Assembly (NCBI RefSeq): GCF_003116015.1
Contig: NZ_LGQZ01000028.1
Coordinates: forward strand, 38,459 to 102,458
Direction: 5' to 3'
Source of the DNA: Azospirillum sp. TSO22-1
GTDB lineage: Bacteria; Pseudomonadota; Alphaproteobacteria; Azospirillales; Azospirillaceae
Length of the DNA stretch: 64,000 bases
Shown here: positions 1 through 64,000 of the stretch, piece after piece
Layout of the letters: every line of letters begins with the position of its first letter
Position numbering within the stretch: the stretch's first letter is position 1
Position numbers and translations under genes: made by a program
Notes under the pieces: model-generated
What the model saw: the letters and a program-made list of their open reading frames with translations, nothing else
What the model was told of the DNA's origin: nothing
Database searches by the model: none

Positions 1-181
1 CCACGGCGTCGGGATCGCGGTCGATGCCCCAGACGCGGCAATCGGCCGCACCCAGGATGGCGCGGCTGTAGCCGCCGGCGCCGAAGGTGCCGTCCACGTA
101 GACGCCGCCGTCGCGCGGCATCAGGGCCTCGACCACCTCGGCCAGCAGGACCGGGGTGTGCAGGGGAGTGGTCGGGGTCAT
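1..181 (-). CDS. rsmH: 16S rRNA (cytosine(1402)-N4)-methyltransferase RsmH, N-terminal fragment
   Basis: This is the first 60 residues of RsmH (MraW), cut by the left edge of the window. The family methylates N4 of C1402 in 16S rRNA using S-adenosylmethionine. The visible start matches the family: [13 protein letters not shown] near residues 8-20, then the SAM-binding stretch [14 protein letters not shown] near residues 35-48 and GIDRDP near residues 55-60. Its ATG overlaps the mraZ stop codon (ATGA), so it is translationally coupled to mraZ, the usual first two genes of the division and cell-wall cluster, which continues to the left outside the window. Confidence 0.95.
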
Positions 182-675
182 GCGCCCTCCCCTCCCCGTG
201 CGGCGGCGGCGCGGGATGCCTTGGCGACGATCTGGCTGAGCGAGATGTCCTTGCGCACCACTTGGTCGCGCAGCGCGTTCTCGTGCGCCTGCAAGGCCTT
301 CGGCTCCCACACCTGGAAGGTCTTGCGGCGGCCGATGAAGGAGGCTTCCTCGGTGATGCCGGCGAATTCGGCCAGCGCGGGCGGCAGGGAGATGCGGCCC
401 TCGTTGTCCATGGAGACGGGGATCAGCTTGCCGAAGATGAACGTCTCGATCATCTCGCGCTCGTCGGAGTCGAGGTCGGGGGACTCCAGGCTGTCGGAGA
501 GGATGTCGAGATAGTCCTGGTCGGCGCCTTCCAGGCACTGATGGTTCAGCGACGGCCAGAGATAGACCGTTCCCGGCGCAGACGTCTTGGCAAGGGACTG
601 GCGGAACTGCGCCGGAATCGAGACGCGTCCCTTCCTGTCGACCTTGTTGACGTATGTGGACAGGAATACGGCCAT
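178..675 (-). CDS. mraZ: Transcriptional regulator MraZ
   Basis: MraZ is a DNA-binding protein of the SpoVT/AbrB fold that represses the division and cell-wall cluster it heads. The 165-residue product has the two characteristic half motifs, [10 protein letters not shown] at residues 12-21 and [10 protein letters not shown] at residues 89-98. The longer reading frame starting at 768 is rejected because the upstream residues are not MraZ-like and the ATG at 675 gives the normal MAVFLSTY start. It overlaps rsmH by four bases (ATGA). Upstream lies a set of TGGG repeats that probably form its own operator. The C-terminal tail after about residue 150 is Ala-rich, as in other high-GC alphaproteobacteria. 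Confidence 0.96.
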
Positions 676-790
676 AGGCCCCTTGGTCTCCCCCGAAAAC
701 CCGTCGCGGCACCACCGCCGCGACCTATGACCCGAAAGCCCCCACCGCGCCCAAAGACGTACCCACACTGGGTAGGGTTACCCTATTCTC

Positions 791-830
791 TGGGCGTCTA
801 TGGGATAGCATGGGACGGTATGGGCGTCAA
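791..830 (+). promoter_or_regulatory. Probable MraZ operator: four TGGG repeats at 10-base spacing
   Basis: Four consecutive 10-base units begin with TGGG at 791, 801, 811 and 821. MraZ of E. coli is known to bind TGGGN repeats separated by five bases upstream of mraZ, which is the same 10-base period. Here the TGGG strand is the strand opposite to mraZ coding. A further pair of TGGG units with the same spacing is at 1086 and 1096. Confidence 0.7.
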
Positions 831-946
831 CGGGGCCTCTAGTAATCGGCCGGGGGTGTCAAGAGTTTTCGCCGGGTGTGTTGCTTCTCGGCAAATAGGT
901 AAATGGCATTTTAGAATTCTCGCAACATTCCAGCAGTTTATCGGGC

Positions 947-965
947 TGTGGATAACTTATCCACA
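947..965. promoter_or_regulatory. Two inverted consensus DnaA boxes
   Basis: The 19-base palindrome TGTGGATAACTTATCCACA contains two perfect copies of the consensus DnaA box TTATCCACA in opposite orientation, separated by one base. It sits beside an AT-richer patch in otherwise very GC-rich DNA. Weaker matches lie at 1113-1121, 1125-1133 and 1137-1145. Confidence 0.65.
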
Positions 966-1112
966 GATGGTTCCGCGAATGTTCCCGGAACGCTGCGTTG
1001 CCGGACCATGAAATAACATTGCGTGCGTGCGAATCGTATCCCCCGAATGGCCTACCTGCGATGGGCAATCGGCACGGGTCGGGCATGGGATGGCATGGGA
1101 ATGCGCCCCAAG

Positions 1113-1145
1113 ATATCCACCGCCTGTGGAAAGATGTGGGGATAA
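1113..1145. promoter_or_regulatory. Weaker DnaA-box-like sites next to the rnpB 3' end
   Basis: Three near matches to the DnaA box lie in 33 bases: ATATCCACC, TGTGGAAAG (reverse) and TGGGGATAA (reverse, eight of nine bases). They extend the cluster that begins with the perfect inverted pair at 947-965. Function is inferred only. Confidence 0.4.
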
Positions 1146-1567
<422 letters not shown>

Positions 1568-1659
1568 CCTATTTATAGGGACGACTCGCCGGATGCAACG
1601 GTGGTGGGGGATTTTCCCAGATCGACGTTGGCGTGGAGCAGGGCGAGGGGCTGTGCGTA

Positions 1660-1780
1660 CCCCCACCCTGACCCTCCCCCGCTGGGCGGAGGAGGGAACT
1701 CCGCCGCGAACCCTAAAACCCCTCCCCTGCCCAGCGGGGGAGGGAGGGGACCCACGCGTCAGCGTGGGGAGGGTGGGGGC
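1660..1780. repeat. GC-rich intergenic inverted repeat, family A copy 1
   Basis: This block is built from CCCCCACCCT/AGGGTGGGGG outer arms with CCTCCC and GGGAGG inner arms that can fold into a long stem. Related copies lie at about 18469-18592, 44431-44577 and 46360-46458, always between genes. It follows the upstream end of rnpB. Confidence 0.8.
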
Positions 1781-1821
1781 TCGTGGCCCGGAGCGCCCGA
1801 GTGCGTCATCTCGCGAAGCCG

Positions 1822-2019
1822 CTACCATTGGGTGCGGATGTCCCGCACGTGGTCGGCGATGGCGTTGGACAGATAGCCCACCGATTTCTGATCCTCGCCG
1901 GACAGCGTCTCGCTCACGATCAGCAGCGCCGCGGCGGCGCCCTCGGCAAGCCGGATCGGCTCCTCAAGATCGAAGATGGCTTTCGGCTCCGAGGCCTGTG
2001 CGGACGCGCACGTGGGCAT
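1822..2019 (-). CDS. Small conserved-looking hypothetical protein, 65 aa
   Basis: I do not recognise this protein. The ATG at 2019 has a good ribosome-binding site (TAGGAGAG, about seven bases upstream), better than an upstream ATG at 2070 that lies inside a palindrome. The product is acidic and helical, with AEGAAAALLIVSETL in the centre and HVRDIRTQW at the end; no signal peptide or metal motif is visible. It is divergent from the XRE regulator at 2096 and shares the palindromic intergenic region at 2051-2071, so the two are probably co-regulated. Confidence 0.6.
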   Translation of the reverse strand: MPTCASAQASEPKAIFDLEEPIRLAEGAAAALLIVSETLSGEDQKSVGYLSNAIADHVRDIRTQW

Positions 2020-2050
2020 CGCGCGCTCTCCTATGGTGAGGGGCGGCTGA

Positions 2051-2071
2051 GATGATAGACTATCTATCATC
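2051..2071. promoter_or_regulatory. Perfect 9-base inverted repeat, probable operator of the XRE regulator
   Basis: GATGATAGA and TCTATCATC are exact reverse complements separated by CTA. The dyad lies between the divergent genes at 2019 (minus) and 2096 (plus), 25 bases ahead of the regulator start. This is the place and form expected of an autoregulatory site for the helix-turn-helix protein encoded next to it. Confidence 0.65.
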
Positions 2072-2095
2072 TCGAAGTGCGGAAATCAAGAATAA

Positions 2096-2395
2096 ATGGC
2101 AAGTGATAGAAAACCTATAGGCGGTGCCCAGATCCGTGGGGCCAGAGCGCTGTTGGACATCAGGGCGGAGCAGCTCGCCGAGATGTCGCAGCTCGGCGTT
2201 GCCACCATCTGGCGCGCGGAAAAGGGGCAGGGTGTGCCGCCCATCACCAAAGCCAATCTGCAGGCCATCCGACGTGCGCTGGAAGACGCCGGCATCGAGT
2301 TCATCGACGAAAATGGCCACGGGCCGGGCGTGCGGTTCCGTGACCGGTTGCCGCCGGACGCGCCAGAGGCATCCCATAATGAGGCATCCCCATAA
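2096..2395 (+). CDS. Small XRE-family helix-turn-helix regulator
   Basis: The 99-residue product has a single helix-turn-helix domain at about residues 11-70: IRGARALLDIRAEQLAEMSQ then GVATIWRAEKG, followed by a TKANLQAIRRALEDAGIEFI tail. This pattern, ending in GPGVRFRD, is common in small alphaproteobacterial XRE proteins often found near mobile or stress genes. No effector domain is present, so it is a stand-alone DNA-binding protein. A perfect inverted repeat at 2051-2071 just upstream is its likely operator and also faces the divergent 65-residue gene. Its targets beyond this are unknown. Confidence 0.85.
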   Translation: MASDRKPIGGAQIRGARALLDIRAEQLAEMSQLGVATIWRAEKGQGVPPITKANLQAIRRALEDAGIEFIDENGHGPGVRFRDRLPPDAPEASHNEASP

Positions 2396-2397
2396 TA

Positions 2398-2491
2398 TTG
2401 ACCGTCATCCCCGCGAAGGCGGGGATCCATAACTCCCAAAGCGTGCGGTTATGGAACGTATGGATCCCCGCCTTCGCGGGGATGACGGTCA
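2398..2491. repeat. Intergenic inverted repeat, family B copy 1
   Basis: Arms of the type GTCATCCCCGCGAAGGCGGG with GATCCA flank a central spacer and are followed by the reverse complement. Copies recur at 27664-27755 and 39907-40020. Repeats of this sequence are widespread in proteobacterial intergenic regions. It sits after the XRE gene, where the transcript can form a long hairpin. Confidence 0.9.
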
Positions 2492-2556
2492 AAAAGTGCA
2501 GATGGTGGTGAACAGGTGCCTGAGCCAGCGCCTTAGCGGGAATAACGGCCAGTCGC

Positions 2557-3240
2557 CTACCGCCCCGTAACCCTTACCAGCGTCCGCAACCGCCGCACCG
2601 TCTCGTCGTCCGCCATGCCGGTCATCCGCTCCGGCGCGAAATGGCGCTGGAACGACAAGAGCGCGCGCGGGGCGGCGGCATCGTACCCATAGCGTCCCAG
2701 CAACTCCGCCACCTCGTCGTCGCTGAACGGCCCCCCGTCCGCCTGGGACGGCATGGGCCACAGCCCGACGCCGGCCCGCGCCAGCCGGGGCCAGTCGAAC
2801 AGCTCGCCAGGGTCCTCCTTGCGGGCCGGGGCGATGTCGCTGTGGCCGAGCACGTCCTCGGCGCGGATCCCATGGCGTCCCATCACGGCCACGCACAACG
2901 CTTCCACCGCGTCCATCTGCGCGGCCGGAAAGGGGCGGTAGCCGAACTCGTGGCCGGGGTTGACGATCTCGATGCCGATGGAGCGGCCGTTGACGTCGCC
3001 CAGGCCCCGCCACGAACTCACTCCGGCGTGCCAGGCGCGGCGGTCCTCGGGGACGTGGGCGTAGACGGTGCCATCCTCGTCCACGGTGTAGTGGGCGCTG
3101 ACCTGGGCGGCCGGGTCGCACAGCCGCGACAGCGCGTGGGCCGCCGTCGGCATGCCGGTGTAATGGAGGATCAGCAGCTCGGCGCGCGCGCCGTCCGGCC
3201 GCGGCCCGTGGTTGGGGGAGGGGAGGTCGATCAGGCGCAC
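2557..3240 (-). CDS. N-acetylmuramoyl-L-alanine amidase (AmpD/AmiD family)
   Basis: The family cleaves the bond between N-acetylmuramic acid and the L-alanine of the peptide in cell-wall fragments, using zinc. Amidase_2 domain at about residues 1-150: LHYTGMP gives the first zinc histidine (H26), GIEIVNPG carries the catalytic Glu (E91), and GHSDIAPARKEDPG supplies H133 and D143. Residues about 165-220 resemble a peptidoglycan-binding repeat, as in AmiD. No signal peptide is seen, which suggests cytoplasmic recycling of muropeptides. The GTG start at 3240 is chosen for its strong AGGAGGGG site, which overlaps the end of the upstream EamA gene; the two form an operon. Confidence 0.9.
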   Translation of the reverse strand: MRLIDLPSPNHGPRPDGARAELLILHYTGMPTAAHALSRLCDPAAQVSAHYTVDEDGTVYAHVPEDRRAWHAGVSSWRGLGDVNGRSIGIEIVNPGHEFGYRPFPAAQMDAVEALCVAVMGRHGIRAEDVLGHSDIAPARKEDPGELFDWPRLARAGVGLWPMPSQADGGPFSDDEVAELLGRYGYDAAAPRALLSFQRHFAPERMTGMADDETVRRLRTLVRVTGR

Positions 3241-3251
3241 GGCAACCCCTC

Positions 3252-4133
3252 CTAGGTCAGGTTCGTCACCTTGTCGTTCACCACCACGCGCGGCCGGCGC
3301 AGCACGATGATGCCGACGCCGCCCACCGTCATCAGGCCGCCGACCGCCAGCGTCCAGGTCACCGGCTCGCCCAGCAGCACCACGCCGGACAGCACGCCGA
3401 ACAGCGGGATCAACAGCATGAACGGCACCGCCTGGTTGACGTCGTAGCGCCGCATCAGCCGGTACCACAGCCCGTACGCCACGATGGTTGCCAGCACCGC
3501 TATATAAAGAAGGGCGCCCCAGCCGGCCCAGGTCGCGTTCCGCACCGCCTCCCACTGGCCGCGCTCGAACAGCGCGGAGAGGACCAGCAGCTGCGGGGCG
3601 GCGAACAGCCCCATCCAGGCGTTCAGCGCGAAGCCGTCGATGTTGCCCAGCCGCTTGATCTGCACGTTGGCGGCGGCGAAGGCGAAGCTCGCCGCCACCA
3701 CAAGGCCGAGCGCCCCCAGGCTGTCGCCCAGCCGCGGCTCGCCGGCGATCAGCATCACCCCGGCGAAGGCCACCAGCATGCCGGCCGCCCGCTTCCAGCC
3801 GAGCCGGTCCTTAAAGACGATGGCCGCCAGCAGCGAGGCGAACGGCACCTGCAGCTGCGCCACCACCGAGGCGGTGGCCGCGTCGATGCCCTTGATGCCG
3901 TTGAACATCATCGGGAAATGCACGGTGCCGAGGATGGTCGACAGCGCCAGCACGCCCAGCAGCTTGCCGCGCGGCATCCGCACGAAGGGCAGCAGCAGCC
4001 CGGCCACGATGATGAATCGCATGCCCATCAGGAACAGCGGCGGGAACTCCAGCAACGCGACCTTGGCGACACCGAAGTTGATGCCCCACAGCGCCACCAC
4101 CAGCATCGCCACGCCGAGGTCGAGCGGACTCAT
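3252..4133 (-). CDS. EamA/DMT-family transporter
   Basis: A 293-residue inner-membrane protein with about ten hydrophobic segments arranged as two EamA repeats, the form of the drug/metabolite transporter superfamily. Each half has the usual features: ALWGINFGVAKVAL near the start and LLGEPVTWTLAVGGLMTVGG near the end. Substrate cannot be told; relatives export amino acids, purines or other metabolites. Start at 4133 (MSPLDLGV) is chosen because the first membrane helix follows at once. It ends 11 bases ahead of the amidase gene, whose ribosome-binding site overlaps this stop codon. Confidence 0.88.
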   Translation of the reverse strand: MSPLDLGVAMLVVALWGINFGVAKVALLEFPPLFLMGMRFIIVAGLLLPFVRMPRGKLLGVLALSTILGTVHFPMMFNGIKGIDAATASVVAQLQVPFASLLAAIVFKDRLGWKRAAGMLVAFAGVMLIAGEPRLGDSLGALGLVVAASFAFAAANVQIKRLGNIDGFALNAWMGLFAAPQLLVLSALFERGQWEAVRNATWAGWGALLYIAVLATIVAYGLWYRLMRRYDVNQAVPFMLLIPLFGVLSGVVLLGEPVTWTLAVGGLMTVGGVGIIVLRRPRVVVNDKVTNLT

Positions 4134-4155
4134 GACGGGCACGCTTGTCGGGTAA

Positions 4156-4244
4156 CGTGAGTCACCACGAAGGCACGAAGACACGAAGGTGGGAAACACG
4201 CGCCTGCCGTCTTCGTGTCTTCGTGCCTTCGTGGTGAAAAACGT
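4156..4244. repeat. Intergenic inverted repeat, family C
   Basis: ACCACGAAGGCACGAAGACA and its reverse complement TGTCTTCGTGCCTTCGTGGT flank a short spacer, giving a stem of about 28 bases. It lies between the ABC-F gene and the EamA gene, both leftward. Similar sequences occur in many unrelated bacteria. Only one copy is in the window. Confidence 0.88.
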
Positions 4245-4275
4245 GATCGGCGCTCAAAGCCGTTCCGTTCCCCCC

Positions 4276-6105
4276 TCATCCCCGGCCGCCTTCCAGTTCC
4301 TCGCGCAGCGCCTCCAGCTCCAGCCAGCGGTCCTCGGCCGTCGCCAGCTCGGTCTGCCTGGTGTGCAGCGCGTCCGAGGTCTTCTGGAATTTCGCCGGGT
4401 CTCGGGTGAACAGGTCCGGGTCGGCCATCGCCGCCTCCAGCTTGGCGATCTCCGCGCCCAGCTTGTCCATGCGGCCGGGCAGCTCGTCCAGCTCGCGCTG
4501 GTCCTTGTAGCTCAGCTTGCCGCGCGGCTTGGGTGCGGCCGGCGTCGTCTCGGCCGGCTTCGGCTTCGCCGCGGCGGGGGCCGCCTTCGCGGCCGGTTGG
4601 CGCTGCACCAGATAGTCGGAGTAGCCGCCGGCGTACTCGACCACCGAGCCGTCGCCCTCCAGCGCGATGGTGCTGGTGACCAGCCGGTCGAGGAAGTCGC
4701 GGTCGTGGCTGACCAGCAGCAGCGTGCCCTGGTAGTCGCCCAGCACGTCCTCCAGCAGGTCCAGCGTGTCCATGTCGAGGTCGTTGGTCGGCTCGTCGAG
4801 GATCATCATGTTGGACGGCCGGGCGAACAGCCGGGCCAGCAGCAGCCGGTTGCGCTCGCCGCCGGACAGGCTCTTGACCGGGCTGTCGAGCTGGCGCGTG
4901 TCGAACAGGAAGTCCTTCATATAGCCGGCGACGTGGCGCGGCTGGCCGTTCACCATGACCTTGTCGCCGCCGAACGGGCAGAGCACGTGGCGGATCGTCT
5001 CCTCCGGGTCCAGCCCCTCGCGGCGCTGGTCGAAATAGGCGGTCTCCAGGTTGGTGCCGAGCTTCACCGTGCCGCCGTCCGGCTCCAGCTGGCCGGTCAG
5101 GATCTTCAGCAGCGTCGACTTGCCGGCGCCGTTCGGGCCGATGACGCCGACCCGGTCGCCGCGCAGGATGCGGGTGGAGAAGTCCTTCACCACCACCTTG
5201 GGTCCCTCGGACGTCTCGAACGCCTTGGCGACGTGCTCCGCCTCGATGACCATGCGGCCGCCACGCTCGGCCTCGGCGATGGCGAGCTTGGCCTGCTGGC
5301 CGCCCTTGATGCGCTCGGCGCGGTCGGTGCGCAGCTGCATCAGCGCGCGCACGCGGCCCATGTTGCGGGTGCGGCGGGCCGAGATGCCTTCGCGCAGCCA
5401 CTTCATCTCGGTGACGATCTTGCGGTCGAGCTTGTGGGCGGCGGCCTCGTCGGCCTCGAACACCTCGGCCTGCCACTCCTCGAACTGGGCGAAGCCCTTC
5501 TCCGAGAGGCGGATGCCGCCGCGGTCCAACCACAGCGTGCGCTTCGACAGGTGGGAGAGGAAGGCGCGGTCGTGGCTGATCAGCAGCAACCCGCCGCGGA
5601 ACGCCTGCAACTCCTCCTCCAGCCACTCGATGGTGGGCAGGTCGAGGTGGTTGGTCGGCTCGTCCAGCAGCATCACGTCCGGCTCGCCGACCAGCGTGCG
5701 GCCCAACGCCGCGCGGCGCGCCTCGCCGCCCGACAGCGTGGCGGGGTCGAGGTGCCCGGCCAGCTGCACGTGGTCGAGGACGGCGTCGACGCGGTGCGCC
5801 TCGTCCTGCTCGGGCGTCGGCAGGCCGGCGGCCACGTAGTCGTGCACGCTGGCGAAGCCGGTGAAGTCCGGCTCCTGCGGCAGGTAGGCGACGCGCGAGC
5901 CCGGCTGCACGAACACGGTGCCGGCGTCGGCGTGCACCATGCCGGCCAGCACCTTCATCAGCGTCGACTTGCCGGAGCCGTTGCGGCCGACCAGGCACGC
6001 CTTGTCGCCGCGTCCGACGGCGAGATCGATGCCCTCGAACAGCGGGCGCCCGCCGAAGGTGACGGACACGCCCTGGAGCGCGACGATGGGAGCGGGAGGG
6101 GCCAT
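4276..6105 (-). CDS. uup: ABC-F family ATPase, Uup-like
   Basis: A soluble protein with two ATP-binding cassettes and no membrane domain. First cassette: GRNGSGKST, LSGGEARRAALGR, MLLDEPTNHLD. Second cassette: GPNGAGKST, LSGGERNRLLLAR, MILDEPTNDLD. The last 90 residues, from LSYKDQRELDELP, form a charged coiled coil like the C-terminal domain of Uup, preceded by an Ala/Lys/Pro-rich linker. ABC-F proteins act on ribosomes or on DNA-related processes; Uup has been linked to transposon excision and ribosome assembly. 609 residues, close to E. coli Uup (about 635). Start at 6105 (MAPPAP) fits the family; the longer frame to 6207 is rejected. Confidence 0.93.
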   Translation of the reverse strand: MAPPAPIVALQGVSVTFGGRPLFEGIDLAVGRGDKACLVGRNGSGKSTLMKVLAGMVHADAGTVFVQPGSRVAYLPQEPDFTGFASVHDYVAAGLPTPEQDEAHRVDAVLDHVQLAGHLDPATLSGGEARRAALGRTLVGEPDVMLLDEPTNHLDLPTIEWLEEELQAFRGGLLLISHDRAFLSHLSKRTLWLDRGGIRLSEKGFAQFEEWQAEVFEADEAAAHKLDRKIVTEMKWLREGISARRTRNMGRVRALMQLRTDRAERIKGGQQAKLAIAEAERGGRMVIEAEHVAKAFETSEGPKVVVKDFSTRILRGDRVGVIGPNGAGKSTLLKILTGQLEPDGGTVKLGTNLETAYFDQRREGLDPEETIRHVLCPFGGDKVMVNGQPRHVAGYMKDFLFDTRQLDSPVKSLSGGERNRLLLARLFARPSNMMILDEPTNDLDMDTLDLLEDVLGDYQGTLLLVSHDRDFLDRLVTSTIALEGDGSVVEYAGGYSDYLVQRQPAAKAAPAAAKPKPAETTPAAPKPRGKLSYKDQRELDELPGRMDKLGAEIAKLEAAMADPDLFTRDPAKFQKTSDALHTRQTELATAEDRWLELEALREELEGGRG

Positions 6106-6128
6106 GATGGACGGATCACACACAGAAC

Positions 6129-6161
6129 GGGCGGGGAGGGATGTGTATACCCTCCCCGCCC
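6129..6161 (-). terminator. Perfect 12-base hairpin between protease and ABC-F genes
   Basis: GGGCGGGGAGGG and CCCTCCCCGCCC flank a nine-base loop. It follows the end of the leftward protease gene and precedes the ABC-F start, so it may attenuate read-through. There is no T run. Next to it, at about 6180-6240, four imperfect tandem units of the GCAGAGTCACAT type occur, of unknown meaning. Confidence 0.5.
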
Positions 6162-6237
6162 GCGTCCGGCGACCCCCCAGAATCGCAGAGTCACATCGCA
6201 GAGTCACATTGCAGAACCGGTCACAGCGCAGAGCCGG

Positions 6238-7623
6238 TCAGAGGATTTCCTCAGCCGCCAGCCGCTTCTCGTAGACCAGCGACGACGCCGGGGGCAGCGG
6301 CTGGCGCAGCAGCGCCTCGACGTTGAGGATGCCGGCGCCGTACTCCGTGGTCGGCCAGTCCGGCAGGCGCCGGGCGCTCTGGCGGGCGCAGCTCCGGAAC
6401 GCCTCGACGGTCTGCCAGCCCTCGCGGTACAGCGAGTCCAGCGCGTCCGCGTGGAACGCCCGCCACAGCGCCGCCGCCCCGGCGATCATGGCCGTGGCGT
6501 AGGAGGTGCCGTCCCCGCCGCCGCCATAGCTGTAGGCCGGCTGCGTGCCGGACTTCACCGCGTCGGCGCGGAAGATCTCGTCGGCCGGCGCCGAGAGATC
6601 GACCTTCCGCCCGCGCGACCCGCCCTGCCAGGGGGTGTCGGCGCGGGTGGAGCCGCCGGCGGTGATGGCGCGGCTGAACTTGCCGGGATAGGTCACCTCG
6701 CTGGTGACGTTGCCCGCCGCGGCCACCAGGATGACGCCGGCCTCGTACGCGTCGTCCACCGCGGCGCCGAAACCCTCGGCCGGCACGCAGGGGTCGCCCA
6801 GGCTGACGCTGACGACGTGGCAGCCGGCGTCGGACACCGCATGCCGCATCGCCTGCGCGATCCTGGTGGGGTTGCCCGCGAAGTCGATCACCACCGTGTT
6901 GGTGATGCGGTAGGGGATCACCGTGACGCCCGGGGCCACCCCGTAGAACTGGTCGGCCTTGGAACGGCCGGACAGGACGCTCGACGTGCGCGTGCCGTGG
7001 CCGGGGAAGCCTTTGTAGCCCAGCGGGTCGATGGGCAGGGAGCCGGGTTCGCGGTAGTTGATTCCGCGGTCCCAGCGGATCCAGCTCTGCCCGGTGGCGA
7101 CGTCGCCGAACACCGGGTGCTGGGTGATGCCGGTGTCGATGTGGCCGACTTTCACGCCCTTCCACGCCAGCGCGTCCGGCGACGGACCGAGCAGGGTCCA
7201 CGCGGCGCGCGCGCGGATGGTGTCCAGGTACCATTGCTGGCTCGCCGTGACCGCCGCGGGCGCGGCCGGCGGGGGCGGCGCGTCGCGGGACTTCAGCGCC
7301 TCGCTGACGAGGGCGCCGTCGATGACCCGGGCGTTCTTCACCCCGGGGATGATTTTCAGCGCCTTGATCGCACCGGCCGGCGTGCCGCCCTGGAGCATCA
7401 TCAGCTTCTTGTAGGCGGCGCGCGCGAGCACGAGGTCCGCCCCCTTGTCCGTGCTCCGCAGCACCGTGAACAGGGATTGCCCCGGCCACGACAGCTGTGC
7501 CGCCACGGAGTGCTCCAGGTAAGTCATCCTGGAAAGGTCGTCCACCTGGACCAAGAGAAAGGACGGCGACTGGTTGCCATCGACGGTCACCGCGGTCGCT
7601 GGATCGGCTTTGATGTCGGCCAT
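6238..7623 (-). CDS. S8-family (subtilisin-like) serine peptidase
   Basis: The catalytic triad is visible: Asp in VGHIDTGI, His in GHGTRTSSV, Ser in GTSYATAMIAGAAALW, with the oxyanion Asn in VAAAGN. The N-terminal 130 residues form a separate region rich in hydrophobic and Pro residues (APPPPAAPAA at its end) that may be a propeptide or inhibitor-like domain. No signal peptide is seen, which is unusual for subtilases and suggests an intracellular or unconventional role. ATG at 7623 has a good GGGAGG site. 461 residues. The next gene upstream, 145 bases away and in the same direction, encodes a membrane protein; a functional link is only inferred. Confidence 0.9.
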   Translation of the reverse strand: MADIKADPATAVTVDGNQSPSFLLVQVDDLSRMTYLEHSVAAQLSWPGQSLFTVLRSTDKGADLVLARAAYKKLMMLQGGTPAGAIKALKIIPGVKNARVIDGALVSEALKSRDAPPPPAAPAAVTASQQWYLDTIRARAAWTLLGPSPDALAWKGVKVGHIDTGITQHPVFGDVATGQSWIRWDRGINYREPGSLPIDPLGYKGFPGHGTRTSSVLSGRSKADQFYGVAPGVTVIPYRITNTVVIDFAGNPTRIAQAMRHAVSDAGCHVVSVSLGDPCVPAEGFGAAVDDAYEAGVILVAAAGNVTSEVTYPGKFSRAITAGGSTRADTPWQGGSRGRKVDLSAPADEIFRADAVKSGTQPAYSYGGGGDGTSYATAMIAGAAALWRAFHADALDSLYREGWQTVEAFRSCARQSARRLPDWPTTEYGAGILNVEALLRQPLPPASSLVYEKRLAAEEIL

Positions 7624-7652
7624 GACTGTATCCTCCCTTGCTTTCCGGTCGT

Positions 7653-7668
7653 GAATACCCCGGTATTC
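7653..7668. promoter_or_regulatory. Inverted repeat upstream of the protease gene
   Basis: GAATACC and GGTATTC are separated by two bases, 30 bases upstream of the protease ATG. This could be an operator for the leftward protease gene. No regulator gene is adjacent. Confidence 0.4.
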
Positions 7669-7768
7669 ATTTCAAAGGGTTGGGATATCGATGGTATGGC
7701 CCGCAATCAGCACCTGACAAGTATTAGGCCCATCTCCTTTCGTACGGGAGGGAGGCGTGCCGCCGCCT

Positions 7769-9013
7769 TCACTGGCCCGCCGGCTTCGTCCCGGTCTGCG
7801 CCGGGGGCACCTGCGTCTCGTTGATCTTGAAGCCGAAGTAGGTGCCGCTGCTGATGCCCATCAGGATCAGCAGGTTGTCGTCCAGCTCGGGCATGCCCAT
7901 GGTGCGCAGGGTCTTCACCAGGAACACGGCACCCAGCACCGCCGTCCACACCAGCATCTGCAGGCGGTGCACGCTCAGCCCGTTGGCGTCGGTCAGCACG
8001 TCGGTGAAGAAGTCGCGCGATGCGTTGTGGACGTCGTGCGCCAGCTCGTCGAGCTTCACCGCCTTGACCGGCTCGGGGTTGGCCGGCGCGGCTTCCCCCG
8101 CTGGCGCGCCCGGCGCCTCTGCCGGGTACGCCCCGGCCACCGCGCCGGCCGGCGCCGCGGCGATCGTCTGGTAGTCGGCGGCGAGGTCGGCGCGCTTCGC
8201 GTTCTCGTCCTTCGCCTTGCGTTGGTCCTGGGTGACGGCGAGCAGCGAGGTGCCGCTGACGATGCCCAGCAGGACCAGGGTGTCGCTGCTGATGGTGTCG
8301 GTCCGGCCGGTGAAGATGACGATCACCAGGAAGCAGACGGTGACGATGAACAGCCACCACAGGAACTGCGTGCGCGACAGGCTGTAGGCCGGCCGGCAGT
8401 CGCCCGGGCAGGGCACGTCGCCGCCGACGTACTGCGGCGGCATCGGATCGCGCGCGATGTTGGTGCGGAAGACCAGCAGGAAGAAGCCGAGGGGGCCGAG
8501 CAGCAGCGTCGCCACCGCCGCCGCGCGCTGCCACGTCGCCGTGTTGCGCACCCAGAGGGGCTGCGGCGGGCCGATCGCGGCCTCCGGCGGGCCGACGTTC
8601 ACCGACATGCTTTGCCCGCCGAAGGCCTCGCCGATGTTGCTCACCGGCCGGTCGACCCGCTTCAGCACGTCGGCGGGCAGGCCCTCGTAGAGCAGCCGGA
8701 CGGAGGCCCGGACGACGGTCGGGCTTTCGCAGTCCAGCCGCACCTCGCCGACGCTGCCGGCGGCGGGCTTGTCCTCCACGTACAGTTGCCAGGACTGGCT
8801 CCGCAGCGCCGCCAGCCAGTCGGTGCAGGTGCCCGTCGCCGGTTTGCCCGGCGCCGCGCCGAGGCGGAAGGTCACCATGTCGCGGGCCGCGATCACGCCG
8901 TCGGCGAGGTTGAGGACGGCCAGCGTCGGGGCGGCGGTCTGCGCCGTCGCCAGCCCGGCCGGTGCGGCGATTGCGAGAAGACAGAAAAGTGCGGGCAGCA
9001 GCCTGCGGAGCAT
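7769..9013 (-). CDS. Hypothetical membrane protein with signal peptide
   Basis: I do not recognise this 414-residue protein. It starts with a signal peptide (MLRRLLPALFCLLAIAAPAG, cleavage probably after ATAQ), followed by a periplasmic region of about 150 residues with two cysteines, then a membrane segment (AAAVATLLLGPLGFFLLVF), a cysteine pair (CPGDC), two membrane segments flanking GRTDTISSDT, a cytoplasmic Ala/Pro-rich stretch of about 80 residues, and two final hydrophobic segments ending in GTYFGFKINETQVPP. The two similar motifs LVLLGIVSGTSLLA and LLILMGISSGTYFGF look like a duplicated membrane unit. Start at 9013 is set by the signal peptide. Confidence 0.75.
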   Translation of the reverse strand: MLRRLLPALFCLLAIAAPAGLATAQTAAPTLAVLNLADGVIAARDMVTFRLGAAPGKPATGTCTDWLAALRSQSWQLYVEDKPAAGSVGEVRLDCESPTVVRASVRLLYEGLPADVLKRVDRPVSNIGEAFGGQSMSVNVGPPEAAIGPPQPLWVRNTATWQRAAAVATLLLGPLGFFLLVFRTNIARDPMPPQYVGGDVPCPGDCRPAYSLSRTQFLWWLFIVTVCFLVIVIFTGRTDTISSDTLVLLGIVSGTSLLAVTQDQRKAKDENAKRADLAADYQTIAAAPAGAVAGAYPAEAPGAPAGEAAPANPEPVKAVKLDELAHDVHNASRDFFTDVLTDANGLSVHRLQMLVWTAVLGAVFLVKTLRTMGMPELDDNLLILMGISSGTYFGFKINETQVPPAQTGTKPAGQ

Positions 9014-9115
9014 CGGTGGTCGTCCTCGGCGTGGGGAATTACGCCGAAGAGGAGAACAGATCACCCGGATGCAGACAAGCCGTCTATGGGTGTTCGCCCG
9101 CGCAACGGCGCGGCG

Positions 9116-9871
9116 TCATGCCGGCTGGCGTTCCTTCTGAATACGCGAGTATGCGGCGTTGATCGCCGCCATCTTCTCGGTGGCGCGATCGACGAACTCC
9201 CCGGGCAGACCCTGGGCGATCAGGCGGTCCGGGTGGTGCTCCCGCACGAGGCGGCGGTAGGCGGTCTTGACCGCCCCGTCGTCGGCGTCGCGCGCCACGC
9301 CCAGCACCGCGTAGGGGTCGGCATCCGGCCGGCCGCACAGCGCGCAGTGCTCGGCCAGGATGCGCCGCACGCCGGGCTCGTCGAAGCCGAAGATCCCCGC
9401 CACGTCGCGCAGGTAGCCCAGTTCCGCCGCGTGCACCTCGCCGTCGGCCTCGGCGATGCGCAGCAGGCTCTCCAGCAGTTCCTCCAGCACCGGGTCGCCC
9501 GGCTTGAACAGGCCGGCGATCTGCCGGGCGTAGACCTCGAAGCCCTGCGAATCGCGGCGCGCCAGGTCGAAGACGCGGCCGACGTTCTTCAGCTCGTCCG
9601 GCGGCACCTCGAAGGTGCGCTTGAAGGCCTCGACCTCGACGCGGCGGACCAAGCCGTCCACCTTGGCCAGCTTGGCCGCCAGCACGACGACGCCGATGGT
9701 GAAGACGATGGACTTGGTGCCGTCCTTCGGTTCGGCCGGTTCGGCGCCCTCCGGCCCGCAGCGCGCGATCTGGTCGACCGCATGCCCGGCCACGGCGCCC
9801 AGCAGCGCGCCCAGCGGCCCACCGATGGCGAAGCCCGCGGCCCCGCCCAGGATCTTTCCCCAGATGCTCAT
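9116..9871 (-). CDS. DjlA-like TerB and J-domain protein
   Basis: The N-terminus (GGAAGFAIGGPLGALLGAVAG, residues about 9-29, in two glycine-rich halves) resembles the membrane-associating segment of DjlA. A TerB/DjlA-N helical domain follows at about residues 50-165. The last 65 residues are a J domain: DPYAVLGVARDADDGAVK then the HPD signature in REHHPDRL, which stimulates DnaK ATPase. A four-cysteine-poor stretch with CALCG lies between the two. The product is probably a DnaK co-chaperone at the inner membrane. Start at 9871 (MSIWGKILGG) matches the family; the longer frame to 9988 is rejected. Confidence 0.9.
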   Translation of the reverse strand: MSIWGKILGGAAGFAIGGPLGALLGAVAGHAVDQIARCGPEGAEPAEPKDGTKSIVFTIGVVVLAAKLAKVDGLVRRVEVEAFKRTFEVPPDELKNVGRVFDLARRDSQGFEVYARQIAGLFKPGDPVLEELLESLLRIAEADGEVHAAELGYLRDVAGIFGFDEPGVRRILAEHCALCGRPDADPYAVLGVARDADDGAVKTAYRRLVREHHPDRLIAQGLPGEFVDRATEKMAAINAAYSRIQKERQPA

Positions 9872-10100
9872 GGTGTCGCTCCCTCGGCGGCGGAGCATAC
9901 CGGCGCTCCGGCGCCCCGCCAACTGTGGCGCTTGCGTCACACGCGGGGCTGCATCCCACCCTTTCGATCGGAACCCCTGGCGCACCACCTATGTTGCAGT
10001 GCAATATAAAACGAGAGCCGCGGCATCGACCGTGGCCGCATCGCTGGGGACGGACGCTCCGGAACGTGTGTCATCGTGCTGACTACGTGAGCAGGAGCCC

Positions 10101-10661
10101 ATGCCAGTCTATCGCAAGCTGCTTCCGCAGGAACGTCGCCGCTATCCCGGCCATCTGCTGCGCCTGGAGCGCAAGGACCGCTACGCCCGCTTCACCGGCA
10201 CCGTGTCGGACGCGGTGATCGAGCGGCATTGCACCACCCTCGACTGGGGGCGGACGACGGTCGTCGGCGCCTTTCATCAGGGTGAACTGCGCGGCGCGGC
10301 CGAACTGTGCACCGACCGCCTGATCTGGCCGCACGAGGCCGAACTGGCGGTCAGCATCGAGACGCCGTTCCAGGGGCAGGGGGTGGGCACCGCGCTGGTC
10401 CGCCGCGCCCTCACCATCGCCCGCAACCGCGGCATCGCCAAGGTGCACATGCTGGCCTTGGCCGACAACCGCCGCATGCGGGCGCTTGCCCGCCATTTCG
10501 GCGGCACGCTGGACGTGGACGGCGGCGAACTGGCCATCGCCATCGGCCTGCCGCCGCCCAACCAGTTCTCGCTGGCGCTGGAGGCGTTCGAAGCCGGGGC
10601 CGGCGCGTTCGGCGCCGTGCTCGACCAGTGGCAGGGGGATATGGCCGAGCGGGCGGCGTGA
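10101..10661 (+). CDS. GNAT-family N-acetyltransferase
   Basis: The acetyl-CoA binding motif A is present as TPFQGQGVGTALVRRALTIA at about residues 90-110, with the preceding strand AELAVSIE and the following ALADNRRMRALARHFGG, as in the acetyltransferase fold. The substrate cannot be told. 186 residues, with a hydrophobic C-terminal extension of about 35 residues beyond the core. The start at 10101 follows GAGCAGGAGCCC, a fair ribosome-binding site. It is monocistronic; a MarR-type regulator gene follows in the same direction about 130 bases downstream. Confidence 0.88.
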   Translation: MPVYRKLLPQERRRYPGHLLRLERKDRYARFTGTVSDAVIERHCTTLDWGRTTVVGAFHQGELRGAAELCTDRLIWPHEAELAVSIETPFQGQGVGTALVRRALTIARNRGIAKVHMLALADNRRMRALARHFGGTLDVDGGELAIAIGLPPPNQFSLALEAFEAGAGAFGAVLDQWQGDMAERAA

Positions 10662-10718
10662 TCCGCGCTTCTCACATTATTACTTGCTGATGTGCCTATG
10701 ACCGGGTTATTTGCTTTC

Positions 10719-10735
10719 TGATTGTTGAACAATCA
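10719..10735. promoter_or_regulatory. Probable MarR operator, 8-base inverted repeat
   Basis: TGATTGTT and AACAATCA are exact reverse complements around one central G, 55 bases upstream of the MarR-type gene. Size and form suit MarR-family dimers. Confidence 0.6.
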
Positions 10736-10789
10736 TGTCCGAGCCGGTATCGTCGTCTATACCCTAATAGAGGTGTGCGGATCGGCGTG

Positions 10790-11221
10790 ATGACGGCATC
10801 TTCGGCGAGAGCGACGGCGGAACTGCTGGACGCGCTGTTCCGCCGCTACCATGTGGAAGCCTTCACCGGCGGCCTGAACCCGGCGCAGTGGGCGGCCCTG
10901 CGCTTCTTCGCCCGCGACCTGACCGACAGCAAGACGGCGGTGTCGCTCGCCCGCTTCCAGGGCGTCAGCCGGGCCAGCGCCAACGACACCGTGCGCGCCC
11001 TGGTGCGCAAGGGCCTGCTCGCCCGCATGGTGTCGGCCGAGGACGGCCGCCGGCAGGAGGTTTCCGTCACTGAACAGGGGATGGCGGCGCTGGAGGGCGA
11101 CCCTCTGGCGCTGCTGTGCAACCCCATCGGCGGCCTGCCCGAGGAGGTCCGGCGCGACTTCGCCGGCGTCGTCTCGCAGCTCCTGGCGGCCATGCCGGCG
11201 CCGTCGCGGGGGAACCGCTAG
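10790..11221 (+). CDS. MarR-family transcriptional regulator
   Basis: The winged-helix domain covers most of the 143 residues: LNPAQWAALRFFA, then the recognition region FQGVSRASANDTVRALVRKG, and the wing MVSAEDGRRQEVSVTEQG. No ligand-binding cysteine is obvious. The start is uncertain: ATG at 10790 is preferred over GTG at 10775, since an AGAGG is too close to the GTG and rather far from the ATG. A 17-base palindrome at 10719-10735 is probably its own operator. It converges on the receiver-domain gene, leaving only six bases between stops. Confidence 0.86.
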   Translation: MTASSARATAELLDALFRRYHVEAFTGGLNPAQWAALRFFARDLTDSKTAVSLARFQGVSRASANDTVRALVRKGLLARMVSAEDGRRQEVSVTEQGMAALEGDPLALLCNPIGGLPEEVRRDFAGVVSQLLAAMPAPSRGNR

Positions 11222-11227
11222 GGCGTC

Positions 11228-11605
11228 TTACGCCGCCGCCGCCGACCGCGCCGCGCCGAACACGGCGCCGAGCAGGCGCGGGGTGTCGAACGGCTTGAAC
11301 AGCACCACGTCGGCACCCAGCGCCTCGGCGCTCGCCAGCGCCTCCAGGGCGGAGCGGCCGGGGCCGCCGCCGGACATGGCGACGATGCGCGACCGCACCC
11401 CCGCCTCGCGCAGCCGGCGAATCAGCGTCGCCCCGTCGAGGTCCGGCAGGATGATGTCGATGAGCAGCGCGTCGTAGCCGCGTCCGGCCATCGCCTCGGC
11501 GGACGCCGCGTCGGCGGCGAGGTCGACGGTGTCGGCGTGCGGCAGGAGCCGGTCGCGGAGAATGTCACGCAACCCGGCGTCGTCGTCGACGATGAGGACT
11601 CGCAT
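11228..11605 (-). CDS. Single-domain response regulator (CheY-like receiver)
   Basis: A stand-alone receiver domain of 125 residues. Acidic pocket DDD at residues 7-9, phosphoacceptor D50 in LLIDIILPD, conserved Ser in AMSGG (position of the switch Thr/Ser), and Lys in LFKPFD near residue 104. No output domain follows, so it must act by protein contact or phosphotransfer. No histidine kinase is encoded nearby. Its promoter region is shared with the divergent 5-oxoprolinase gene 218 bases away. Confidence 0.9.
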   Translation of the reverse strand: MRVLIVDDDAGLRDILRDRLLPHADTVDLAADAASAEAMAGRGYDALLIDIILPDLDGATLIRRLREAGVRSRIVAMSGGGPGRSALEALASAEALGADVVLFKPFDTPRLLGAVFGAARSAAAA

Positions 11606-11823
11606 GGCTTGATGTCCTCCCGCAAAGTTCTCGGGTAGAAAAAAACGTTAACACAGGGCCCAAAGATCCGCCATGCGACAGAATATCCGGAGACGAAGGT
11701 AAGGACTCGTCCGCGGCGCCGGTGCGCGTCGTTTCGACGCGATACCGGTGGTTGCGCGCGCTGGCGGGTTGACCTGGGCCCGGCAATCGCCACACTCCGT
11801 GCCGCACACCGGGAGGAGCGGGT

Positions 11824-15447
<3,624 letters not shown>

Positions 15448-15458
15448 GCGCCCCCCCC

Positions 15459-15866
15459 TCATCGGTGCAGCGCCAGCCCCTTGACCACCTTGTCCACCGC
15501 CTTGCGGTCGCCGCGCACCGCCAGCCCGACGAGGTCCATGTCGGCCGGGTCGGCCTCGCGGAAGACCGCGCGGTTGGCGGCGTCGTGGCCGGTGGCGAAC
15601 ATCGCCGCCACATAGGCTGCCACCGTCAGGTCACGCTCCAGGGCGCCGCGGTGCGCCGCCTGCAACTGCGCGCGGTCCGCGGCGAAGATCAGCACCGGCT
15701 GGCCGAGCATCCGGGCGTAGCGCCGGCCGGCGGCGTCCTCGTAGGACTCGCCGATGGCGTCGGGGGCGGAGACGGCGATGCCGCTCGCCAGGAAGGCGGT
15801 CACGTTCAGCTTCTGCCAGACGGCCAGATCCTCGCGCACGATCAGCGCGATCTTGGTGGTGAACAT
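15459..15866 (-). CDS. DUF2000 domain protein
   Basis: The 135-residue product matches the DUF2000 pattern KIALIVREDLAVWQKLNVTA at the start, then FLASGIAV, GQPVLIFAADRAQLQ and a C-terminal MDLVGLAVRGDRKAVDKVVK. The fold is related to peptidyl-tRNA hydrolase 2, but the function is unknown. Start at 15866 (MFTTKIAL) is chosen over a longer frame. It lies 37 bases downstream of the AraC-type gene in the same direction, a pairing I recall as recurrent, so it is probably under that regulator. Confidence 0.85.
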   Translation of the reverse strand: MFTTKIALIVREDLAVWQKLNVTAFLASGIAVSAPDAIGESYEDAAGRRYARMLGQPVLIFAADRAQLQAAHRGALERDLTVAAYVAAMFATGHDAANRAVFREADPADMDLVGLAVRGDRKAVDKVVKGLALHR

Positions 15867-15903
15867 CGTCGCTCGCAGCCCTGCCGGTTGAGGAACGCCG
15901 CCA

Positions 15904-16866
15904 TCATGGCGCGGCGGCGTCACCCCGGTCTGGAACGTTCGTGCACAGTCGGCGGTAGGCGGCCGGGGTGAGGCCGTAGGCGCGGCGGAACCAGCGCCCC
16001 AGGTGGCTCTGGTCGGCGAAGCCCACGGCGGCGGCCACGGACGCCGGCGCCTCGCCGCCGGACAGCAGGCGCCGCGCCGCGGTCAGGCGCAGCTGCACCA
16101 GATAGGCGTGCGGCGGCAGCCCGTAGACGGTGCGGAACGCGCGGGCGAGCTGGAAGCGGTCGGCCGCCCCGCACGCCCCGGCCAGCGCGTCCAGGCCCGG
16201 ATCCTCGGCCATCAGCGCGTGCAGCATCTCGCGCGCCCGCCGCGCCGCCTTCGGCGCCCGTTGCGCCCCGGCCCCGGCCGGCCGGCCGTCCGCCAGCTGC
16301 GGTTCCAGCGCCGCGACCATGGCGTCCAGCGCGGCGTCGCGGGCGAGGCGCGGCATCTCCGGCGCGCGCAGCACGGCGAAGGCGCGCCCGATGGCGTCGG
16401 CCAGCCGGGCGTCGTCGGCCAGCGTCGCCGGGAAGCCGACATCCCCCGTCCCACGGTCATCGGCCGCGACCAACCGGCGCGTCTCCGCCAGCCAGCCGGT
16501 CGGCAGGTAGAGCATCACGTAGGTGAAGCCCTCGGCCGCCGGAGCGTGGCCGTCGTGCACCTCGCCGGGCTCGATCAGGATGACGCGCCCCGGCGTGCTG
16601 CGGTGCAGGCGGCGCCGGCAGGAGAACTCCTGCAAGCCCTGCTCGGTGACCCCGACCAGCGCCTCTTCGTGGTAATGCGGGTCGTAGGCGTGGCCGGAGA
16701 AGTGGGCGCGGATCGTCTCCACGCCGGTCGCGGCGTCGCGGGTCACATCGACCCAGTTGCGCGGAGGGCAGGCCGTATCCATGCCCAGCAACATAGACCC
16801 GCGCCGGAGCGCCGGGGAGTCGGCCATGTTTCCGATCTGCTCGGCCGCGCTTGCGCTCTGTGGCAT
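15904..16866 (-). CDS. AraC-family transcriptional regulator
   Basis: N-terminal cupin-like sensor at about residues 40-160 with HYHEEALVGVTEQGLQEFSC and LIEPGEVHDGHAP, and a C-terminal double helix-turn-helix at about residues 215-310 with FQLARAFRTVYGLPPHAYLV and GFADQSHLGRWFRRAYGLTP. The sensor ligand is unknown. The start is uncertain: ATG at 16866, 16827 or 16782 are in frame and none has a strong ribosome-binding site; the sensor domain begins after the last. The DUF2000 gene follows closely and is its likely target. Confidence 0.88.
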   Translation of the reverse strand: MPQSASAAEQIGNMADSPALRRGSMLLGMDTACPPRNWVDVTRDAATGVETIRAHFSGHAYDPHYHEEALVGVTEQGLQEFSCRRRLHRSTPGRVILIEPGEVHDGHAPAAEGFTYVMLYLPTGWLAETRRLVAADDRGTGDVGFPATLADDARLADAIGRAFAVLRAPEMPRLARDAALDAMVAALEPQLADGRPAGAGAQRAPKAARRAREMLHALMAEDPGLDALAGACGAADRFQLARAFRTVYGLPPHAYLVQLRLTAARRLLSGGEAPASVAAAVGFADQSHLGRWFRRAYGLTPAAYRRLCTNVPDRGDAAAP

Positions 16867-16934
16867 GATTTGATAGGATTAAAATCCGCGCGACGCCGCG
16901 CCCCGGTGCACCGGATGAAACACACCTCCGCGCA

Positions 16935-16964
16935 GCGTTTCATGGTGTTTCATAGCGTTTCACC
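16935..16964 (+). promoter_or_regulatory. Three tandem 10-base GYGTTTCAYR repeats ahead of the dehydrogenase gene
   Basis: Units start at 16935, 16945 and 16955, each with GTTTCA at the same position, so the sites are on the same face of the helix. An inverted copy (ATGAAACACA) is at 16915-16924. They lie 105-135 bases upstream of the D-lactate-type dehydrogenase gene and between it and the AraC gene. Confidence 0.5.
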
Positions 16965-17068
16965 GGCGGAAGGCAGCCCCGCGCGCGTCCCGCTTGCCAG
17001 CCCCCCGCCGTGGGCCTTAGCTTGCTGGTCCTACCAAGCAACGCCGAAGAAAAGTGGAGGGAAGTCCC

Positions 17069-18466
17069 ATGGCCGTCGTCACCGCCCCGCGCGTCGCCCC
17101 GAACGAAGAGGCGCTGGCCGAGCTGCGCGCGCTGCTGGGCGACCGGCTGAGCACCTCCGGCCCGGTGCGCGAGCACCACGGCAAGGATGAATCCTACCAC
17201 CCGGTCATGCCGCCCGACGCGGTGGCCTTCGCCACCTCGACCGAGGAGGTCAGCGCCATCGTCAAGGTGTGCGCCAGGCACCGCCTGCCGATCATCCCCT
17301 TCGGCACCGGCACCTCGCTGGAGGGCGGCGTGGCGGCGCTGAAGGGCGGCGTCACCATCGATGTGTCGGGCATGAAGGAGATCCTGCGCGTCTCCCCCGA
17401 GGATCTGGACGTCACCGTCCAGGCCGGCGTGACCCGCAAGCAGCTGAACGAGCACTTGCGCGACACCGGCCTGTTCTTCCCCATCGACCCCGGCGCCGAC
17501 GCCTCGCTGGGCGGCATGACGGCGACGCGGGCGAGCGGCACCAACGCCGTGCGCTACGGCACCATGCGCGAGAACGTGCTGGGCCTCACCGTGGTGCTGG
17601 CCGACGGGCGGATCATCCGGACCGGCGGGCGGGCGCGCAAGTCGGCCGCCGGCTACGATCTGACGCGGCTGTTCGTCGGCTCGGAGGGCACGCTCGGCAT
17701 CATCACCGAGGTGACGCTGCGCCTCTACGGCATCCCCGAGGCGATCTCCGCCGCCGTCTGCCCGTTCGAGAGCGTGCGCGGCGCCGTGGACACGGTGATC
17801 GCCACCATCCAGTCCGGCATCCCGGTGGCCCGCGTCGAGTTCCTCGACGAGCTGCAGATGGAGGCGATCAACCGCTATTCGAAGTTCGACATGGCGGTGA
17901 AGCCGACGCTGTTCTTCGAGTTCCACGGCACCACCCGCGGCGTCGAGGAGCAGGCGGAGATGGTGGGCGCCATCGCCAAGGAGAACGGCGGCCCCGACTT
18001 CGCATGGGCGACGCGTCCGGAGGACCGCTCCAAGCTGTGGCAGGCGCGGCACGACGCCTACTACGCGGCGCTCGGCCTGCGGCCGGGAGCCAAGGGCTGG
18101 CCGACCGACGTGTGCGTGCCGATCTCGCGCCTCGCCGACGCCATCCTGGAGACCAAGGAGGACCTCGCGGCCTCGTTCTTGGTGTCGCCGGTCGTCGGCC
18201 ATGTCGGCGATGGCAACTTCCACCTCGTCTTCCTGGTCGATCCCGACAGGCCCGAGGACATGGCCGAGGCCACCCGCCTCAACGACCGCCTCGTCGAGCG
18301 GGCGCTGCGCATGGGCGGCACCTGCACCGGCGAGCACGGCATCGGCTACGGCAAGATGGCCTTTCTGGAGCAGGAGGCGGGCGAGGCCTACTGCGTCATG
18401 GGCGACGTCAAGACGGCGCTCGACCCGCTGAACATCCTGAACCCGGGCAAGGTGGTGCGGGTTTAA
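17069..18466 (+). CDS. FAD-linked D-2-hydroxyacid (D-lactate-type) dehydrogenase
   Basis: The family oxidises D-lactate or related D-2-hydroxyacids, passing electrons to cytochrome c or quinone. FAD-binding type 4 domain at residues about 40-215: IPFGTGTSLEGG, PGADASLGGMTATRASGTNA, and KSAAGYDLTRLFVGSEGTLG. The C-terminal oxidase domain has GHVGDGNFH and the final GTCTGEHGIGYGK with DPLNILNPGKV. 465 residues, the usual size for D-lactate dehydrogenase (cytochrome), EC 1.1.2.4; glycolate oxidase subunit GlcD is the nearest alternative. ATG at 17069 follows GGAGGG at good spacing. The GTTTCA repeats upstream suggest specific regulation. Confidence 0.9.
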   Translation: MAVVTAPRVAPNEEALAELRALLGDRLSTSGPVREHHGKDESYHPVMPPDAVAFATSTEEVSAIVKVCARHRLPIIPFGTGTSLEGGVAALKGGVTIDVSGMKEILRVSPEDLDVTVQAGVTRKQLNEHLRDTGLFFPIDPGADASLGGMTATRASGTNAVRYGTMRENVLGLTVVLADGRIIRTGGRARKSAAGYDLTRLFVGSEGTLGIITEVTLRLYGIPEAISAAVCPFESVRGAVDTVIATIQSGIPVARVEFLDELQMEAINRYSKFDMAVKPTLFFEFHGTTRGVEEQAEMVGAIAKENGGPDFAWATRPEDRSKLWQARHDAYYAALGLRPGAKGWPTDVCVPISRLADAILETKEDLAASFLVSPVVGHVGDGNFHLVFLVDPDRPEDMAEATRLNDRLVERALRMGGTCTGEHGIGYGKMAFLEQEAGEAYCVMGDVKTALDPLNILNPGKVVRV

Positions 18467-18468
18467 TC

Positions 18469-18592
18469 CGCCCTCCCTCGCCTCCGGCGGGGGAGGGAGG
18501 GGACCCACGAAGTGGGGAGGGTGGGGGCTACGGCCTGCCTCGATGGCCGCTGCCCCCACCTAACCTCCCCCAGCGGGGCTGGGGGAGGGACT
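18469..18592. repeat. GC-rich intergenic inverted repeat, family A copy 2
   Basis: Lies between the convergent D-lactate-type dehydrogenase and hydroxyisobutyrate-type dehydrogenase genes and can fold through its AGGGTGGGGG and CCCCCACC arms. It probably ends transcription from both sides. Confidence 0.8.
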
Positions 18593-18597
18593 GGCGA

Positions 18598-19464
18598 TTA
18601 CGTCACCAGCCGCTTGATCAGGCTCGACGTGTCCCAGCGCCCGCCGCCCATGGCCTGGACGTCGGCGTAGAACTGGTCGACCAGCGCCGTCACCGGCACG
18701 GTGGCGCCGTTGCTGCGCGCCTCGCCCAGCACGATGCCCAGGTCCTTGCGCATCCAGTCCACGGCGAAGCCGAAGTCGAACGTGCCGTCCAGCATGGTCC
18801 TGGCGCGGTTGTCCATCTGCCAGGACTGCGCGGCGCCCTTGGAGATCACGTCGACCGCCTTGCCGGCGTCGAGCCCGGCCTTCTGCGCGAAGGCCAGCGC
18901 CTCCGACAGGCCCTGCAGCAGCCCGGCGATGCAGATCTGGTTGACCATCTTGGTCAGCTGCCCGGCACCGGACTCGCCCATCAGCACGACCGAGCGGCCG
19001 TAGGCGTCCATCACCGGCTTGGCGCGCCCGAAGGCCGTGGCGTCGCCGCCGACCATGATGGTCAGCACGCCGTTCTCCGCGCCGGCCTGCCCGCCGGACA
19101 CCGGCGCGTCGAGGAAGGCCAGGCCCCGTGCAGCAGCCAACGCCGCCATCTCGCGCGCCACGCCGGCCGAGGCGGTGGTGTGGTCCGCCAGCACCGCGCC
19201 CGGCGTCATGCCCTGCATCGCCTCGCCGGCGACCTGCCGGACGTCGTCGTCGTTGCCCACGCACATAAAGACGAAGTCGGCGCCCTTCGCCGCCTCGGCG
19301 GGCGTGCCGGCGCGGGCGCCGCCGTGCGTGGCGACCCAGGCCTCGGCCTTGGCGGGGGTGCGGTTGTAGACGGTGACGGCGTGGCCGGCCTTCGCCAGAT
19401 GACCGGCCATCGGGAAGCCCATGACCCCCAGGCCCAGGAACGCGACGCGGTGCGTGTCGGACAT
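18598..19464 (-). CDS. NAD(P)-dependent oxidoreductase, 3-hydroxyisobutyrate dehydrogenase family
   Basis: Rossmann start RVAFLGLGVMGFPMAGHLAK (residues 6-25), substrate motif FLDAPVSGGQAGAENG near residue 120, and the catalytic lysine in GAGQLTKMVNQ near residue 170 are those of the beta-hydroxyacid dehydrogenases. Members include 3-hydroxyisobutyrate dehydrogenase (valine degradation), tartronate semialdehyde reductase and glyoxylate reductases; the exact substrate is not decided by the sequence. 288 residues, normal. Start at 19464 has a strong GGAGGAAAC site. Convergent with the D-lactate-type dehydrogenase gene. Confidence 0.9.
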   Translation of the reverse strand: MSDTHRVAFLGLGVMGFPMAGHLAKAGHAVTVYNRTPAKAEAWVATHGGARAGTPAEAAKGADFVFMCVGNDDDVRQVAGEAMQGMTPGAVLADHTTASAGVAREMAALAAARGLAFLDAPVSGGQAGAENGVLTIMVGGDATAFGRAKPVMDAYGRSVVLMGESGAGQLTKMVNQICIAGLLQGLSEALAFAQKAGLDAGKAVDVISKGAAQSWQMDNRARTMLDGTFDFGFAVDWMRKDLGIVLGEARSNGATVPVTALVDQFYADVQAMGGGRWDTSSLIKRLVT

Positions 19465-19662
19465 GTGTTTCCTCCGTTGCGGTGCGCGCAAGGTAAGGCG
19501 GGACCGCCCATCGCGCAAAGCCCATATGCGCAGTGCGGGTGTGCCACTCCGCCCCTTGTTCCGGACGTCGGTTGTGTTAAAGGTTTGAGGGAAGGCCGGC
19601 CGCGCTGCGGCGCGGCATACCGGGCCCAGCGCCGCCAGAAACATAGGGGAAGGATAAGCCGC

Positions 19663-19887
19663 ATGCCTACCAAGGGCTTCCAGGACGCTCCGGACGACCG
19701 CAGCGAGCTGACCGCCGAGCAGGAGAGCGCCGTCCGCATCGTCGCCAACAGCCTGCACCGCCTGAACGAGGCGGTCGTCAAGTGCGTCGAGGCCGGCATC
19801 ACGGTCGAGCTGATGCGCACCGCCCGCTACCACAACGAGACGGGCAACTGGGGCGACCAGCTCACCCCGGTGATCCGCACCAAGTAA
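19663..19887 (+). CDS. Small hypothetical protein, 74 aa
   Basis: I do not recognise it, but it looks real: ATG at 19663 follows AAGGA at eight bases and a strong terminator lies downstream at 19985-20015. The product has an acidic N-terminus, a helical centre (RIVANSLHRLNEAVVKCVEAGITVELM) and ends ETGNWGDQLTPVIRTK. No signal peptide or membrane segment. It stands alone between two minus-strand genes with its own promoter region (19490-19650). It is easily missed because a long shadow frame runs through it. Confidence 0.65.
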   Translation: MPTKGFQDAPDDRSELTAEQESAVRIVANSLHRLNEAVVKCVEAGITVELMRTARYHNETGNWGDQLTPVIRTK

Positions 19888-19912
19888 GTTTTTCGGCGCC
19901 CGAGCCGATCCG

Positions 19913-19943
19913 ACGGCCCGCCGGCTGCACCCCGGCGGGCCGT
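19913..19943. terminator. GC-rich hairpin after the 74-aa gene
   Basis: ACGGCCCGCCGG pairs with CCGGCGGGCCGT around a seven-base loop, 25 bases after the stop codon. No T run follows, so it may be a pause or protection hairpin ahead of the stronger one at 19985. Confidence 0.5.
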
Positions 19944-19984
19944 TCGCATGTCCGGGCGTGTCCGCAAAGGCGCCAACGAAAGAA

Positions 19985-20015
19985 ACGGCGTCCCGAGGCC
20001 GGGACGCCGTTTTTC
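19985..20015. terminator. Bidirectional rho-independent terminator
   Basis: ACGGCGTCCCG and CGGGACGCCGT form an 11-base stem with a four-base loop, followed by TTTTTCTT on the plus strand. On the minus strand the hairpin is followed by TTTCTTT. It serves the 74-residue gene (plus) and the small secreted protein gene ending at 20035 (minus). Confidence 0.88.
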
Positions 20016-20034
20016 TTCGTTGCGGATCCGATGA

Positions 20035-20355
20035 TCAGTTCACCGCCGGGCGATAGGCGCCGGTGCAGGGGTTGGTGTAGCCGCCCAGGGTGCCGTTCGG
20101 GCCGGGCTGGTAGGTCTCCTTGCACGGTGTGCCCGACGGCGTCGTCTGCAGGCCGCCCGAGGTGCGCGGGGTGGTCACCGCGCGGCTGGTGTACGGGCCG
20201 CGGTTGTTGAAGAGGGTCATCGGGCTGGAGTCCGAGGTGATCGATGGGCTCGTCTGGTGCCGCTTTCCAAGCGTGTTGGCGGCGTGGGACGGCCCGGCGC
20301 CGAAGGAGGCGGCGGCGATGACGGCGGTGGCGGCGAGGAGGGCGAAGCGCTTCAT
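20035..20355 (-). CDS. Small secreted hypothetical protein, 106 aa
   Basis: A signal peptide (MKRFALLAATAVIAAASFGA, cleavage near SHA-AN) is followed by about 80 residues rich in Thr, Pro, Gly and Asn with two cysteines (PCKETYQ and NPCTGAYRP) that could form a disulphide in the periplasm or outside. No family recognised. Start at 20355 is fixed by the signal peptide and the CGCAGAAAGG site. The divergent gene at 20575 encodes a product with the same MKRFA start, a similar signal peptide and the same ribosome-binding site, so the two probably arose from a local inverted duplication of the start region. Confidence 0.7.
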   Translation of the reverse strand: MKRFALLAATAVIAAASFGAGPSHAANTLGKRHQTSPSITSDSSPMTLFNNRGPYTSRAVTTPRTSGGLQTTPSGTPCKETYQPGPNGTLGGYTNPCTGAYRPAVN

Positions 20356-20438
20356 GAGGATGCCTTTCTGCGTTTGTCTGTGAGGGAGGACCTTGCCGGT
20401 CTCGGTGGCCGCACCATGCCCGGTCGGTCTGTGCGCCT

Positions 20439-20492
20439 CTGTGAAGCGGCCCACAGTTGGCCGCAAAAGGCCGCGTGTGGCGCAGCTCACAG
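20439..20492. promoter_or_regulatory. 54-base imperfect dyad between two divergent small secreted-protein genes
   Basis: The outermost arms are CTGTGA and TCACAG, exact reverse complements, with inner GGCCGC/GCGGCC-type pairings around AAAAGG. It lies midway between the starts at 20355 and 20575, so one regulator or RNA structure could serve both genes. Confidence 0.4.
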
Positions 20493-20574
20493 TCGCGGGG
20501 CCGGAATCGCGCAGGGTCCGGCGGCAGAGCCGGTCGGGCGACCGGATCGCAGAAACCCGCAGAAAGGTCTTGTC

Positions 20575-20817
20575 ATGAAACGCTTCGCTTTTGCCGCGCT
20601 CCTCCTCTCCTCGGTCGCGGCGCTGGCCGGGACCGCCGAAGCCGCGGACACCCTGGGGGGCAAGTCGTCCATCATCGTGGTCGGCGGCAAACCGGGTGTC
20701 CGACAGAGCCTCAACCCCCAGCCGCTGCCTCCCCGCTGGCTTGGCGGGCTTGGCGACAGCCGGAGCCTGAACCCGCAGCCGCTGCCTCCCCGTCTCTCGG
20801 GACTGTCCATCCGCTGA
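20575..20817 (+). CDS. Small secreted protein with LNPQPLPP repeats, 80 aa
   Basis: A signal peptide (MKRFAFAALLLSSVAALAGT, cleavage near AEA-AD) leads to a mature protein of about 57 residues with two copies of SLNPQPLPPR, at about residues 45-54 and 63-72. Proline-rich LNPQPLPP repeats occur in small exported proteins of alphaproteobacteria, but I know no assigned function. No cysteine is present. It is divergent from the 106-residue secreted protein and shares its start context. ATG at 20575 follows CGCAGAAAGG at suitable spacing. Confidence 0.75.
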   Translation: MKRFAFAALLLSSVAALAGTAEAADTLGGKSSIIVVGGKPGVRQSLNPQPLPPRWLGGLGDSRSLNPQPLPPRLSGLSIR

Positions 20818-20866
20818 CGGACGTGCGCTGGACTGTAAAGGGCGGGGTCGAAGATGGCCCCGCGCT

Positions 20867-21229
20867 TTAGTCGGACCCGGCCGCCAGCGCCGGCTTGATC
20901 AACCCGAAGAACACGGCGCTGTCGCCTTCATAGCGCCAGCCCAGATGCGCGCCGCAGCCCCGGCACACGGCGAAGCGCCACGCGAAGCCGCGGAACCACG
21001 TGAACTCCGTCGTGGCCGGCCCGACGCCGGCCGCCCCCGGCGCCTCCTTGAAGCACAGCACGCGAAAGACCCGGCCGGCCGGGTTGAAGAACGCCCGCTC
21101 GTGCGCGCCGTCCACCGCCATCTCCCAGCGCCCGCGGGTCACCTCGTGCGCGCAGGCGGCGCAGCGGTAGACGCGCTCGGCGTCCCTGGTGGCGCCGTCG
21201 GCCACGCTGTCGGGCAGATCCTTGGGCAT
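20867..21229 (-). CDS. Cereblon-like CULT domain protein
   Basis: The 120-residue product matches the CULT domain, the ligand-binding domain of cereblon that also occurs as a single-domain protein in some bacteria such as Magnetospirillum. Visible features are the first zinc pair YRCAACAHEV (residues about 21-30), FFNPAGRVFRVLCF, then the aromatic cage TWFRGFAWRF with a third Trp in HLGWRY, the second zinc pair CRGCG, and FFGLIKPAL. The bacterial relative binds uracil-like compounds and thalidomide in vitro; its cellular job is unknown. The start follows AGGA at seven bases. It begins 17 bases after the SDR gene stop, so the two form an operon. Confidence 0.85.
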   Translation of the reverse strand: MPKDLPDSVADGATRDAERVYRCAACAHEVTRGRWEMAVDGAHERAFFNPAGRVFRVLCFKEAPGAAGVGPATTEFTWFRGFAWRFAVCRGCGAHLGWRYEGDSAVFFGLIKPALAAGSD

Positions 21230-21245
21230 GGCCGCATCCTAGCTC

Positions 21246-22253
21246 TCAGGCGGTGCGCCGCGCCAGCGCCGCCACGCCCCAGGCCAGCCCGGCTGCCAGC
21301 ATCAGCCCGCCGGCCGCCGCCAGCCCGCGCACCGTCGCCTCGCGCAGCACCAGGGCGCGCGGGCTGGCCTCGGCGTCGAAGGCGCCGTGCGTCGCGTGCG
21401 GGGCGTGCACCGGCTCGTACAGGTTGTCGCGGTAGCCCGCCGGCAGCGGCTCGGGGCGGAACTGCTGCTCGTACGCCATGCGGGCGGCGGCGCGGTCCAT
21501 CAGGCCGGGCGCCACCATCTGGCCGAGGATCGTCTGCACCGTCGAGCCGCCGACCCACAGGTCGCGCGGGGCGTGCACGGCGGCGTGCAGGATGGCCACG
21601 GCGGCGCGCTCCGGCTGCATGATGGCGCCGACCGGCTGCGGCCGGCGGGCGAAGCGCACCCGCGCCCAGTCGAACTGCGGGGTGTTCATCGCCGGCAGGT
21701 GCACGGCGGTGAGGCGGACGTTGCTGCCGTCGTGGATCAGCTCGGCCCGCAGCGAGTCGGTGAAGCCGACGATGGCGTGCTTGGCGCCGCAGTAGGCGGC
21801 CTGCAAGGGGATGCCGCGGAACGCCAGCGCCGAGCCGACCTGCACGATGGTGCCGCGGTCGCGCGGCAGCATGCGGCGCAGCGCCGCCATGGTGCCGTGC
21901 ACGCAGCCGAAGTAGCAGACCTGCGTCACCCGGTGCAGCTCGTGCGGCTCCAGCGCGCGGACCGGCGAGAAGACGGTGGTCATGGCGTTGTTGACCCACA
22001 CGTCGATGGGGCCGAGCGTCTCCTCCACCGCCTCGGCGGCGACGTCCACCGCCTCGAAGTCCGACACGTCGGCCGGCAGCGCGACGGCCTCGCCGCCCAG
22101 CCGCTCGACCTCGCGCTCGGTGGCGTGCAGCGCCTCGCCGTCGCGGGCCAGCAGGCCGATGCGGGCTCCCCGGCGGGCGAAGGCGTGCGCGGTGGCGCGG
22201 CCGACGCCGGCCGAGGCGCCGGTGATGACGACGACGGGGGAGGGGGTAGGCAT
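21246..22253 (-). CDS. SDR-family oxidoreductase with C-terminal membrane helix
   Basis: A classical short-chain dehydrogenase: VVVITGASAGVGRATAHAFA (residues 7-26), VNNAMTTVF, the Ser in QVGSALAFRG and the YCGAK catalytic pair. Substrate unknown. Beyond the usual 250 residues there is an extension of about 80 that ends in a hydrophobic stretch (AAAGGLMLAAGLAWGVAALA), probably anchoring the enzyme to the membrane. GGAGA lies seven bases before the ATG. The CULT gene follows in the same operon, which gives no clear clue to the substrate. Confidence 0.88.
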   Translation of the reverse strand: MPTPSPVVVITGASAGVGRATAHAFARRGARIGLLARDGEALHATEREVERLGGEAVALPADVSDFEAVDVAAEAVEETLGPIDVWVNNAMTTVFSPVRALEPHELHRVTQVCYFGCVHGTMAALRRMLPRDRGTIVQVGSALAFRGIPLQAAYCGAKHAIVGFTDSLRAELIHDGSNVRLTAVHLPAMNTPQFDWARVRFARRPQPVGAIMQPERAAVAILHAAVHAPRDLWVGGSTVQTILGQMVAPGLMDRAAARMAYEQQFRPEPLPAGYRDNLYEPVHAPHATHGAFDAEASPRALVLREATVRGLAAAGGLMLAAGLAWGVAALARRTA

Positions 22254-22321
22254 CGGGCGATCTCCGGCGGCTGGGGCTCGATTCTGTCAACGGCGCAGGC
22301 GGGTTTCGGTGCCCTGGCCGC

Positions 22322-24160
22322 TCAGTCCCCCGAGCGCTGCGCCTCGTGCCCGCCGGGCGCCTGGGCGCGCTTGCGGGCGGGGCCGGCGATGCGGGCGAGG
22401 TTGTGGGCGGAGTTGACCAGCGCCACGTGCGAGAACGCCTGCGGCACGTTGCCGAGCTGGCGGCGCGCCACCGGGTCGTATTCCTCGGCCAGCAGGCCGA
22501 CGTCGTTGCGCAGCTCCAGCAGGCGCTCGAACAGCTCCCGCGCCTCCTCGTGGCGGCCCAGCATCACCTTGGCATCGACCAGCCAGAAGGCGCAGGCCAG
22601 GAAGCAGCCCTCGCCGGGCGGCAGGCCGTCCACCTCCGGCTCGGTCGGGTAGCGTTGCAGCAATCCGCCGTCCACCGACAGCTCGCGCTCGACCGCTTCG
22701 ATGGTGCCGACGACGCGCGGGTCCTCGGGCGGCAGGAAGCCCACCTGCGGGATCAGCAGCAGCGCCGCGTCGGTGTGCTTGGCGCCGTAGTACTGGACGA
22801 AGCTGTTGCGCTTGGCGTCGAAGCCCTTCTCGCAGACCTCGGCGTGGATGCGCCGCGCCAGCTCACGCCAGCGCTCCACCGGTCCCTCCACGCCGGACTG
22901 CTCGACGGCCTGCACCGCGCGGTCGAAGGCGACCCAGGCCATCACCTTGGAGTGGGTGAACTGGCGCGCCGGGCCGCGCACCTCCCACAGGCCGTGGTCG
23001 GCGGCGTGCCAGACCGTCTCCAGGTGCTTGAGCAGCGCGCGCTGGACGCGCCAGCTGTCGTCGTCGCGGGCGAGGCCGTTGCGCCGGGCGATGTGCAGGG
23101 TGTCCAGCACCTCGCCGTAGACGTCGAGCTGGCACTGCCCGTGCGCGCCGTTGCCGATGCGCACCGGCCGGCTGCCCTCGAACCCGGCCAGCCAGGGCAC
23201 CTCCCATTCGTCCAGCCGCCGCTCGCCGGCCAGGCCGTACATGATCTGCAGCTGCGCGGGCATGCCGGCCACCGCGCGCACCAGCCAGTGCCGCCACGCC
23301 TCCGCCTCCTCGCGGTAGCCGGCGGTGAGCAGGGCGTAGAGCGTGAACGCCGAATCGCGCAGCCAGCAGAAGCGGTAGTCCCAGTTCCGCTCGCCGCCGA
23401 TCTTCTCCGGCAGCGAGGTGGTGGCCGCCGCGGCGATGCCGCCGGTCGGGCCGTAGGTCAGCCCCTTCAGCGTGATCAGCGAGCGCTCCACCGCCTCGCG
23501 CCACGGCCCGGCGGTGCGGCACCGGCCGCTCCAGGCCCGCCACCACGCCTCGGTCTCGGCCAGCAGGGCGTCCGGATCCTCGGCCGGCGCTGCGGGCAGG
23601 TGGGAGCGATGCCAGATCAGCGTGAACGGCGTCCGCTCGCCGGCGGCGACGGTGAAGGCGGCGCGGGTGTGGAAGTCCTCACCGCGCAGCGGCACCGGGG
23701 TGCGGAGCGCGACGGCGTCCGGGCCGGCGATGGCGCTCAGCCCGTCGTCGCAGCGGCGGACCCACGGCACGACGGCGCCGTAGCCGAAGCGCAGCACCAA
23801 GTCCATGGAGAGGTCGACGCGCCCCCGCCGCCCCTCGACGATTCGCACGAGGTCGGCGCGGTCCTCGTCGCGGTCCATCTGCGGCGGCATGAAGTCGATG
23901 AGGGCGACGGTGCCCCCGGCGGTCTCGAACTCGGTCTCCAGCACCAGCGTGCCGGGGAGGTAGCGGCGGCGGACCGCCTTGACCTCGCCATCCGGCGCGA
24001 TGCGCCAGCGGCCGTTCTCGGCAGCGCCCAGCAAGGCGGCGAAGCAGGCCTCCGAATCGAACCGCGGCAGGCACAGCCAGTCCACCGCGCCGTCGCGCCC
24101 GACCAGCGCCGCGGTGTGCGTGTTGCCGATGAGCGCGTAGTCCTCGATGCGGCGTGCCAT
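22322..24160 (-). CDS. Glycoside hydrolase family 15 protein (glucoamylase/trehalase-like)
   Basis: The N-terminal beta-domain (IEDYALIGNTHTAALVGRDG, WLCLPRFDSEACFAALLG) and the GH15 alpha/alpha barrel from about residue 215 (NWDYRFCWLRDSAFTLYALL, GQCQLDVYGEVLD, HTDAALLLIPQVGFLP, LLAEEYDP) are clear. Relatives hydrolyse alpha-glucosides, some specifically trehalose; the catalytic glutamates are likely in the EEYDP and the central RWREL region but I cannot assign them firmly. 612 residues, no signal peptide, so cytoplasmic. Start at 24160 (MARRIEDY) is preferred to the longer frame. Confidence 0.92.
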   Translation of the reverse strand: MARRIEDYALIGNTHTAALVGRDGAVDWLCLPRFDSEACFAALLGAAENGRWRIAPDGEVKAVRRRYLPGTLVLETEFETAGGTVALIDFMPPQMDRDEDRADLVRIVEGRRGRVDLSMDLVLRFGYGAVVPWVRRCDDGLSAIAGPDAVALRTPVPLRGEDFHTRAAFTVAAGERTPFTLIWHRSHLPAAPAEDPDALLAETEAWWRAWSGRCRTAGPWREAVERSLITLKGLTYGPTGGIAAAATTSLPEKIGGERNWDYRFCWLRDSAFTLYALLTAGYREEAEAWRHWLVRAVAGMPAQLQIMYGLAGERRLDEWEVPWLAGFEGSRPVRIGNGAHGQCQLDVYGEVLDTLHIARRNGLARDDDSWRVQRALLKHLETVWHAADHGLWEVRGPARQFTHSKVMAWVAFDRAVQAVEQSGVEGPVERWRELARRIHAEVCEKGFDAKRNSFVQYYGAKHTDAALLLIPQVGFLPPEDPRVVGTIEAVERELSVDGGLLQRYPTEPEVDGLPPGEGCFLACAFWLVDAKVMLGRHEEARELFERLLELRNDVGLLAEEYDPVARRQLGNVPQAFSHVALVNSAHNLARIAGPARKRAQAPGGHEAQRSGD

Positions 24161-24241
24161 GCCCACGCGAACGGCGGCACGGGCGCGGGAGTTCCGCAAA
24201 CGCGAAAAGGGCCGGCGCATCGCTGCGTCGGCCCCTTCGTA

Positions 24242-24318
24242 TGGTCGGAGAGAGAGGATTCGAACCTCCGGCCCCTGCCTCCCGAAAGCAGTGCTCTACC
24301 AGGCTGAGCTACTCTCCG
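24242..24318 (-). tRNA. tRNA-Pro (CGG)
   Basis: A 77-base tRNA with encoded CCA. The acceptor arm begins CGGAGAG, the D arm holds AGCTCAGCCTGGTAGAGC, the anticodon loop reads TTCGGGA with anticodon CGG, and the T arm has GGTTCGAATCC. It closely resembles tRNA-Pro(CGG) of other proteobacteria. Confidence 0.97.
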
Positions 24319-24379
24319 TCTGACCGGCGTCGCCGCCGGTGGAGCGGGTATATAACGGCTCCGATCCCGCCCTGCAAGC

Positions 24380-25396
24380 TCAATAATCGCGGTCGATCAC
24401 GAAATCGATCACGTCCAGCAGGGCGCGCTTTACGGCGCTGTCCGGGAACAGGCCGAGCGCGTCGCGGGCGATGGCGCCGTAGTGGCGGGCGCGCTCCACG
24501 GTGTCCTTCAGCGCGTTGTGCCTGACCATCAGCTGCTGCGCGCGCTCCAGGTCGCCGTCCTGCTGGTCCAGCTCCTCCATGGTGCGGCGCCAGAAGGCGC
24601 GCTCCTCGTCGTTGCCGCGGCGGAAGGCGAGCACGATGGGCAGGGTGATCTTGCCCTCGCGGAAATCGTCGCCGACCGTCTTGCCCAGCTTCGCCTGCTT
24701 GGCCGAGTAGTCGAGCACGTCGTCCACCAGCTGGAAGGCGATGCCGAGGTTCATGCCGTAGTCGTAGAGCGCCATCTCCTCCGCCTGCGGGCGGGCGGCG
24801 ACCACCGCGCCGACGCGGCAGGCGGCGGCGAACAGCTCCGCCGTCTTGGCCTTGATGACCTCGAGGTAGGCCTGCTCGCTGGTCTCGGTGTCGTTGGAGG
24901 TTTGCAACTGCAACACCTCGCCCTCGGCGATCACCGCCGACGCCTTGGACAGGATGCGCAGCACGTCCAGCGAGCCGACCCCGACCATCAGCTCGAAGGC
25001 GCGGGAGAACAGGAAGTCGCCGACCAGCACGCTGGCCTTGTTGCCGAACACCGCGTTGGCCGAGGCGAGGCCGCGGCGCAGGTCGCTCTCGTCCACCACG
25101 TCGTCGTGCAGCAGCGTGGCGGTGTGGATGAACTCCACCACGGCGGCCAGCATCTTGTGGTTCTCGCCCCGGTAGCCGCACAGCTGCGCGGCGGCCAGCG
25201 TCAGCACCGGGCGCAGGCGCTTGCCGCCGGCGGCGATGATGTAGCCCGCCAGCTGCGGGATCATCTCCACCGACGAATGCATGTTCGCCAGGATCAGCTC
25301 GTTGACGGAGTCCAGGTCCTGGGAGACCAGGCTGGTCAGCTCGTCCAGCGGGGTGGACTTGCGCCGTTTCGGATCGAGGTTCGTGACGACCGCCAA
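24380..25396 (-). CDS. ispB: Polyprenyl diphosphate synthase (ubiquinone side chain type)
   Basis: A long-chain trans-prenyltransferase that extends farnesyl diphosphate with isopentenyl diphosphate for the ubiquinone tail. First Asp-rich motif LLHDDVVDESDLRRG, second motif FQLVDDVLDY, and GGKRLRPVL near the start are typical. Small residues ahead of the first motif (IHTA) fit a long product; octaprenyl or decaprenyl length is not decided here. The start is uncertain: TTG at 25396 has GGAG six bases upstream and gives MAVVTNLDPK, whereas TTG at 25408 has a poor site. It is divergent from the methyltransferase gene. Confidence 0.92.
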   Translation of the reverse strand: MAVVTNLDPKRRKSTPLDELTSLVSQDLDSVNELILANMHSSVEMIPQLAGYIIAAGGKRLRPVLTLAAAQLCGYRGENHKMLAAVVEFIHTATLLHDDVVDESDLRRGLASANAVFGNKASVLVGDFLFSRAFELMVGVGSLDVLRILSKASAVIAEGEVLQLQTSNDTETSEQAYLEVIKAKTAELFAAACRVGAVVAARPQAEEMALYDYGMNLGIAFQLVDDVLDYSAKQAKLGKTVGDDFREGKITLPIVLAFRRGNDEERAFWRRTMEELDQQDGDLERAQQLMVRHNALKDTVERARHYGAIARDALGLFPDSAVKRALLDVIDFVIDRDY

Positions 25397-25566
25397 GGCC
25401 GGCTCCAATCGTGATTGACGTGGCGATTCCCGGCAGCGAGCATAACGGCATACCCTGTTCGGTCAAGTCCGCTTGCCCACAGCACCCGGAGCGCCATGCA
25501 GAACCGCCTGCGTACCACCGAGTTCCAGTCTTTGTCACTCGTCCAAGGGACGGAAAGAGGCGCGCC

Positions 25567-26313
25567 GTGACGGACGGTGAGGACAGCCTGCCGGACAGCC
25601 TGCTCGGGGGGCGCGTGCGCATCGCGCAGCCGCCCGAGGGCTACCGCGCCGCCATCGACCCCGTGCTGCTCGCCGCCGCCACGGCGGCCGAGCCGGGGGA
25701 CCGCGTGCTCGACGTCGGTGCCGGCACCGGGGCGGCGTCGCTCTGCCTCGCCGTGCGCGCCCCGGCCTGCCGCATCGTCGGGCTGGAGAAGCACCCGGAG
25801 GTCGCCGCCTACGCCAGCCACAACATCGAGCTGAATGGGGTGCAGGCCCGCGCCTGGGTGGTGGTCGGCGACCTGTTGAACCCGCCGCTGATGGTGGCGC
25901 CGGGATCCTTCGACCGGGTGATGATGAACCCGCCCTACCTGAGAGCCGACGCTGCCACGCTGCCGCCCGACCCCTGGAAGGCCGCCGCCAACGTGGAGGG
26001 GGAGGCGACGCTGGCGCACTGGATCGCCTTTGCCGCGACCATGCTGAAGATGCGCGGCTGGCTGACGCTGGTGCATCGTGCCGACCGGCTGGACGAGATT
26101 TTGGCGCTGCTGCCCGGCCGCTTCGGCTCGACCGTGCTGTTCCCGCTGTGGCCGAAGGCGGGGGAGGCGGCGAAGCGCGTGCTGGTGAGCGCGCAGCGCG
26201 GCGGCAAGGGGCCGGCCACGCTGGCGGCCGGGCTGGTGCTGCACGAGGCGGACGGCCGTTTCACCGCGGCGGCGGAGGCGGTGCTGCGCGACGGCGCGGC
26301 GCTGAGCCTTTGA
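25567..26313 (+). CDS. tRNA1(Val) A37 N6-methyltransferase-like protein
   Basis: An N6-adenine-type methyltransferase of the YfiC/TrmN6 group. SAM motif I is VLDVGAGTGAASLCLA near residues 46-61, and the catalytic NPPY sits in RVMMNPPYLRAD near residue 120. The N-terminal IAQPPEGYRAAIDPVLLAAA is typical of this group. Other small-molecule or RNA methyltransferases share the motif, so the substrate is by family only. GTG at 25567 is chosen because GGAAAGAGG lies six bases upstream; the longer frame from 25411 would overlap the divergent promoter. The S49 peptidase start overlaps its stop (TGATG). Confidence 0.87.
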   Translation: MTDGEDSLPDSLLGGRVRIAQPPEGYRAAIDPVLLAAATAAEPGDRVLDVGAGTGAASLCLAVRAPACRIVGLEKHPEVAAYASHNIELNGVQARAWVVVGDLLNPPLMVAPGSFDRVMMNPPYLRADAATLPPDPWKAAANVEGEATLAHWIAFAATMLKMRGWLTLVHRADRLDEILALLPGRFGSTVLFPLWPKAGEAAKRVLVSAQRGGKGPATLAAGLVLHEADGRFTAAAEAVLRDGAALSL

Positions 26314-27203
26314 TGAACGCGCGGGCGCACCCATCTCTTTCGGCGATGATCCGATCCCTCCTCTCCAAACTCCCCTTCGGCCCGTGGCGCGAGCGCGGGC
26401 CGGTGGTGTCCGTCGTGCGCCTGTCCGGCGCCATCGGGGCGGCCAGCCCGCTGCGTCCCGGCCTGTCCCTGGAAACCCTGGCGCCGCTGCTGGAGCGCGC
26501 CTTCGCCCGCAAGGGGCAGGCGGCGGTGGCGCTGCTGGTCAACTCGCCCGGCGGTTCGCCGGTGCAGTCGGCGCTGATCGCCAAGCGCATCCGCGACCTC
26601 GCCGAGGAGAAGACGGTGCCGGTGCTGGCCTTCTGCGAGGACGTGGCGGCGTCCGGCGGCTACTGGCTGGCCTGCGCGGCGGACGAGATCTTCGCCGACG
26701 AGAGCTCGATCGTCGGCTCGATCGGCGTGGTGTCGGCCGGCTTCGGCTTGCATGACTTCATCGAGCGGCACGGCATCGAGCGGCGCGTCTACACGTCGGG
26801 CGACAAGAAGGTGCTGCTCGACCCCTTCGCGCCGGAGCGCGAGGACGGCGTTGCCCACCTCAAGGCCATCCAGGCCGAGGTGCACGAAAGCTTCAAGGCG
26901 ATGGTCCGCGCGCGGCGCGGCGCCCGCCTGGCCGGGCCGGACGAGGAGCTGTTCACCGGCGCCTTCTGGACCGGCCGGCGGGCGCTGGGCTACGGCCTGA
27001 TCGACGGCATCGGCGACGCGCGCGGCGTCCTGCGGGCGCGCTTCGGCGAGAAGGTGCGTTTCGCCGTGGTGCACGAGCCCCGGCCGTGGTGGCGCCGCCT
27101 GCCGGTGCGCAGCCGGTTCTCCAGCCCCTGGGCGGCGGAATTGGCGGACGCGGCGCTGGGCGCCGTGGAGGAACGCGCGCTGTGGGCGCGCTACGGACTT
27201 TAG
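26313..27203 (+). CDS. S49-family peptidase (SohB/SppA-like)
   Basis: Signal-peptide-peptidase-like serine protease of 296 residues. NSPGGSPVQSALIAKRIRD is the clp-like strand, the nucleophilic Ser lies in VAASGGYWLACAADEI near residue 115, and the Lys of the Ser-Lys dyad is in YTSGDKKVLLDPF near residue 165. SSIVGSIGVVS is also conserved. No clear N-terminal membrane helix is visible, unlike SppA, so the protein may be cytoplasmic or peripheral. ATG at 26313 overlaps the methyltransferase stop and implies translational coupling. The cNMP-binding gene follows after 11 bases. Confidence 0.9.
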   Translation: MNARAHPSLSAMIRSLLSKLPFGPWRERGPVVSVVRLSGAIGAASPLRPGLSLETLAPLLERAFARKGQAAVALLVNSPGGSPVQSALIAKRIRDLAEEKTVPVLAFCEDVAASGGYWLACAADEIFADESSIVGSIGVVSAGFGLHDFIERHGIERRVYTSGDKKVLLDPFAPEREDGVAHLKAIQAEVHESFKAMVRARRGARLAGPDEELFTGAFWTGRRALGYGLIDGIGDARGVLRARFGEKVRFAVVHEPRPWWRRLPVRSRFSSPWAAELADAALGAVEERALWARYGL

Positions 27204-27214
27204 GAGGGCAGGGG

Positions 27215-27628
27215 ATGAGTCAGCCCCAGGTGTTGAGCCGCCGCGTCGTCCACAAGGACCACGTGATCTTCCGCGAGGGCGAGCCCGGCAACGTCATGTT
27301 CCTGGTGCAGAGCGGCCGGGTGCAGATCTGGCGCGGCCAGCCCGACGACCGGGTGCAGTTGGGCATCGTCCCGCAGGGCGGCGTCTTCGGCGAGATGGCG
27401 ATCTTCGACGGCAAGCCGCGCATGGCCAGCGCCTCGGCGCTGGAGGACACGGTGCTGGTGCAGATCCAGGGCGACCACGTGCGCGAGGCGCTGCGCAAGG
27501 CCGACCCGATCCTCACCAAGCTGATCAAGGTGATCCTGGATTCCGCCCGCGGCCTCGGCGCGCAGCTGGAGGCGGCGCACCGCGCACCGGCGCCAACGGC
27601 CGAGCCGGAAGGTGGCGAGGAGGCGTAA
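27215..27628 (+). CDS. Cyclic nucleotide-binding domain protein
   Basis: A single cNMP-binding beta-barrel at about residues 8-115: IFREGEPGNVMFLVQSGRVQ, then GGVFGEMAIFDGKPRMASAS, which is the phosphate-binding cassette (GEMAIFDGKPRMASA, with Glu and Arg positions kept). There is no helix-turn-helix, so it is not a CRP-type transcription factor; the last 20 residues are Ala/Pro/Glu-rich and probably disordered. Third gene of the operon with the methyltransferase and S49 peptidase; it may sense cAMP or just bind a partner. Strong GGAGGG site upstream. Confidence 0.87.
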   Translation: MSQPQVLSRRVVHKDHVIFREGEPGNVMFLVQSGRVQIWRGQPDDRVQLGIVPQGGVFGEMAIFDGKPRMASASALEDTVLVQIQGDHVREALRKADPILTKLIKVILDSARGLGAQLEAAHRAPAPTAEPEGGEEA

Positions 27629-27663
27629 CCTTGGGGCATTTGGCCCGCGGCGCCGAGGTTCAT

Positions 27664-27755
27664 CTGACCGTCATCCCCGCGAAGGCGGGGATCCATAAGT
27701 CCCAAAGCAAGGGGCTGTGGAAAGCATGGATCCCCGCCTTCGCGGGGATGACGGG
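27664..27755. repeat. Intergenic inverted repeat, family B copy 2
   Basis: Same arms as the copy at 2398-2491 with a different spacer. It separates the convergent cNMP-binding gene and glyS. Confidence 0.9.
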
Positions 27756-27811
27756 TTGGAAGGTGGTTGAGCGCTGAACGCGGCCTTTCGGCAGCATTTT
27801 CCAGTATTCCG

Positions 27812-27838
27812 GGGCGCGCCGGGGATGCCGGCGCGCCC
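27812..27838 (-). terminator. Hairpin after glyS
   Basis: GGGCGCGCCGG and CCGGCGCGCCC form a perfect 11-base stem with a five-base loop, eight bases beyond the glyS stop codon. No T run, so termination strength is uncertain. Confidence 0.55.
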
Positions 27839-27846
27839 TTCGTCGC

Positions 27847-29934
27847 TTACCCCTCGATCCGCGAGAAGTCCGCCACCGCGTTCAGCGTCGCACGGATCTG
27901 GCTGAGCAGCCGCAGGCGGTTGGCGCGCAGGTCGGCCTGCTCGGCGTTCACCGTCACCTTGTCGAAGAAAGCGTCCACCGGGCCGCGCAGGCGGGCCAGC
28001 ACGCCCATGGTGCCGGTGAAGTCCTCCTTGTCCAGCAGCGGCTTGGCCGTCTGGGCGGCGTCGGTGAGGGCGCCGTAGAGGTCCTTCTCCTCGGTGAGCG
28101 TCAGCAACGTGGCATCGACCGGCTGGTCGTAGGCCTTGCCGTCCTTCTTCTCCTCGATGCGCACGATGTTCGAGGCGCGCTTGTAGGCCGTCAGCAGGTT
28201 GGCACCGTCCTCGGAGCCGACGAACTCCTGCAACGCCTTCACCCGTGCCAGCAGGCGGACGAGGTCGTCCTCGCCGCCCAGCGAAAACACGGCGTCCACC
28301 AGATCGTGCCGCACGCCCTGGTCGCGCAGCACCACCTTCAGGCGGTCGGCGAAGAAGGCCAGCAGGTCGCCCGCCACCGCGTCCGCCGCGGCGAAGCCGC
28401 CGACCCGGTACAGGCCGTGTGCCGCCTGGAACACCTGGGCGAGGTTCAGGCGCAGCCCGTTCTCCAGCACCAGCCGGATGATGCCCAGCGCGGCGCGGCG
28501 CAGGGCGTACGGGTCCTTGGAACCGGTGGGCTTTTCGTCGATGGCGAAGAAGCCGACCAGCGTGTCCAGCTTGTCGGCCAGCGCCACCGCCACCGACACC
28601 GGCGCCGTCGGGCAGGAATCGGTGGGGCCGAGCGGCTTGTAGTGTTCGGCGATGGCCTCGGCCACCGCGGCGCTCTCGCCTTCGCCGAGCGCGTAGTAGC
28701 GGCCCATGATGCCCTGGACCTCGGGGAACTCGCCGACCACCTCGGTGACCAGATCTGCCTTGGCGAGGAAGGCGGCGCGCGTGGCGGCGTCGGCATCCGC
28801 GCCGATGGCGCGGGCGATCTCGGCCGCCAGAACCTGCACCCGGTTCACCTTCTCGGACACCGTGCCGAGCTTGGCGTGGAAGGTGATGTTGGCGAGCTTG
28901 GGGACGCGCTCCTCGAGCTTCGTCCTGCGGTCCTGGTCCCAGAAGAACTTGGCGTCGGACAGGCGGGCGCGCAGCACGCGCTCGTTGCCGGCGACCACGG
29001 CCTTGCCGCCGTCCGCCGTCACCATGTTGGCGGCGACGATGAAGCGCGGCGCCATCTTGCCGGCCTTGTCGAGCACCGCGAAGTACTTCTGGTGCGTGCG
29101 CATGGAGGTGATCAACACCTCCGCCGGCACGTCCATGAACGCCTCGTCGATGCTGCCCATCAGCATCACCGGCCACTCGACGAGGCCGGCGACCTCCTCC
29201 AGCAGCCCGTCGTCGGGCGACAGGGTCAGGCCCTGCGACGCGGCGAGAGCCTCGGCGTCGGCCTTGACCTTCGCCTTGCGCTCCTCGCGGTCGAGGACGA
29301 CGTGGGCGGCACGGAGCTTCTGCTTGTAGTCGGCGAAGCTCTCGACGGCGAACGGCTCCGGCGACAGGAAGCGGTGGCCGCGGGTGGTGTTGCCGAAGGC
29401 CAGCGAGCCCTGGCGCTCACCCAGGTTGAACGACCCGGCCAGCGTCCTGCCGCCGAACACCGCGACGATGGAATGCAGCGGGCGCACCCAGCGCACGTCG
29501 CCGCTCGACCAGCGCATGGACTTCGGCCAGGGCAGTTCGGCCATCACCGCGGGGATGATCTCGGCCAGCACTTCCGCCGTGTCGCGGCCCTTCTTCTCGG
29601 CGACGGCGAAGTAGAACACGCCCTTGCCGGTGTCGCGCTGTTCGCACTGGTCGAGGCTGGTCAGCCCGGCGGACTTCAGGAAGCCCTGCACCGCCTGCTC
29701 GGGCGAGCCGACGCGCGGGCCCTTCTTCTCTTCCTTGACGTCGGCGGTGCGCTCCGGCAGCCCGTCAACCACCAGCGCCAGCCGGCGCGGCGTCGAGTGA
29801 GCCTCAGCCTTCGTGAAGGTCAGGCCCGACGCGGTCAGGCGGTCGGTGACGAGGCGCTTGAGGTCGTCCGCCGCGCGCGCCTGCATGCGGGCGGGGATTT
29901 CCTCGGAGAAGAACTCGATCAGCAACTCGGGCAT
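27847..29934 (-). CDS. glyS: Glycine--tRNA ligase beta subunit
   Basis: Beta subunit of the bacterial alpha2-beta2 glycyl-tRNA synthetase, which binds tRNA-Gly. 695 residues, the usual length. The start [18 protein letters not shown], the central WPKSMRW and GHRFLSPEP, and the C-terminal anticodon-binding region with DLVDAVF and FDKVTVNAE are all characteristic. The gene follows glyQ directly, with the glyQ TAA touching the glyS ATG, so both are made from one transcript. It ends before a strong hairpin at 27812-27838. Confidence 0.97.
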
Positions 29935-30801
29935 TTACTTGGCCCCCCCGGCGATCCACGCCTCGCAGCAGGCTTTCGCCAGCGCGCGCACGCGGCCGAT
30001 GTAGGCGGCGCGCTCGACGACGGAGATCACGCCGCGCGCGTCCAGCAGGTTGAACAGGTGCGACGCCTTGATGCACTGGTCGTAGGCGGGCAGCGCCACG
30101 CCCTTGCCGACCAGCGCCTGGCACTCGGCCTCGGCGTCCTTGAAGTGCTGGAGCAGCATGTCGGTGTTGGCGTGCTCGAAATTGTGGGCGGAGTACTCGA
30201 TCTCGGCGCGCTTGAAGACGTCGCCGTACTTCACGCCCTCGCCGTTGAAGTCGAGGTCGTAGACGTTCTCCACGCCCTGCACGTACATGGCGAGGCGCTC
30301 CAGGCCGTAGGTCAGCTCGACCGCCACCGGATCGCACTCGATGCCGCCGACCTGCTGGAAGTAGGTGTACTGCGTGACCTCCATGCCGTCGCACCACACC
30401 TCCCAGCCCAGGCCCCAGGCGCCCAGCGTCGGGCTCTCCCAGTCGTCCTCGACGAAGCGGATGTCGTGCAGTTTGGGGTCGATGCCCAGCACCTCCAGGC
30501 TCTTCAGGTACAGCTCCTGCGCGTTGGCCGGCGAGGGCTTGAGGATCACCTGGTACTGGTAATAGTGCTGCAGGCGGTTCGGGTTCTCGCCGTAGCGGCC
30601 GTCCTTGGGGCGGCGGGAGGGCTGCACGTAGGCCGCCTTCCACGGCTGCGGACCGAGCGCCCGCAGCGTCGTGGCCGGGTGGAAGGTGCCGGCCCCGACT
30701 TCCATGTCGTAGGGCTGGAGGATCACGCAGCCCTGTTCGGACCAGAACTGGTGAAGCTTCAGGATGAGGGCCTGGAACGACAGGCTCTTTGAGGACGCCA
30801 T
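29935..30801 (-). CDS. glyQ: Glycine--tRNA ligase alpha subunit
   Basis: Alpha subunit carrying the class II catalytic core. Signature stretches [60 protein letters not shown] and [20 protein letters not shown] are unmistakable. 288 residues, slightly shorter than E. coli GlyQ (303). The first gene of the glyQ-glyS operon, with the zinc-ribbon membrane protein gene about 85 bases upstream in the same direction. Confidence 0.97.
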
Positions 30802-30886
30802 GGGCGGTCACTTGCAGGTCGGTTGAAAGCGCCGGGCACGATACGCGGGCGACTCCGGCAAATCAAGCCGCGACCGGGCTTACTCC

Positions 30887-31165
30887 TCAGCGCCCGTACG
30901 GGCATCCGGCCCGCCCGCACGAGGTGGCGGAGCGCGGCGCCACCCAGGCCCCGCACTCCGGACACTTCTCCATGTCCTCGGCGTCCGCCGTGCGGGTGGG
31001 GCCGGCGGATGCGGCGGGCGAGTCGGGGCGGGGAGCCGGCTGCGGCGCGGCCTGGCGGCGCAGCTGCGCGCGGCGCACGGCGTCCACGCGCTGGAACCAG
31101 CGCCAGCCGAACCACACGGCGCCGATCACCAGCGCGAGGAGAAGGAGTTTCGAGAACGACAGCAT
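30887..31165 (-). CDS. Small membrane-anchored zinc-ribbon-like protein
   Basis: A 92-residue protein with one N-terminal membrane helix (LLLLALVIGAVWFGWRWF, residues about 7-24), a Pro/Ala-rich linker and a C-terminal cluster CPECGAWV followed by C..AGCPYGR, which gives four cysteines suited to one zinc. This resembles the PP0621-type alphaproteobacterial family of short zinc-ribbon membrane proteins, of unknown function. Start at 31165 (MLSFSKLL) fits the membrane helix; the longer frame to 31243 is rejected. It precedes glyQ in the same direction. Confidence 0.72.
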   Translation of the reverse strand: MLSFSKLLLLALVIGAVWFGWRWFQRVDAVRRAQLRRQAAPQPAPRPDSPAASAGPTRTADAEDMEKCPECGAWVAPRSATSCGRAGCPYGR

Positions 31166-31381
31166 GGCCGCAGGATGCTGGGCTAGCGGCGGAGGGTCAA
31201 GCGGGGATCCTTCCCCTAAGTGGTTCATGAGCCGTGCGCGCACCGCCCATACGGCGCGGCCCTCCGGTTGGCCTTGTGTTCCGCATCCGCGGCAGACTAG
31301 AAGGGAGCGTAAGCGGTGCTACCAGTCCGCCTGCACGCAGGTGCCGGCGGGCAGACGACAACCCAGGGGATGGAACCAGCC

Positions 31382-34072
<2,691 letters not shown>

Positions 34073-34088
34073 TCCTCGCCGTGCCAAC

Positions 34089-34128
34089 GAAAGCCTCTTC
34101 CGGTCCGCCGGAAGAGGCTTTCTTTTTT
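34089..34128 (+). terminator. Rho-independent terminator after ppdK
   Basis: AAAGCCTCTTCCGG pairs with CCGGAAGAGGCTTT around a short loop, followed by CTTTTTT. Strong form, 17 bases after the ppdK stop. Confidence 0.93.
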
Positions 34129-34164
34129 GCATCGCAGCATGGAGGCGGTGCTGGTACGATGGTT

Positions 34165-34180
34165 CCATCGCTAACGATGG
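34165..34180. promoter_or_regulatory. Short inverted repeat in the hemerythrin leader
   Basis: CCATCG and CGATGG flank CTAA, 14 bases upstream of the bacteriohemerythrin ATG. It may be an operator or a leader hairpin near the ribosome-binding site. Weak evidence because the arms are only six bases. Confidence 0.3.
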
Positions 34181-34193
34181 GATTGGAGCCGGA

Positions 34194-34622
34194 ATGCCGG
34201 ACGCGACGATGCTTGCCTGGAAGGACGCGTGGTCCATCGGCGTGCCGGAGATCGACTGCGAGCACGCGGCGCTGGTGCAGGACTTCGCGCGCCTGATCGA
34301 CCCGGCGCGTCGCGGCGACCACGCCTTCCAGCGCGCCGCGCTGGACGCGCTGATCGAGCACGTCTGCCGTCACTTCGACCACGAGGAGCACCTGATGCGC
34401 GAGTACGCGTATCCGGAGTTCCGCCGGCACGCCGAGGTGCACGCGCTGCTGCTCAAGCAGCTCACCCATTTCGAGGCGCTGCTGAACGCCCAGCCGGAGG
34501 AGGGCGCCGGCCCGAGCATCCTGGACTTTCTCGGCCGCTGGCTGCTCGACCACATCCAGGAGGACGACATGCGCTTCGGCGTCTACCTGCGCGACCTCTT
34601 CCCGCAGCGCAAGGCGTCGTAG
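34194..34622 (+). CDS. Bacteriohemerythrin
   Basis: A four-helix di-iron oxygen-binding protein of 142 residues. The iron ligands are all visible: H24 in DCEH, H60 and E64 in HFDHEE, H79 and H83 in RRHAEVH, and the final His and Asp in LLDHIQEDD. Bacteriohemerythrins carry or sense oxygen and are often linked to aerotaxis or to micro-oxic respiration. It stands alone here and converges on the cheD gene with four bases between stops, so a link to motility is possible but not shown. Confidence 0.95.
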   Translation: MPDATMLAWKDAWSIGVPEIDCEHAALVQDFARLIDPARRGDHAFQRAALDALIEHVCRHFDHEEHLMREYAYPEFRRHAEVHALLLKQLTHFEALLNAQPEEGAGPSILDFLGRWLLDHIQEDDMRFGVYLRDLFPQRKAS

Positions 34623-34626
34623 GCGG

Positions 34627-35268
34627 CTACCGCCGCCACAGCTCCATTGCGCCGTCCAGCGGCAGCTGCTTGAGGGTGCGCAGGTAGTCCAGCTCCTGCG
34701 ACACGGTCTCGCGCTCGGTCTCCGGGCGCAGCAGGCGGCGCATCGCCTTGCCGGTGGTGGGGAAGAAGTGGACGCGCCGGCCGGTGGCGCCGCCCAGGTC
34801 GCGGCCGGCGAGCGTCAGCCCCTCGCGTTCGACGAAATCCAGGGCGAAGGCGGCGTTGGCGACGCCGACGTCCATGCTGCTCTCGATCACCCGGGCGCCG
34901 CCGAACAGCTTGACCTCCAACCGTTCCTTCTGCGCGCCGCGTGCCAGCAGGTCGTTGATCAGCCGCTCCATGGCGACGCTGCCGTAGCGGGTGGCGATGC
35001 CGATGCCGCCCTCGGCCGGGGCGCCGGGCAGCAGGAAGTGGTTCATGCCGCCGACGCGCGCCACTGGGTCGTGCAGGCAGGCGGCGATGCAGGAGCCCAG
35101 CGTCGTCACCAGCATGTCGTCGGCGCGTGACGAGATCCGATGGTGGCCCAGCACCACCGGCACGACGTAGGCCTTGAACTCGGGATCGTAATAGGAGCCG
35201 TCGGAGCGCACGCCCTCGGCCCCGGCGCTCCGCCGGTCGTGCGCCACGCTGCCCGCGTACCCTGCCAT
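34627..35268 (-). CDS. cheD: Chemoreceptor glutamine deamidase CheD
   Basis: CheD deamidates glutamines on chemoreceptors and can interact with CheC. Catalytic Cys60 is in TTLGSCIAACLHD, His77 in GGMNHFLLPG, and the Thr in GRRVHFFPTTGK follows. 213 residues; the N-terminal 30 and C-terminal 40 residues extend the usual core of about 160. The ATG at 35268 is six bases from AGGAGG and is preferred to the GTG one codon earlier. No other chemotaxis gene is in the window, so this is an orphan cheD. Confidence 0.93.
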   Translation of the reverse strand: MAGYAGSVAHDRRSAGAEGVRSDGSYYDPEFKAYVVPVVLGHHRISSRADDMLVTTLGSCIAACLHDPVARVGGMNHFLLPGAPAEGGIGIATRYGSVAMERLINDLLARGAQKERLEVKLFGGARVIESSMDVGVANAAFALDFVEREGLTLAGRDLGGATGRRVHFFPTTGKAMRRLLRPETERETVSQELDYLRTLKQLPLDGAMELWRR

Positions 35269-35381
35269 CACGGTCCTCCTGCCGGTCCGACGCTAGACAG
35301 GATCGCTTAGGAAAGTGCTAACGCTGTCCGCAGCCAGCGGCTAAATGTTATGTCCACGAACATGAAAGGGCAGCAGGGCAC

Positions 35382-36446
35382 ATGAGCGACGGCCGCGACT
35401 GGACGTACGAGGCGATCCGGAAGATCGAGGCGGACTTCAACCGCTCGGCCGACACCCACCTGATCCGCCTGGAGGTGCCGGTCCTGCCGGGCATCACGCT
35501 GTACCTCAAGGACGAGTCGACGCACGCCACCGGCAGCCTGAAGCACCGACTGGCCCGCTCGCTGTTCCTCTACGCGCTGTGCAACGGCTGGGTGGGGGAG
35601 GGGACGACGGTGATCGAGGCGTCCTCCGGCTCCACCGCGGTGTCGGAGGCGTATTTCGCGCGCCTGCTCGGCCTGCGCTTCATCGCCGTGATGCCGCGCG
35701 GCACCTCGTGCGAGAAGGTGGCGCAGATCGAGTTCTACGGCGGCCACTGCCACTTCGTGGACGACCCGACCACGGTGGTGGCCGAGAGCCGGCGGCTGGC
35801 GGCCGAGGTCGGCGGCCACTTCATGGACCAGTTCACCTACGCCGAGCGCGCCACCGACTGGCGCGGCAACAACAACATCGCCGAATCGGTCTTCCAGCAG
35901 CTGGCGCAGGAGGAGCATCCGGTGCCGGAGTGGATCGTCTGCGGTGCCGGCACCGGCGGCACCTCGGCGACCATCGGGCGCTACCTGCGCTACCGCCGGC
36001 ACGCCACCCGGCTGTGCGTCGTCGATACCGAGAACTCGGTGTTCGCCGAGTCCTGGCGCACCCGCGACCGCACCGTCACCCGCAGCCGCGGCTCCGCCAT
36101 CGAGGGCATCGGCCGGCCGCGCGTCGAGCCGTCCTTCGTGCCGGAGGTGATCGACCACGTGATCGACGTGCCGGACGCCGCCAGCTTCGCCGCCATGCGC
36201 GTGCTGTCGCGGATGATCGGCCGCGCGGTCGGCGGCTCCACCGGCACCAACCTGTGGGGCTGCGCCGAGCTGATGGCCGGGATGCGGCGGGCCGGGCGCG
36301 GCGGCTCGGTGGTGACGCTGCTGTGCGATTCCGGCGAGCGCTACCGCAACACCTACCACGACGACGCGTGGCTGGCGGCGCAGGGCCACGACCTGGCGCC
36401 ATGGACGGCGCGGCTGGAGCGGTTCTTCAGCGCCGGGGAGTGGTGA
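35382..36446 (+). CDS. PLP-dependent L-cysteine desulfhydrase-like protein (Cds1 type)
   Basis: A cysteine-synthase-fold enzyme of 354 residues. [20 protein letters not shown] carries the PLP lysine (K54), [19 protein letters not shown] is the substrate loop, and [17 protein letters not shown] binds the PLP phosphate. The motif [27 protein letters not shown] is that of Cds1, an L-cysteine desulfhydrase that releases sulfide, pyruvate and ammonia in actinobacteria; a cysteine synthase role cannot be excluded. No serine acetyltransferase gene is nearby. It is monocistronic and converges on the cold-shock gene. Confidence 0.87.
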
Positions 36447-36452
36447 GGCGGT

Positions 36453-36917
36453 TCACAGCAGGATGATCCACGTCGCCTCGCGTCCCTTCATGCCCTCGCG
36501 CACGTGCAGCAGCACGCGCTGGCCGGGCGGCAGCAGGCCGACGCTGCAGCGGCGCAGCAGGCTCTTGTGGACGAACACGTCCTTGCCGCCGTCGTCGGCG
36601 ACGACGAAGCCGAAGCCCTTGTCCGGCTTGAACCACTTCACCGTGCCGGCGACCTCCGCCTCGTCGCCGGTGGGGGCGCCGGGCTGCGGCGCCGGGCCGC
36701 GCACCTCGATCAGGTCGCTGACCTGCGGCCCTTTGCCGCCGGGGACGACGCGGCAGACGATCTCCGTCCCTTCGGGGATGTCGTAGAGGCCGGCGCGGGT
36801 CAGCACCGAGACGTGCAGGAACGCGGCCGGCGAGCCGTCCAGCGGCGCCACGAAGCCGAAGCCCTTGGCCGGGTCGAACCACTTGACCACGGCGTTGACC
36901 TGGATGCCCTCGTGCAA
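36453..36917 (-). CDS. Double cold-shock-domain protein
   Basis: Two cold-shock domains in one 154-residue chain. The first, [20 protein letters not shown], keeps RNP1 (GFGFV) but has a weaker RNP2 (AFLHVS). The second, [20 protein letters not shown], has RNP1 and the canonical VFVHKSLL. They are joined by a Pro/Gly-rich linker. Paired domains of this sort are typical of alphaproteobacteria and act as RNA chaperones. The start codon is TTG at 36917 after GGGATGGAACC; no nearby ATG fits, and a TTG start suggests low basal translation. Confidence 0.9.
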
Positions 36918-37107
36918 GGTTCCATCCCCCTACCCGAAGAAGGGATTTAGCCACACTCGAATTCGTCCCGCCAGTGCCTTTCCTCGGCTATCCTGGGGTG
37001 TGCGAGGGGCGCGCGCCCGCCGGGTTGCTTTCCCGCCGGCCGCGGCCCATCTGCGGGAGTGGCAAGCCCGGCGCAGAACGGGCGACAGGAAACAGGGGAG
37101 GTCAGTC

Positions 37108-38826
37108 ATGGGTGAAGCCGCCGAGGCTCTGTCCGGCAATCCTTGGGAGCGCGCCTATCCGGCGGACGTGGACTACCACGCGGCGCTGCCCCGCCGTCCG
37201 CTGTACGACCTGATGGACGAGGCGGCGCGCCGCTTCGCCGACCGCCCCTGCCTGGATTTCCTGGGCAAGCGCAGCACCTACCGCGAGATCGGCGCGCTGG
37301 TCGATCGCGCCGCCAAGGGCTTCCAGGAGATGGGCGTGCGCAAGGGGGTGCGCGTCGGCCTGTTCCTGCCCAACACGCCCTATTACGTCATCTGCTACTA
37401 CGGCGTCCTGAAGGCCGGTGGCACGGTGGTGAACTTCAACCCGCTCTACGCCGAGCGCGAGCTGAAGCACCAGATCGACGACAGCGGCGTCGAGACCATG
37501 GTGACGCTCGACCTCGCGGTGCTCTACGACAAGATGGCGCGGATGCTGGACGAGACCGGGCTGAAGCGTGTCGTCGTCTGCCCGATGGCGGAGATTCTGC
37601 CGTTCCCCAAGAACTGGCTGTTCCCCATCGCCAGGCGCAAGGAGCTGGCGACGCTCCGCGCCGACGCTTCCACCGTGCCGTTCCGCCGGCTGACGGCCAA
37701 CGACGGCCGTCCGGCGCCGGTGTCCATCGACCCGGCCGAGGACGTGGCGGTGCTGCAGTACACCGGCGGCACCACCGGCGTGCCGAAGGGCGCCATGCTG
37801 ACGCACGCCAACCTCACCGCCAACGCCGAGCAGTGCTCGCTGTGGTTCGTCGGGGCCGAGCCGGGGCAGGAGCGCATGCTGGGCGTGCTGCCGTTCTTCC
37901 ACGTCTTCGCCATGACCGTGGTGATGAACCTGAGCATCCGCTTCGGCGCCGAGATCATCCTGCTGCCGCGCTTCGACCTCGACCAGGTCATGCAGACCAT
38001 CCACGACAAGAAGCCGACGCTGTTCCCCGCGGTGCCGACCATCTACACGGCGATCAACCACCACAAGGACCTGGGCAAGTTCGACGTCTCCTCGATCCGC
38101 TTCTGCTTCTCCGGCGGCGCGCCGCTGCCGGTCGAGGTCAAGGAGGCGTTCGAGCGCAACACCGGCTGCATCCTGGTGGAGGGCTACGGCCTGTCCGAAT
38201 CCTCGCCGGTGGCCACCGGCAACCCGCTGCGCGGCGTCAACAAGCCGGGCTCCATCGGCCTGCCGATCCCCGGCACGGTGATCGAGATCGTCAGCCTGGA
38301 AGAACCGCGCCGCGTCCTTCCGCCCGGCGAGAAGGGCGAGGTGTGCATCCGCGGCCCGCAGGTGATGAAGGGCTACTGGAACAAGCCGGCCGAGACCGCC
38401 GAGACGCTGCGGGACGGCCGCCTGCACACCGGCGACGTCGGCACCATGGACGAGGACGGCTACGTCTTCATCGTCGACCGCATCAAGGACATGATCCTGT
38501 GCAGCGGCTTCAACGTCTACCCGCGCAACGTCGAGGAGGCGATCTACCTGCACCCGGCGGTGGCCGAGTGCGTGGTGGCCGGCGTGCCGGACGAGTACCG
38601 CGGCCAGACGGTGAAGGCGTACGTCCGCCTGCTCGACGGCGAGGACTTGACCAGGGAGGAACTGTGCGCCTTCCTGAAGGACAAGCTGTCGCCCATCGAG
38701 ATGCCGAAGATCGTCGAGTTCCGCGGCGAGCTGCCGAAGACGATGATCGGCAAGCTGAACCGCAAGGCGCTGCTGGAGGAGGAGAAGGCGAAGCGTGCCG
38801 AAGGAGACCGTGTCGACAATGGCTGA
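37108..38826 (+). CDS. Long-chain fatty-acid/dicarboxylate--CoA ligase
   Basis: AMP-forming acyl-CoA synthetase of 572 residues. The P-loop-like motif is YTGGTTGVPKGAMLTHANL near residues 215-235, followed by GYGLSESSPVATGNPL, the adenylate motif GRLHTGDVGTMDEDGYVFIVDR, and the C-terminal lysine in GKLNRKALL. Chain length is not fixed by the sequence; relatives act on long-chain or dicarboxylic acids (FadD or PimA groups). ATG at 37108 follows GGGGAGG. The next gene begins inside its last codons, so the three-gene set (ligase, 2TM protein, acylphosphatase) is an operon. Confidence 0.92.
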   Translation: MGEAAEALSGNPWERAYPADVDYHAALPRRPLYDLMDEAARRFADRPCLDFLGKRSTYREIGALVDRAAKGFQEMGVRKGVRVGLFLPNTPYYVICYYGVLKAGGTVVNFNPLYAERELKHQIDDSGVETMVTLDLAVLYDKMARMLDETGLKRVVVCPMAEILPFPKNWLFPIARRKELATLRADASTVPFRRLTANDGRPAPVSIDPAEDVAVLQYTGGTTGVPKGAMLTHANLTANAEQCSLWFVGAEPGQERMLGVLPFFHVFAMTVVMNLSIRFGAEIILLPRFDLDQVMQTIHDKKPTLFPAVPTIYTAINHHKDLGKFDVSSIRFCFSGGAPLPVEVKEAFERNTGCILVEGYGLSESSPVATGNPLRGVNKPGSIGLPIPGTVIEIVSLEEPRRVLPPGEKGEVCIRGPQVMKGYWNKPAETAETLRDGRLHTGDVGTMDEDGYVFIVDRIKDMILCSGFNVYPRNVEEAIYLHPAVAECVVAGVPDEYRGQTVKAYVRLLDGEDLTREELCAFLKDKLSPIEMPKIVEFRGELPKTMIGKLNRKALLEEEKAKRAEGDRVDNG

Positions 38827-39067
38827 GACGCCGCCCGAATCGGCGCCGGATCCGGTCGAGGTTGAGAAGCGCCGGCGGTTGCGCGGCTTCCTGAACCACC
38901 TCATCGCCTATTTCGCGGTGATGGTGGTGCTGGTGCCGGTCAATGCGGTGCTCGACCCGACCCGCGCGTGGTTCGTGCTGCCGCTGGTCGGCTGGGGCGC
39001 GCCGCTGGCGCTGCACGCGGCCTACGCCATGGGCCTGGTCGGCAAGAAGCCGGGAGCGGGCGCATGA
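38819..39067 (+). CDS. 2TM domain-containing protein
   Basis: An 82-residue protein with a charged N-terminus (VEVEKRRRLRGFLNHL) and two membrane helices (LIAYFAVMVVLVPVNAVL and WFVLPLVGWGAPLALHAAY), the pattern of the 2TM domain family. Function unknown. Its ATG lies eight bases before the ligase stop and its stop overlaps the acylphosphatase ATG (ATGA), so all three are translationally coupled. The start at 38819 is chosen over the in-frame ATG at 38795, which is deeper inside the ligase. Confidence 0.85.
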   Translation: MAETPPESAPDPVEVEKRRRLRGFLNHLIAYFAVMVVLVPVNAVLDPTRAWFVLPLVGWGAPLALHAAYAMGLVGKKPGAGA

Positions 39068-39348
39068 GCGGGCGCAAGGCGGTTCTGGTGCGCATCTCCG
39101 GCCGCGTCCAGGGCGTGTGGTACCGCGGCTGGACGGTGGAGCGGGCGAGCGCGCTGGGCCTCAACGGCTGGGTGCGCAACCGCGCCGACGGTACGGTGGA
39201 GGCGCTGTTCGCCGGCCCGGCCGACCGGGTGGACGCCATGCTGGCCGCCTGCCGCGAAGGCCCGCCGGCCGCTGTGGTCCGTGACGTGGCGGTCGAGCCG
39301 GCGCCGGACCCCGGCGGCGGCCCCTTCGAGCAGCGGGCGACGCAATGA
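39064..39348 (+). CDS. acyP: Acylphosphatase
   Basis: A 94-residue alpha/beta sandwich enzyme that hydrolyses acyl phosphates. The substrate loop GRVQGVWYRGWTVERA carries the catalytic Arg, and the catalytic Asn is in GWVRNRADGTVEALFAG. The C-terminal part with VRDVAVEPAP also fits. Its ATG overlaps the stop of the 2TM gene. Whether its operon partners, the acyl-CoA ligase and membrane protein, share its substrate is not known. Confidence 0.93.
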   Translation: MSGRKAVLVRISGRVQGVWYRGWTVERASALGLNGWVRNRADGTVEALFAGPADRVDAMLAACREGPPAAVVRDVAVEPAPDPGGGPFEQRATQ

Positions 39349-39424
39349 CGCACACCTGGGGCGCACACCTGGGACGCGCGCTTGGTTAGCGACTCGTTAG
39401 CCATGCTGGGCTAAGGTGCGCCGC

Positions 39425-39892
39425 ATGAGGATCCTGGTTCCGCTTGCCGTTCTGATGCTGGCCGCCGCGCCCGCGGGTGCCGCGTCCGTGGACCGCACCG
39501 ACCCGCAGCACCTCACGCCGCCGCCGCCCGGCGGCTACGACCTGCCGCTGTCGCCGCCGGTGGTGAGGTTCCCGCTGCCGTCGCAGTGGCTGACCATCAA
39601 GGGCGACGTGGACTGGCGCAAGGCCGGGGTCTTCGACAAGAAGCTCAGCGACGCCTGCGCCACGCGGAACTTCACCGAGAAGCTGCCGATGCGCTTCCGC
39701 GCCGCCTACAAGGGGGAGATCCTGGGGGTGGCGTTCGGGCACGGGCTGAACCTGAACGACCCCGGCAAGCTGGCCGACCCCAAGATGATCTACCTGTTCC
39801 GCAACGGCGACAGCACCCAGTGCGGCGTGCTGAAGATGCCGAACGACGACCCGCGGATCTCCAGCAAGCCCGAGGCGACGCGGCAGCCGTAG
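39425..39892 (+). CDS. Hypothetical secreted protein, 155 aa
   Basis: I do not recognise this protein. A signal peptide (MRILVPLAVLMLAAAPAGAA) leads to a mature protein of about 135 residues with two cysteines (DACATRN and TQCGVLK), a Pro-rich start (TPPPPGGYDLPLSPP) and the strand-like LTIKGDVDWRKAGVFDKKL. It is probably periplasmic with one disulphide. The ATG at 39425 is preferred to GTG 39416 since AAGG is eight bases upstream. It is followed by an inverted repeat of family B that can end the transcript. Confidence 0.72.
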   Translation: MRILVPLAVLMLAAAPAGAASVDRTDPQHLTPPPPGGYDLPLSPPVVRFPLPSQWLTIKGDVDWRKAGVFDKKLSDACATRNFTEKLPMRFRAAYKGEILGVAFGHGLNLNDPGKLADPKMIYLFRNGDSTQCGVLKMPNDDPRISSKPEATRQP

Positions 39893-39906
39893 ACTGATGC
39901 TGCCTT

Positions 39907-40020
39907 CATCGTCATCCCCGCGAAGGCGGGGATCCAGTGCTCGCGTCCGCGAGCCACATGACTCATGTCGCCGCTATCGCGGCTCACGCTGGATCCCCGC
40001 CTTCGCGGGGATGACGGTCG
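39907..40020. repeat. Intergenic inverted repeat, family B copy 3
   Basis: The same GTCATCCCCGCGAAGGCGGG arms as at 2398 and 27664 with a longer spacer. It separates the convergent secreted-protein gene and lipB. Confidence 0.9.
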
Positions 40021-40024
40021 GGGG

Positions 40025-40693
40025 TTACGCCGGCTGTTCCTGCGCCGCCTCCCCGAACACCTCCTCCCAACTCGCCATCAGCGCCGAATCGACGTCGTCC
40101 ATGGTCAGCAGGTGGCCGAGCGCCACCATGGAGGTCACTCCGTACTGGCTGATGCCGCACGGCACGATGCCGGCGAAGTGCGACAGGTCCGGCTCGACGT
40201 TCAGCGCCACGCCGTGGAAGGTCACCCAGCGGCGCACCCGTACGCCGATGGCGGCGATCTTGTCCTCCTGGCCCTTCAGGCCGCCGTACGGCCCCTTGTC
40301 GACCCAGATGCCAACCCGGCCCTCGCGCCGCTCGCCCTTGATGTTGAAGGAGGCGAGCGTGCGGATCAGCCAGTCCTCCAGATTATGGACGTAGGCCCGC
40401 ACGTCCGCCCCGCGCGCCTTCAGGTCCAGCATCACGTAGGCCACCCGCTGCCCCGGCCCGTGGTAGGTGAACTGCCCGCCGCGGCCGGTGCGGTGGACCG
40501 GGAAGCGGTCGGGATCCAGCAGGTCCTCGTCGCGGGCGCTGGTGCCGGCGGTGTAGAGCGGCGGGTGCTCCAGCAGCCAGACCAGCTCCGGCGCCGTGCC
40601 GGCGCGGATCGCCTCGACGCGCGCCTCCATCTCGGCGATGGCCTCCTCGTAGGGCACGGGCTCGTCGCTGATGCGCCATTCGATGGGGTTCAT
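40025..40693 (-). CDS. lipB: Octanoyltransferase LipB
   Basis: Transfers the octanoyl group from acyl carrier protein to lipoyl domains, the first step of lipoic acid synthesis. [20 protein letters not shown] is the family signature, the catalytic Lys lies in [21 protein letters not shown], and the catalytic Cys in [13 protein letters not shown]. 222 residues, the usual size. Start at 40693 ([12 protein letters not shown]) matches alphaproteobacterial LipB; the longer frame is rejected. The gene stands alone. Confidence 0.95.
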
Positions 40694-40806
40694 GGATGGA
40701 CTGACCACTTTCTTTGCGATTGGTGAAATGCGCGGCTTGATCCCGCCATCGGGATCTGGTATTCCCCCGCCCACTCCGGTGCAAGCATCGGATGCCTACC
40801 AGGGAT

Positions 40807-40893
40807 GCGGTCGTGGCGGAATTGGTAGACGCGCAGCGTTGAGGTCGCTGTGGCAGAAATGCCGTGGAAGTTCGAGTCTTCTCGACCGCACCA
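40807..40893 (+). tRNA. tRNA-Leu (GAG)
   Basis: An 87-base class II tRNA with encoded CCA. The acceptor arm GCGGTCG pairs with CGACCGC, the D arm starts GGCGGAATTGGTAGACGCGC, the anticodon loop reads TTGAGGT (anticodon GAG, codon CUC), there is a variable arm, and the T arm is AGTTCGAGTCT. Confidence 0.97.
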
Positions 40894-40916
40894 TCTCCGG
40901 ATTTTCCGGGGATAAA

Positions 40917-40954
40917 CGAAAAGCCCGCAGGCCGATGGCCGAGCGGGCTTTTTC
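40917..40954. terminator. Rho-independent terminator after tRNA-Leu
   Basis: GAAAAGCCCGC and GCGGGCTTTTTC form the outer stem, with inner GGCC/GGCC pairing. A T run follows on the plus strand. The A-run on the left also lets it work for the leftward STAS gene. Confidence 0.9.
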
Positions 40955-40973
40955 GTATCCGGAGCCTGGAGGA

Positions 40974-41276
40974 TCAGCGGATGAACACGTACTGGTCCAG
41001 CGACACCCGGCGCATGGTCTGCACGATGTAGGGCTGGGCGTTCACCACGGTGACGCTGCCCTGCCGTTCGCGGCAGCGGTTGGCCAGCACGAACAGCATG
41101 CCGATCGCCGTCGAATCCAGGAAGGTCAGGTAGCGCAGGTCGAGCGGCACCTCCGGCTTCGCCGTGAAATCCCAGTGCGCCAGCATCTCGTGGAACTTGC
41201 GGCTGTCGTCGTAGGTGAAGCGTCCCGACAGCAGGATGCCGTCCTGCCCGTCCACTTCGGTGAAGGCGTACTCCAT
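40974..41276 (-). CDS. STAS-domain anti-anti-sigma-factor-like protein
   Basis: A single 100-residue STAS domain. The phosphorylatable Ser55 is in TFLDSTAIGMLFVLANRC, and VNAQPYIVQTMRRVSLDQYV closes the fold. Proteins like this reverse an anti-sigma factor or act in other partner-switching systems. No kinase or phosphatase gene is adjacent. The gene lies back to back with mgtE (plus strand) with 216 bases between starts. Confidence 0.88.
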   Translation of the reverse strand: MEYAFTEVDGQDGILLSGRFTYDDSRKFHEMLAHWDFTAKPEVPLDLRYLTFLDSTAIGMLFVLANRCRERQGSVTVVNAQPYIVQTMRRVSLDQYVFIR

Positions 41277-41492
41277 CGCGCAAAACCCCGACCCGCCGTT
41301 GCTGCGCCCATATTACGCAGGTATGCGGCGGATTAAACAAAGTTCACGCGCCGGCCCGCCCGACACGCTGGACAAAGGCGCCCCCCGCCTATATTCCGTG
41401 CGGGCCCCGTCGGTCGCGCCAAGCCGTGCCGCCGGGGCTCCTCGACAAGACATCAAGCGCGCACCCCGGTGCTGCCGAAACGGGAGCGGACG

Positions 41493-42932
41493 ATGGACAT
41501 GGCCGAAAACCGTGACCCGCACCAGCCGCCGCCTCAGCAGCCCCTGCCCGAGGAGCCGCGCCATGCCTTCCGCGAGGAGGACGAGGAGCCCGCCTACGGC
41601 GTCGATCCCGACTTCGTGCAGGAGATCGGCGACCTGCTGCGCGACGGCCGCACCGCCGAGGTGCGTGCCGAGGTCGAGGACCTGCACGCCGCCGACGTCG
41701 CCGACCTGATCGAGCAGATCGGCCCGGACGAGCGCGAAGCCCTCATCGACATCCTGCGTCCGGACTTCGACGGCGAGGTGCTGTCGCACCTCAACGAGGA
41801 CCTGCGCGACGAGGTCATCGACCTCTTCGAGCCGAAGGAACTCGCCGCCGCCGTCGCCGAGCTGGACACCGACGACGCCGTCGACCTCATCGAGGACATG
41901 GACGAGGAGACCCGCAAGGAGATCCTCGACAACCTGCCCGCCGAGGACCGTGCCCTCGTCCAGGAGAATCTGACCTACGAGGAATACACCGCCGGCCGCC
42001 TGATGCAGCGCGACCTCGTGGCGGTGCCGCAGTTCTGGACGGTGGGCAAGACGCTGGACTTCCTGCGCGCCTCGGGCGACGACCTGCCGGAGGACTTCTA
42101 CGACCTCTTCGTGGTGGACCCGCTGCACCGGGTGGTGGGCGCGGTGCCGCTGTCGCGGGTGATGCGGCAGAAGCGCTCGGTGCGCATCGCCGACATCGCC
42201 ACCGAGGACCTTCACGTCATTCCCGTCACCATGGAGCAGGAAGAGGTGGCGAACCTCTTCCGCCAGTACGCCCTGGTCTCCGCCCCGGTCGTCGATCAGG
42301 CCGGGCGGTTGCGCGGCGTCATCACCGTGGACGACGTGGTGCACATCATCGACGAGGAGGCGGAGGACGACCTGCTCAAGCTCGGCGGCGCCGGCGACAC
42401 CGGCGTCTACAGCCCGGTGCGCGAGATCTCCAGGTCGCGGCTGTGGTGGCTGCTGGTCAACCTGGGCACGGCGTTCGCCGCGGCCGGCGTCATCTCGCTG
42501 TTCGAAGCGACCATCGAGAAGATCGTGGCGCTCGCCGTGCTGATGCCCATCGTCGCCTCCATGGGCGGCAACGCCGGCACCCAGACGCTGACCGTGGTGG
42601 TGCGCGCGCTGGCGACGCGCGAGCTGTCGCCGTCCAACGTCTGGCGCGTCTTCGGCAAGGAGCTGGCGGTGGCGCTGATCAACGGCGTGGTCTTCGCCAT
42701 GCTGGTCGGCATCATCGCCTGGGTGTGGTTCGAGCCGACCATCGGCGTCGTCATCGCCTGCGCCATGATCATCAACCTGTTCGTCGCCGGCCTGTTCGGC
42801 GTGATGATCCCGCTGGGCCTGGAGAAGCTGGGTGTCGATCCGGCGGTGGCGAGCACGGTGTTCCTCACCACCGTCACCGACGTGGTGGGTTTCTTCGCCT
42901 TTCTGGCGCTGGCGACCGTCTTTTTGTTGTAA
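41493..42932 (+). CDS. mgtE: Magnesium transporter MgtE
   Basis: A homodimeric channel for Mg2+. The N-terminal helical N-domain (residues about 35-160, rich in DLHAADVADLIEQI repeats), two CBS domains (about 165-290), a plug helix, and five membrane helices from about residue 315. The pore sequences ASMGGNAGTQTL and FLTTVTDVVGFFAFL are typical. An extra acidic N-terminal stretch of about 35 residues is present. ATG at 41493 has GGAG nearby; the GTG at 41469 is not preferred. No Mg-sensing leader was recognised. Confidence 0.95.
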   Translation: MDMAENRDPHQPPPQQPLPEEPRHAFREEDEEPAYGVDPDFVQEIGDLLRDGRTAEVRAEVEDLHAADVADLIEQIGPDEREALIDILRPDFDGEVLSHLNEDLRDEVIDLFEPKELAAAVAELDTDDAVDLIEDMDEETRKEILDNLPAEDRALVQENLTYEEYTAGRLMQRDLVAVPQFWTVGKTLDFLRASGDDLPEDFYDLFVVDPLHRVVGAVPLSRVMRQKRSVRIADIATEDLHVIPVTMEQEEVANLFRQYALVSAPVVDQAGRLRGVITVDDVVHIIDEEAEDDLLKLGGAGDTGVYSPVREISRSRLWWLLVNLGTAFAAAGVISLFEATIEKIVALAVLMPIVASMGGNAGTQTLTVVVRALATRELSPSNVWRVFGKELAVALINGVVFAMLVGIIAWVWFEPTIGVVIACAMIINLFVAGLFGVMIPLGLEKLGVDPAVASTVFLTTVTDVVGFFAFLALATVFLL

Positions 42933-42971
42933 AAATTGCTTGCGTCGGCCGCGGCGGCCCGTCAGCATGCG

Positions 42972-43052
42972 GGCTCGGCATGGGGTGCTGCGCGTGGTGC
43001 GCGGCTGAGATCAAACCCATCGAACCTGTCTGGGTAATGCCAGCGAAGGGAG
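42972..43052 (+). promoter_or_regulatory. TPP riboswitch
   Basis: The thiamine pyrophosphate riboswitch core is complete: GGGGTGCTG, then GGCTGAGATCAAACCC, GAACCTG, and CTGGGTAATGCCAGCGAAGGGA. Its last bases contain the AAGGGAG ribosome-binding site of thiO, six bases from the ATG, so TPP binding can block translation directly. Confidence 0.95.
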
Positions 43053-43058
43053 CCGCGC

Positions 43059-44218
43059 ATGAGCGAATCTGCGCCCGCAATCCATCCATCGTCATCCGAA
43101 TCCCTGTCCGTCGCCGTGATCGGCGCCGGCGTCATCGGCCTGGGCATCGCCTGGAGGCTGGCGTCGGCCGGTGTGCGTGTCGACGTCTTCGACCAGGGCG
43201 AGGCCGGCCACGGCGCCACGTACGCTTCCGGCGGCATGCTCGCCGCCTGCATCGAGACCGAGCCGGGGGAGGAATGGATGTTCCCCCTCAACCGCGAGAG
43301 CCAGCGGCGCTGGCCCGCCTTCGCGGCCGAGCTGGAGGCCGCCACCGGCCTGTCGGTCGAGCTGCGCACCGAGGGCACGCTGTACATCGGCCACACCGCC
43401 GACGACATGGCGCGGCTGCGCTTCCTGCACGAGTTCCAGCGCGGCCTGGGGCTGCCGGTCGAGCTGCTGGGCGGCGCCGAGGCCCGCCGACGCGAGCCCT
43501 ACCTGCAGCCGGGCGTGGCCGGAGCGCTGTTCAGCCCTGAGGATCATCAGGTCGAGAACCGCCAGCTCGCCCGCGCCCTGCACGCCGCTGTGCTGAAGGC
43601 CGGCGGGCGGGTGCACGAGCGCGCGGCGGTGAGCCGTGTCGAGCTGCGCGGCGGCCGGGCGGCCGGCGTGTGGGTGGGCGATGCGCTCCATCCGGCCGAC
43701 GTGGTGGTGTTGGCCGCCGGGGCGTGGTCGCGCGGCATCGAGGGGCTGCCCGCCGCGGGCCGTCCGCCGGTGCGGCCGATCAAGGGGCAGATGCTGGCGC
43801 TGCGCATGGACCCGGCGGCGCCGCTGCTGCGCCACGTGGTGTGGACCCCCACCACTTACCTGATCCCGCGCCTGGACGGCCGTCTGGTGATCGGCGCCAC
43901 CAGCGAGGAGCGCGGCTTCAACGGGGACCTGACGGCCGGCGGGATCTTCTCGCTGCTGGAGGGCGTGTGGCGGGCGGTGCCCGGCGTCGCCGAGCTGCCC
44001 ATCGACGAGATGTGGACCGGCTTCCGCCCCGGCAGCCGCGACGACGCGCCGATCCTGGGAACCGGCGAGGTGGAGGGGCTGGTCTACGCCACCGGCCACC
44101 ACCGCAACGGCATCCTGCTGGCGCCGGTCACCGCCGACGCCATCGCCCGCCTGATCCTCACCGGCGAGACCGATCCGGTGATCGCCGGCTACGGCATCGG
44201 CCGCTTCGCGGAGGCCGC

Positions 44219-44222
<4 letters not shown>
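43059..44222 (+). CDS. thiO: Glycine oxidase ThiO
   Basis: FAD-dependent oxidase that supplies dehydroglycine for thiazole synthesis. The dinucleotide fold is VAVIGAGVIGLGIAWRLASA near residues 18-37; GHGATYASGGMLAACIE and the C-terminal FRPGSRDDAPILG with ATGHHRNGILLAPVTA are the ThiO signatures. 387 residues. It is directly under the TPP riboswitch. Its stop overlaps the thiS ATG (ATGA). Start at 43059 is set by the riboswitch-embedded ribosome-binding site. Confidence 0.95.
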
Positions 44223-45369
<1,147 letters not shown>

Positions 45370-45418
45370 GTTCGCGCCAGTTTAGGCGGGTCTTTCCGCA
45401 ACCGCGAGATACCCGACC

Positions 45419-45880
45419 GTGGCCCAGCCCAAGGAAAACACCTTCAAGCCCCGCGATCCCGACTGGAAGGCCCGCTGCCTGGCGGCGTTCGAGAAGCAGC
45501 CCATCGCCAAGACGGTGGGCATCTCGATCGCCGCGCTGGAGCCCGGCTTCTGCGAGATGCGCCTGCCGTTCCGCGAGGAGCTGACGCAGCAGCACGGCTT
45601 CTTCCAGGCGGGCATCGTGGCGATGCTGGCCGACAACGCCGGCGGCTGGGCGGCCTACACGCTGATGCCGCCGAAGTCGGAAGTGCTGGCGGTCGAGTTC
45701 AAGATCAACCTGATGTCGCCGGCCAAGGGCGAAGAGATGATCGCGCGGGCGCGCGTCGTGAAGTCCGGCCGCACGCTGACCATCACCTCCATCGAGGTCT
45801 TGATGCTCGACGGCGGGCGCGAGGTGGACGTGGCGCTGATGCAGCAGACCTGCATCGCCATCGTCGACTCCAACCAGTAA
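45419..45880 (+). CDS. PaaI-family hotdog-fold thioesterase
   Basis: A 153-residue hotdog protein. The catalytic region is [20 protein letters not shown] (residues about 61-80) with the helix Asp/Asn, and [20 protein letters not shown] and [13 protein letters not shown] follow. Members hydrolyse phenylacetyl-CoA or other acyl-CoAs; the substrate is unknown. Start is GTG at 45419 with a weak ribosome-binding site and no nearby ATG. It lies just after thiG and before the secreted protein gene. Confidence 0.88.
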
Positions 45881-45898
45881 ACACAGCGAGAGGGGACC

Positions 45899-46357
45899 AT
45901 GAAGCGTTCGAGCGTTGCGGGTGTGTGTGCGGTGGCCCTGATGGCCGGGGTGGCGCTGATGGCCGGGCCCGCGCAGGCCAAGGAGCCGGCGGCCTGCCAG
46001 GCGATCTCCTTCCGTCCGATCGCGGCGGGTTCGCCCGACGGCGTGCAGGATGCCGGCCTGAAGCCCACCAAGTCCGGCAAGATCGAGATCAAGGCCGAGG
46101 TGCAGGGCGGGGCGGCCAAGAACTACTTCATGGCGATCAAGGGCAACAAGATCGACGGCACCGACAAGGGCCCGAAGGTCTCCGACGGCTGCCTGAAGTC
46201 CAAGCACGTGGCGCTGCCCTACAAGACGCAGCCGGCCGGCGCCTGCACCGGCGAGCGCTTCCGCGTCGTCATCGAGACGCAGGGCGCCAAGAAGGTCGCC
46301 CAGTTCTTCGGCCTGCACGGCAGCGCCTGGGAGCACTGCTCCAGCGCGACGATGTAG
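45899..46357 (+). CDS. Hypothetical secreted protein, 152 aa
   Basis: I do not recognise it. A signal peptide ([16 protein letters not shown], cleavage near residue 27) leads to a mature protein of about 125 residues with four cysteines (AACQAIS, DGCLKS, GACTGE, EHCSSA) that could make two disulphides. Lys-rich and basic. ATG at 45899 follows GAGAGGGGACC. It follows the thioesterase gene by 18 bases and may share its transcript. A strong inverted repeat follows. Confidence 0.75.
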
Positions 46358-46359
46358 CT

Positions 46360-46458
46360 CACTTGCCCCTACCCCAGCCCTCCCCCGCTGCGCAGGGGAG
46401 GGTGCCTCTTTTCCCCTCCCCTGCGCAGCGGGGGAGGGGTCAGGGGTGGGGGCAAGTG
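46360..46458. repeat. GC-rich intergenic inverted repeat, family A copy 4
   Basis: The longest and most regular copy: CACTTGCCCC at the left edge and GGGGCAAGTG at the right, with CCCCCGCTGCGCAGGGGAGG and its complement inside. It lies between the secreted-protein stop and the ivd promoter, just ahead of the operator at 46481. Confidence 0.9.
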
Positions 46459-46480
46459 TCACAGCCATTTCCACACTTCC

Positions 46481-46494
46481 ATACGCCACCGTAT
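46481..46494. promoter_or_regulatory. Candidate leucine-catabolism operator, ivd copy
   Basis: ATACGCCACCGTAT, 63 bases upstream of the ivd ATG. Matches the 14-base dyad ATACGSYACCGYAT found ahead of the thiolase, mccB and mccA genes. Confidence 0.65.
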
Positions 46495-46557
46495 CTTCCC
46501 AAGCGCCGTTCCACCCGCTATGTTAGGGCAACGAACGACATTCCCCGGGAGGAAACC

Positions 46558-47730
46558 ATGCTGTCCAACCAGCTGCCGTCGCTGAACTTCGACCTTGGCG
46601 AGACGGCGGACATGCTGCGCCATTCGGTGCGCGGCTTCGCGGCGGACGAGATCGCGCCGCGCGCGGCGGACATCGACCGCGAGAACGACTTCCCGGCCGA
46701 CCTCTGGCGCAAGATGGGCGACCTCGGCATCCTCGGCGTCACCGTCGAGGAGGAGTACGGCGGCGCCGGCATGGGCTATCTGGAGCACGTGGTGGCGATG
46801 GAGGAGATCTCCCGCGCCTCGGCCTCGGTGGGTCTCAGCTACGGCGCGCACTCCAACCTCTGCGTCAACCAGATCCGCAAGAACGGCACCGAGGAGCAGA
46901 AGCGCAAGTACCTGCCCAAGCTGGTCTCCGGCGAGCACGTCGGCGCGCTCGCCATGTCCGAGCCGGGCGCCGGCTCCGATGTGGTGTCCATGCGCCTGCG
47001 CGCCGACAAGAAGGGCGACCGGTACGTCCTCAACGGCACCAAGATGTGGATCACCAACGGCCCGGACGCCGACACCCTGGTGATCTACGCCAAGACCGAC
47101 CTGAACGCCGGCCCGCGCGGCATCACCGCCTTCCTGGTGGAGAAGGGCTTCAAGGGCTTCTCGGTGGCGCAGAAGCTCGACAAGCTGGGCATGCGCGGCT
47201 CCAACACCGGCGAACTGGTGTTCGAGGACTGCGAGGTGCCGGAGGAGAACGTGCTGGGCGGCATCGGGCGCGGCGTCAACGTGCTGATGTCCGGCCTGGA
47301 CTACGAGCGCGCGGTGCTGTCGGGCGGCCCGCTCGGCATCATGCAGGCCTGTATGGACATCGTGATTCCCTACATCCACGACCGCAAGCAGTTCGGCCAG
47401 CCGATCGGCGAGTTCCAGTTGATGCAGGGCAAGATTGCCGACATGTACACCATCATGAACGCCGCCAAGGCGTACGTGTACGCGGTGGCCAAGGCCTGCG
47501 ACCGCGGCGAGACCACCCGCAAGGACGCCGCCGCCGCCATCCTCTATTCCGCCGAGAAGGCGACGTGGATGGCGCTGGAGGCGATCCAGGTGCTTGGCGG
47601 CAACGGCTACATCAACGAATATCCGACGGGCCGCCTGCTGCGCGACGCCAAGCTCTACGAGATCGGCGCCGGCACCAGCGAGATCCGCCGGATGCTGATC
47701 GGCCGCGAGCTGTTCAAGGAGACGGCGTAA
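46558..47730 (+). CDS. ivd: Isovaleryl-CoA dehydrogenase
   Basis: Oxidises isovaleryl-CoA to 3-methylcrotonyl-CoA in leucine degradation, with electrons going to electron-transfer flavoprotein. 390 residues. [18 protein letters not shown] and [16 protein letters not shown] are typical; [17 protein letters not shown] carries the Glu position used as base in isovaleryl-CoA dehydrogenase, which differs from other acyl-CoA dehydrogenases. [20 protein letters not shown] and [15 protein letters not shown] close the protein. The leucine operator-like dyad lies 63 bases upstream. The NnrU-family gene follows after 18 bases and may be co-transcribed. Confidence 0.95.
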
Positions 47731-47748
47731 CACGGGAGGGGGTAGGGC

Positions 47749-48432
47749 ATGGGCTCGCTGATCGCCGCCGCTGTTTTCCTGCTGGTCACGCATTTCGGCA
47801 TCTCCTCGACGCCGCTGCGGGCCGTGCTGGTCGGGCGGATCGGCGAGCGGCCGTACCTCGGCCTCTACTCCCTCGTCTCCGCCGCGGCGTTCTGGTGGCT
47901 GGGCTCGGCCTACGCCGGCGCCTCCACCGCGCCGCTGTGGCCGACCTCCTCCTGGCAGGCCTGGGTGCCGCTGCTGGTGGTGCCGGTGTCGCTGCTGCTG
48001 CTGGTCGCCGGCTTCTCGACGCCGAACCCGACCGCGGTCGGACAGACCGCCGGATTGGAGCGGCCGGACGCCGTGCGCGGCATCCTGCGCGTCACCCGCA
48101 ACCCGTTCCTGTGGGGCGTCGGCCTGTGGGCGCTGGCGCACATGGTGCCGAACGGCGACAGCGCGGCGCTGGTGCTGTTCGGCACGCTGGCCGCGCTGGC
48201 GCTGGCCGGATCCGTTCTGATCGACGTGAAGCTGGCCCGGCGGCTGGGGCCGGCGTGGGATCGCTACGCCGCCGGGACCTCCAACGTTCCCTTCGCCGCC
48301 ATTTTGGCCGGCCGCCAGCGTTTCGTCTGGTCGGAGATCGGCTGGGTGCGGCTGGCGGCGGCGCTGGTGCTGTACGCCGCCTTCCTGCACGCCCACAAAT
48401 GGGTGTTCGGCGTGTCGCCGTTGCCGGCGTGA
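47749..48432 (+). CDS. NnrU-family membrane protein
   Basis: A 227-residue inner-membrane protein with about six hydrophobic segments. HFGISSTPLRAVLVGRIGER, ITRNPFLWGVGLWALAHMVPNG-like stretch (seen as VTRNPFLWGVGLWALAHMVPNG in two halves) and FPxGDxRS-like loops fit the NnrU family, first seen beside nitrite reduction genes but also found widely, including carotenoid and methyl-transfer proteins. Function here unknown. It follows ivd closely, so leucine-dependent expression is likely but its role in that path is not evident. Confidence 0.85.
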   Translation: MGSLIAAAVFLLVTHFGISSTPLRAVLVGRIGERPYLGLYSLVSAAAFWWLGSAYAGASTAPLWPTSSWQAWVPLLVVPVSLLLLVAGFSTPNPTAVGQTAGLERPDAVRGILRVTRNPFLWGVGLWALAHMVPNGDSAALVLFGTLAALALAGSVLIDVKLARRLGPAWDRYAAGTSNVPFAAILAGRQRFVWSEIGWVRLAAALVLYAAFLHAHKWVFGVSPLPA

Positions 48433-48540
48433 TCCCCGGTTACACTCTGTTACGCAACACCGGGCCGGCAGACATGGTGCCGTTACAGTGGGCGGCTAAG
48501 CATGGATGGCGTTCGACACCACCAACAAGGGCGGCCATCC

Positions 48541-48705
48541 ATGTTTCTCAAGCTGGTTCGCGGAGACGCCGACTTTTCTTCGTCGCGGGAGGCGGAGCAC
48601 CGTCAGGAGCTGCTGGAGAAGATCGTCAGCAACCTGGTGATCGCGCTGGCGATCTTCTTCGTGTCGTTCTTCTTCACGCTGTCCATCCTGGACTTCCTGC
48701 TGTAG
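48541..48705 (+). CDS. Small tail-anchored membrane protein, 54 aa
   Basis: A 54-residue protein with a soluble, charged N-terminal half (LVRGDADFSSSREAEHRQEL) and one C-terminal membrane helix (VIALAIFFVSFFFTLSILDF). No family recognised. ATG at 48541 follows an AAGGGCGGCC site; an in-frame ATG at 48502 is also possible. It converges on the DUF4139 gene with only three bases between stops. The clear amphipathic and hydrophobic pattern and low-complexity-free codon use support a real gene. Confidence 0.6.
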   Translation: MFLKLVRGDADFSSSREAEHRQELLEKIVSNLVIALAIFFVSFFFTLSILDFLL

Positions 48706-48708
48706 CGC

Positions 48709-50709
48709 CTACTGGACCCTCATTCCCCGCACCGCGTCGGCCAACGTCCGCCGCGCCTCGTCCACGTCCTTGCGGGCGGCGGCGAGATCCTTGGCGAGGC
48801 GTTCCAACTGCGTCTCCGCGTCGCCCATCTTGGCGGCGGTGCGGCGGGTGAGGTCGCCGTTCGGCGGCAGCGCGCCGAGGTTCTCGCGCAGGCGCGCCTG
48901 ATCCTTGATCACCTCGTCGCGTTCGCGTTCCACCGCGCCGATGCGGCGTTCGCGCTCGGCCACCGCCATGTGCAGGGCGGCCACGCGGCTCAGCGCCTCA
49001 CGCAGGGCGGCCGGCAGTTCGGACGAGGCGGCGTAGGCGAGGATGCGGTCGGACGACAGGCCGGTCAGCGCGACCTTCTCCTGCCGCGGCTGCTCGGCGA
49101 TCACGGTGAGCGTGACGGTGGCGCCGGCCGGCACCTCGACCGGCAGGCGGTGCGCGGTGGGCGTCGCCTCGCGCCCCCCCGCCGGCTCGACCAGCGTCCA
49201 GCCGGCGCGGCGCGGGTGCTCGACGATCACCGTGCGCGGCTCGCGGGCGGCGCCGGCCACGGTGTAGGTGGTGGTCTGCCGCTCGGTGACCGTCAGGTGC
49301 AGCACGCCATCGACGATGGAGGCGCGCGACAGCGTCTGGCTGGGTTGCTCGGCGCGGTCGATCCGGACCTTCTGGTCCACCGCGACGCTCAGCAGCCGCT
49401 GCTCGCCGGCCGGCAGAGCGGCGAGCTGGGCGTCGCCGACGTAGGACACCGTGCCGCCGTCGCGCTCGTACAGGGTCAGCACGCCGGGCGGCAGGCCGGT
49501 GCCGGAATCGTTGTCCAGCCGCACGGCGGCCAGCGGGTGGCGCGGCTGCGTCATCGGCTGATAGAGGTCGAGCCGCGCCGCCGGCACCGCGCGGGCGACG
49601 ATGGGCAGCAGCAGCGAACTGCCGTTCGGCGCCGACACCGGCTGCGGGTAGCGGAACAGGACCTGCGTCGTGGCTTCCGTTCCTTCGGCCGCCGCCGGCT
49701 GGGCGGAGCGCGGCGTGGGCGCCGGAGCCGAAGCCGCCTTGGCCATCGGCGCGGCCCCGGGCGCCGGCGGTGGCGGCGCCATCTCGGCGCTGCGGACCGT
49801 CATCGGCATGGCCACCGCGCCCTCGTCCGGGCGGGGCAGCACGCGGCCCAGCACCTCGACCGGCACCTCGGGCCGGTTGACGTAGTAGGCGGTGTAGAGC
49901 GCCTGCCGGAAGGTCACCGGGTTGCCGGACACCACGGTCAGGTCGACGCCCGTCCAGTCGGTGCCGCTCATGTTCTCCAGCACCGCCCAGCCCTGCAGGT
50001 CGCCCGATTTGGCTTCTCCAGCCGGCAGGGTCAGGCGGTAGGTCGCCTTCCACAGCGGCGCCGCCACCACGTAGCCGACGCGAACGGTGCGCGGTCCCTC
50101 GCCAGTGCTGCGGATGGTCAGGCTGCGGCGGTCGCGGGCGGTGTGCTTCGCCGTCGCCGCCAGCGCCGAGTCGACCTGCGCCTGCAGGGCCGGATCGGCG
50201 AGGCGCAGCGCCTCGGCGTCCTCCAGCAGCACCTGCTGCAGCCCGTCCGCGGTCATCAGCGTGACCCGGTGTCGCACCGTGGTGCCGCCGCCGTTGGGCA
50301 GCGCCGCCGCTTCCTCGGTGACCGATAGCAGGCGGCCGGCGATCTCGCGCGATCCGGCGGTGCGCACCTCGGCGCCCTTGAGCGCGGTGAGCAGGGCCGT
50401 CGGCGACTCCAGCGCCTCGGGGCCGAAGGGCAACTCGCGGAACAGCTCGCGCAGCGGCTCCTCGCCGGGCAGGCCGATGGTGCCGACGCCGCCCTTGTCG
50501 TCGTAGACGACGATGCTCTTCAGCACGTCGTCCACCTGGTCGCGCCGCACCTCCAGCGTCAGCTCGGCGTCGCCGGTCACCGCCGCCTCGTGCTCGAAAT
50601 AGCCGACGCCGCCGGTGGACAGCAGAACGCGCTTCAGCGCCAGTCCCTCGGCCCAGGCCGGGCCGGAGACAAGGGCGGCGGTCAGAACCAGGAGCGTCGG
50701 GCGGAGCAT
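48709..50709 (-). CDS. DUF4139 domain-containing secreted protein
   Basis: A 666-residue exported protein. A signal peptide (MLRPTLLVLTAALVSGPAWA) leads to a region with the start KRVLLSTGGVGYFEHEA and then the DUF4139 core (APLWKATYRLTLP, WAVLENMSGTDWTGVDLTVVSGNPVTF, TVEHPRRAGWTLVEP) and a C-terminal coiled coil with many charged residues (ERERRIGAVERERDEVIKD). Function unknown; likely periplasmic. Start at 50709 is set by the AAGG site and signal peptide, in preference to ATG 50724. It is divergent from the thiolase gene. Confidence 0.86.
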   Translation of the reverse strand: MLRPTLLVLTAALVSGPAWAEGLALKRVLLSTGGVGYFEHEAAVTGDAELTLEVRRDQVDDVLKSIVVYDDKGGVGTIGLPGEEPLRELFRELPFGPEALESPTALLTALKGAEVRTAGSREIAGRLLSVTEEAAALPNGGGTTVRHRVTLMTADGLQQVLLEDAEALRLADPALQAQVDSALAATAKHTARDRRSLTIRSTGEGPRTVRVGYVVAAPLWKATYRLTLPAGEAKSGDLQGWAVLENMSGTDWTGVDLTVVSGNPVTFRQALYTAYYVNRPEVPVEVLGRVLPRPDEGAVAMPMTVRSAEMAPPPPAPGAAPMAKAASAPAPTPRSAQPAAAEGTEATTQVLFRYPQPVSAPNGSSLLLPIVARAVPAARLDLYQPMTQPRHPLAAVRLDNDSGTGLPPGVLTLYERDGGTVSYVGDAQLAALPAGEQRLLSVAVDQKVRIDRAEQPSQTLSRASIVDGVLHLTVTERQTTTYTVAGAAREPRTVIVEHPRRAGWTLVEPAGGREATPTAHRLPVEVPAGATVTLTVIAEQPRQEKVALTGLSSDRILAYAASSELPAALREALSRVAALHMAVAERERRIGAVERERDEVIKDQARLRENLGALPPNGDLTRRTAAKMGDAETQLERLAKDLAAARKDVDEARRTLADAVRGMRVQ

Positions 50710-50773
50710 GCGGGCGCCTTTCATCGGTCGCGGGGTACCCCATGATACCGGCAAATCGGGAAACATTGCGGCC

Positions 50774-50787
50774 ATGCGGTGGCGTAT
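50774..50787. promoter_or_regulatory. Candidate leucine-catabolism operator, thiolase copy
   Basis: ATGCGGTGGCGTAT, whose reverse complement ATACGCCACCGCAT differs by one base from the ivd site. It is 68 bases upstream of the thiolase ATG and also within reach of the divergent DUF4139 gene. Confidence 0.6.
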
Positions 50788-50855
50788 GTTGGAATGTGCG
50801 CCGCCCTGCGCTTAGATGGAGCGGGCCAACAATCAGATACCAGGAGGAAGACACC

Positions 50856-52043
50856 ATGGCCACCGAAGATCCCGTCGTCATCGCCGGTGCGGCGCGCACG
50901 CCGATGGGCGGTTTCCAGGGCGACCTGCTGGGCCTGACCGCGCCGCAGCTGGGCGCCGCGGCGATCAGGGCCGCGGTGGAGCGCGCCCGCGTCCGACCGG
51001 AGGAGGTCGGCGAGGTGATCATGGGCTGCGTGCTGCCGGCCGGCCAGGGCCAGGCGCCCGCCCGTCAGGCGTCGCTCGGCGCCGGCATCCCGGAGGCCAT
51101 CGGCTGCACCACCGTCAACAAGATGTGCGGCTCGGGCATGAAGGCGGCGATGCTGGCGCACGACCTCATCAAGGCCGGCACCGCCGACATCATCGTCGCC
51201 GGCGGCATGGAGAGCATGTCGAACGCCCCCTACCTCCTGGACCGCGCGCGCGGCGGCTACCGCATGGGGCACGGCCGGATCCTTGACCACATGTTCCTCG
51301 ACGGGCTGGAGGACGCCTACGACAAGGGGCGCCTGATGGGCACCTTCGCCGAGGACTGCGCGCAGCATTATCAATTCACCCGCGAGGCGCAGGACGCCTA
51401 CGCCATCGAATCCCTCGCCCGCGCCCGCCGCGCCACCGAGGACGGCAGCTTCGCGGCCGAAATCGTCCCGGTGACGGTGAAGGGCCGCAAGGGCGACACG
51501 GTGATCGGCAAGGACGAGCAGCCGCTGAAGGGCGCACCGGACAAGATCCCGACCCTCAAGCCCGCCTTCCGCCCGGACGGCACGGTGACGGCGGCCAACG
51601 CCTCGTCGATCTCCGACGGTGGCGCGGCGCTGGTGCTGCTGAGGCGGTCCGAGGCCGAGCGGCGCGGCCTGCCGATCCTCGCCGAGATCAAGGGCCACGC
51701 CACGCACGCCCAGGCGCCGGCGTGGTTCACCACGGCGCCGGTCTACGCGATGCAGAAGGTGCTGGAGAAGACCGGCTGGGCGGCCAAGGACGTCGACCTG
51801 TTCGAGGTCAACGAGGCGTTCGCGGTGGTCGCCATGGCGGCGATGCGCGACCTCGACCTGCCGCACGACAAGGTGAACGTGCACGGCGGCGCCACCGCGC
51901 TGGGCCATCCGATCGGCGCGTCGGGTGCGCGCATCCTGGTGACGCTGCTGGCGGCGCTGGAGAAGTACGGCCTGAAGCGCGGCGTCGCCTCGCTGTGCAT
52001 CGGCGGCGGCGAGGCCACCGCGATGGCGGTGGAGCGGGTGTAA
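50856..52043 (+). CDS. Acetyl-CoA C-acetyltransferase (thiolase)
   Basis: Catalyses formation or cleavage of acetoacetyl-CoA. 395 residues. The nucleophilic Cys is in TTVNKMCGSGMKAAMLA near residue 90, the His in VNEAFAVVAMA and VNVHGGATALGHPIGASGAR, and the second Cys in VASLCIGGGEATAM. It heads an operon with the RidA and acyl-CoA dehydrogenase genes. An operator-like dyad shared with ivd and the methylcrotonyl-CoA carboxylase genes suggests a role in finishing leucine breakdown by cleaving acetoacetyl-CoA. Confidence 0.93.
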   Translation: MATEDPVVIAGAARTPMGGFQGDLLGLTAPQLGAAAIRAAVERARVRPEEVGEVIMGCVLPAGQGQAPARQASLGAGIPEAIGCTTVNKMCGSGMKAAMLAHDLIKAGTADIIVAGGMESMSNAPYLLDRARGGYRMGHGRILDHMFLDGLEDAYDKGRLMGTFAEDCAQHYQFTREAQDAYAIESLARARRATEDGSFAAEIVPVTVKGRKGDTVIGKDEQPLKGAPDKIPTLKPAFRPDGTVTAANASSISDGGAALVLLRRSEAERRGLPILAEIKGHATHAQAPAWFTTAPVYAMQKVLEKTGWAAKDVDLFEVNEAFAVVAMAAMRDLDLPHDKVNVHGGATALGHPIGASGARILVTLLAALEKYGLKRGVASLCIGGGEATAMAVERV

Positions 52044-52097
52044 AGCCTCCCCTCGCCCCCGGCGGGGGAGGGACTAAAAGAAACAATGGGAGGATCC

Positions 52098-52481
52098 ATG
52101 CCCCGCACGCTGATCTCCTCCGGCTCGGAGTTCGAGAAGGTCGCCGGCTATTCCCGCGCCGTGGTGGACGGCAAGTGGGTGTTCGTCTCCGGCACCACCG
52201 GGTTCGACTACGCCGCCGGCACCATTTCCGACGACGTCGTGGAGCAGACGCACCAGACCTTCCGCAACATCAAGGCGGCGCTGGAGAGCGCCGGGGCCGG
52301 CTTCGCCAACGTCGTGCGCATCCGCGTCTACCTGTGCGACGCCAAGGACTTCCCCCGCGTGGCGCCGGTGCTGGGCGAGTATCTGGGCGATGCGCGGCCG
52401 GCCAACACCACGGTGGTCTGCCAGCTGATCGACCCCCGCATGAAGATCGAGATCGAAGTCACCGCCAAGCGTGACGCCTGA
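52098..52481 (+). CDS. RidA-family protein
   Basis: A 127-residue protein of the RidA (YjgF/YER057c) family, trimeric enamine/imine deaminases or related ligand binders. VFVSGTTGFDYAAGTISDDV, the VRIRVYLCDAKDFPRVAPVL stretch and NTTVVCQLIDPRMKIEIEVT are typical. The usual catalytic Arg of true RidA is at VVxLxDPxxxIEIEA: here DPRMKIEIEV keeps the Arg. Role in this acyl-CoA operon unknown. ATG at 52098 follows GGGAGGATCC. The acyl-CoA dehydrogenase follows 21 bases on. Confidence 0.88.
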   Translation: MPRTLISSGSEFEKVAGYSRAVVDGKWVFVSGTTGFDYAAGTISDDVVEQTHQTFRNIKAALESAGAGFANVVRIRVYLCDAKDFPRVAPVLGEYLGDARPANTTVVCQLIDPRMKIEIEVTAKRDA

Positions 52482-52502
52482 GGACATTGGAGGAAACCGA
52501 CC

Positions 52503-53639
52503 ATGCGCCTGACCGAAGAGCAGGAGATGGTGCGCGACACGGCGCGCCGATTCGCGCAAGACCGCCTGAAGCCTGCCGCCGCGGAGCGCGACCGCACCCA
52601 CGCCTTCCCCGCCGCGGAGCTGGCGGAGATGGGCGCGCTCGGCCTGATGGGCATGGTGGTGCCGGAGGAGTACGGCGGCGCCGGCACCGACTTCGTCGCC
52701 TACGCGCTCGCCATCGAGGAGATCGCGGCGGGCGACGGCGCCATCTCCACCATCATGGCCGTGCACAACTCGGTCGGCTGCGTGCCGATCCTGAAGTACG
52801 GCACGCCGGAGCAGAAGGACCGCTTCCTGCGCCCGATGGCGCAAGGCGGGATGCTGGGCTGCTTCTGCCTGACCGAGCCGCAGGCCGGCTCCGACGCCGC
52901 CGCCATCAAAACCCGCGCGGTGCGCGACGGCGATTCGTACGTGCTCAACGGCTCCAAGCAGTTCATCACGTCCGGCAGGAACGCCCAGGTCGCCATCGTC
53001 TTCACCGTCACCGACCCGGGCGCCGGCAAGAAGGGCCTGTCGGCCTTCATCGTCCCGACCGACACGCCGGGCTATACGGTTGCGCGGGTCGAGGAGAAGA
53101 TGGGCCAGCACAGCTCGGACACGGCGCAGATCGTGTTCGAGGACTGCCGCGTTCCGGCCTCGCTGATGCTGGGCCGCGAGGGCGAGGGCTACAAGGTGGC
53201 GCTCGCCAACCTGGAGGGTGGGCGAATCGGCATCGGCGCCCAGGCGGTCGGCATGGCGCGTGCCGCCTATGAGGCCGCCCTGCACTACGCCAAGGAGCGC
53301 GAGAGCTTCGGCACCGCCATCATCAACCACCAGGCGGTCGCCTTCCGGTTGGCCGACATGGCCACAAGGGTCGAGGCGGCGCGGCAGATGGTTCTGCACG
53401 CGGCCAGCCTGCGCGACGCCGGGGTGCCCTGTCTGAAGGAGGCGGCGATGGCGAAGCTGTTCGCCTCGGAGGCGGCCGAGCGGGTGTGCGCCGACGCCAT
53501 CCAGGTGCACGGCGGCTACGGCTATCTCAACGATTTCCCGGTGGAGCGGATCTACCGCGACGTGCGGGTGTGCGCGATCTACGAGGGCACGTCGGACATC
53601 CAGCGGCTCATCATCTCGCGCCAGATCGCGGCGGAGTGA
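52503..53639 (+). CDS. Acyl-CoA dehydrogenase
   Basis: A 378-residue flavoenzyme of the short-chain group. [19 protein letters not shown] binds flavin and substrate, [19 protein letters not shown] follows, and the catalytic Glu lies in [14 protein letters not shown] at the C-terminus, the standard position and so different from the ivd gene product. Exact substrate unknown: butyryl-, isobutyryl- or 2-methylbutyryl-CoA are candidates. ATG at 52503 follows GGAGGAAACC. Third gene of the thiolase-RidA-dehydrogenase operon. Confidence 0.92.
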
Positions 53640-53894
53640 GCCGGCGGGGTCCGCGACTCGGGTGCCGGTTCGGGAAAAGTCCCCCTCCCCCACGACAGGG
53701 GAGGGGAGGCAAGGGGAAGCGCCCGGTCACCCTCCGGCCGCTTCGCACAACGGATCCGCGCGTCGGCGCAGGAGCCGTTCCGTGCATGGGCCGGCCGGCG
53801 CACGCCCACGGACGTGCGGTGCGCGCGCTCGAACCGGCGCTCCGTCTGGTCCAGGGTTCGCAGGGTCAGCACCATGTATCGAGTTCCTGTCGCT
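53640..53894. other. Gap of 255 bases
   Basis: It contains only a short GC-rich hairpin-like block (about 53680-53712) and no convincing gene. The acyl-CoA dehydrogenase operon and the small minus-strand gene at 53895 end toward each other here. Confidence 0.5.
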
Positions 53895-54080
53895 TCAGGC
53901 GGCGCGGCAGCGCGCCTGCGCCGATTCGATGTGGCGGCGCGCCTCGCTGAGCATGGCGCGGTGCTGGGCGATCGCCTCGCGCACCGGGACCTGGTGGCTG
54001 TAGACGCGCACTTCGTTGAGGATGCGGTCGGCACGGTCCAACAGGGCCATCCGGTGCAGGGATTCTTCGAAGCCGTTCAT
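53895..54080 (-). CDS. Small hypothetical protein, 61 aa
   Basis: A 61-residue helical, charged protein (MNGFEESLHRMALLDRADRI then VREAIAQHRAMLSEARRHIE) with no membrane segment or recognisable domain. ATG at 54080 follows GAGGGAAGAG, a good ribosome-binding site. It is divergent from the OmpR-type regulator gene with 232 bases between starts. Function unknown; the well-formed start context makes it a likely real gene. Confidence 0.6.
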   Translation of the reverse strand: MNGFEESLHRMALLDRADRILNEVRVYSHQVPVREAIAQHRAMLSEARRHIESAQARCRAA

Positions 54081-54240
54081 CTCTTCCCTCGTTCGTCCAG
54101 TCGGGTCTATCCCTTTCCCCGACGTTTGGGATTAAAGCGCTTCGATATGTCTTGCCGATTTCAGGTTTCTGCGTTTTTTGTTTCGTAGGAGCTCGGTGCT
54201 GTTTCACCCCACACACCCTTTTGCGGTAGGGGGGTAATGT

Positions 54241-54256
54241 GTTACAAGCTTGTAAC
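54241..54256. promoter_or_regulatory. Perfect 16-base palindrome upstream of a response regulator
   Basis: GTTACAAGCTTGTAAC is its own reverse complement, 57 bases ahead of the OmpR-type gene at 54313 and 160 bases ahead of the divergent 61-residue gene. It is AT-richer than its surroundings and could be an autoregulatory site. Confidence 0.55.
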
Positions 54257-54312
54257 CGGGAAGCCCGTGGCGCCCGGTGGCGTCCGAAAACGGGGCGATG
54301 GGGGAAAGCGCG

Positions 54313-55026
54313 ATGCACATTCTTGCGGTCGATGACGACGAGCCGATTCGCGAGCTGCTGGCGTCCTACCTGACGGCCGAGGGCTATCGCGTCTCCACGG
54401 CACCCGACACGGCGAGCGCCAAGCAGGTGCTGGAGGGCGACCCGATCGACCTCGTGGTGTGCGACCTGCGCCTGCCGGACGGCGACGGCCTGGGGCTGGT
54501 GCGGCAGATCCGCACCGAGTCGCAGATCCCCGTCATCATCCTGTCCTCCAAGGACCAGGACGTCGACCGCATCGTCGGGCTGGAGCTCGGTGCCGATGAC
54601 TACCTGACCAAGCCGTTCAACCCGCGCGAACTGCTGGCCCGCATCAAGGCGGTGCTGCGCCGTGTCTCGGCCGAGGCGCGCCCGGCGCGCGGCGCGGACG
54701 AGTTGCGCGCCGTGGTGCAGTTCGCCAACTGGGAGCTGGACCTCACCGCGCAGCGTCTGCGCAACCAGGAGGGCCGCGAGGTCGAGCTGACCAAGGCGGA
54801 GTTCGGCCTGCTCGCCGCCTTCGTCAAGCGCCCACAGCGAGTGCTGAGCCGCGACCAGCTGCTCGACCTGACGCGCGCCGACGGGGCGGAGGTGTTCGAC
54901 CGCTCCATCGACGTGCTGATCCTGCGCCTGCGCCGCAAGATCGAGGCGAATCCCAAGGAGCCGCGCATCATCAAGACCGAGCGCGGCGCCGGTTACGTCT
55001 TCGACGCCAAGGTGCGGGCGGTTTGA
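54313..55026 (+). CDS. OmpR-family response regulator
   Basis: 237 residues: receiver domain at residues 1-120 with acidic pocket DDD at 7-9, phosphoacceptor D51 in VVCDLRLPDGDG, Thr/Ser in ILSSKD and Lys in LTKPFNPRELLARI, followed by a winged-helix output domain at about 145-230 (VELTKAEFGLLAAFVKRPQR, RSIDVLILRLRRKIE, TERGAGYVF). No sensor kinase gene is adjacent. A perfect 16-base palindrome upstream may be its own target. Target genes are unknown. Confidence 0.93.
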   Translation: MHILAVDDDEPIRELLASYLTAEGYRVSTAPDTASAKQVLEGDPIDLVVCDLRLPDGDGLGLVRQIRTESQIPVIILSSKDQDVDRIVGLELGADDYLTKPFNPRELLARIKAVLRRVSAEARPARGADELRAVVQFANWELDLTAQRLRNQEGREVELTKAEFGLLAAFVKRPQRVLSRDQLLDLTRADGAEVFDRSIDVLILRLRRKIEANPKEPRIIKTERGAGYVFDAKVRAV

Positions 55027-55100
55027 GCATTCGGGCGTTGCCGCGGCCGTCGCGCCGGGTTTAGCCTTTCCGGAAAAGCAATTCCGGGAGGAGACCCAGG

Positions 55101-55703
55101 ATGGCCGCGCCCATCGACTTCTATTTCGACTTCGCGTCGCCCTACGGCTATTTCGCCAGCCTGCAGATCGACGACCTCGCGGCGAAGCACGGCCGCTCGG
55201 TGACGTGGCGCCCGGTGCTGCTGGGCGCGATCTTCAAGGTCACGGGCATGAAGCCCAACCTGCAGCAGCCGCTGCGCGGCGAATACCTGCAGCGCGACGC
55301 CACGCGCATCGCCCGCCTGCTGCGCTGCCCCTTCACCTTCCCGGCGTCGACCCCGGTGAACCCGGTGGCCGCGTCCCGCGCCTACTGGTGGCGCTTCGCC
55401 GAGGATCCGGAGGCGGCCAAAGCGATTGCCCGCGCGCTCTACCACGCCCACTGGGGCGAGGGCCGCGACATCGGCGACGCCGACACGGCGGCCGGGGTCG
55501 CCGGCACCACCGGCCTCGATCCCGCCGCGGTGTCGGCCGGCATGCAGGACCAGACGGTGAAGGACCGCCTGCGCGCGGAGACCGACGGCGCCATCGGCCG
55601 CGGCGTCTTTGGCTCGCCCTTCGTGCTGGTCGGCGACGAGCCCTTCTGGGGCTGGGATCGCCTGGACATGGTGGACCGCTGGCTGGCGACTGGAGGGTGG
55701 TGA
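55101..55703 (+). CDS. 2-hydroxychromene-2-carboxylate isomerase / DsbA-like (kappa GST) protein
   Basis: A 200-residue thioredoxin-fold protein of the DsbA-like superfamily. DFYFDFASPYGYFASLQID is the family start where the CXXC of DsbA is replaced by SPYG, RPVLLGAIFKVTG follows, and GVFGSPFVLVGDEPFWGWDRL is the C-terminal cis-Pro region. Members isomerise hydroxychromene carboxylates in naphthalene catabolism or conjugate glutathione; the actual substrate is not known and no aromatic genes are nearby. ATG at 55101 follows GGGAGGAGACCC. Confidence 0.9.
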   Translation: MAAPIDFYFDFASPYGYFASLQIDDLAAKHGRSVTWRPVLLGAIFKVTGMKPNLQQPLRGEYLQRDATRIARLLRCPFTFPASTPVNPVAASRAYWWRFAEDPEAAKAIARALYHAHWGEGRDIGDADTAAGVAGTTGLDPAAVSAGMQDQTVKDRLRAETDGAIGRGVFGSPFVLVGDEPFWGWDRLDMVDRWLATGGW

Positions 55704-55795
55704 GGAGAACCGCTGGAGGGTGGCCCCGGGCCACCCGACTGGCCGACCTCGACGCCGCGGCATCCTCTTCCAGCGAATCGTGTTATCCTCGGGAC

Positions 55796-55966
55796 ATGGC
55801 TGAATCTGCGCATCTTTTCGAAGCCGAGGACGACGACGCCAAGCGGCGCGCCGTCGCCGAGGCGCGTGCCGAGCTGGCCGCCGGCAAGGGCGTGCCACAC
55901 GAGCGCGTTCGCGAATGGCTGAACGATCTGGCGGCTGGGCGCCGTACGCCGAAGCCGGGGGCGTGA
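55796..55966 (+). CDS. Antitoxin of a type II toxin-antitoxin pair
   Basis: A 56-residue acidic protein (MAESAHLFEAEDDDAKRRAV then GVPHERVREWLNDLAAGRRT). The pattern ARAELAAGKGVPHERVREWL is that of antitoxins paired with RelE/ParE toxins in alphaproteobacteria. It is followed at once by a toxin-like gene that carries a frameshift, so it now probably serves no functional partner here. Start at 55796; an upstream region in the same frame belongs to a shadow of the isomerase gene. Confidence 0.8.
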   Translation: MAESAHLFEAEDDDAKRRAVAEARAELAAGKGVPHERVREWLNDLAAGRRTPKPGA

Positions 55967-55970
55967 TGCG

Positions 55971-56242
55971 GTGCGGGTGATCTGGTCGCCGTCGGCTGTC
56001 GACGACGTCGAGCGCATCTACGACTACATCGCCCTGTTCAACCCCGCCGCGGCGGCGGGGATGGTCATTCGTCTGCGTGAGGCGGGCGATGCGTTTTGCG
56101 ACCTGCCGGACCGCGGGTGGCCCGGATCGGTCCCGGTACACGTGAGTTGGTCGCCGTCCGCCCATACGCCCTGGTTTATGAGGTCACCGGTCCCGAGGTC
56201 CACATCTTGCGCGTTTGGCACGGCGCACAGCGTCGCGGCTAA
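55971..56242 (+). pseudogene. Frameshifted RelE/ParE-type toxin
   Basis: The first part from GTG 55971 reads RVIWSPSAVDDVERIYDYIA and DAFCDLPDRGWPGSVP, the usual ParE/RelE N-terminal half. From base 56135 the family continuation is in another frame: GTRELVAVRPYALVYEVTGP and EVHILRVWHGAQRRG, stop at 56242. One base is missing near 56131-56135, in TCCCGG, where PGSVP should join GTREL. In frame the gene would run on with unrelated residues to 56309. The toxin is thus probably inactive, unless the missing base is a sequencing error. The antitoxin just upstream is intact. Confidence 0.82.
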
Positions 56243-56254
56243 AACCGCTTGCCC

Positions 56255-56268
56255 ATACGGCACCGTAT
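56255..56268. promoter_or_regulatory. Candidate leucine-catabolism operator, mccB copy
   Basis: ATACGGCACCGTAT, 68 bases upstream of the carboxylase beta ATG and 12 bases after the toxin remnant. TTGCCC directly precedes it. Confidence 0.7.
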
Positions 56269-56336
56269 GGTGCAAGCTGCCCCGGTCCTGGCAGAGAAGG
56301 GTGCGCTGAAGCACCGCCGGCGGGGAGGAAATACGA

Positions 56337-57944
<1,608 letters not shown>

Positions 57945-57960
57945 CGGGGAGGGCAGAAAC

Positions 57961-58746
57961 ATGAGCGACATCCTCACCGACATCCGCGCCGACGGCGTCG
58001 CCACGGTCACCATGAACCGCGGCGACGTGCACAACGCCTTCAACGAGACGGTCATCGCCGACCTCGCCGAGGCCTTCCGGCGGCTGGGCGCCGACCCGGC
58101 GGTGCGGCTGGTCCTGCTGCGCGGCACCGGCAAGAGCTTCTCGGCCGGCGCCGATCTCTCGTGGATGCAGCGCATGGCCGGCTACGGCCACGACGAGAAC
58201 GTGGCCGACGCCATGGGGCTCGCGGTCATGCTGCGCACGCTCGACACCTGCCCGAAGCCGACGGTGGCGGTGGTGCAGGGGCCGGCCTACGGCGGCGGGG
58301 TGGGGCTGGTCGCCGCCTGCGACATTGCCGTCTGCGCCGACACCGCCAGCTTCGCGTTGACCGAGGTGCGGCTTGGCCTCATCCCCGCGGTGATCTCGCC
58401 CTACGTGGTGGCCGCCATGGGCGAGCGCGCCTGCCGCCGCTACTTCCTGACCGCCGAGCGCTTCTCCGCATCCGAGGCGCACCGCCTCGGCCTCGTGCAC
58501 GAGGTGGTGCCGGCGGCCGAGCTGGACGCCGCGGCCGAGACCATGGTCGCCAAGCTGATGGAGGGCGCCCCCGGCGCCCAGGGGGCCGCCAAGGACCTGA
58601 TCCGCGCCGTGGTCAACCACCCCCTGGACGACGCGCTGGTCCGCGACACCGCCGAGCGCATCGCCCGCCAGCGCGCCAGCGCCGAGGGTCGGGAGGGGGT
58701 GGGCGCGTTCCTCGGGAAAACCAGGCCGGGCTGGCAAAATCGCTGA
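57961..58746 (+). CDS. Enoyl-CoA hydratase (methylglutaconyl-CoA hydratase type)
   Basis: A crotonase-fold enzyme of 261 residues. FSAGADLSWMQRMAGYG and QGPAYGGGVGLVAACDIAVC carry the oxyanion glycine region, and FALTEVRLGLIPAVISPYVV has the catalytic Glu position. Placed between the two methylcrotonyl-CoA carboxylase genes, it is expected to hydrate 3-methylglutaconyl-CoA to hydroxymethylglutaryl-CoA. Start 57961 follows GGGGAGGGC 16 bases after the mccB stop. Belonging to the leucine operon is inferred from position. Confidence 0.92.
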   Translation: MSDILTDIRADGVATVTMNRGDVHNAFNETVIADLAEAFRRLGADPAVRLVLLRGTGKSFSAGADLSWMQRMAGYGHDENVADAMGLAVMLRTLDTCPKPTVAVVQGPAYGGGVGLVAACDIAVCADTASFALTEVRLGLIPAVISPYVVAAMGERACRRYFLTAERFSASEAHRLGLVHEVVPAAELDAAAETMVAKLMEGAPGAQGAAKDLIRAVVNHPLDDALVRDTAERIARQRASAEGREGVGAFLGKTRPGWQNR

Positions 58747-58802
58747 CTCCCCGCGACCTTGCGGCGCTATAAGAACCGGCCGTTTTTTGCTTATAGTGTC
58801 GT

Positions 58803-59795
58803 ATGGATCAGTCGGTTCCCGAGCGTCGCGCCAAGGCGGCTTCCCTGCCTTCGGCCACCCCCGCGCCACACCCCGCCGCACGCCGGTCGTGGCTGGGTGG
58901 GGCGATGTTCACGGCGTTCCTGCTCGGCCTGATCGCGCTGTCGATCCGCTCGGTCTCCGGCGATCTGGCGTTCGTGCTGCTGGGCTCGGTCGGCATCGTG
59001 GTGGGCGTCTTCCACTACGTGTTTCCGGGCAGCCAGTTCTTCACGCTGGCGCTGGCGAACTTCATCGGCGTGTACGCCTGCATCTTCGTCTTCTTCCTGG
59101 AAAGCAACTTCCACTCCATCGGCCCGCTGTCGCAAGGAGTGGGCTTCGCCATGCCGCTGATGGCGTTCCTCGGCGGGGCGTGGTGGCGAGCGCGCGATAT
59201 CCGCTCCATCGTCCAGTCGCGGCGCCTACGCGACGGCGGGCAGCTCGACCGCGTGTTCCTGTGGATGGCGCCGGTGTGGGGCATCGGCGCGCTGACCTTC
59301 CTGGTGCCCGGCCACGACATGGCGCCGGAGCTGCTGTCCGAGCTGTTCGTCGCCGCCATGGGCGCCATCGCGCTGGTGGTGCTGTTCGTCAGCCGCGACA
59401 TCGCCATCTTCCTGCTCGACGCCGGGCTGTTGTTCGAAGGCTTCTTCCAGCAGGCGTCGCGCCTTGTGCTGCCGGCCTTCGCCTTCCTGACCTTCTATTC
59501 GCTGACCATCATCCTGTTCGGGTCGCTGTACACGATCATGGACCGCTTCATGGGCGAGCCGAACTTCATCATCGACGGCGTGCGGCGCGACCTGACCTTC
59601 CCCGAGGGGCTGTACTTTTCGCTGATCACCTTCGCCACTGTCGGCTATGGCGACATCTACCCGATCACCGGCGCGGTCCGCATCGTCTGCGCGGTGGAGA
59701 TCGTCACCGGCGTGCTGCTGCTGCTGTTCGGCTTCAGCGCCATCATCGGCCACGCCCGGCCGCACGACCGGGCGGACCATCGGGATCCGTTGTAA
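58803..59795 (+). CDS. Potassium channel family protein
   Basis: A 330-residue membrane protein with at least six hydrophobic segments and an ion-channel pore near the C-terminus: FATVGYGDIYPITGAVRIVC has the potassium selectivity filter TVGYGD, flanked by SLTIILFGSLYTIM and ETVTGVLLLLFGFSAII-like helices (VEIVTGVLLLLFGFSAIIG). The N-terminal 30 residues are a charged, Pro-rich cytoplasmic tail. Its place inside a leucine-catabolism operon is odd. Start at 58803 has no strong ribosome-binding site; the GTATGG start is supported by the frame. Confidence 0.85.
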   Translation: MDQSVPERRAKAASLPSATPAPHPAARRSWLGGAMFTAFLLGLIALSIRSVSGDLAFVLLGSVGIVVGVFHYVFPGSQFFTLALANFIGVYACIFVFFLESNFHSIGPLSQGVGFAMPLMAFLGGAWWRARDIRSIVQSRRLRDGGQLDRVFLWMAPVWGIGALTFLVPGHDMAPELLSELFVAAMGAIALVVLFVSRDIAIFLLDAGLLFEGFFQQASRLVLPAFAFLTFYSLTIILFGSLYTIMDRFMGEPNFIIDGVRRDLTFPEGLYFSLITFATVGYGDIYPITGAVRIVCAVEIVTGVLLLLFGFSAIIGHARPHDRADHRDPL

Positions 59796-59832
59796 GGGCG
59801 ATCCGCTGTGGGCGGCACGCGGCCGCTTTACA

Positions 59833-59846
59833 ATACGGTACCGTAT
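59833..59846. promoter_or_regulatory. Candidate leucine-catabolism operator, mccA copy
   Basis: ATACGGTACCGTAT is a perfect 14-base palindrome, 47 bases upstream of the alpha-subunit start, directly after TTTACA. It is the most symmetric of the four copies. Confidence 0.75.
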
Positions 59847-59893
59847 AGATAAGCTGCGCCCAGAAGAAGAAGGCACCGGGGAGGACCAGGGCC

Positions 59894-61900
<2,007 letters not shown>

Positions 61901-61920
61901 GCCGCAGCGCCGCTCACAAG

Positions 61921-62066
61921 ATCGACACGGATTGCACGGATTGAGCCACGGATTTCACGGATTTCCTTGATCGTGCCCCGGCATCGGCTGATGGGCCGGG
62001 CAGGACGCCCAAGGATCTCAAAATCCGTGTCATCCGTGCCCAAATCCGTGAAATCCGTGTGAATGT
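61921..62066. repeat. Intergenic inverted repeat, family D
   Basis: The left half has ACACGGATT, CACGGATT and CACGGATTTCACGGATTT units and the right half has the reverse complements (AAATCCGTGAAATCCGTGTG). It lies between mccA and the lyase gene, which are otherwise one operon. Sequences of this kind are known in many bacteria. Confidence 0.88.
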
Positions 62067-62101
62067 TGCTCTCCGCCTCGGGACTGAACGGAGCCCAAGA
62101 G

Positions 62102-63007
62102 ATGCCCTATCCCACCCGCGTCAAGATCGTCGAGATGGGCCCGCGCGACGGCCTGCAGAACGAGGCGGCCATCGTCCCCCTGGACGCCAAGGTCGAGCTG
62201 ATCGAACGCCTCGCCGACGCCGGCCTGCCGGCGGTCGAGGCCGGCGCCTTCGTCAGCCCGAAGTGGGTCCCCCAGATGGCCGATTCGGCCGAGGTGCTGC
62301 AGCGGATCCGCCGCAAGCCCGGCGTCTCCTACCCGGTGCTGGTGCCCAACCTGAAGGGCCTGGAGTCGGCCATCGCGGCCGGCGCGCAGGAGATCGCGGT
62401 GTTCGGCGCCGCCTCCGAAGCCTTTTCGCAGAAGAACATCAACTGCTCCATCGCCGAGAGCCTGGAGCGCTTCGCCCCGGTCTGCGCCGAGGCGCTGGCC
62501 AAGGGCCTGACGGTGCGCGGCTACGTCAGCTGCGTGCTCGGCTGCCCCTACGAGGGCGCGGTTGCCCCGGCCAAGGTAGCGGAGGTCGCGGCCAGGCTGA
62601 TCGAGCTGGGCTGCTACGAGGTCTCGCTCGGCGACACCATCGGCGTCGGCACGCCCATGAAGGCCCGCGCCATGCTGGAGACGGTGGCGCACGCCGTGCC
62701 GGTCGAGCGCCTGGCGCTGCACTTCCACGACACCTGGGGGCAGGCGCTGGCCAACATCCTGGCCTGCCTGGAGCTGGGCGTGGCGGTGGTGGACTCGGCG
62801 GTGGCCGGGCTCGGCGGCTGCCCCTACGCCAAGGGGGCGTCCGGCAACGTGGCGACCGAGGACGTCGTCTACATGCTGCACGGCTTGGGGCTGGAGACCG
62901 GCGTCGACCTGGACGCGCTGGCGGCGACCGGCGCCTGGATCTCCGGCGTGCTCGGCCGGCCGACGGCGTCGAAGGCCGGGCGGGCGCTGGCTGCACGTGC
63001 GGCGTGA
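62102..63007 (+). CDS. Hydroxymethylglutaryl-CoA lyase
   Basis: Cleaves HMG-CoA to acetyl-CoA and acetoacetate, the last step of leucine degradation. 301 residues. [20 protein letters not shown] holds the Asp/Arg pair, [14 protein letters not shown] and [14 protein letters not shown] follow, [15 protein letters not shown] has the metal histidines, and the catalytic Cys lies in [23 protein letters not shown] at 62102 follows GAGCCC. It is in line with the carboxylase genes, separated by the family D repeat, and so completes the pathway here. Confidence 0.95.
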
Positions 63008-63073
63008 TGGCGCAAGAATTCGGTAACCCTCGCGTGCGACACTCGCCGGCACTCTGAGTGGGAGAACGCACCG

Positions 63074-63412
63074 ATGTCCGAGGGAGTTGTTGTCGGGGTC
63101 ACCAACTGGATGCAGATGTTCCGTTGGATCGTGAAGCTGATCCGCGACGACTTCGGCATTGACGAGAAGGAACTGACCCGCACCGCCGTGCTGGATGAGA
63201 TCGGCCTCGCGCCGGAGCAGCTGGAGCAGGTGCTCGATTTCATCCGCGAAGGCTTCGAGGTGGAGTTCCCCGAGGACACGCTGGACGAGGCCATCCATCT
63301 GGAAGACCTCTGCATGCTGGTTAGTTGGATGAAGGGGTTCTACAAGAAGCCCGACTTCGTGACCGACGAGTTCGAGGCGCGCTGCCGCTCGCTGAACCCC
63401 ATCCCGGCCTGA
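63074..63412 (+). CDS. Acyl-carrier-like protein lacking the phosphopantetheine serine
   Basis: A 112-residue acidic, helical protein. The stretch DEIGLAPEQLEQVLDFIREG followed by FEVEFPEDTLDEAIHLEDLC lines up with the acyl-carrier-protein fold (helix II, then the Phe-Glu loop and the TVxDL-like end), but the DSL motif that carries 4'-phosphopantetheine reads EQL here (Gln49 in place of Ser). It therefore cannot be loaded in the normal way. An N-terminal hydrophobic stretch (TNWMQMFRWIVKLIRDDFG) is extra. It may be a non-carrier scaffold protein. ATG at 63074; the lyase gene is 66 bases upstream. Confidence 0.75.
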   Translation: MSEGVVVGVTNWMQMFRWIVKLIRDDFGIDEKELTRTAVLDEIGLAPEQLEQVLDFIREGFEVEFPEDTLDEAIHLEDLCMLVSWMKGFYKKPDFVTDEFEARCRSLNPIPA

Positions 63413-63482
63413 GCCGGGAGGGCGGGGCAGGGGAGGGACGGCGCCGGACCCGGCGGCGCATCCCGCAGCATCGACAGCCCCC

Positions 63483-63899
63483 ATGCCCCTGAACCTGATC
63501 AAGCTCGCCGTCGGCATCCGCGACATCGACCATCTCCGCGAGGTGCACGCGCGCCGTGCCGCCGACGGCATCGTTCCCGTCTACACCCGCATGATTCCCA
63601 AGCGCGCCGAGGAGGTCGTCGGCAGCGGTTCGCTCTACTGGGTGATCCGCGGTTCGACCTGCGTGCGCCAGCGCGTCGTCGCCATCGACACCGGGGTGGA
63701 CGAGGATGGCAAGGGCTACTGCATCATCAGCGTCGCCGCCGACCTCGTGCCCACCGTTCCCACCGCGCAGCGTCCCTTCCAAGGCTGGCGCTATCTGGAG
63801 CCGGCCGCCGCGCCCGCCGACCTGTCGGAGGCCGGCGGCGCCGGCGACGAGCTGCCGCCCCACCTCGCCGCCGAACTGCGCGCGCTTGGCCTGCTCTGA
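63483..63899 (+). CDS. DUF1489 family protein
   Basis: A 138-residue protein of the DUF1489 family, which is conserved in alphaproteobacteria and of unknown function. LNLIKLAVGIRDIDHLREVH, TRMIPKRAEEVV and GSLYWVIRGSTCVRQRVVAI, with WRYLEPAAAPADLSEAG near the end, are typical. No membrane or export signal. ATG at 63483 follows a weak ribosome-binding site. It is the last gene before the probable rRNA-type promoter at the right edge. Confidence 0.9.
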   Translation: MPLNLIKLAVGIRDIDHLREVHARRAADGIVPVYTRMIPKRAEEVVGSGSLYWVIRGSTCVRQRVVAIDTGVDEDGKGYCIISVAADLVPTVPTAQRPFQGWRYLEPAAAPADLSEAGGAGDELPPHLAAELRALGLL

Positions 63900-63928
63900 G
63901 AAAAAACGTCACGAAGCGAAAAAAGCGC

Positions 63929-63958
63929 TTGCCAGCTGGAAGGGGTGGCGCCTATAAA
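63929..63958 (+). promoter_or_regulatory. Probable strong promoter at the right edge (rRNA type)
   Basis: TTGCCA and TATAAA are separated by 18 bases, followed by CCGCTCCACCGACGGGGCGG, the GC-rich discriminator and leader type seen ahead of rRNA operons in alphaproteobacteria. An A-rich stretch (AAAAAACGTC and GAAAAAAG) precedes it, like an UP element. The transcribed gene lies outside the window. Confidence 0.5.
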
Positions 63959-64000
63959 CCGCTCCACCGACGGGGCGGCCACTGAGGCGGCGCCGGCGGG

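Follow-up and report, generated by a model that had tools for sequence, protein, structure and literature searches.

Which regulator, if any, reads the palindromic element that precedes each of several scattered leucine-breakdown units in Azospirillum sp. TSO22-1 is the question raised by the 64,000-nucleotide stretch of DNA analyzed here (the window). According to our own gene-prediction script, the genes concerned are all located on the forward strand. The gene for an isovaleryl-CoA dehydrogenase-like acyl-CoA dehydrogenase, ivd (46558..47730), scores under the curated cut-offs of the acyl-CoA dehydrogenase models that it matches and takes its name from the pathway context; its best match per genus genome, self excluded, shows 88–94% identity. 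The thiolase gene thl (50856..52043), encoding an acetyl-CoA C-acetyltransferase (NF005404, 696.7 bits, cut-off 687), is followed by genes for a RidA-like (L-PSP) protein (52098..52481, PF01042) and for a second acyl-CoA dehydrogenase, acd2 (52503..53639, gene prediction, models below cut-offs). The mccB gene (56337..57944), for the carboxyltransferase subunit of methylcrotonyl-CoA carboxylase, is named from operon context, the carboxyltransferase models scoring below cut-off, and precedes a liuC-like enoyl-CoA hydratase gene (57961..58746) whose best model, gamma-carboxygeranoyl-CoA hydratase, also falls below cut-off. Finally, mccA (59894..61900) encodes the biotin carboxylase/biotin carrier subunit (biotin carboxylase NF006367, 618.4 bits, cut-off 597; mcc from context), with a hydroxymethylglutaryl-CoA lyase gene at its 3' side (62102..63007, NF004283, 469.7 bits, cut-off 246). 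In five relatives a single operon, ivd-thl-acd2-mccB-liuC-mccA, with ivd first, the acd2 homologue inside and one operator region, contains the same leucine genes that in the window genome lie in four units, each with its own dyad. This is a case of a scattered operon whose every piece carries a common putative operator.

The four window dyads are beyond chance. The 14-base consensus ATACGSYACCGYAT occurs exactly at 46481 (+), 50774 (matched on the - strand), 56255 (+) and 59833 (both strands), as the sequence-only reading had reported, and at no fifth position in an exact scan of the 64,000-nt window. These five strand matches compare with 0 expected and with 0 in 100 dinucleotide shuffles; at up to two mismatches there are eight strand matches versus 1.03 expected, a number reached by no shuffle. 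Although the consensus marks a genuine dyad, it was drawn too strictly in the middle and did not reach far enough outwards, since the element across relatives is CCATACG-N4-CGTATGG, with conserved flanks and four variable central bases. Under this 18-mer, the operator-like dyads (unstranded features) are CCATACGCCACCGTATCT before ivd (46479..46496, 12/14 fixed positions), CCATGCGGTGGCGTATGT before the thiolase operon (50772..50789, 12/14), the perfect CCATACGGCACCGTATGG before mccB (56253..56270, 14/14), which is the sole 0-mismatch place in the genome, and CAATACGGTACCGTATAG before mccA (59831..59848, 12/14), whose 14-base core is a perfect palindrome. The distances from site end to predicted start codon are 63, 68, 68 and 47 nt for ivd, thiolase, mccB and mccA, in agreement with the 47–68 originally given. 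The thiolase operon had been placed on the reverse strand, but the gene is on the forward strand and it is just the asymmetric consensus that matches on the other; the dyad there also faces a divergent gene (48709-50724, -). A -35-like hexamer had been assigned directly before three dyads, but it abuts only two, as TTGCCC at mccB and TTTACA at mccA; the bases abutting the ivd dyad (CACTTCC) and the thiolase site (TTGCGGCC) are not -35-like hexamers. A sigma-70 consensus scan gave a promoter at none of the four window dyads.

The sequence-only reading had proposed a scan of the whole genome, and the exact consensus was found at seven places: the four window dyads, mmsA, the upstream region of leuD, and, on another contig (C245), the gap separating a TetR-family gene from a thioesterase gene. 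Six of the seven adjoin leucine/acyl-CoA genes or the regulator; the exception is leuD. Its site, 125 nt upstream, is present in its own genome only among 30 loci and looks accidental, because it is not conserved in the 29 other genomes. Consequently, the proposal of a shared operator for a local leucine regulon is borne out by the genome-wide matches as to sharing, but not as to locality, the regulator and further sites being on other contigs. With up to two mismatches, the 18-mer gave 23 places versus 7 for a reversed control pattern. Nine of them correspond to ivd, thl, mccB, mccA, the TetR gene (2), a matB-like gene, an aldehyde dehydrogenase gene and etfB; another, scoring 12/14 on C206, is 82 nt upstream of an enoyl-CoA hydratase-like gene, and for 12 no link is evident. 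The MatB-like CoA ligase, the aldehyde dehydrogenase, etfB, the C206 hydratase-like gene and mmsA are possible weaker members of the regulon, judging from their sites. Two of these sites are weak and not conserved: the mmsA site scores 10/14 in its own genome, with 12 reached by 1 of 23 others, and the etfB site occurs within the genus in its own genome only (27 parsed of 30 loci). The remaining one of the 23, a 13/14 place on C98 and perhaps a coding coincidence, falls within the codons PYAAEW of an isobutyryl-CoA dehydrogenase-like gene, the first in a gene set of valine type.

Other candidate places were discarded. Those with one mismatch to the first consensus before mutM (C179) and before a chemoreceptor-like gene (C183) showed no clear link, and a third (C66) had no predicted genes around it. 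Further one-mismatch places on C13, C43 and C217 were viewed as bare sequence. The very loose pattern RTRCGSNNSCGYAY matched 117 places, GC-rich among the matches listed. In each of the four loci viewed, one of which has a TAGC centre, the palindrome CATACGCAGCCGTATG fell within a coding gene, and CATACGACGTCGTATG, found in many genus genomes, was away from leucine genes in the three contexts viewed.

The candidate regulator gene (G000:C245:23971-24519) thus lies outside the window, as the sequence-only reading had supposed of the regulator while leaving its class open; footprint, synteny and joint absence point to TetR rather than MerR. It is divergent from the thioesterase gene, with two dyads in the shared gap. 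The encoded protein carries an N-terminal TetR helix-turn-helix (PF00440, 37.6 bits versus a cut-off of 24), and its AF2 model (pLDDT 92) shows an all-helical TetR-like fold, the listed PDB matches being TetR-type regulators. Since the folds of FadR, QacR and HapR all match the model, the ligand is not narrowed by the fold. The Bacillus-type FadR equivalog NF053878 scored 24.8 bits on this protein, below the cut-off of 200.

Within the genus, the ivd-upstream element CCATACG-N4-CGTATGG is present at 12 or more of the 14 fixed positions in 43 of 45 genomes, a score of 12 being reached by 3 of 4,400 base shuffles. It lies 37-68 nt before ivd, with constant arms and a variable centre. Genomes G027 and G028 have neither the ivd dyad nor the TetR gene (no match at E 1e-4 and one 27% partial match at E 4e-5, respectively), and the joint presence and absence of both across the 45 genomes gives a Fisher p of 0.001, ignoring kinship. 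In G027, a different TetR-type gene is divergent from ivd. Of 43 genomes, 35 carry the TetR gene on the same contig as ivd, and in 30 the two are at most 30 kb apart; in the window genome and in G010 the TetR gene is on a contig other than that of ivd. Among the 43 TetR-bearing genus genomes, 20 have a dyad ahead of the TetR gene as well, and the other 23 have none within 250 nt before it.

Beyond the genus, the best 80 homologous TetR loci were retrieved with an alignment led by the C245 protein. They are mostly proteobacterial, and their record titles name mostly Rhodocyclales and relatives, plus Azospirillum, other Rhodospirillales and Oceanospirillaceae. A palindromic dyad before the own or divergent gene, a TetR trait that occurs twice in the C245 gap and in the 20 genus genomes just mentioned, lies upstream of 72 of the 80 TetR genes versus 12 of 849 other genes at those loci. 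The 12, which share 9 distinct sites, comprise by eye ivd, ETF-quinone oxidoreductase, thioesterase and enoyl-CoA hydratase genes. By a motif test, 56 of the 80 loci have the TetR gene back to back with an etfB-like gene, and the element read off this set is nearer CCATAC-N6-GTATGG. There is perhaps an even chance that a TetR subfamily of Alpha-, Beta- and Gammaproteobacteria reads this one operator and couples ETF/ETF-quinone oxidoreductase to the acyl-CoA dehydrogenases feeding it; that it took over the Azospirillum leucine operon, each fragment gaining an operator copy after the break-up; and that G027, without the regulator, has the other TetR-type gene, with another dyad, instead. That the TetR-operator pair also stands next to ETF genes in Rhodocyclales is suggestive of a broader circuit controlling acyl-CoA and ETF functions. 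A TetR subfamily reading CCATAC-N6-GTATGG was named in no paper found.

Taken as sequence comparisons, these findings make it likely that the four dyads are operators of one TetR repressor, encoded on C245, that would run a dispersed leucine/acyl-CoA regulon. Because the dyad is common to the leucine units and the TetR gene, and because the dyad before ivd and this gene occur or are missing together across the 45 genus genomes, this TetR protein is the likely on-off switch of the pathway. The protein is predicted to keep the leucine-breakdown genes off until a leucine-derived acyl-CoA releases it; the signal may be a branched-chain acyl-CoA such as isovaleryl-CoA. It would bind the dyads as a dimer, repress by promoter blocking, and probably regulate both itself and the divergently oriented thioesterase gene. 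An operator at each split unit would hold all four under one switch. Leucine breakdown in plant-associated Azospirillum, on which titles and abstract openings yielded no regulator paper, thereby gains a concrete candidate regulator and operator.

It is unlikely, though conceivable, that the dyads serve a related TetR paralogue instead of the C245 protein. A protein encoded on C191 is 37% identical to it and has the dyad CCATACAGAACAGCATGG (CCATAC-N6-GCATGG) upstream, so that it, or another TetR, could share the sites. Moreover, the C245 protein pairs in a tree with the TetR of G010, apart from the other Azospirillum TetRs, and strict orthology with these is therefore not assured, the deeper forks being weak. 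However, the symmetric-arm sequence ATACGSNNSCGTAT occurs at five places genome-wide, ivd, mccB, mccA and two in the C245 gap, which is thus its only location outside the leucine units; in G010, which encodes the closest genus homologue, two dyads likewise lie in the gap and a thioesterase gene is divergent; and the subfamily showing the dyad in most of its loci was retrieved with a C245-led alignment.

Control by a LiuR-type (MerR) regulator, a usual leucine regulator of proteobacteria, appears very improbable. LiuR is the more widespread in reconstructions for this pathway, with regulons in 103 genomes of 15 taxa versus 14 genomes of 3 taxa for LiuQ, as counted in PMC5343134, but each regulator gene seen to share the dyad is of TetR type, and TetR and dyad are missing together in G027 and G028. 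Hardly any weight can be given to a non-regulatory origin of the dyads, as a repeated element or by chance. Palindromes of the same skeleton (CATACGACGTCGTATG and CATACGCAGCCGTATG) do occur elsewhere without evident common function; against this explanation stand the shuffle controls, the place 37-68 nt before ivd with its constant arms and the enrichment before TetR genes at the best 80 loci, and the conservation of the arms around a free centre in effect refutes it.

Among known systems, the C245 TetR can be compared with Bacillus FadR, an acyl-CoA-responsive TetR protein that regulates acyl-CoA genes. FadR is among the top PDB matches and alike in fold (TM-score about 0.7), but shares 12-18% identity in fold alignments. 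A LiuQ regulon of Betaproteobacteria was reportedly described by Kazakov et al. in 2009 and was extended in PMC5343134. Table 1 of PMC5343134 lists LiuQ as a TetR-family regulator predicted to control branched-chain amino acid utilization in Betaproteobacteria only. By this description, LiuQ resembles the C245 TetR in family and in its association with branched-chain amino acid genes, but it is betaproteobacterial there, whereas the C245 protein is alphaproteobacterial. Literature listings for LiuQ, FadP, etfBA and the operator strings yielded nothing beyond PMC5343134. FadP, described there as a TetR regulator of fatty acid degradation in Ralstonia, Burkholderia and Comamonadaceae, is similar by description in being a TetR regulator of acyl-CoA degradation genes, but none of those lineages is named in the record titles for the 80 best homologous TetR loci. 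LiuR governs the same pathway, but it belongs to the MerR family, whereas the window-type dyad accompanies TetR genes.

The sequence-only reading had proposed a 14-base dyad at 46481, 50774, 56255 and 59833 as the shared operator of a leucine regulon, leaving the class of its regulator open. We found an exact match to ATACGSYACCGYAT at each of these positions, ahead of ivd, the thiolase operon (thl), mccB and mccA, and at no other in the window, which was also scanned with a relaxed ATACGSYACCGYAT pattern; shuffles predict 0 such matches. Gaps to the start codons measured 63, 68, 68 and 47 nt, in agreement with the 47–68 bases claimed. The -35-like element placed before three sites was recovered at mccB (TTGCCC) and mccA (TTTACA) and not at the other two, and a sigma-70 consensus scan returned no promoter at the four window dyads. 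Just 5' of the ivd dyad, at 46360–46458, lies a nested GC-rich inverted repeat, whose 25-nt arms (100% complementary) are enclosed by 27-nt arms (81% complementary) and which looks like a repeat element or an intergenic terminator.

NCBIfam matches above cut-off identified acetyl-CoA C-acetyltransferase (50856), biotin carboxylase (59894), HMG-CoA lyase (62102; hmgL) and, on contig C202, methylmalonate-semialdehyde dehydrogenase (mmsA). Because ivd, acd2 (a second acyl-CoA dehydrogenase), mccB and liuC gave broad-family matches that all fell under curated cut-offs, these were named from operon context; MatB, aldehyde dehydrogenase, leuD and etfB, on other contigs, were named by eye from sequence. 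Both the naming of liuC and MatB and the logic of the pathway are taken as general background. The order ivd-thl-acd2-mccB-liuC-mccA forms a single operon in stretches of five related genomes (G001, G010, G011, G032 and G036), with hmgL next after mccA in four of them, the G001 stretch stopping at mccA; in the window, the homologues are split apart by intervening genes. In G027 the order is ivd-mccB-liuC-mccA-hmgL. G028 has ivd and acd2 only, adjacent and without the dyad (L222, G028:C69:8000-27000), and none of thl, mccB, liuC, mccA and hmgL occurs within that stretch.

The proposed check, a scan of the whole genome (7.35 Mb, 250 contigs, the window being C21:38459-102458), returned exact matches at the four window sites, in the mmsA region (C202), upstream of leuD (C223, start 125 nt downstream) and on C245, in the gap that separates a TetR gene from a 4HBT thioesterase gene. 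The pattern ATACGSNNSCGYAY occurs at 12 distinct places (17 strand matches, versus 4 for the reversed control), five with symmetric arms: ivd, mccB, mccA and two in the TetR gap. Allowing up to two mismatches, CCATACGNNNNCGTATGG has 23 places versus 7 for its control. Nine lie at ivd, thl, mccB, mccA, TetR (two), a MatB-like ligase, aldehyde dehydrogenase and etfB, and 12 have no evident link. Another is a 13/14 dyad within the first 100 nt of an isobutyryl-CoA dehydrogenase-like gene leading a valine-type gene set (L234:6201-6218, G000:C98), which would be either an intragenic operator or a coding coincidence. The last, a 12/14 dyad, lies 82 nt 5' of an enoyl-CoA hydratase-like gene, a possible further target, next to which comes an ABC transporter ATPase-like gene (L230:1505-1522, G000:C206). 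In the window plus eight loci of the same genome, 175 genes were predicted, and 11 of them have a dyad scoring 12/14 or better within 300 nt; the sample is biased, seven of the eight loci having been picked for holding matches. Ten of the 11 are members of named units or divergent neighbours with a common site. A longer palindrome, CATACGACGTCGTATG, is frequent in Azospirillum genomes; the three contexts inspected (L178, L183, L187) place it at other genes.

The site ahead of ivd is conserved across the genus, 43 of 45 genomes retaining 12 or more of its 14 fixed positions within 300 nt before ivd: 12/14 in the window genome and G010, 13/14 in G003 and 14/14 in the other 40. Only 3 of 4,400 base shuffles attain 12. 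The arms are near-constant around a variable centre (GTAA, TCGC, CAGC, CCGC, GTAC, CTGC, GTTC, CCAC), and of 44 parsed ivd promoters, 17 hold at least two such sites.

Most likely, the regulator sought is the TetR protein of C245 (G000:C245:23971-24519), which contains PF00440. Close homologues (E up to 1e-25) are present in 49 of 119 relatives, among them 43 of the 45 genus members, and the sole exceptions to the ivd dyad, G027 and G028, are the same two genomes in which this TetR was not found (no match in G027 even at E 1e-4; a 27% partial match only in G028). This joint absence gives a Fisher's p of 0.001, uncorrected for kinship. In G027, a different TetR-type gene is divergent from ivd (L223:11221-11829; also L156) and the pattern AAACG-N6-CGTTT, seen by eye, lies between them, an apparent regulator replacement. 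In 35 of 43 genomes TetR lies on the same contig as ivd, and in 30 at a distance of at most 30 kb; the window genome and G010 have the two on separate contigs. A dyad of at least 12/14 lies within about 250 nt of 20 of the 43 genus TetR genes and is missing from 23; it is immediately 5' of the gene in G001, G003, G008 and G018, and G010 likewise has two in the TetR-thioesterase gap. In a 36-row tree with weak deeper forks, the window genome's TetR pairs with that of G010 (99/99), away from other Azospirillum TetRs. A second TetR (L316, G000:C191:7628-8086), 37% identical to the C245 protein and with its own upstream dyad, CCATACAGAACAGCATGG, may share operators with it.

Beyond the genus, an 8-sequence alignment was used to retrieve TetR loci. 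In 72 of the best 80, the roughly 350 nt ahead of the TetR gene contain a dyad scoring 12/14 or better, compared with 12 of 849 other predicted genes at the same loci. By eye, those 12 are two ivd, four enoyl-CoA hydratase, three thioesterase and three ETF-QO genes, and represent nine sites because each thioesterase/ETF-QO pair has one common site. L249, L290 and L294 have the dyad in the gap separating an ETF-quinone oxidoreductase-like gene from a thioesterase-like one, a second putative shared target located apart from the TetR gene. The 80 loci form 11 clusters at 65% identity and are therefore not 80 independent cases; the dyad occurs in at least one member of ten clusters and in every member of seven. 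One locus comes from a record titled Mesoflavibacter, and the others are proteobacterial where a title or lineage is given. By a motif test, an etfB-like gene is divergent from TetR in 56 of the 80. Leucine genes adjoin the TetR gene in L242, L243, L267 and L270.

Bound near the start to the 14–18 bp dyad, a TetR dimer would block transcription. In clade B, a TTGCC- hexamer precedes the dyad-centre sequence TAACGT by 17 nt (read by eye); operator and -10 element may therefore overlap there. The fold model of the C245 protein is confident, and its best matches include Bacillus FadR, an acyl-CoA-responsive TetR. From the nature of the targets, we guess that the ligand is an acyl-CoA; it is only a guess because QacR and HapR match as well.

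Regulators on record for this pathway are LiuR (MerR) and LiuQ (TetR, Betaproteobacteria only), with FadP a TetR regulator for fatty acids (PMC5343134). For the Rhodobacter sphaeroides regulator RSP_0489, a mutant expression heat map includes isovaleryl-CoA dehydrogenase and a methylcrotonyl-CoA carboxylase subunit, and the ChIP-seq figure of that source names other promoters (PMC4344238). Five operator strings gave no regulator site in the literature searched (one unrelated match), and no regulator of this kind for Azospirillum isovaleryl-CoA dehydrogenase was found among literature titles. The reading of the dyad as an operator is well supported, and the regulator-operator pair, which we did not match to a named one, bears a clear evolutionary signature within a system of known kind.
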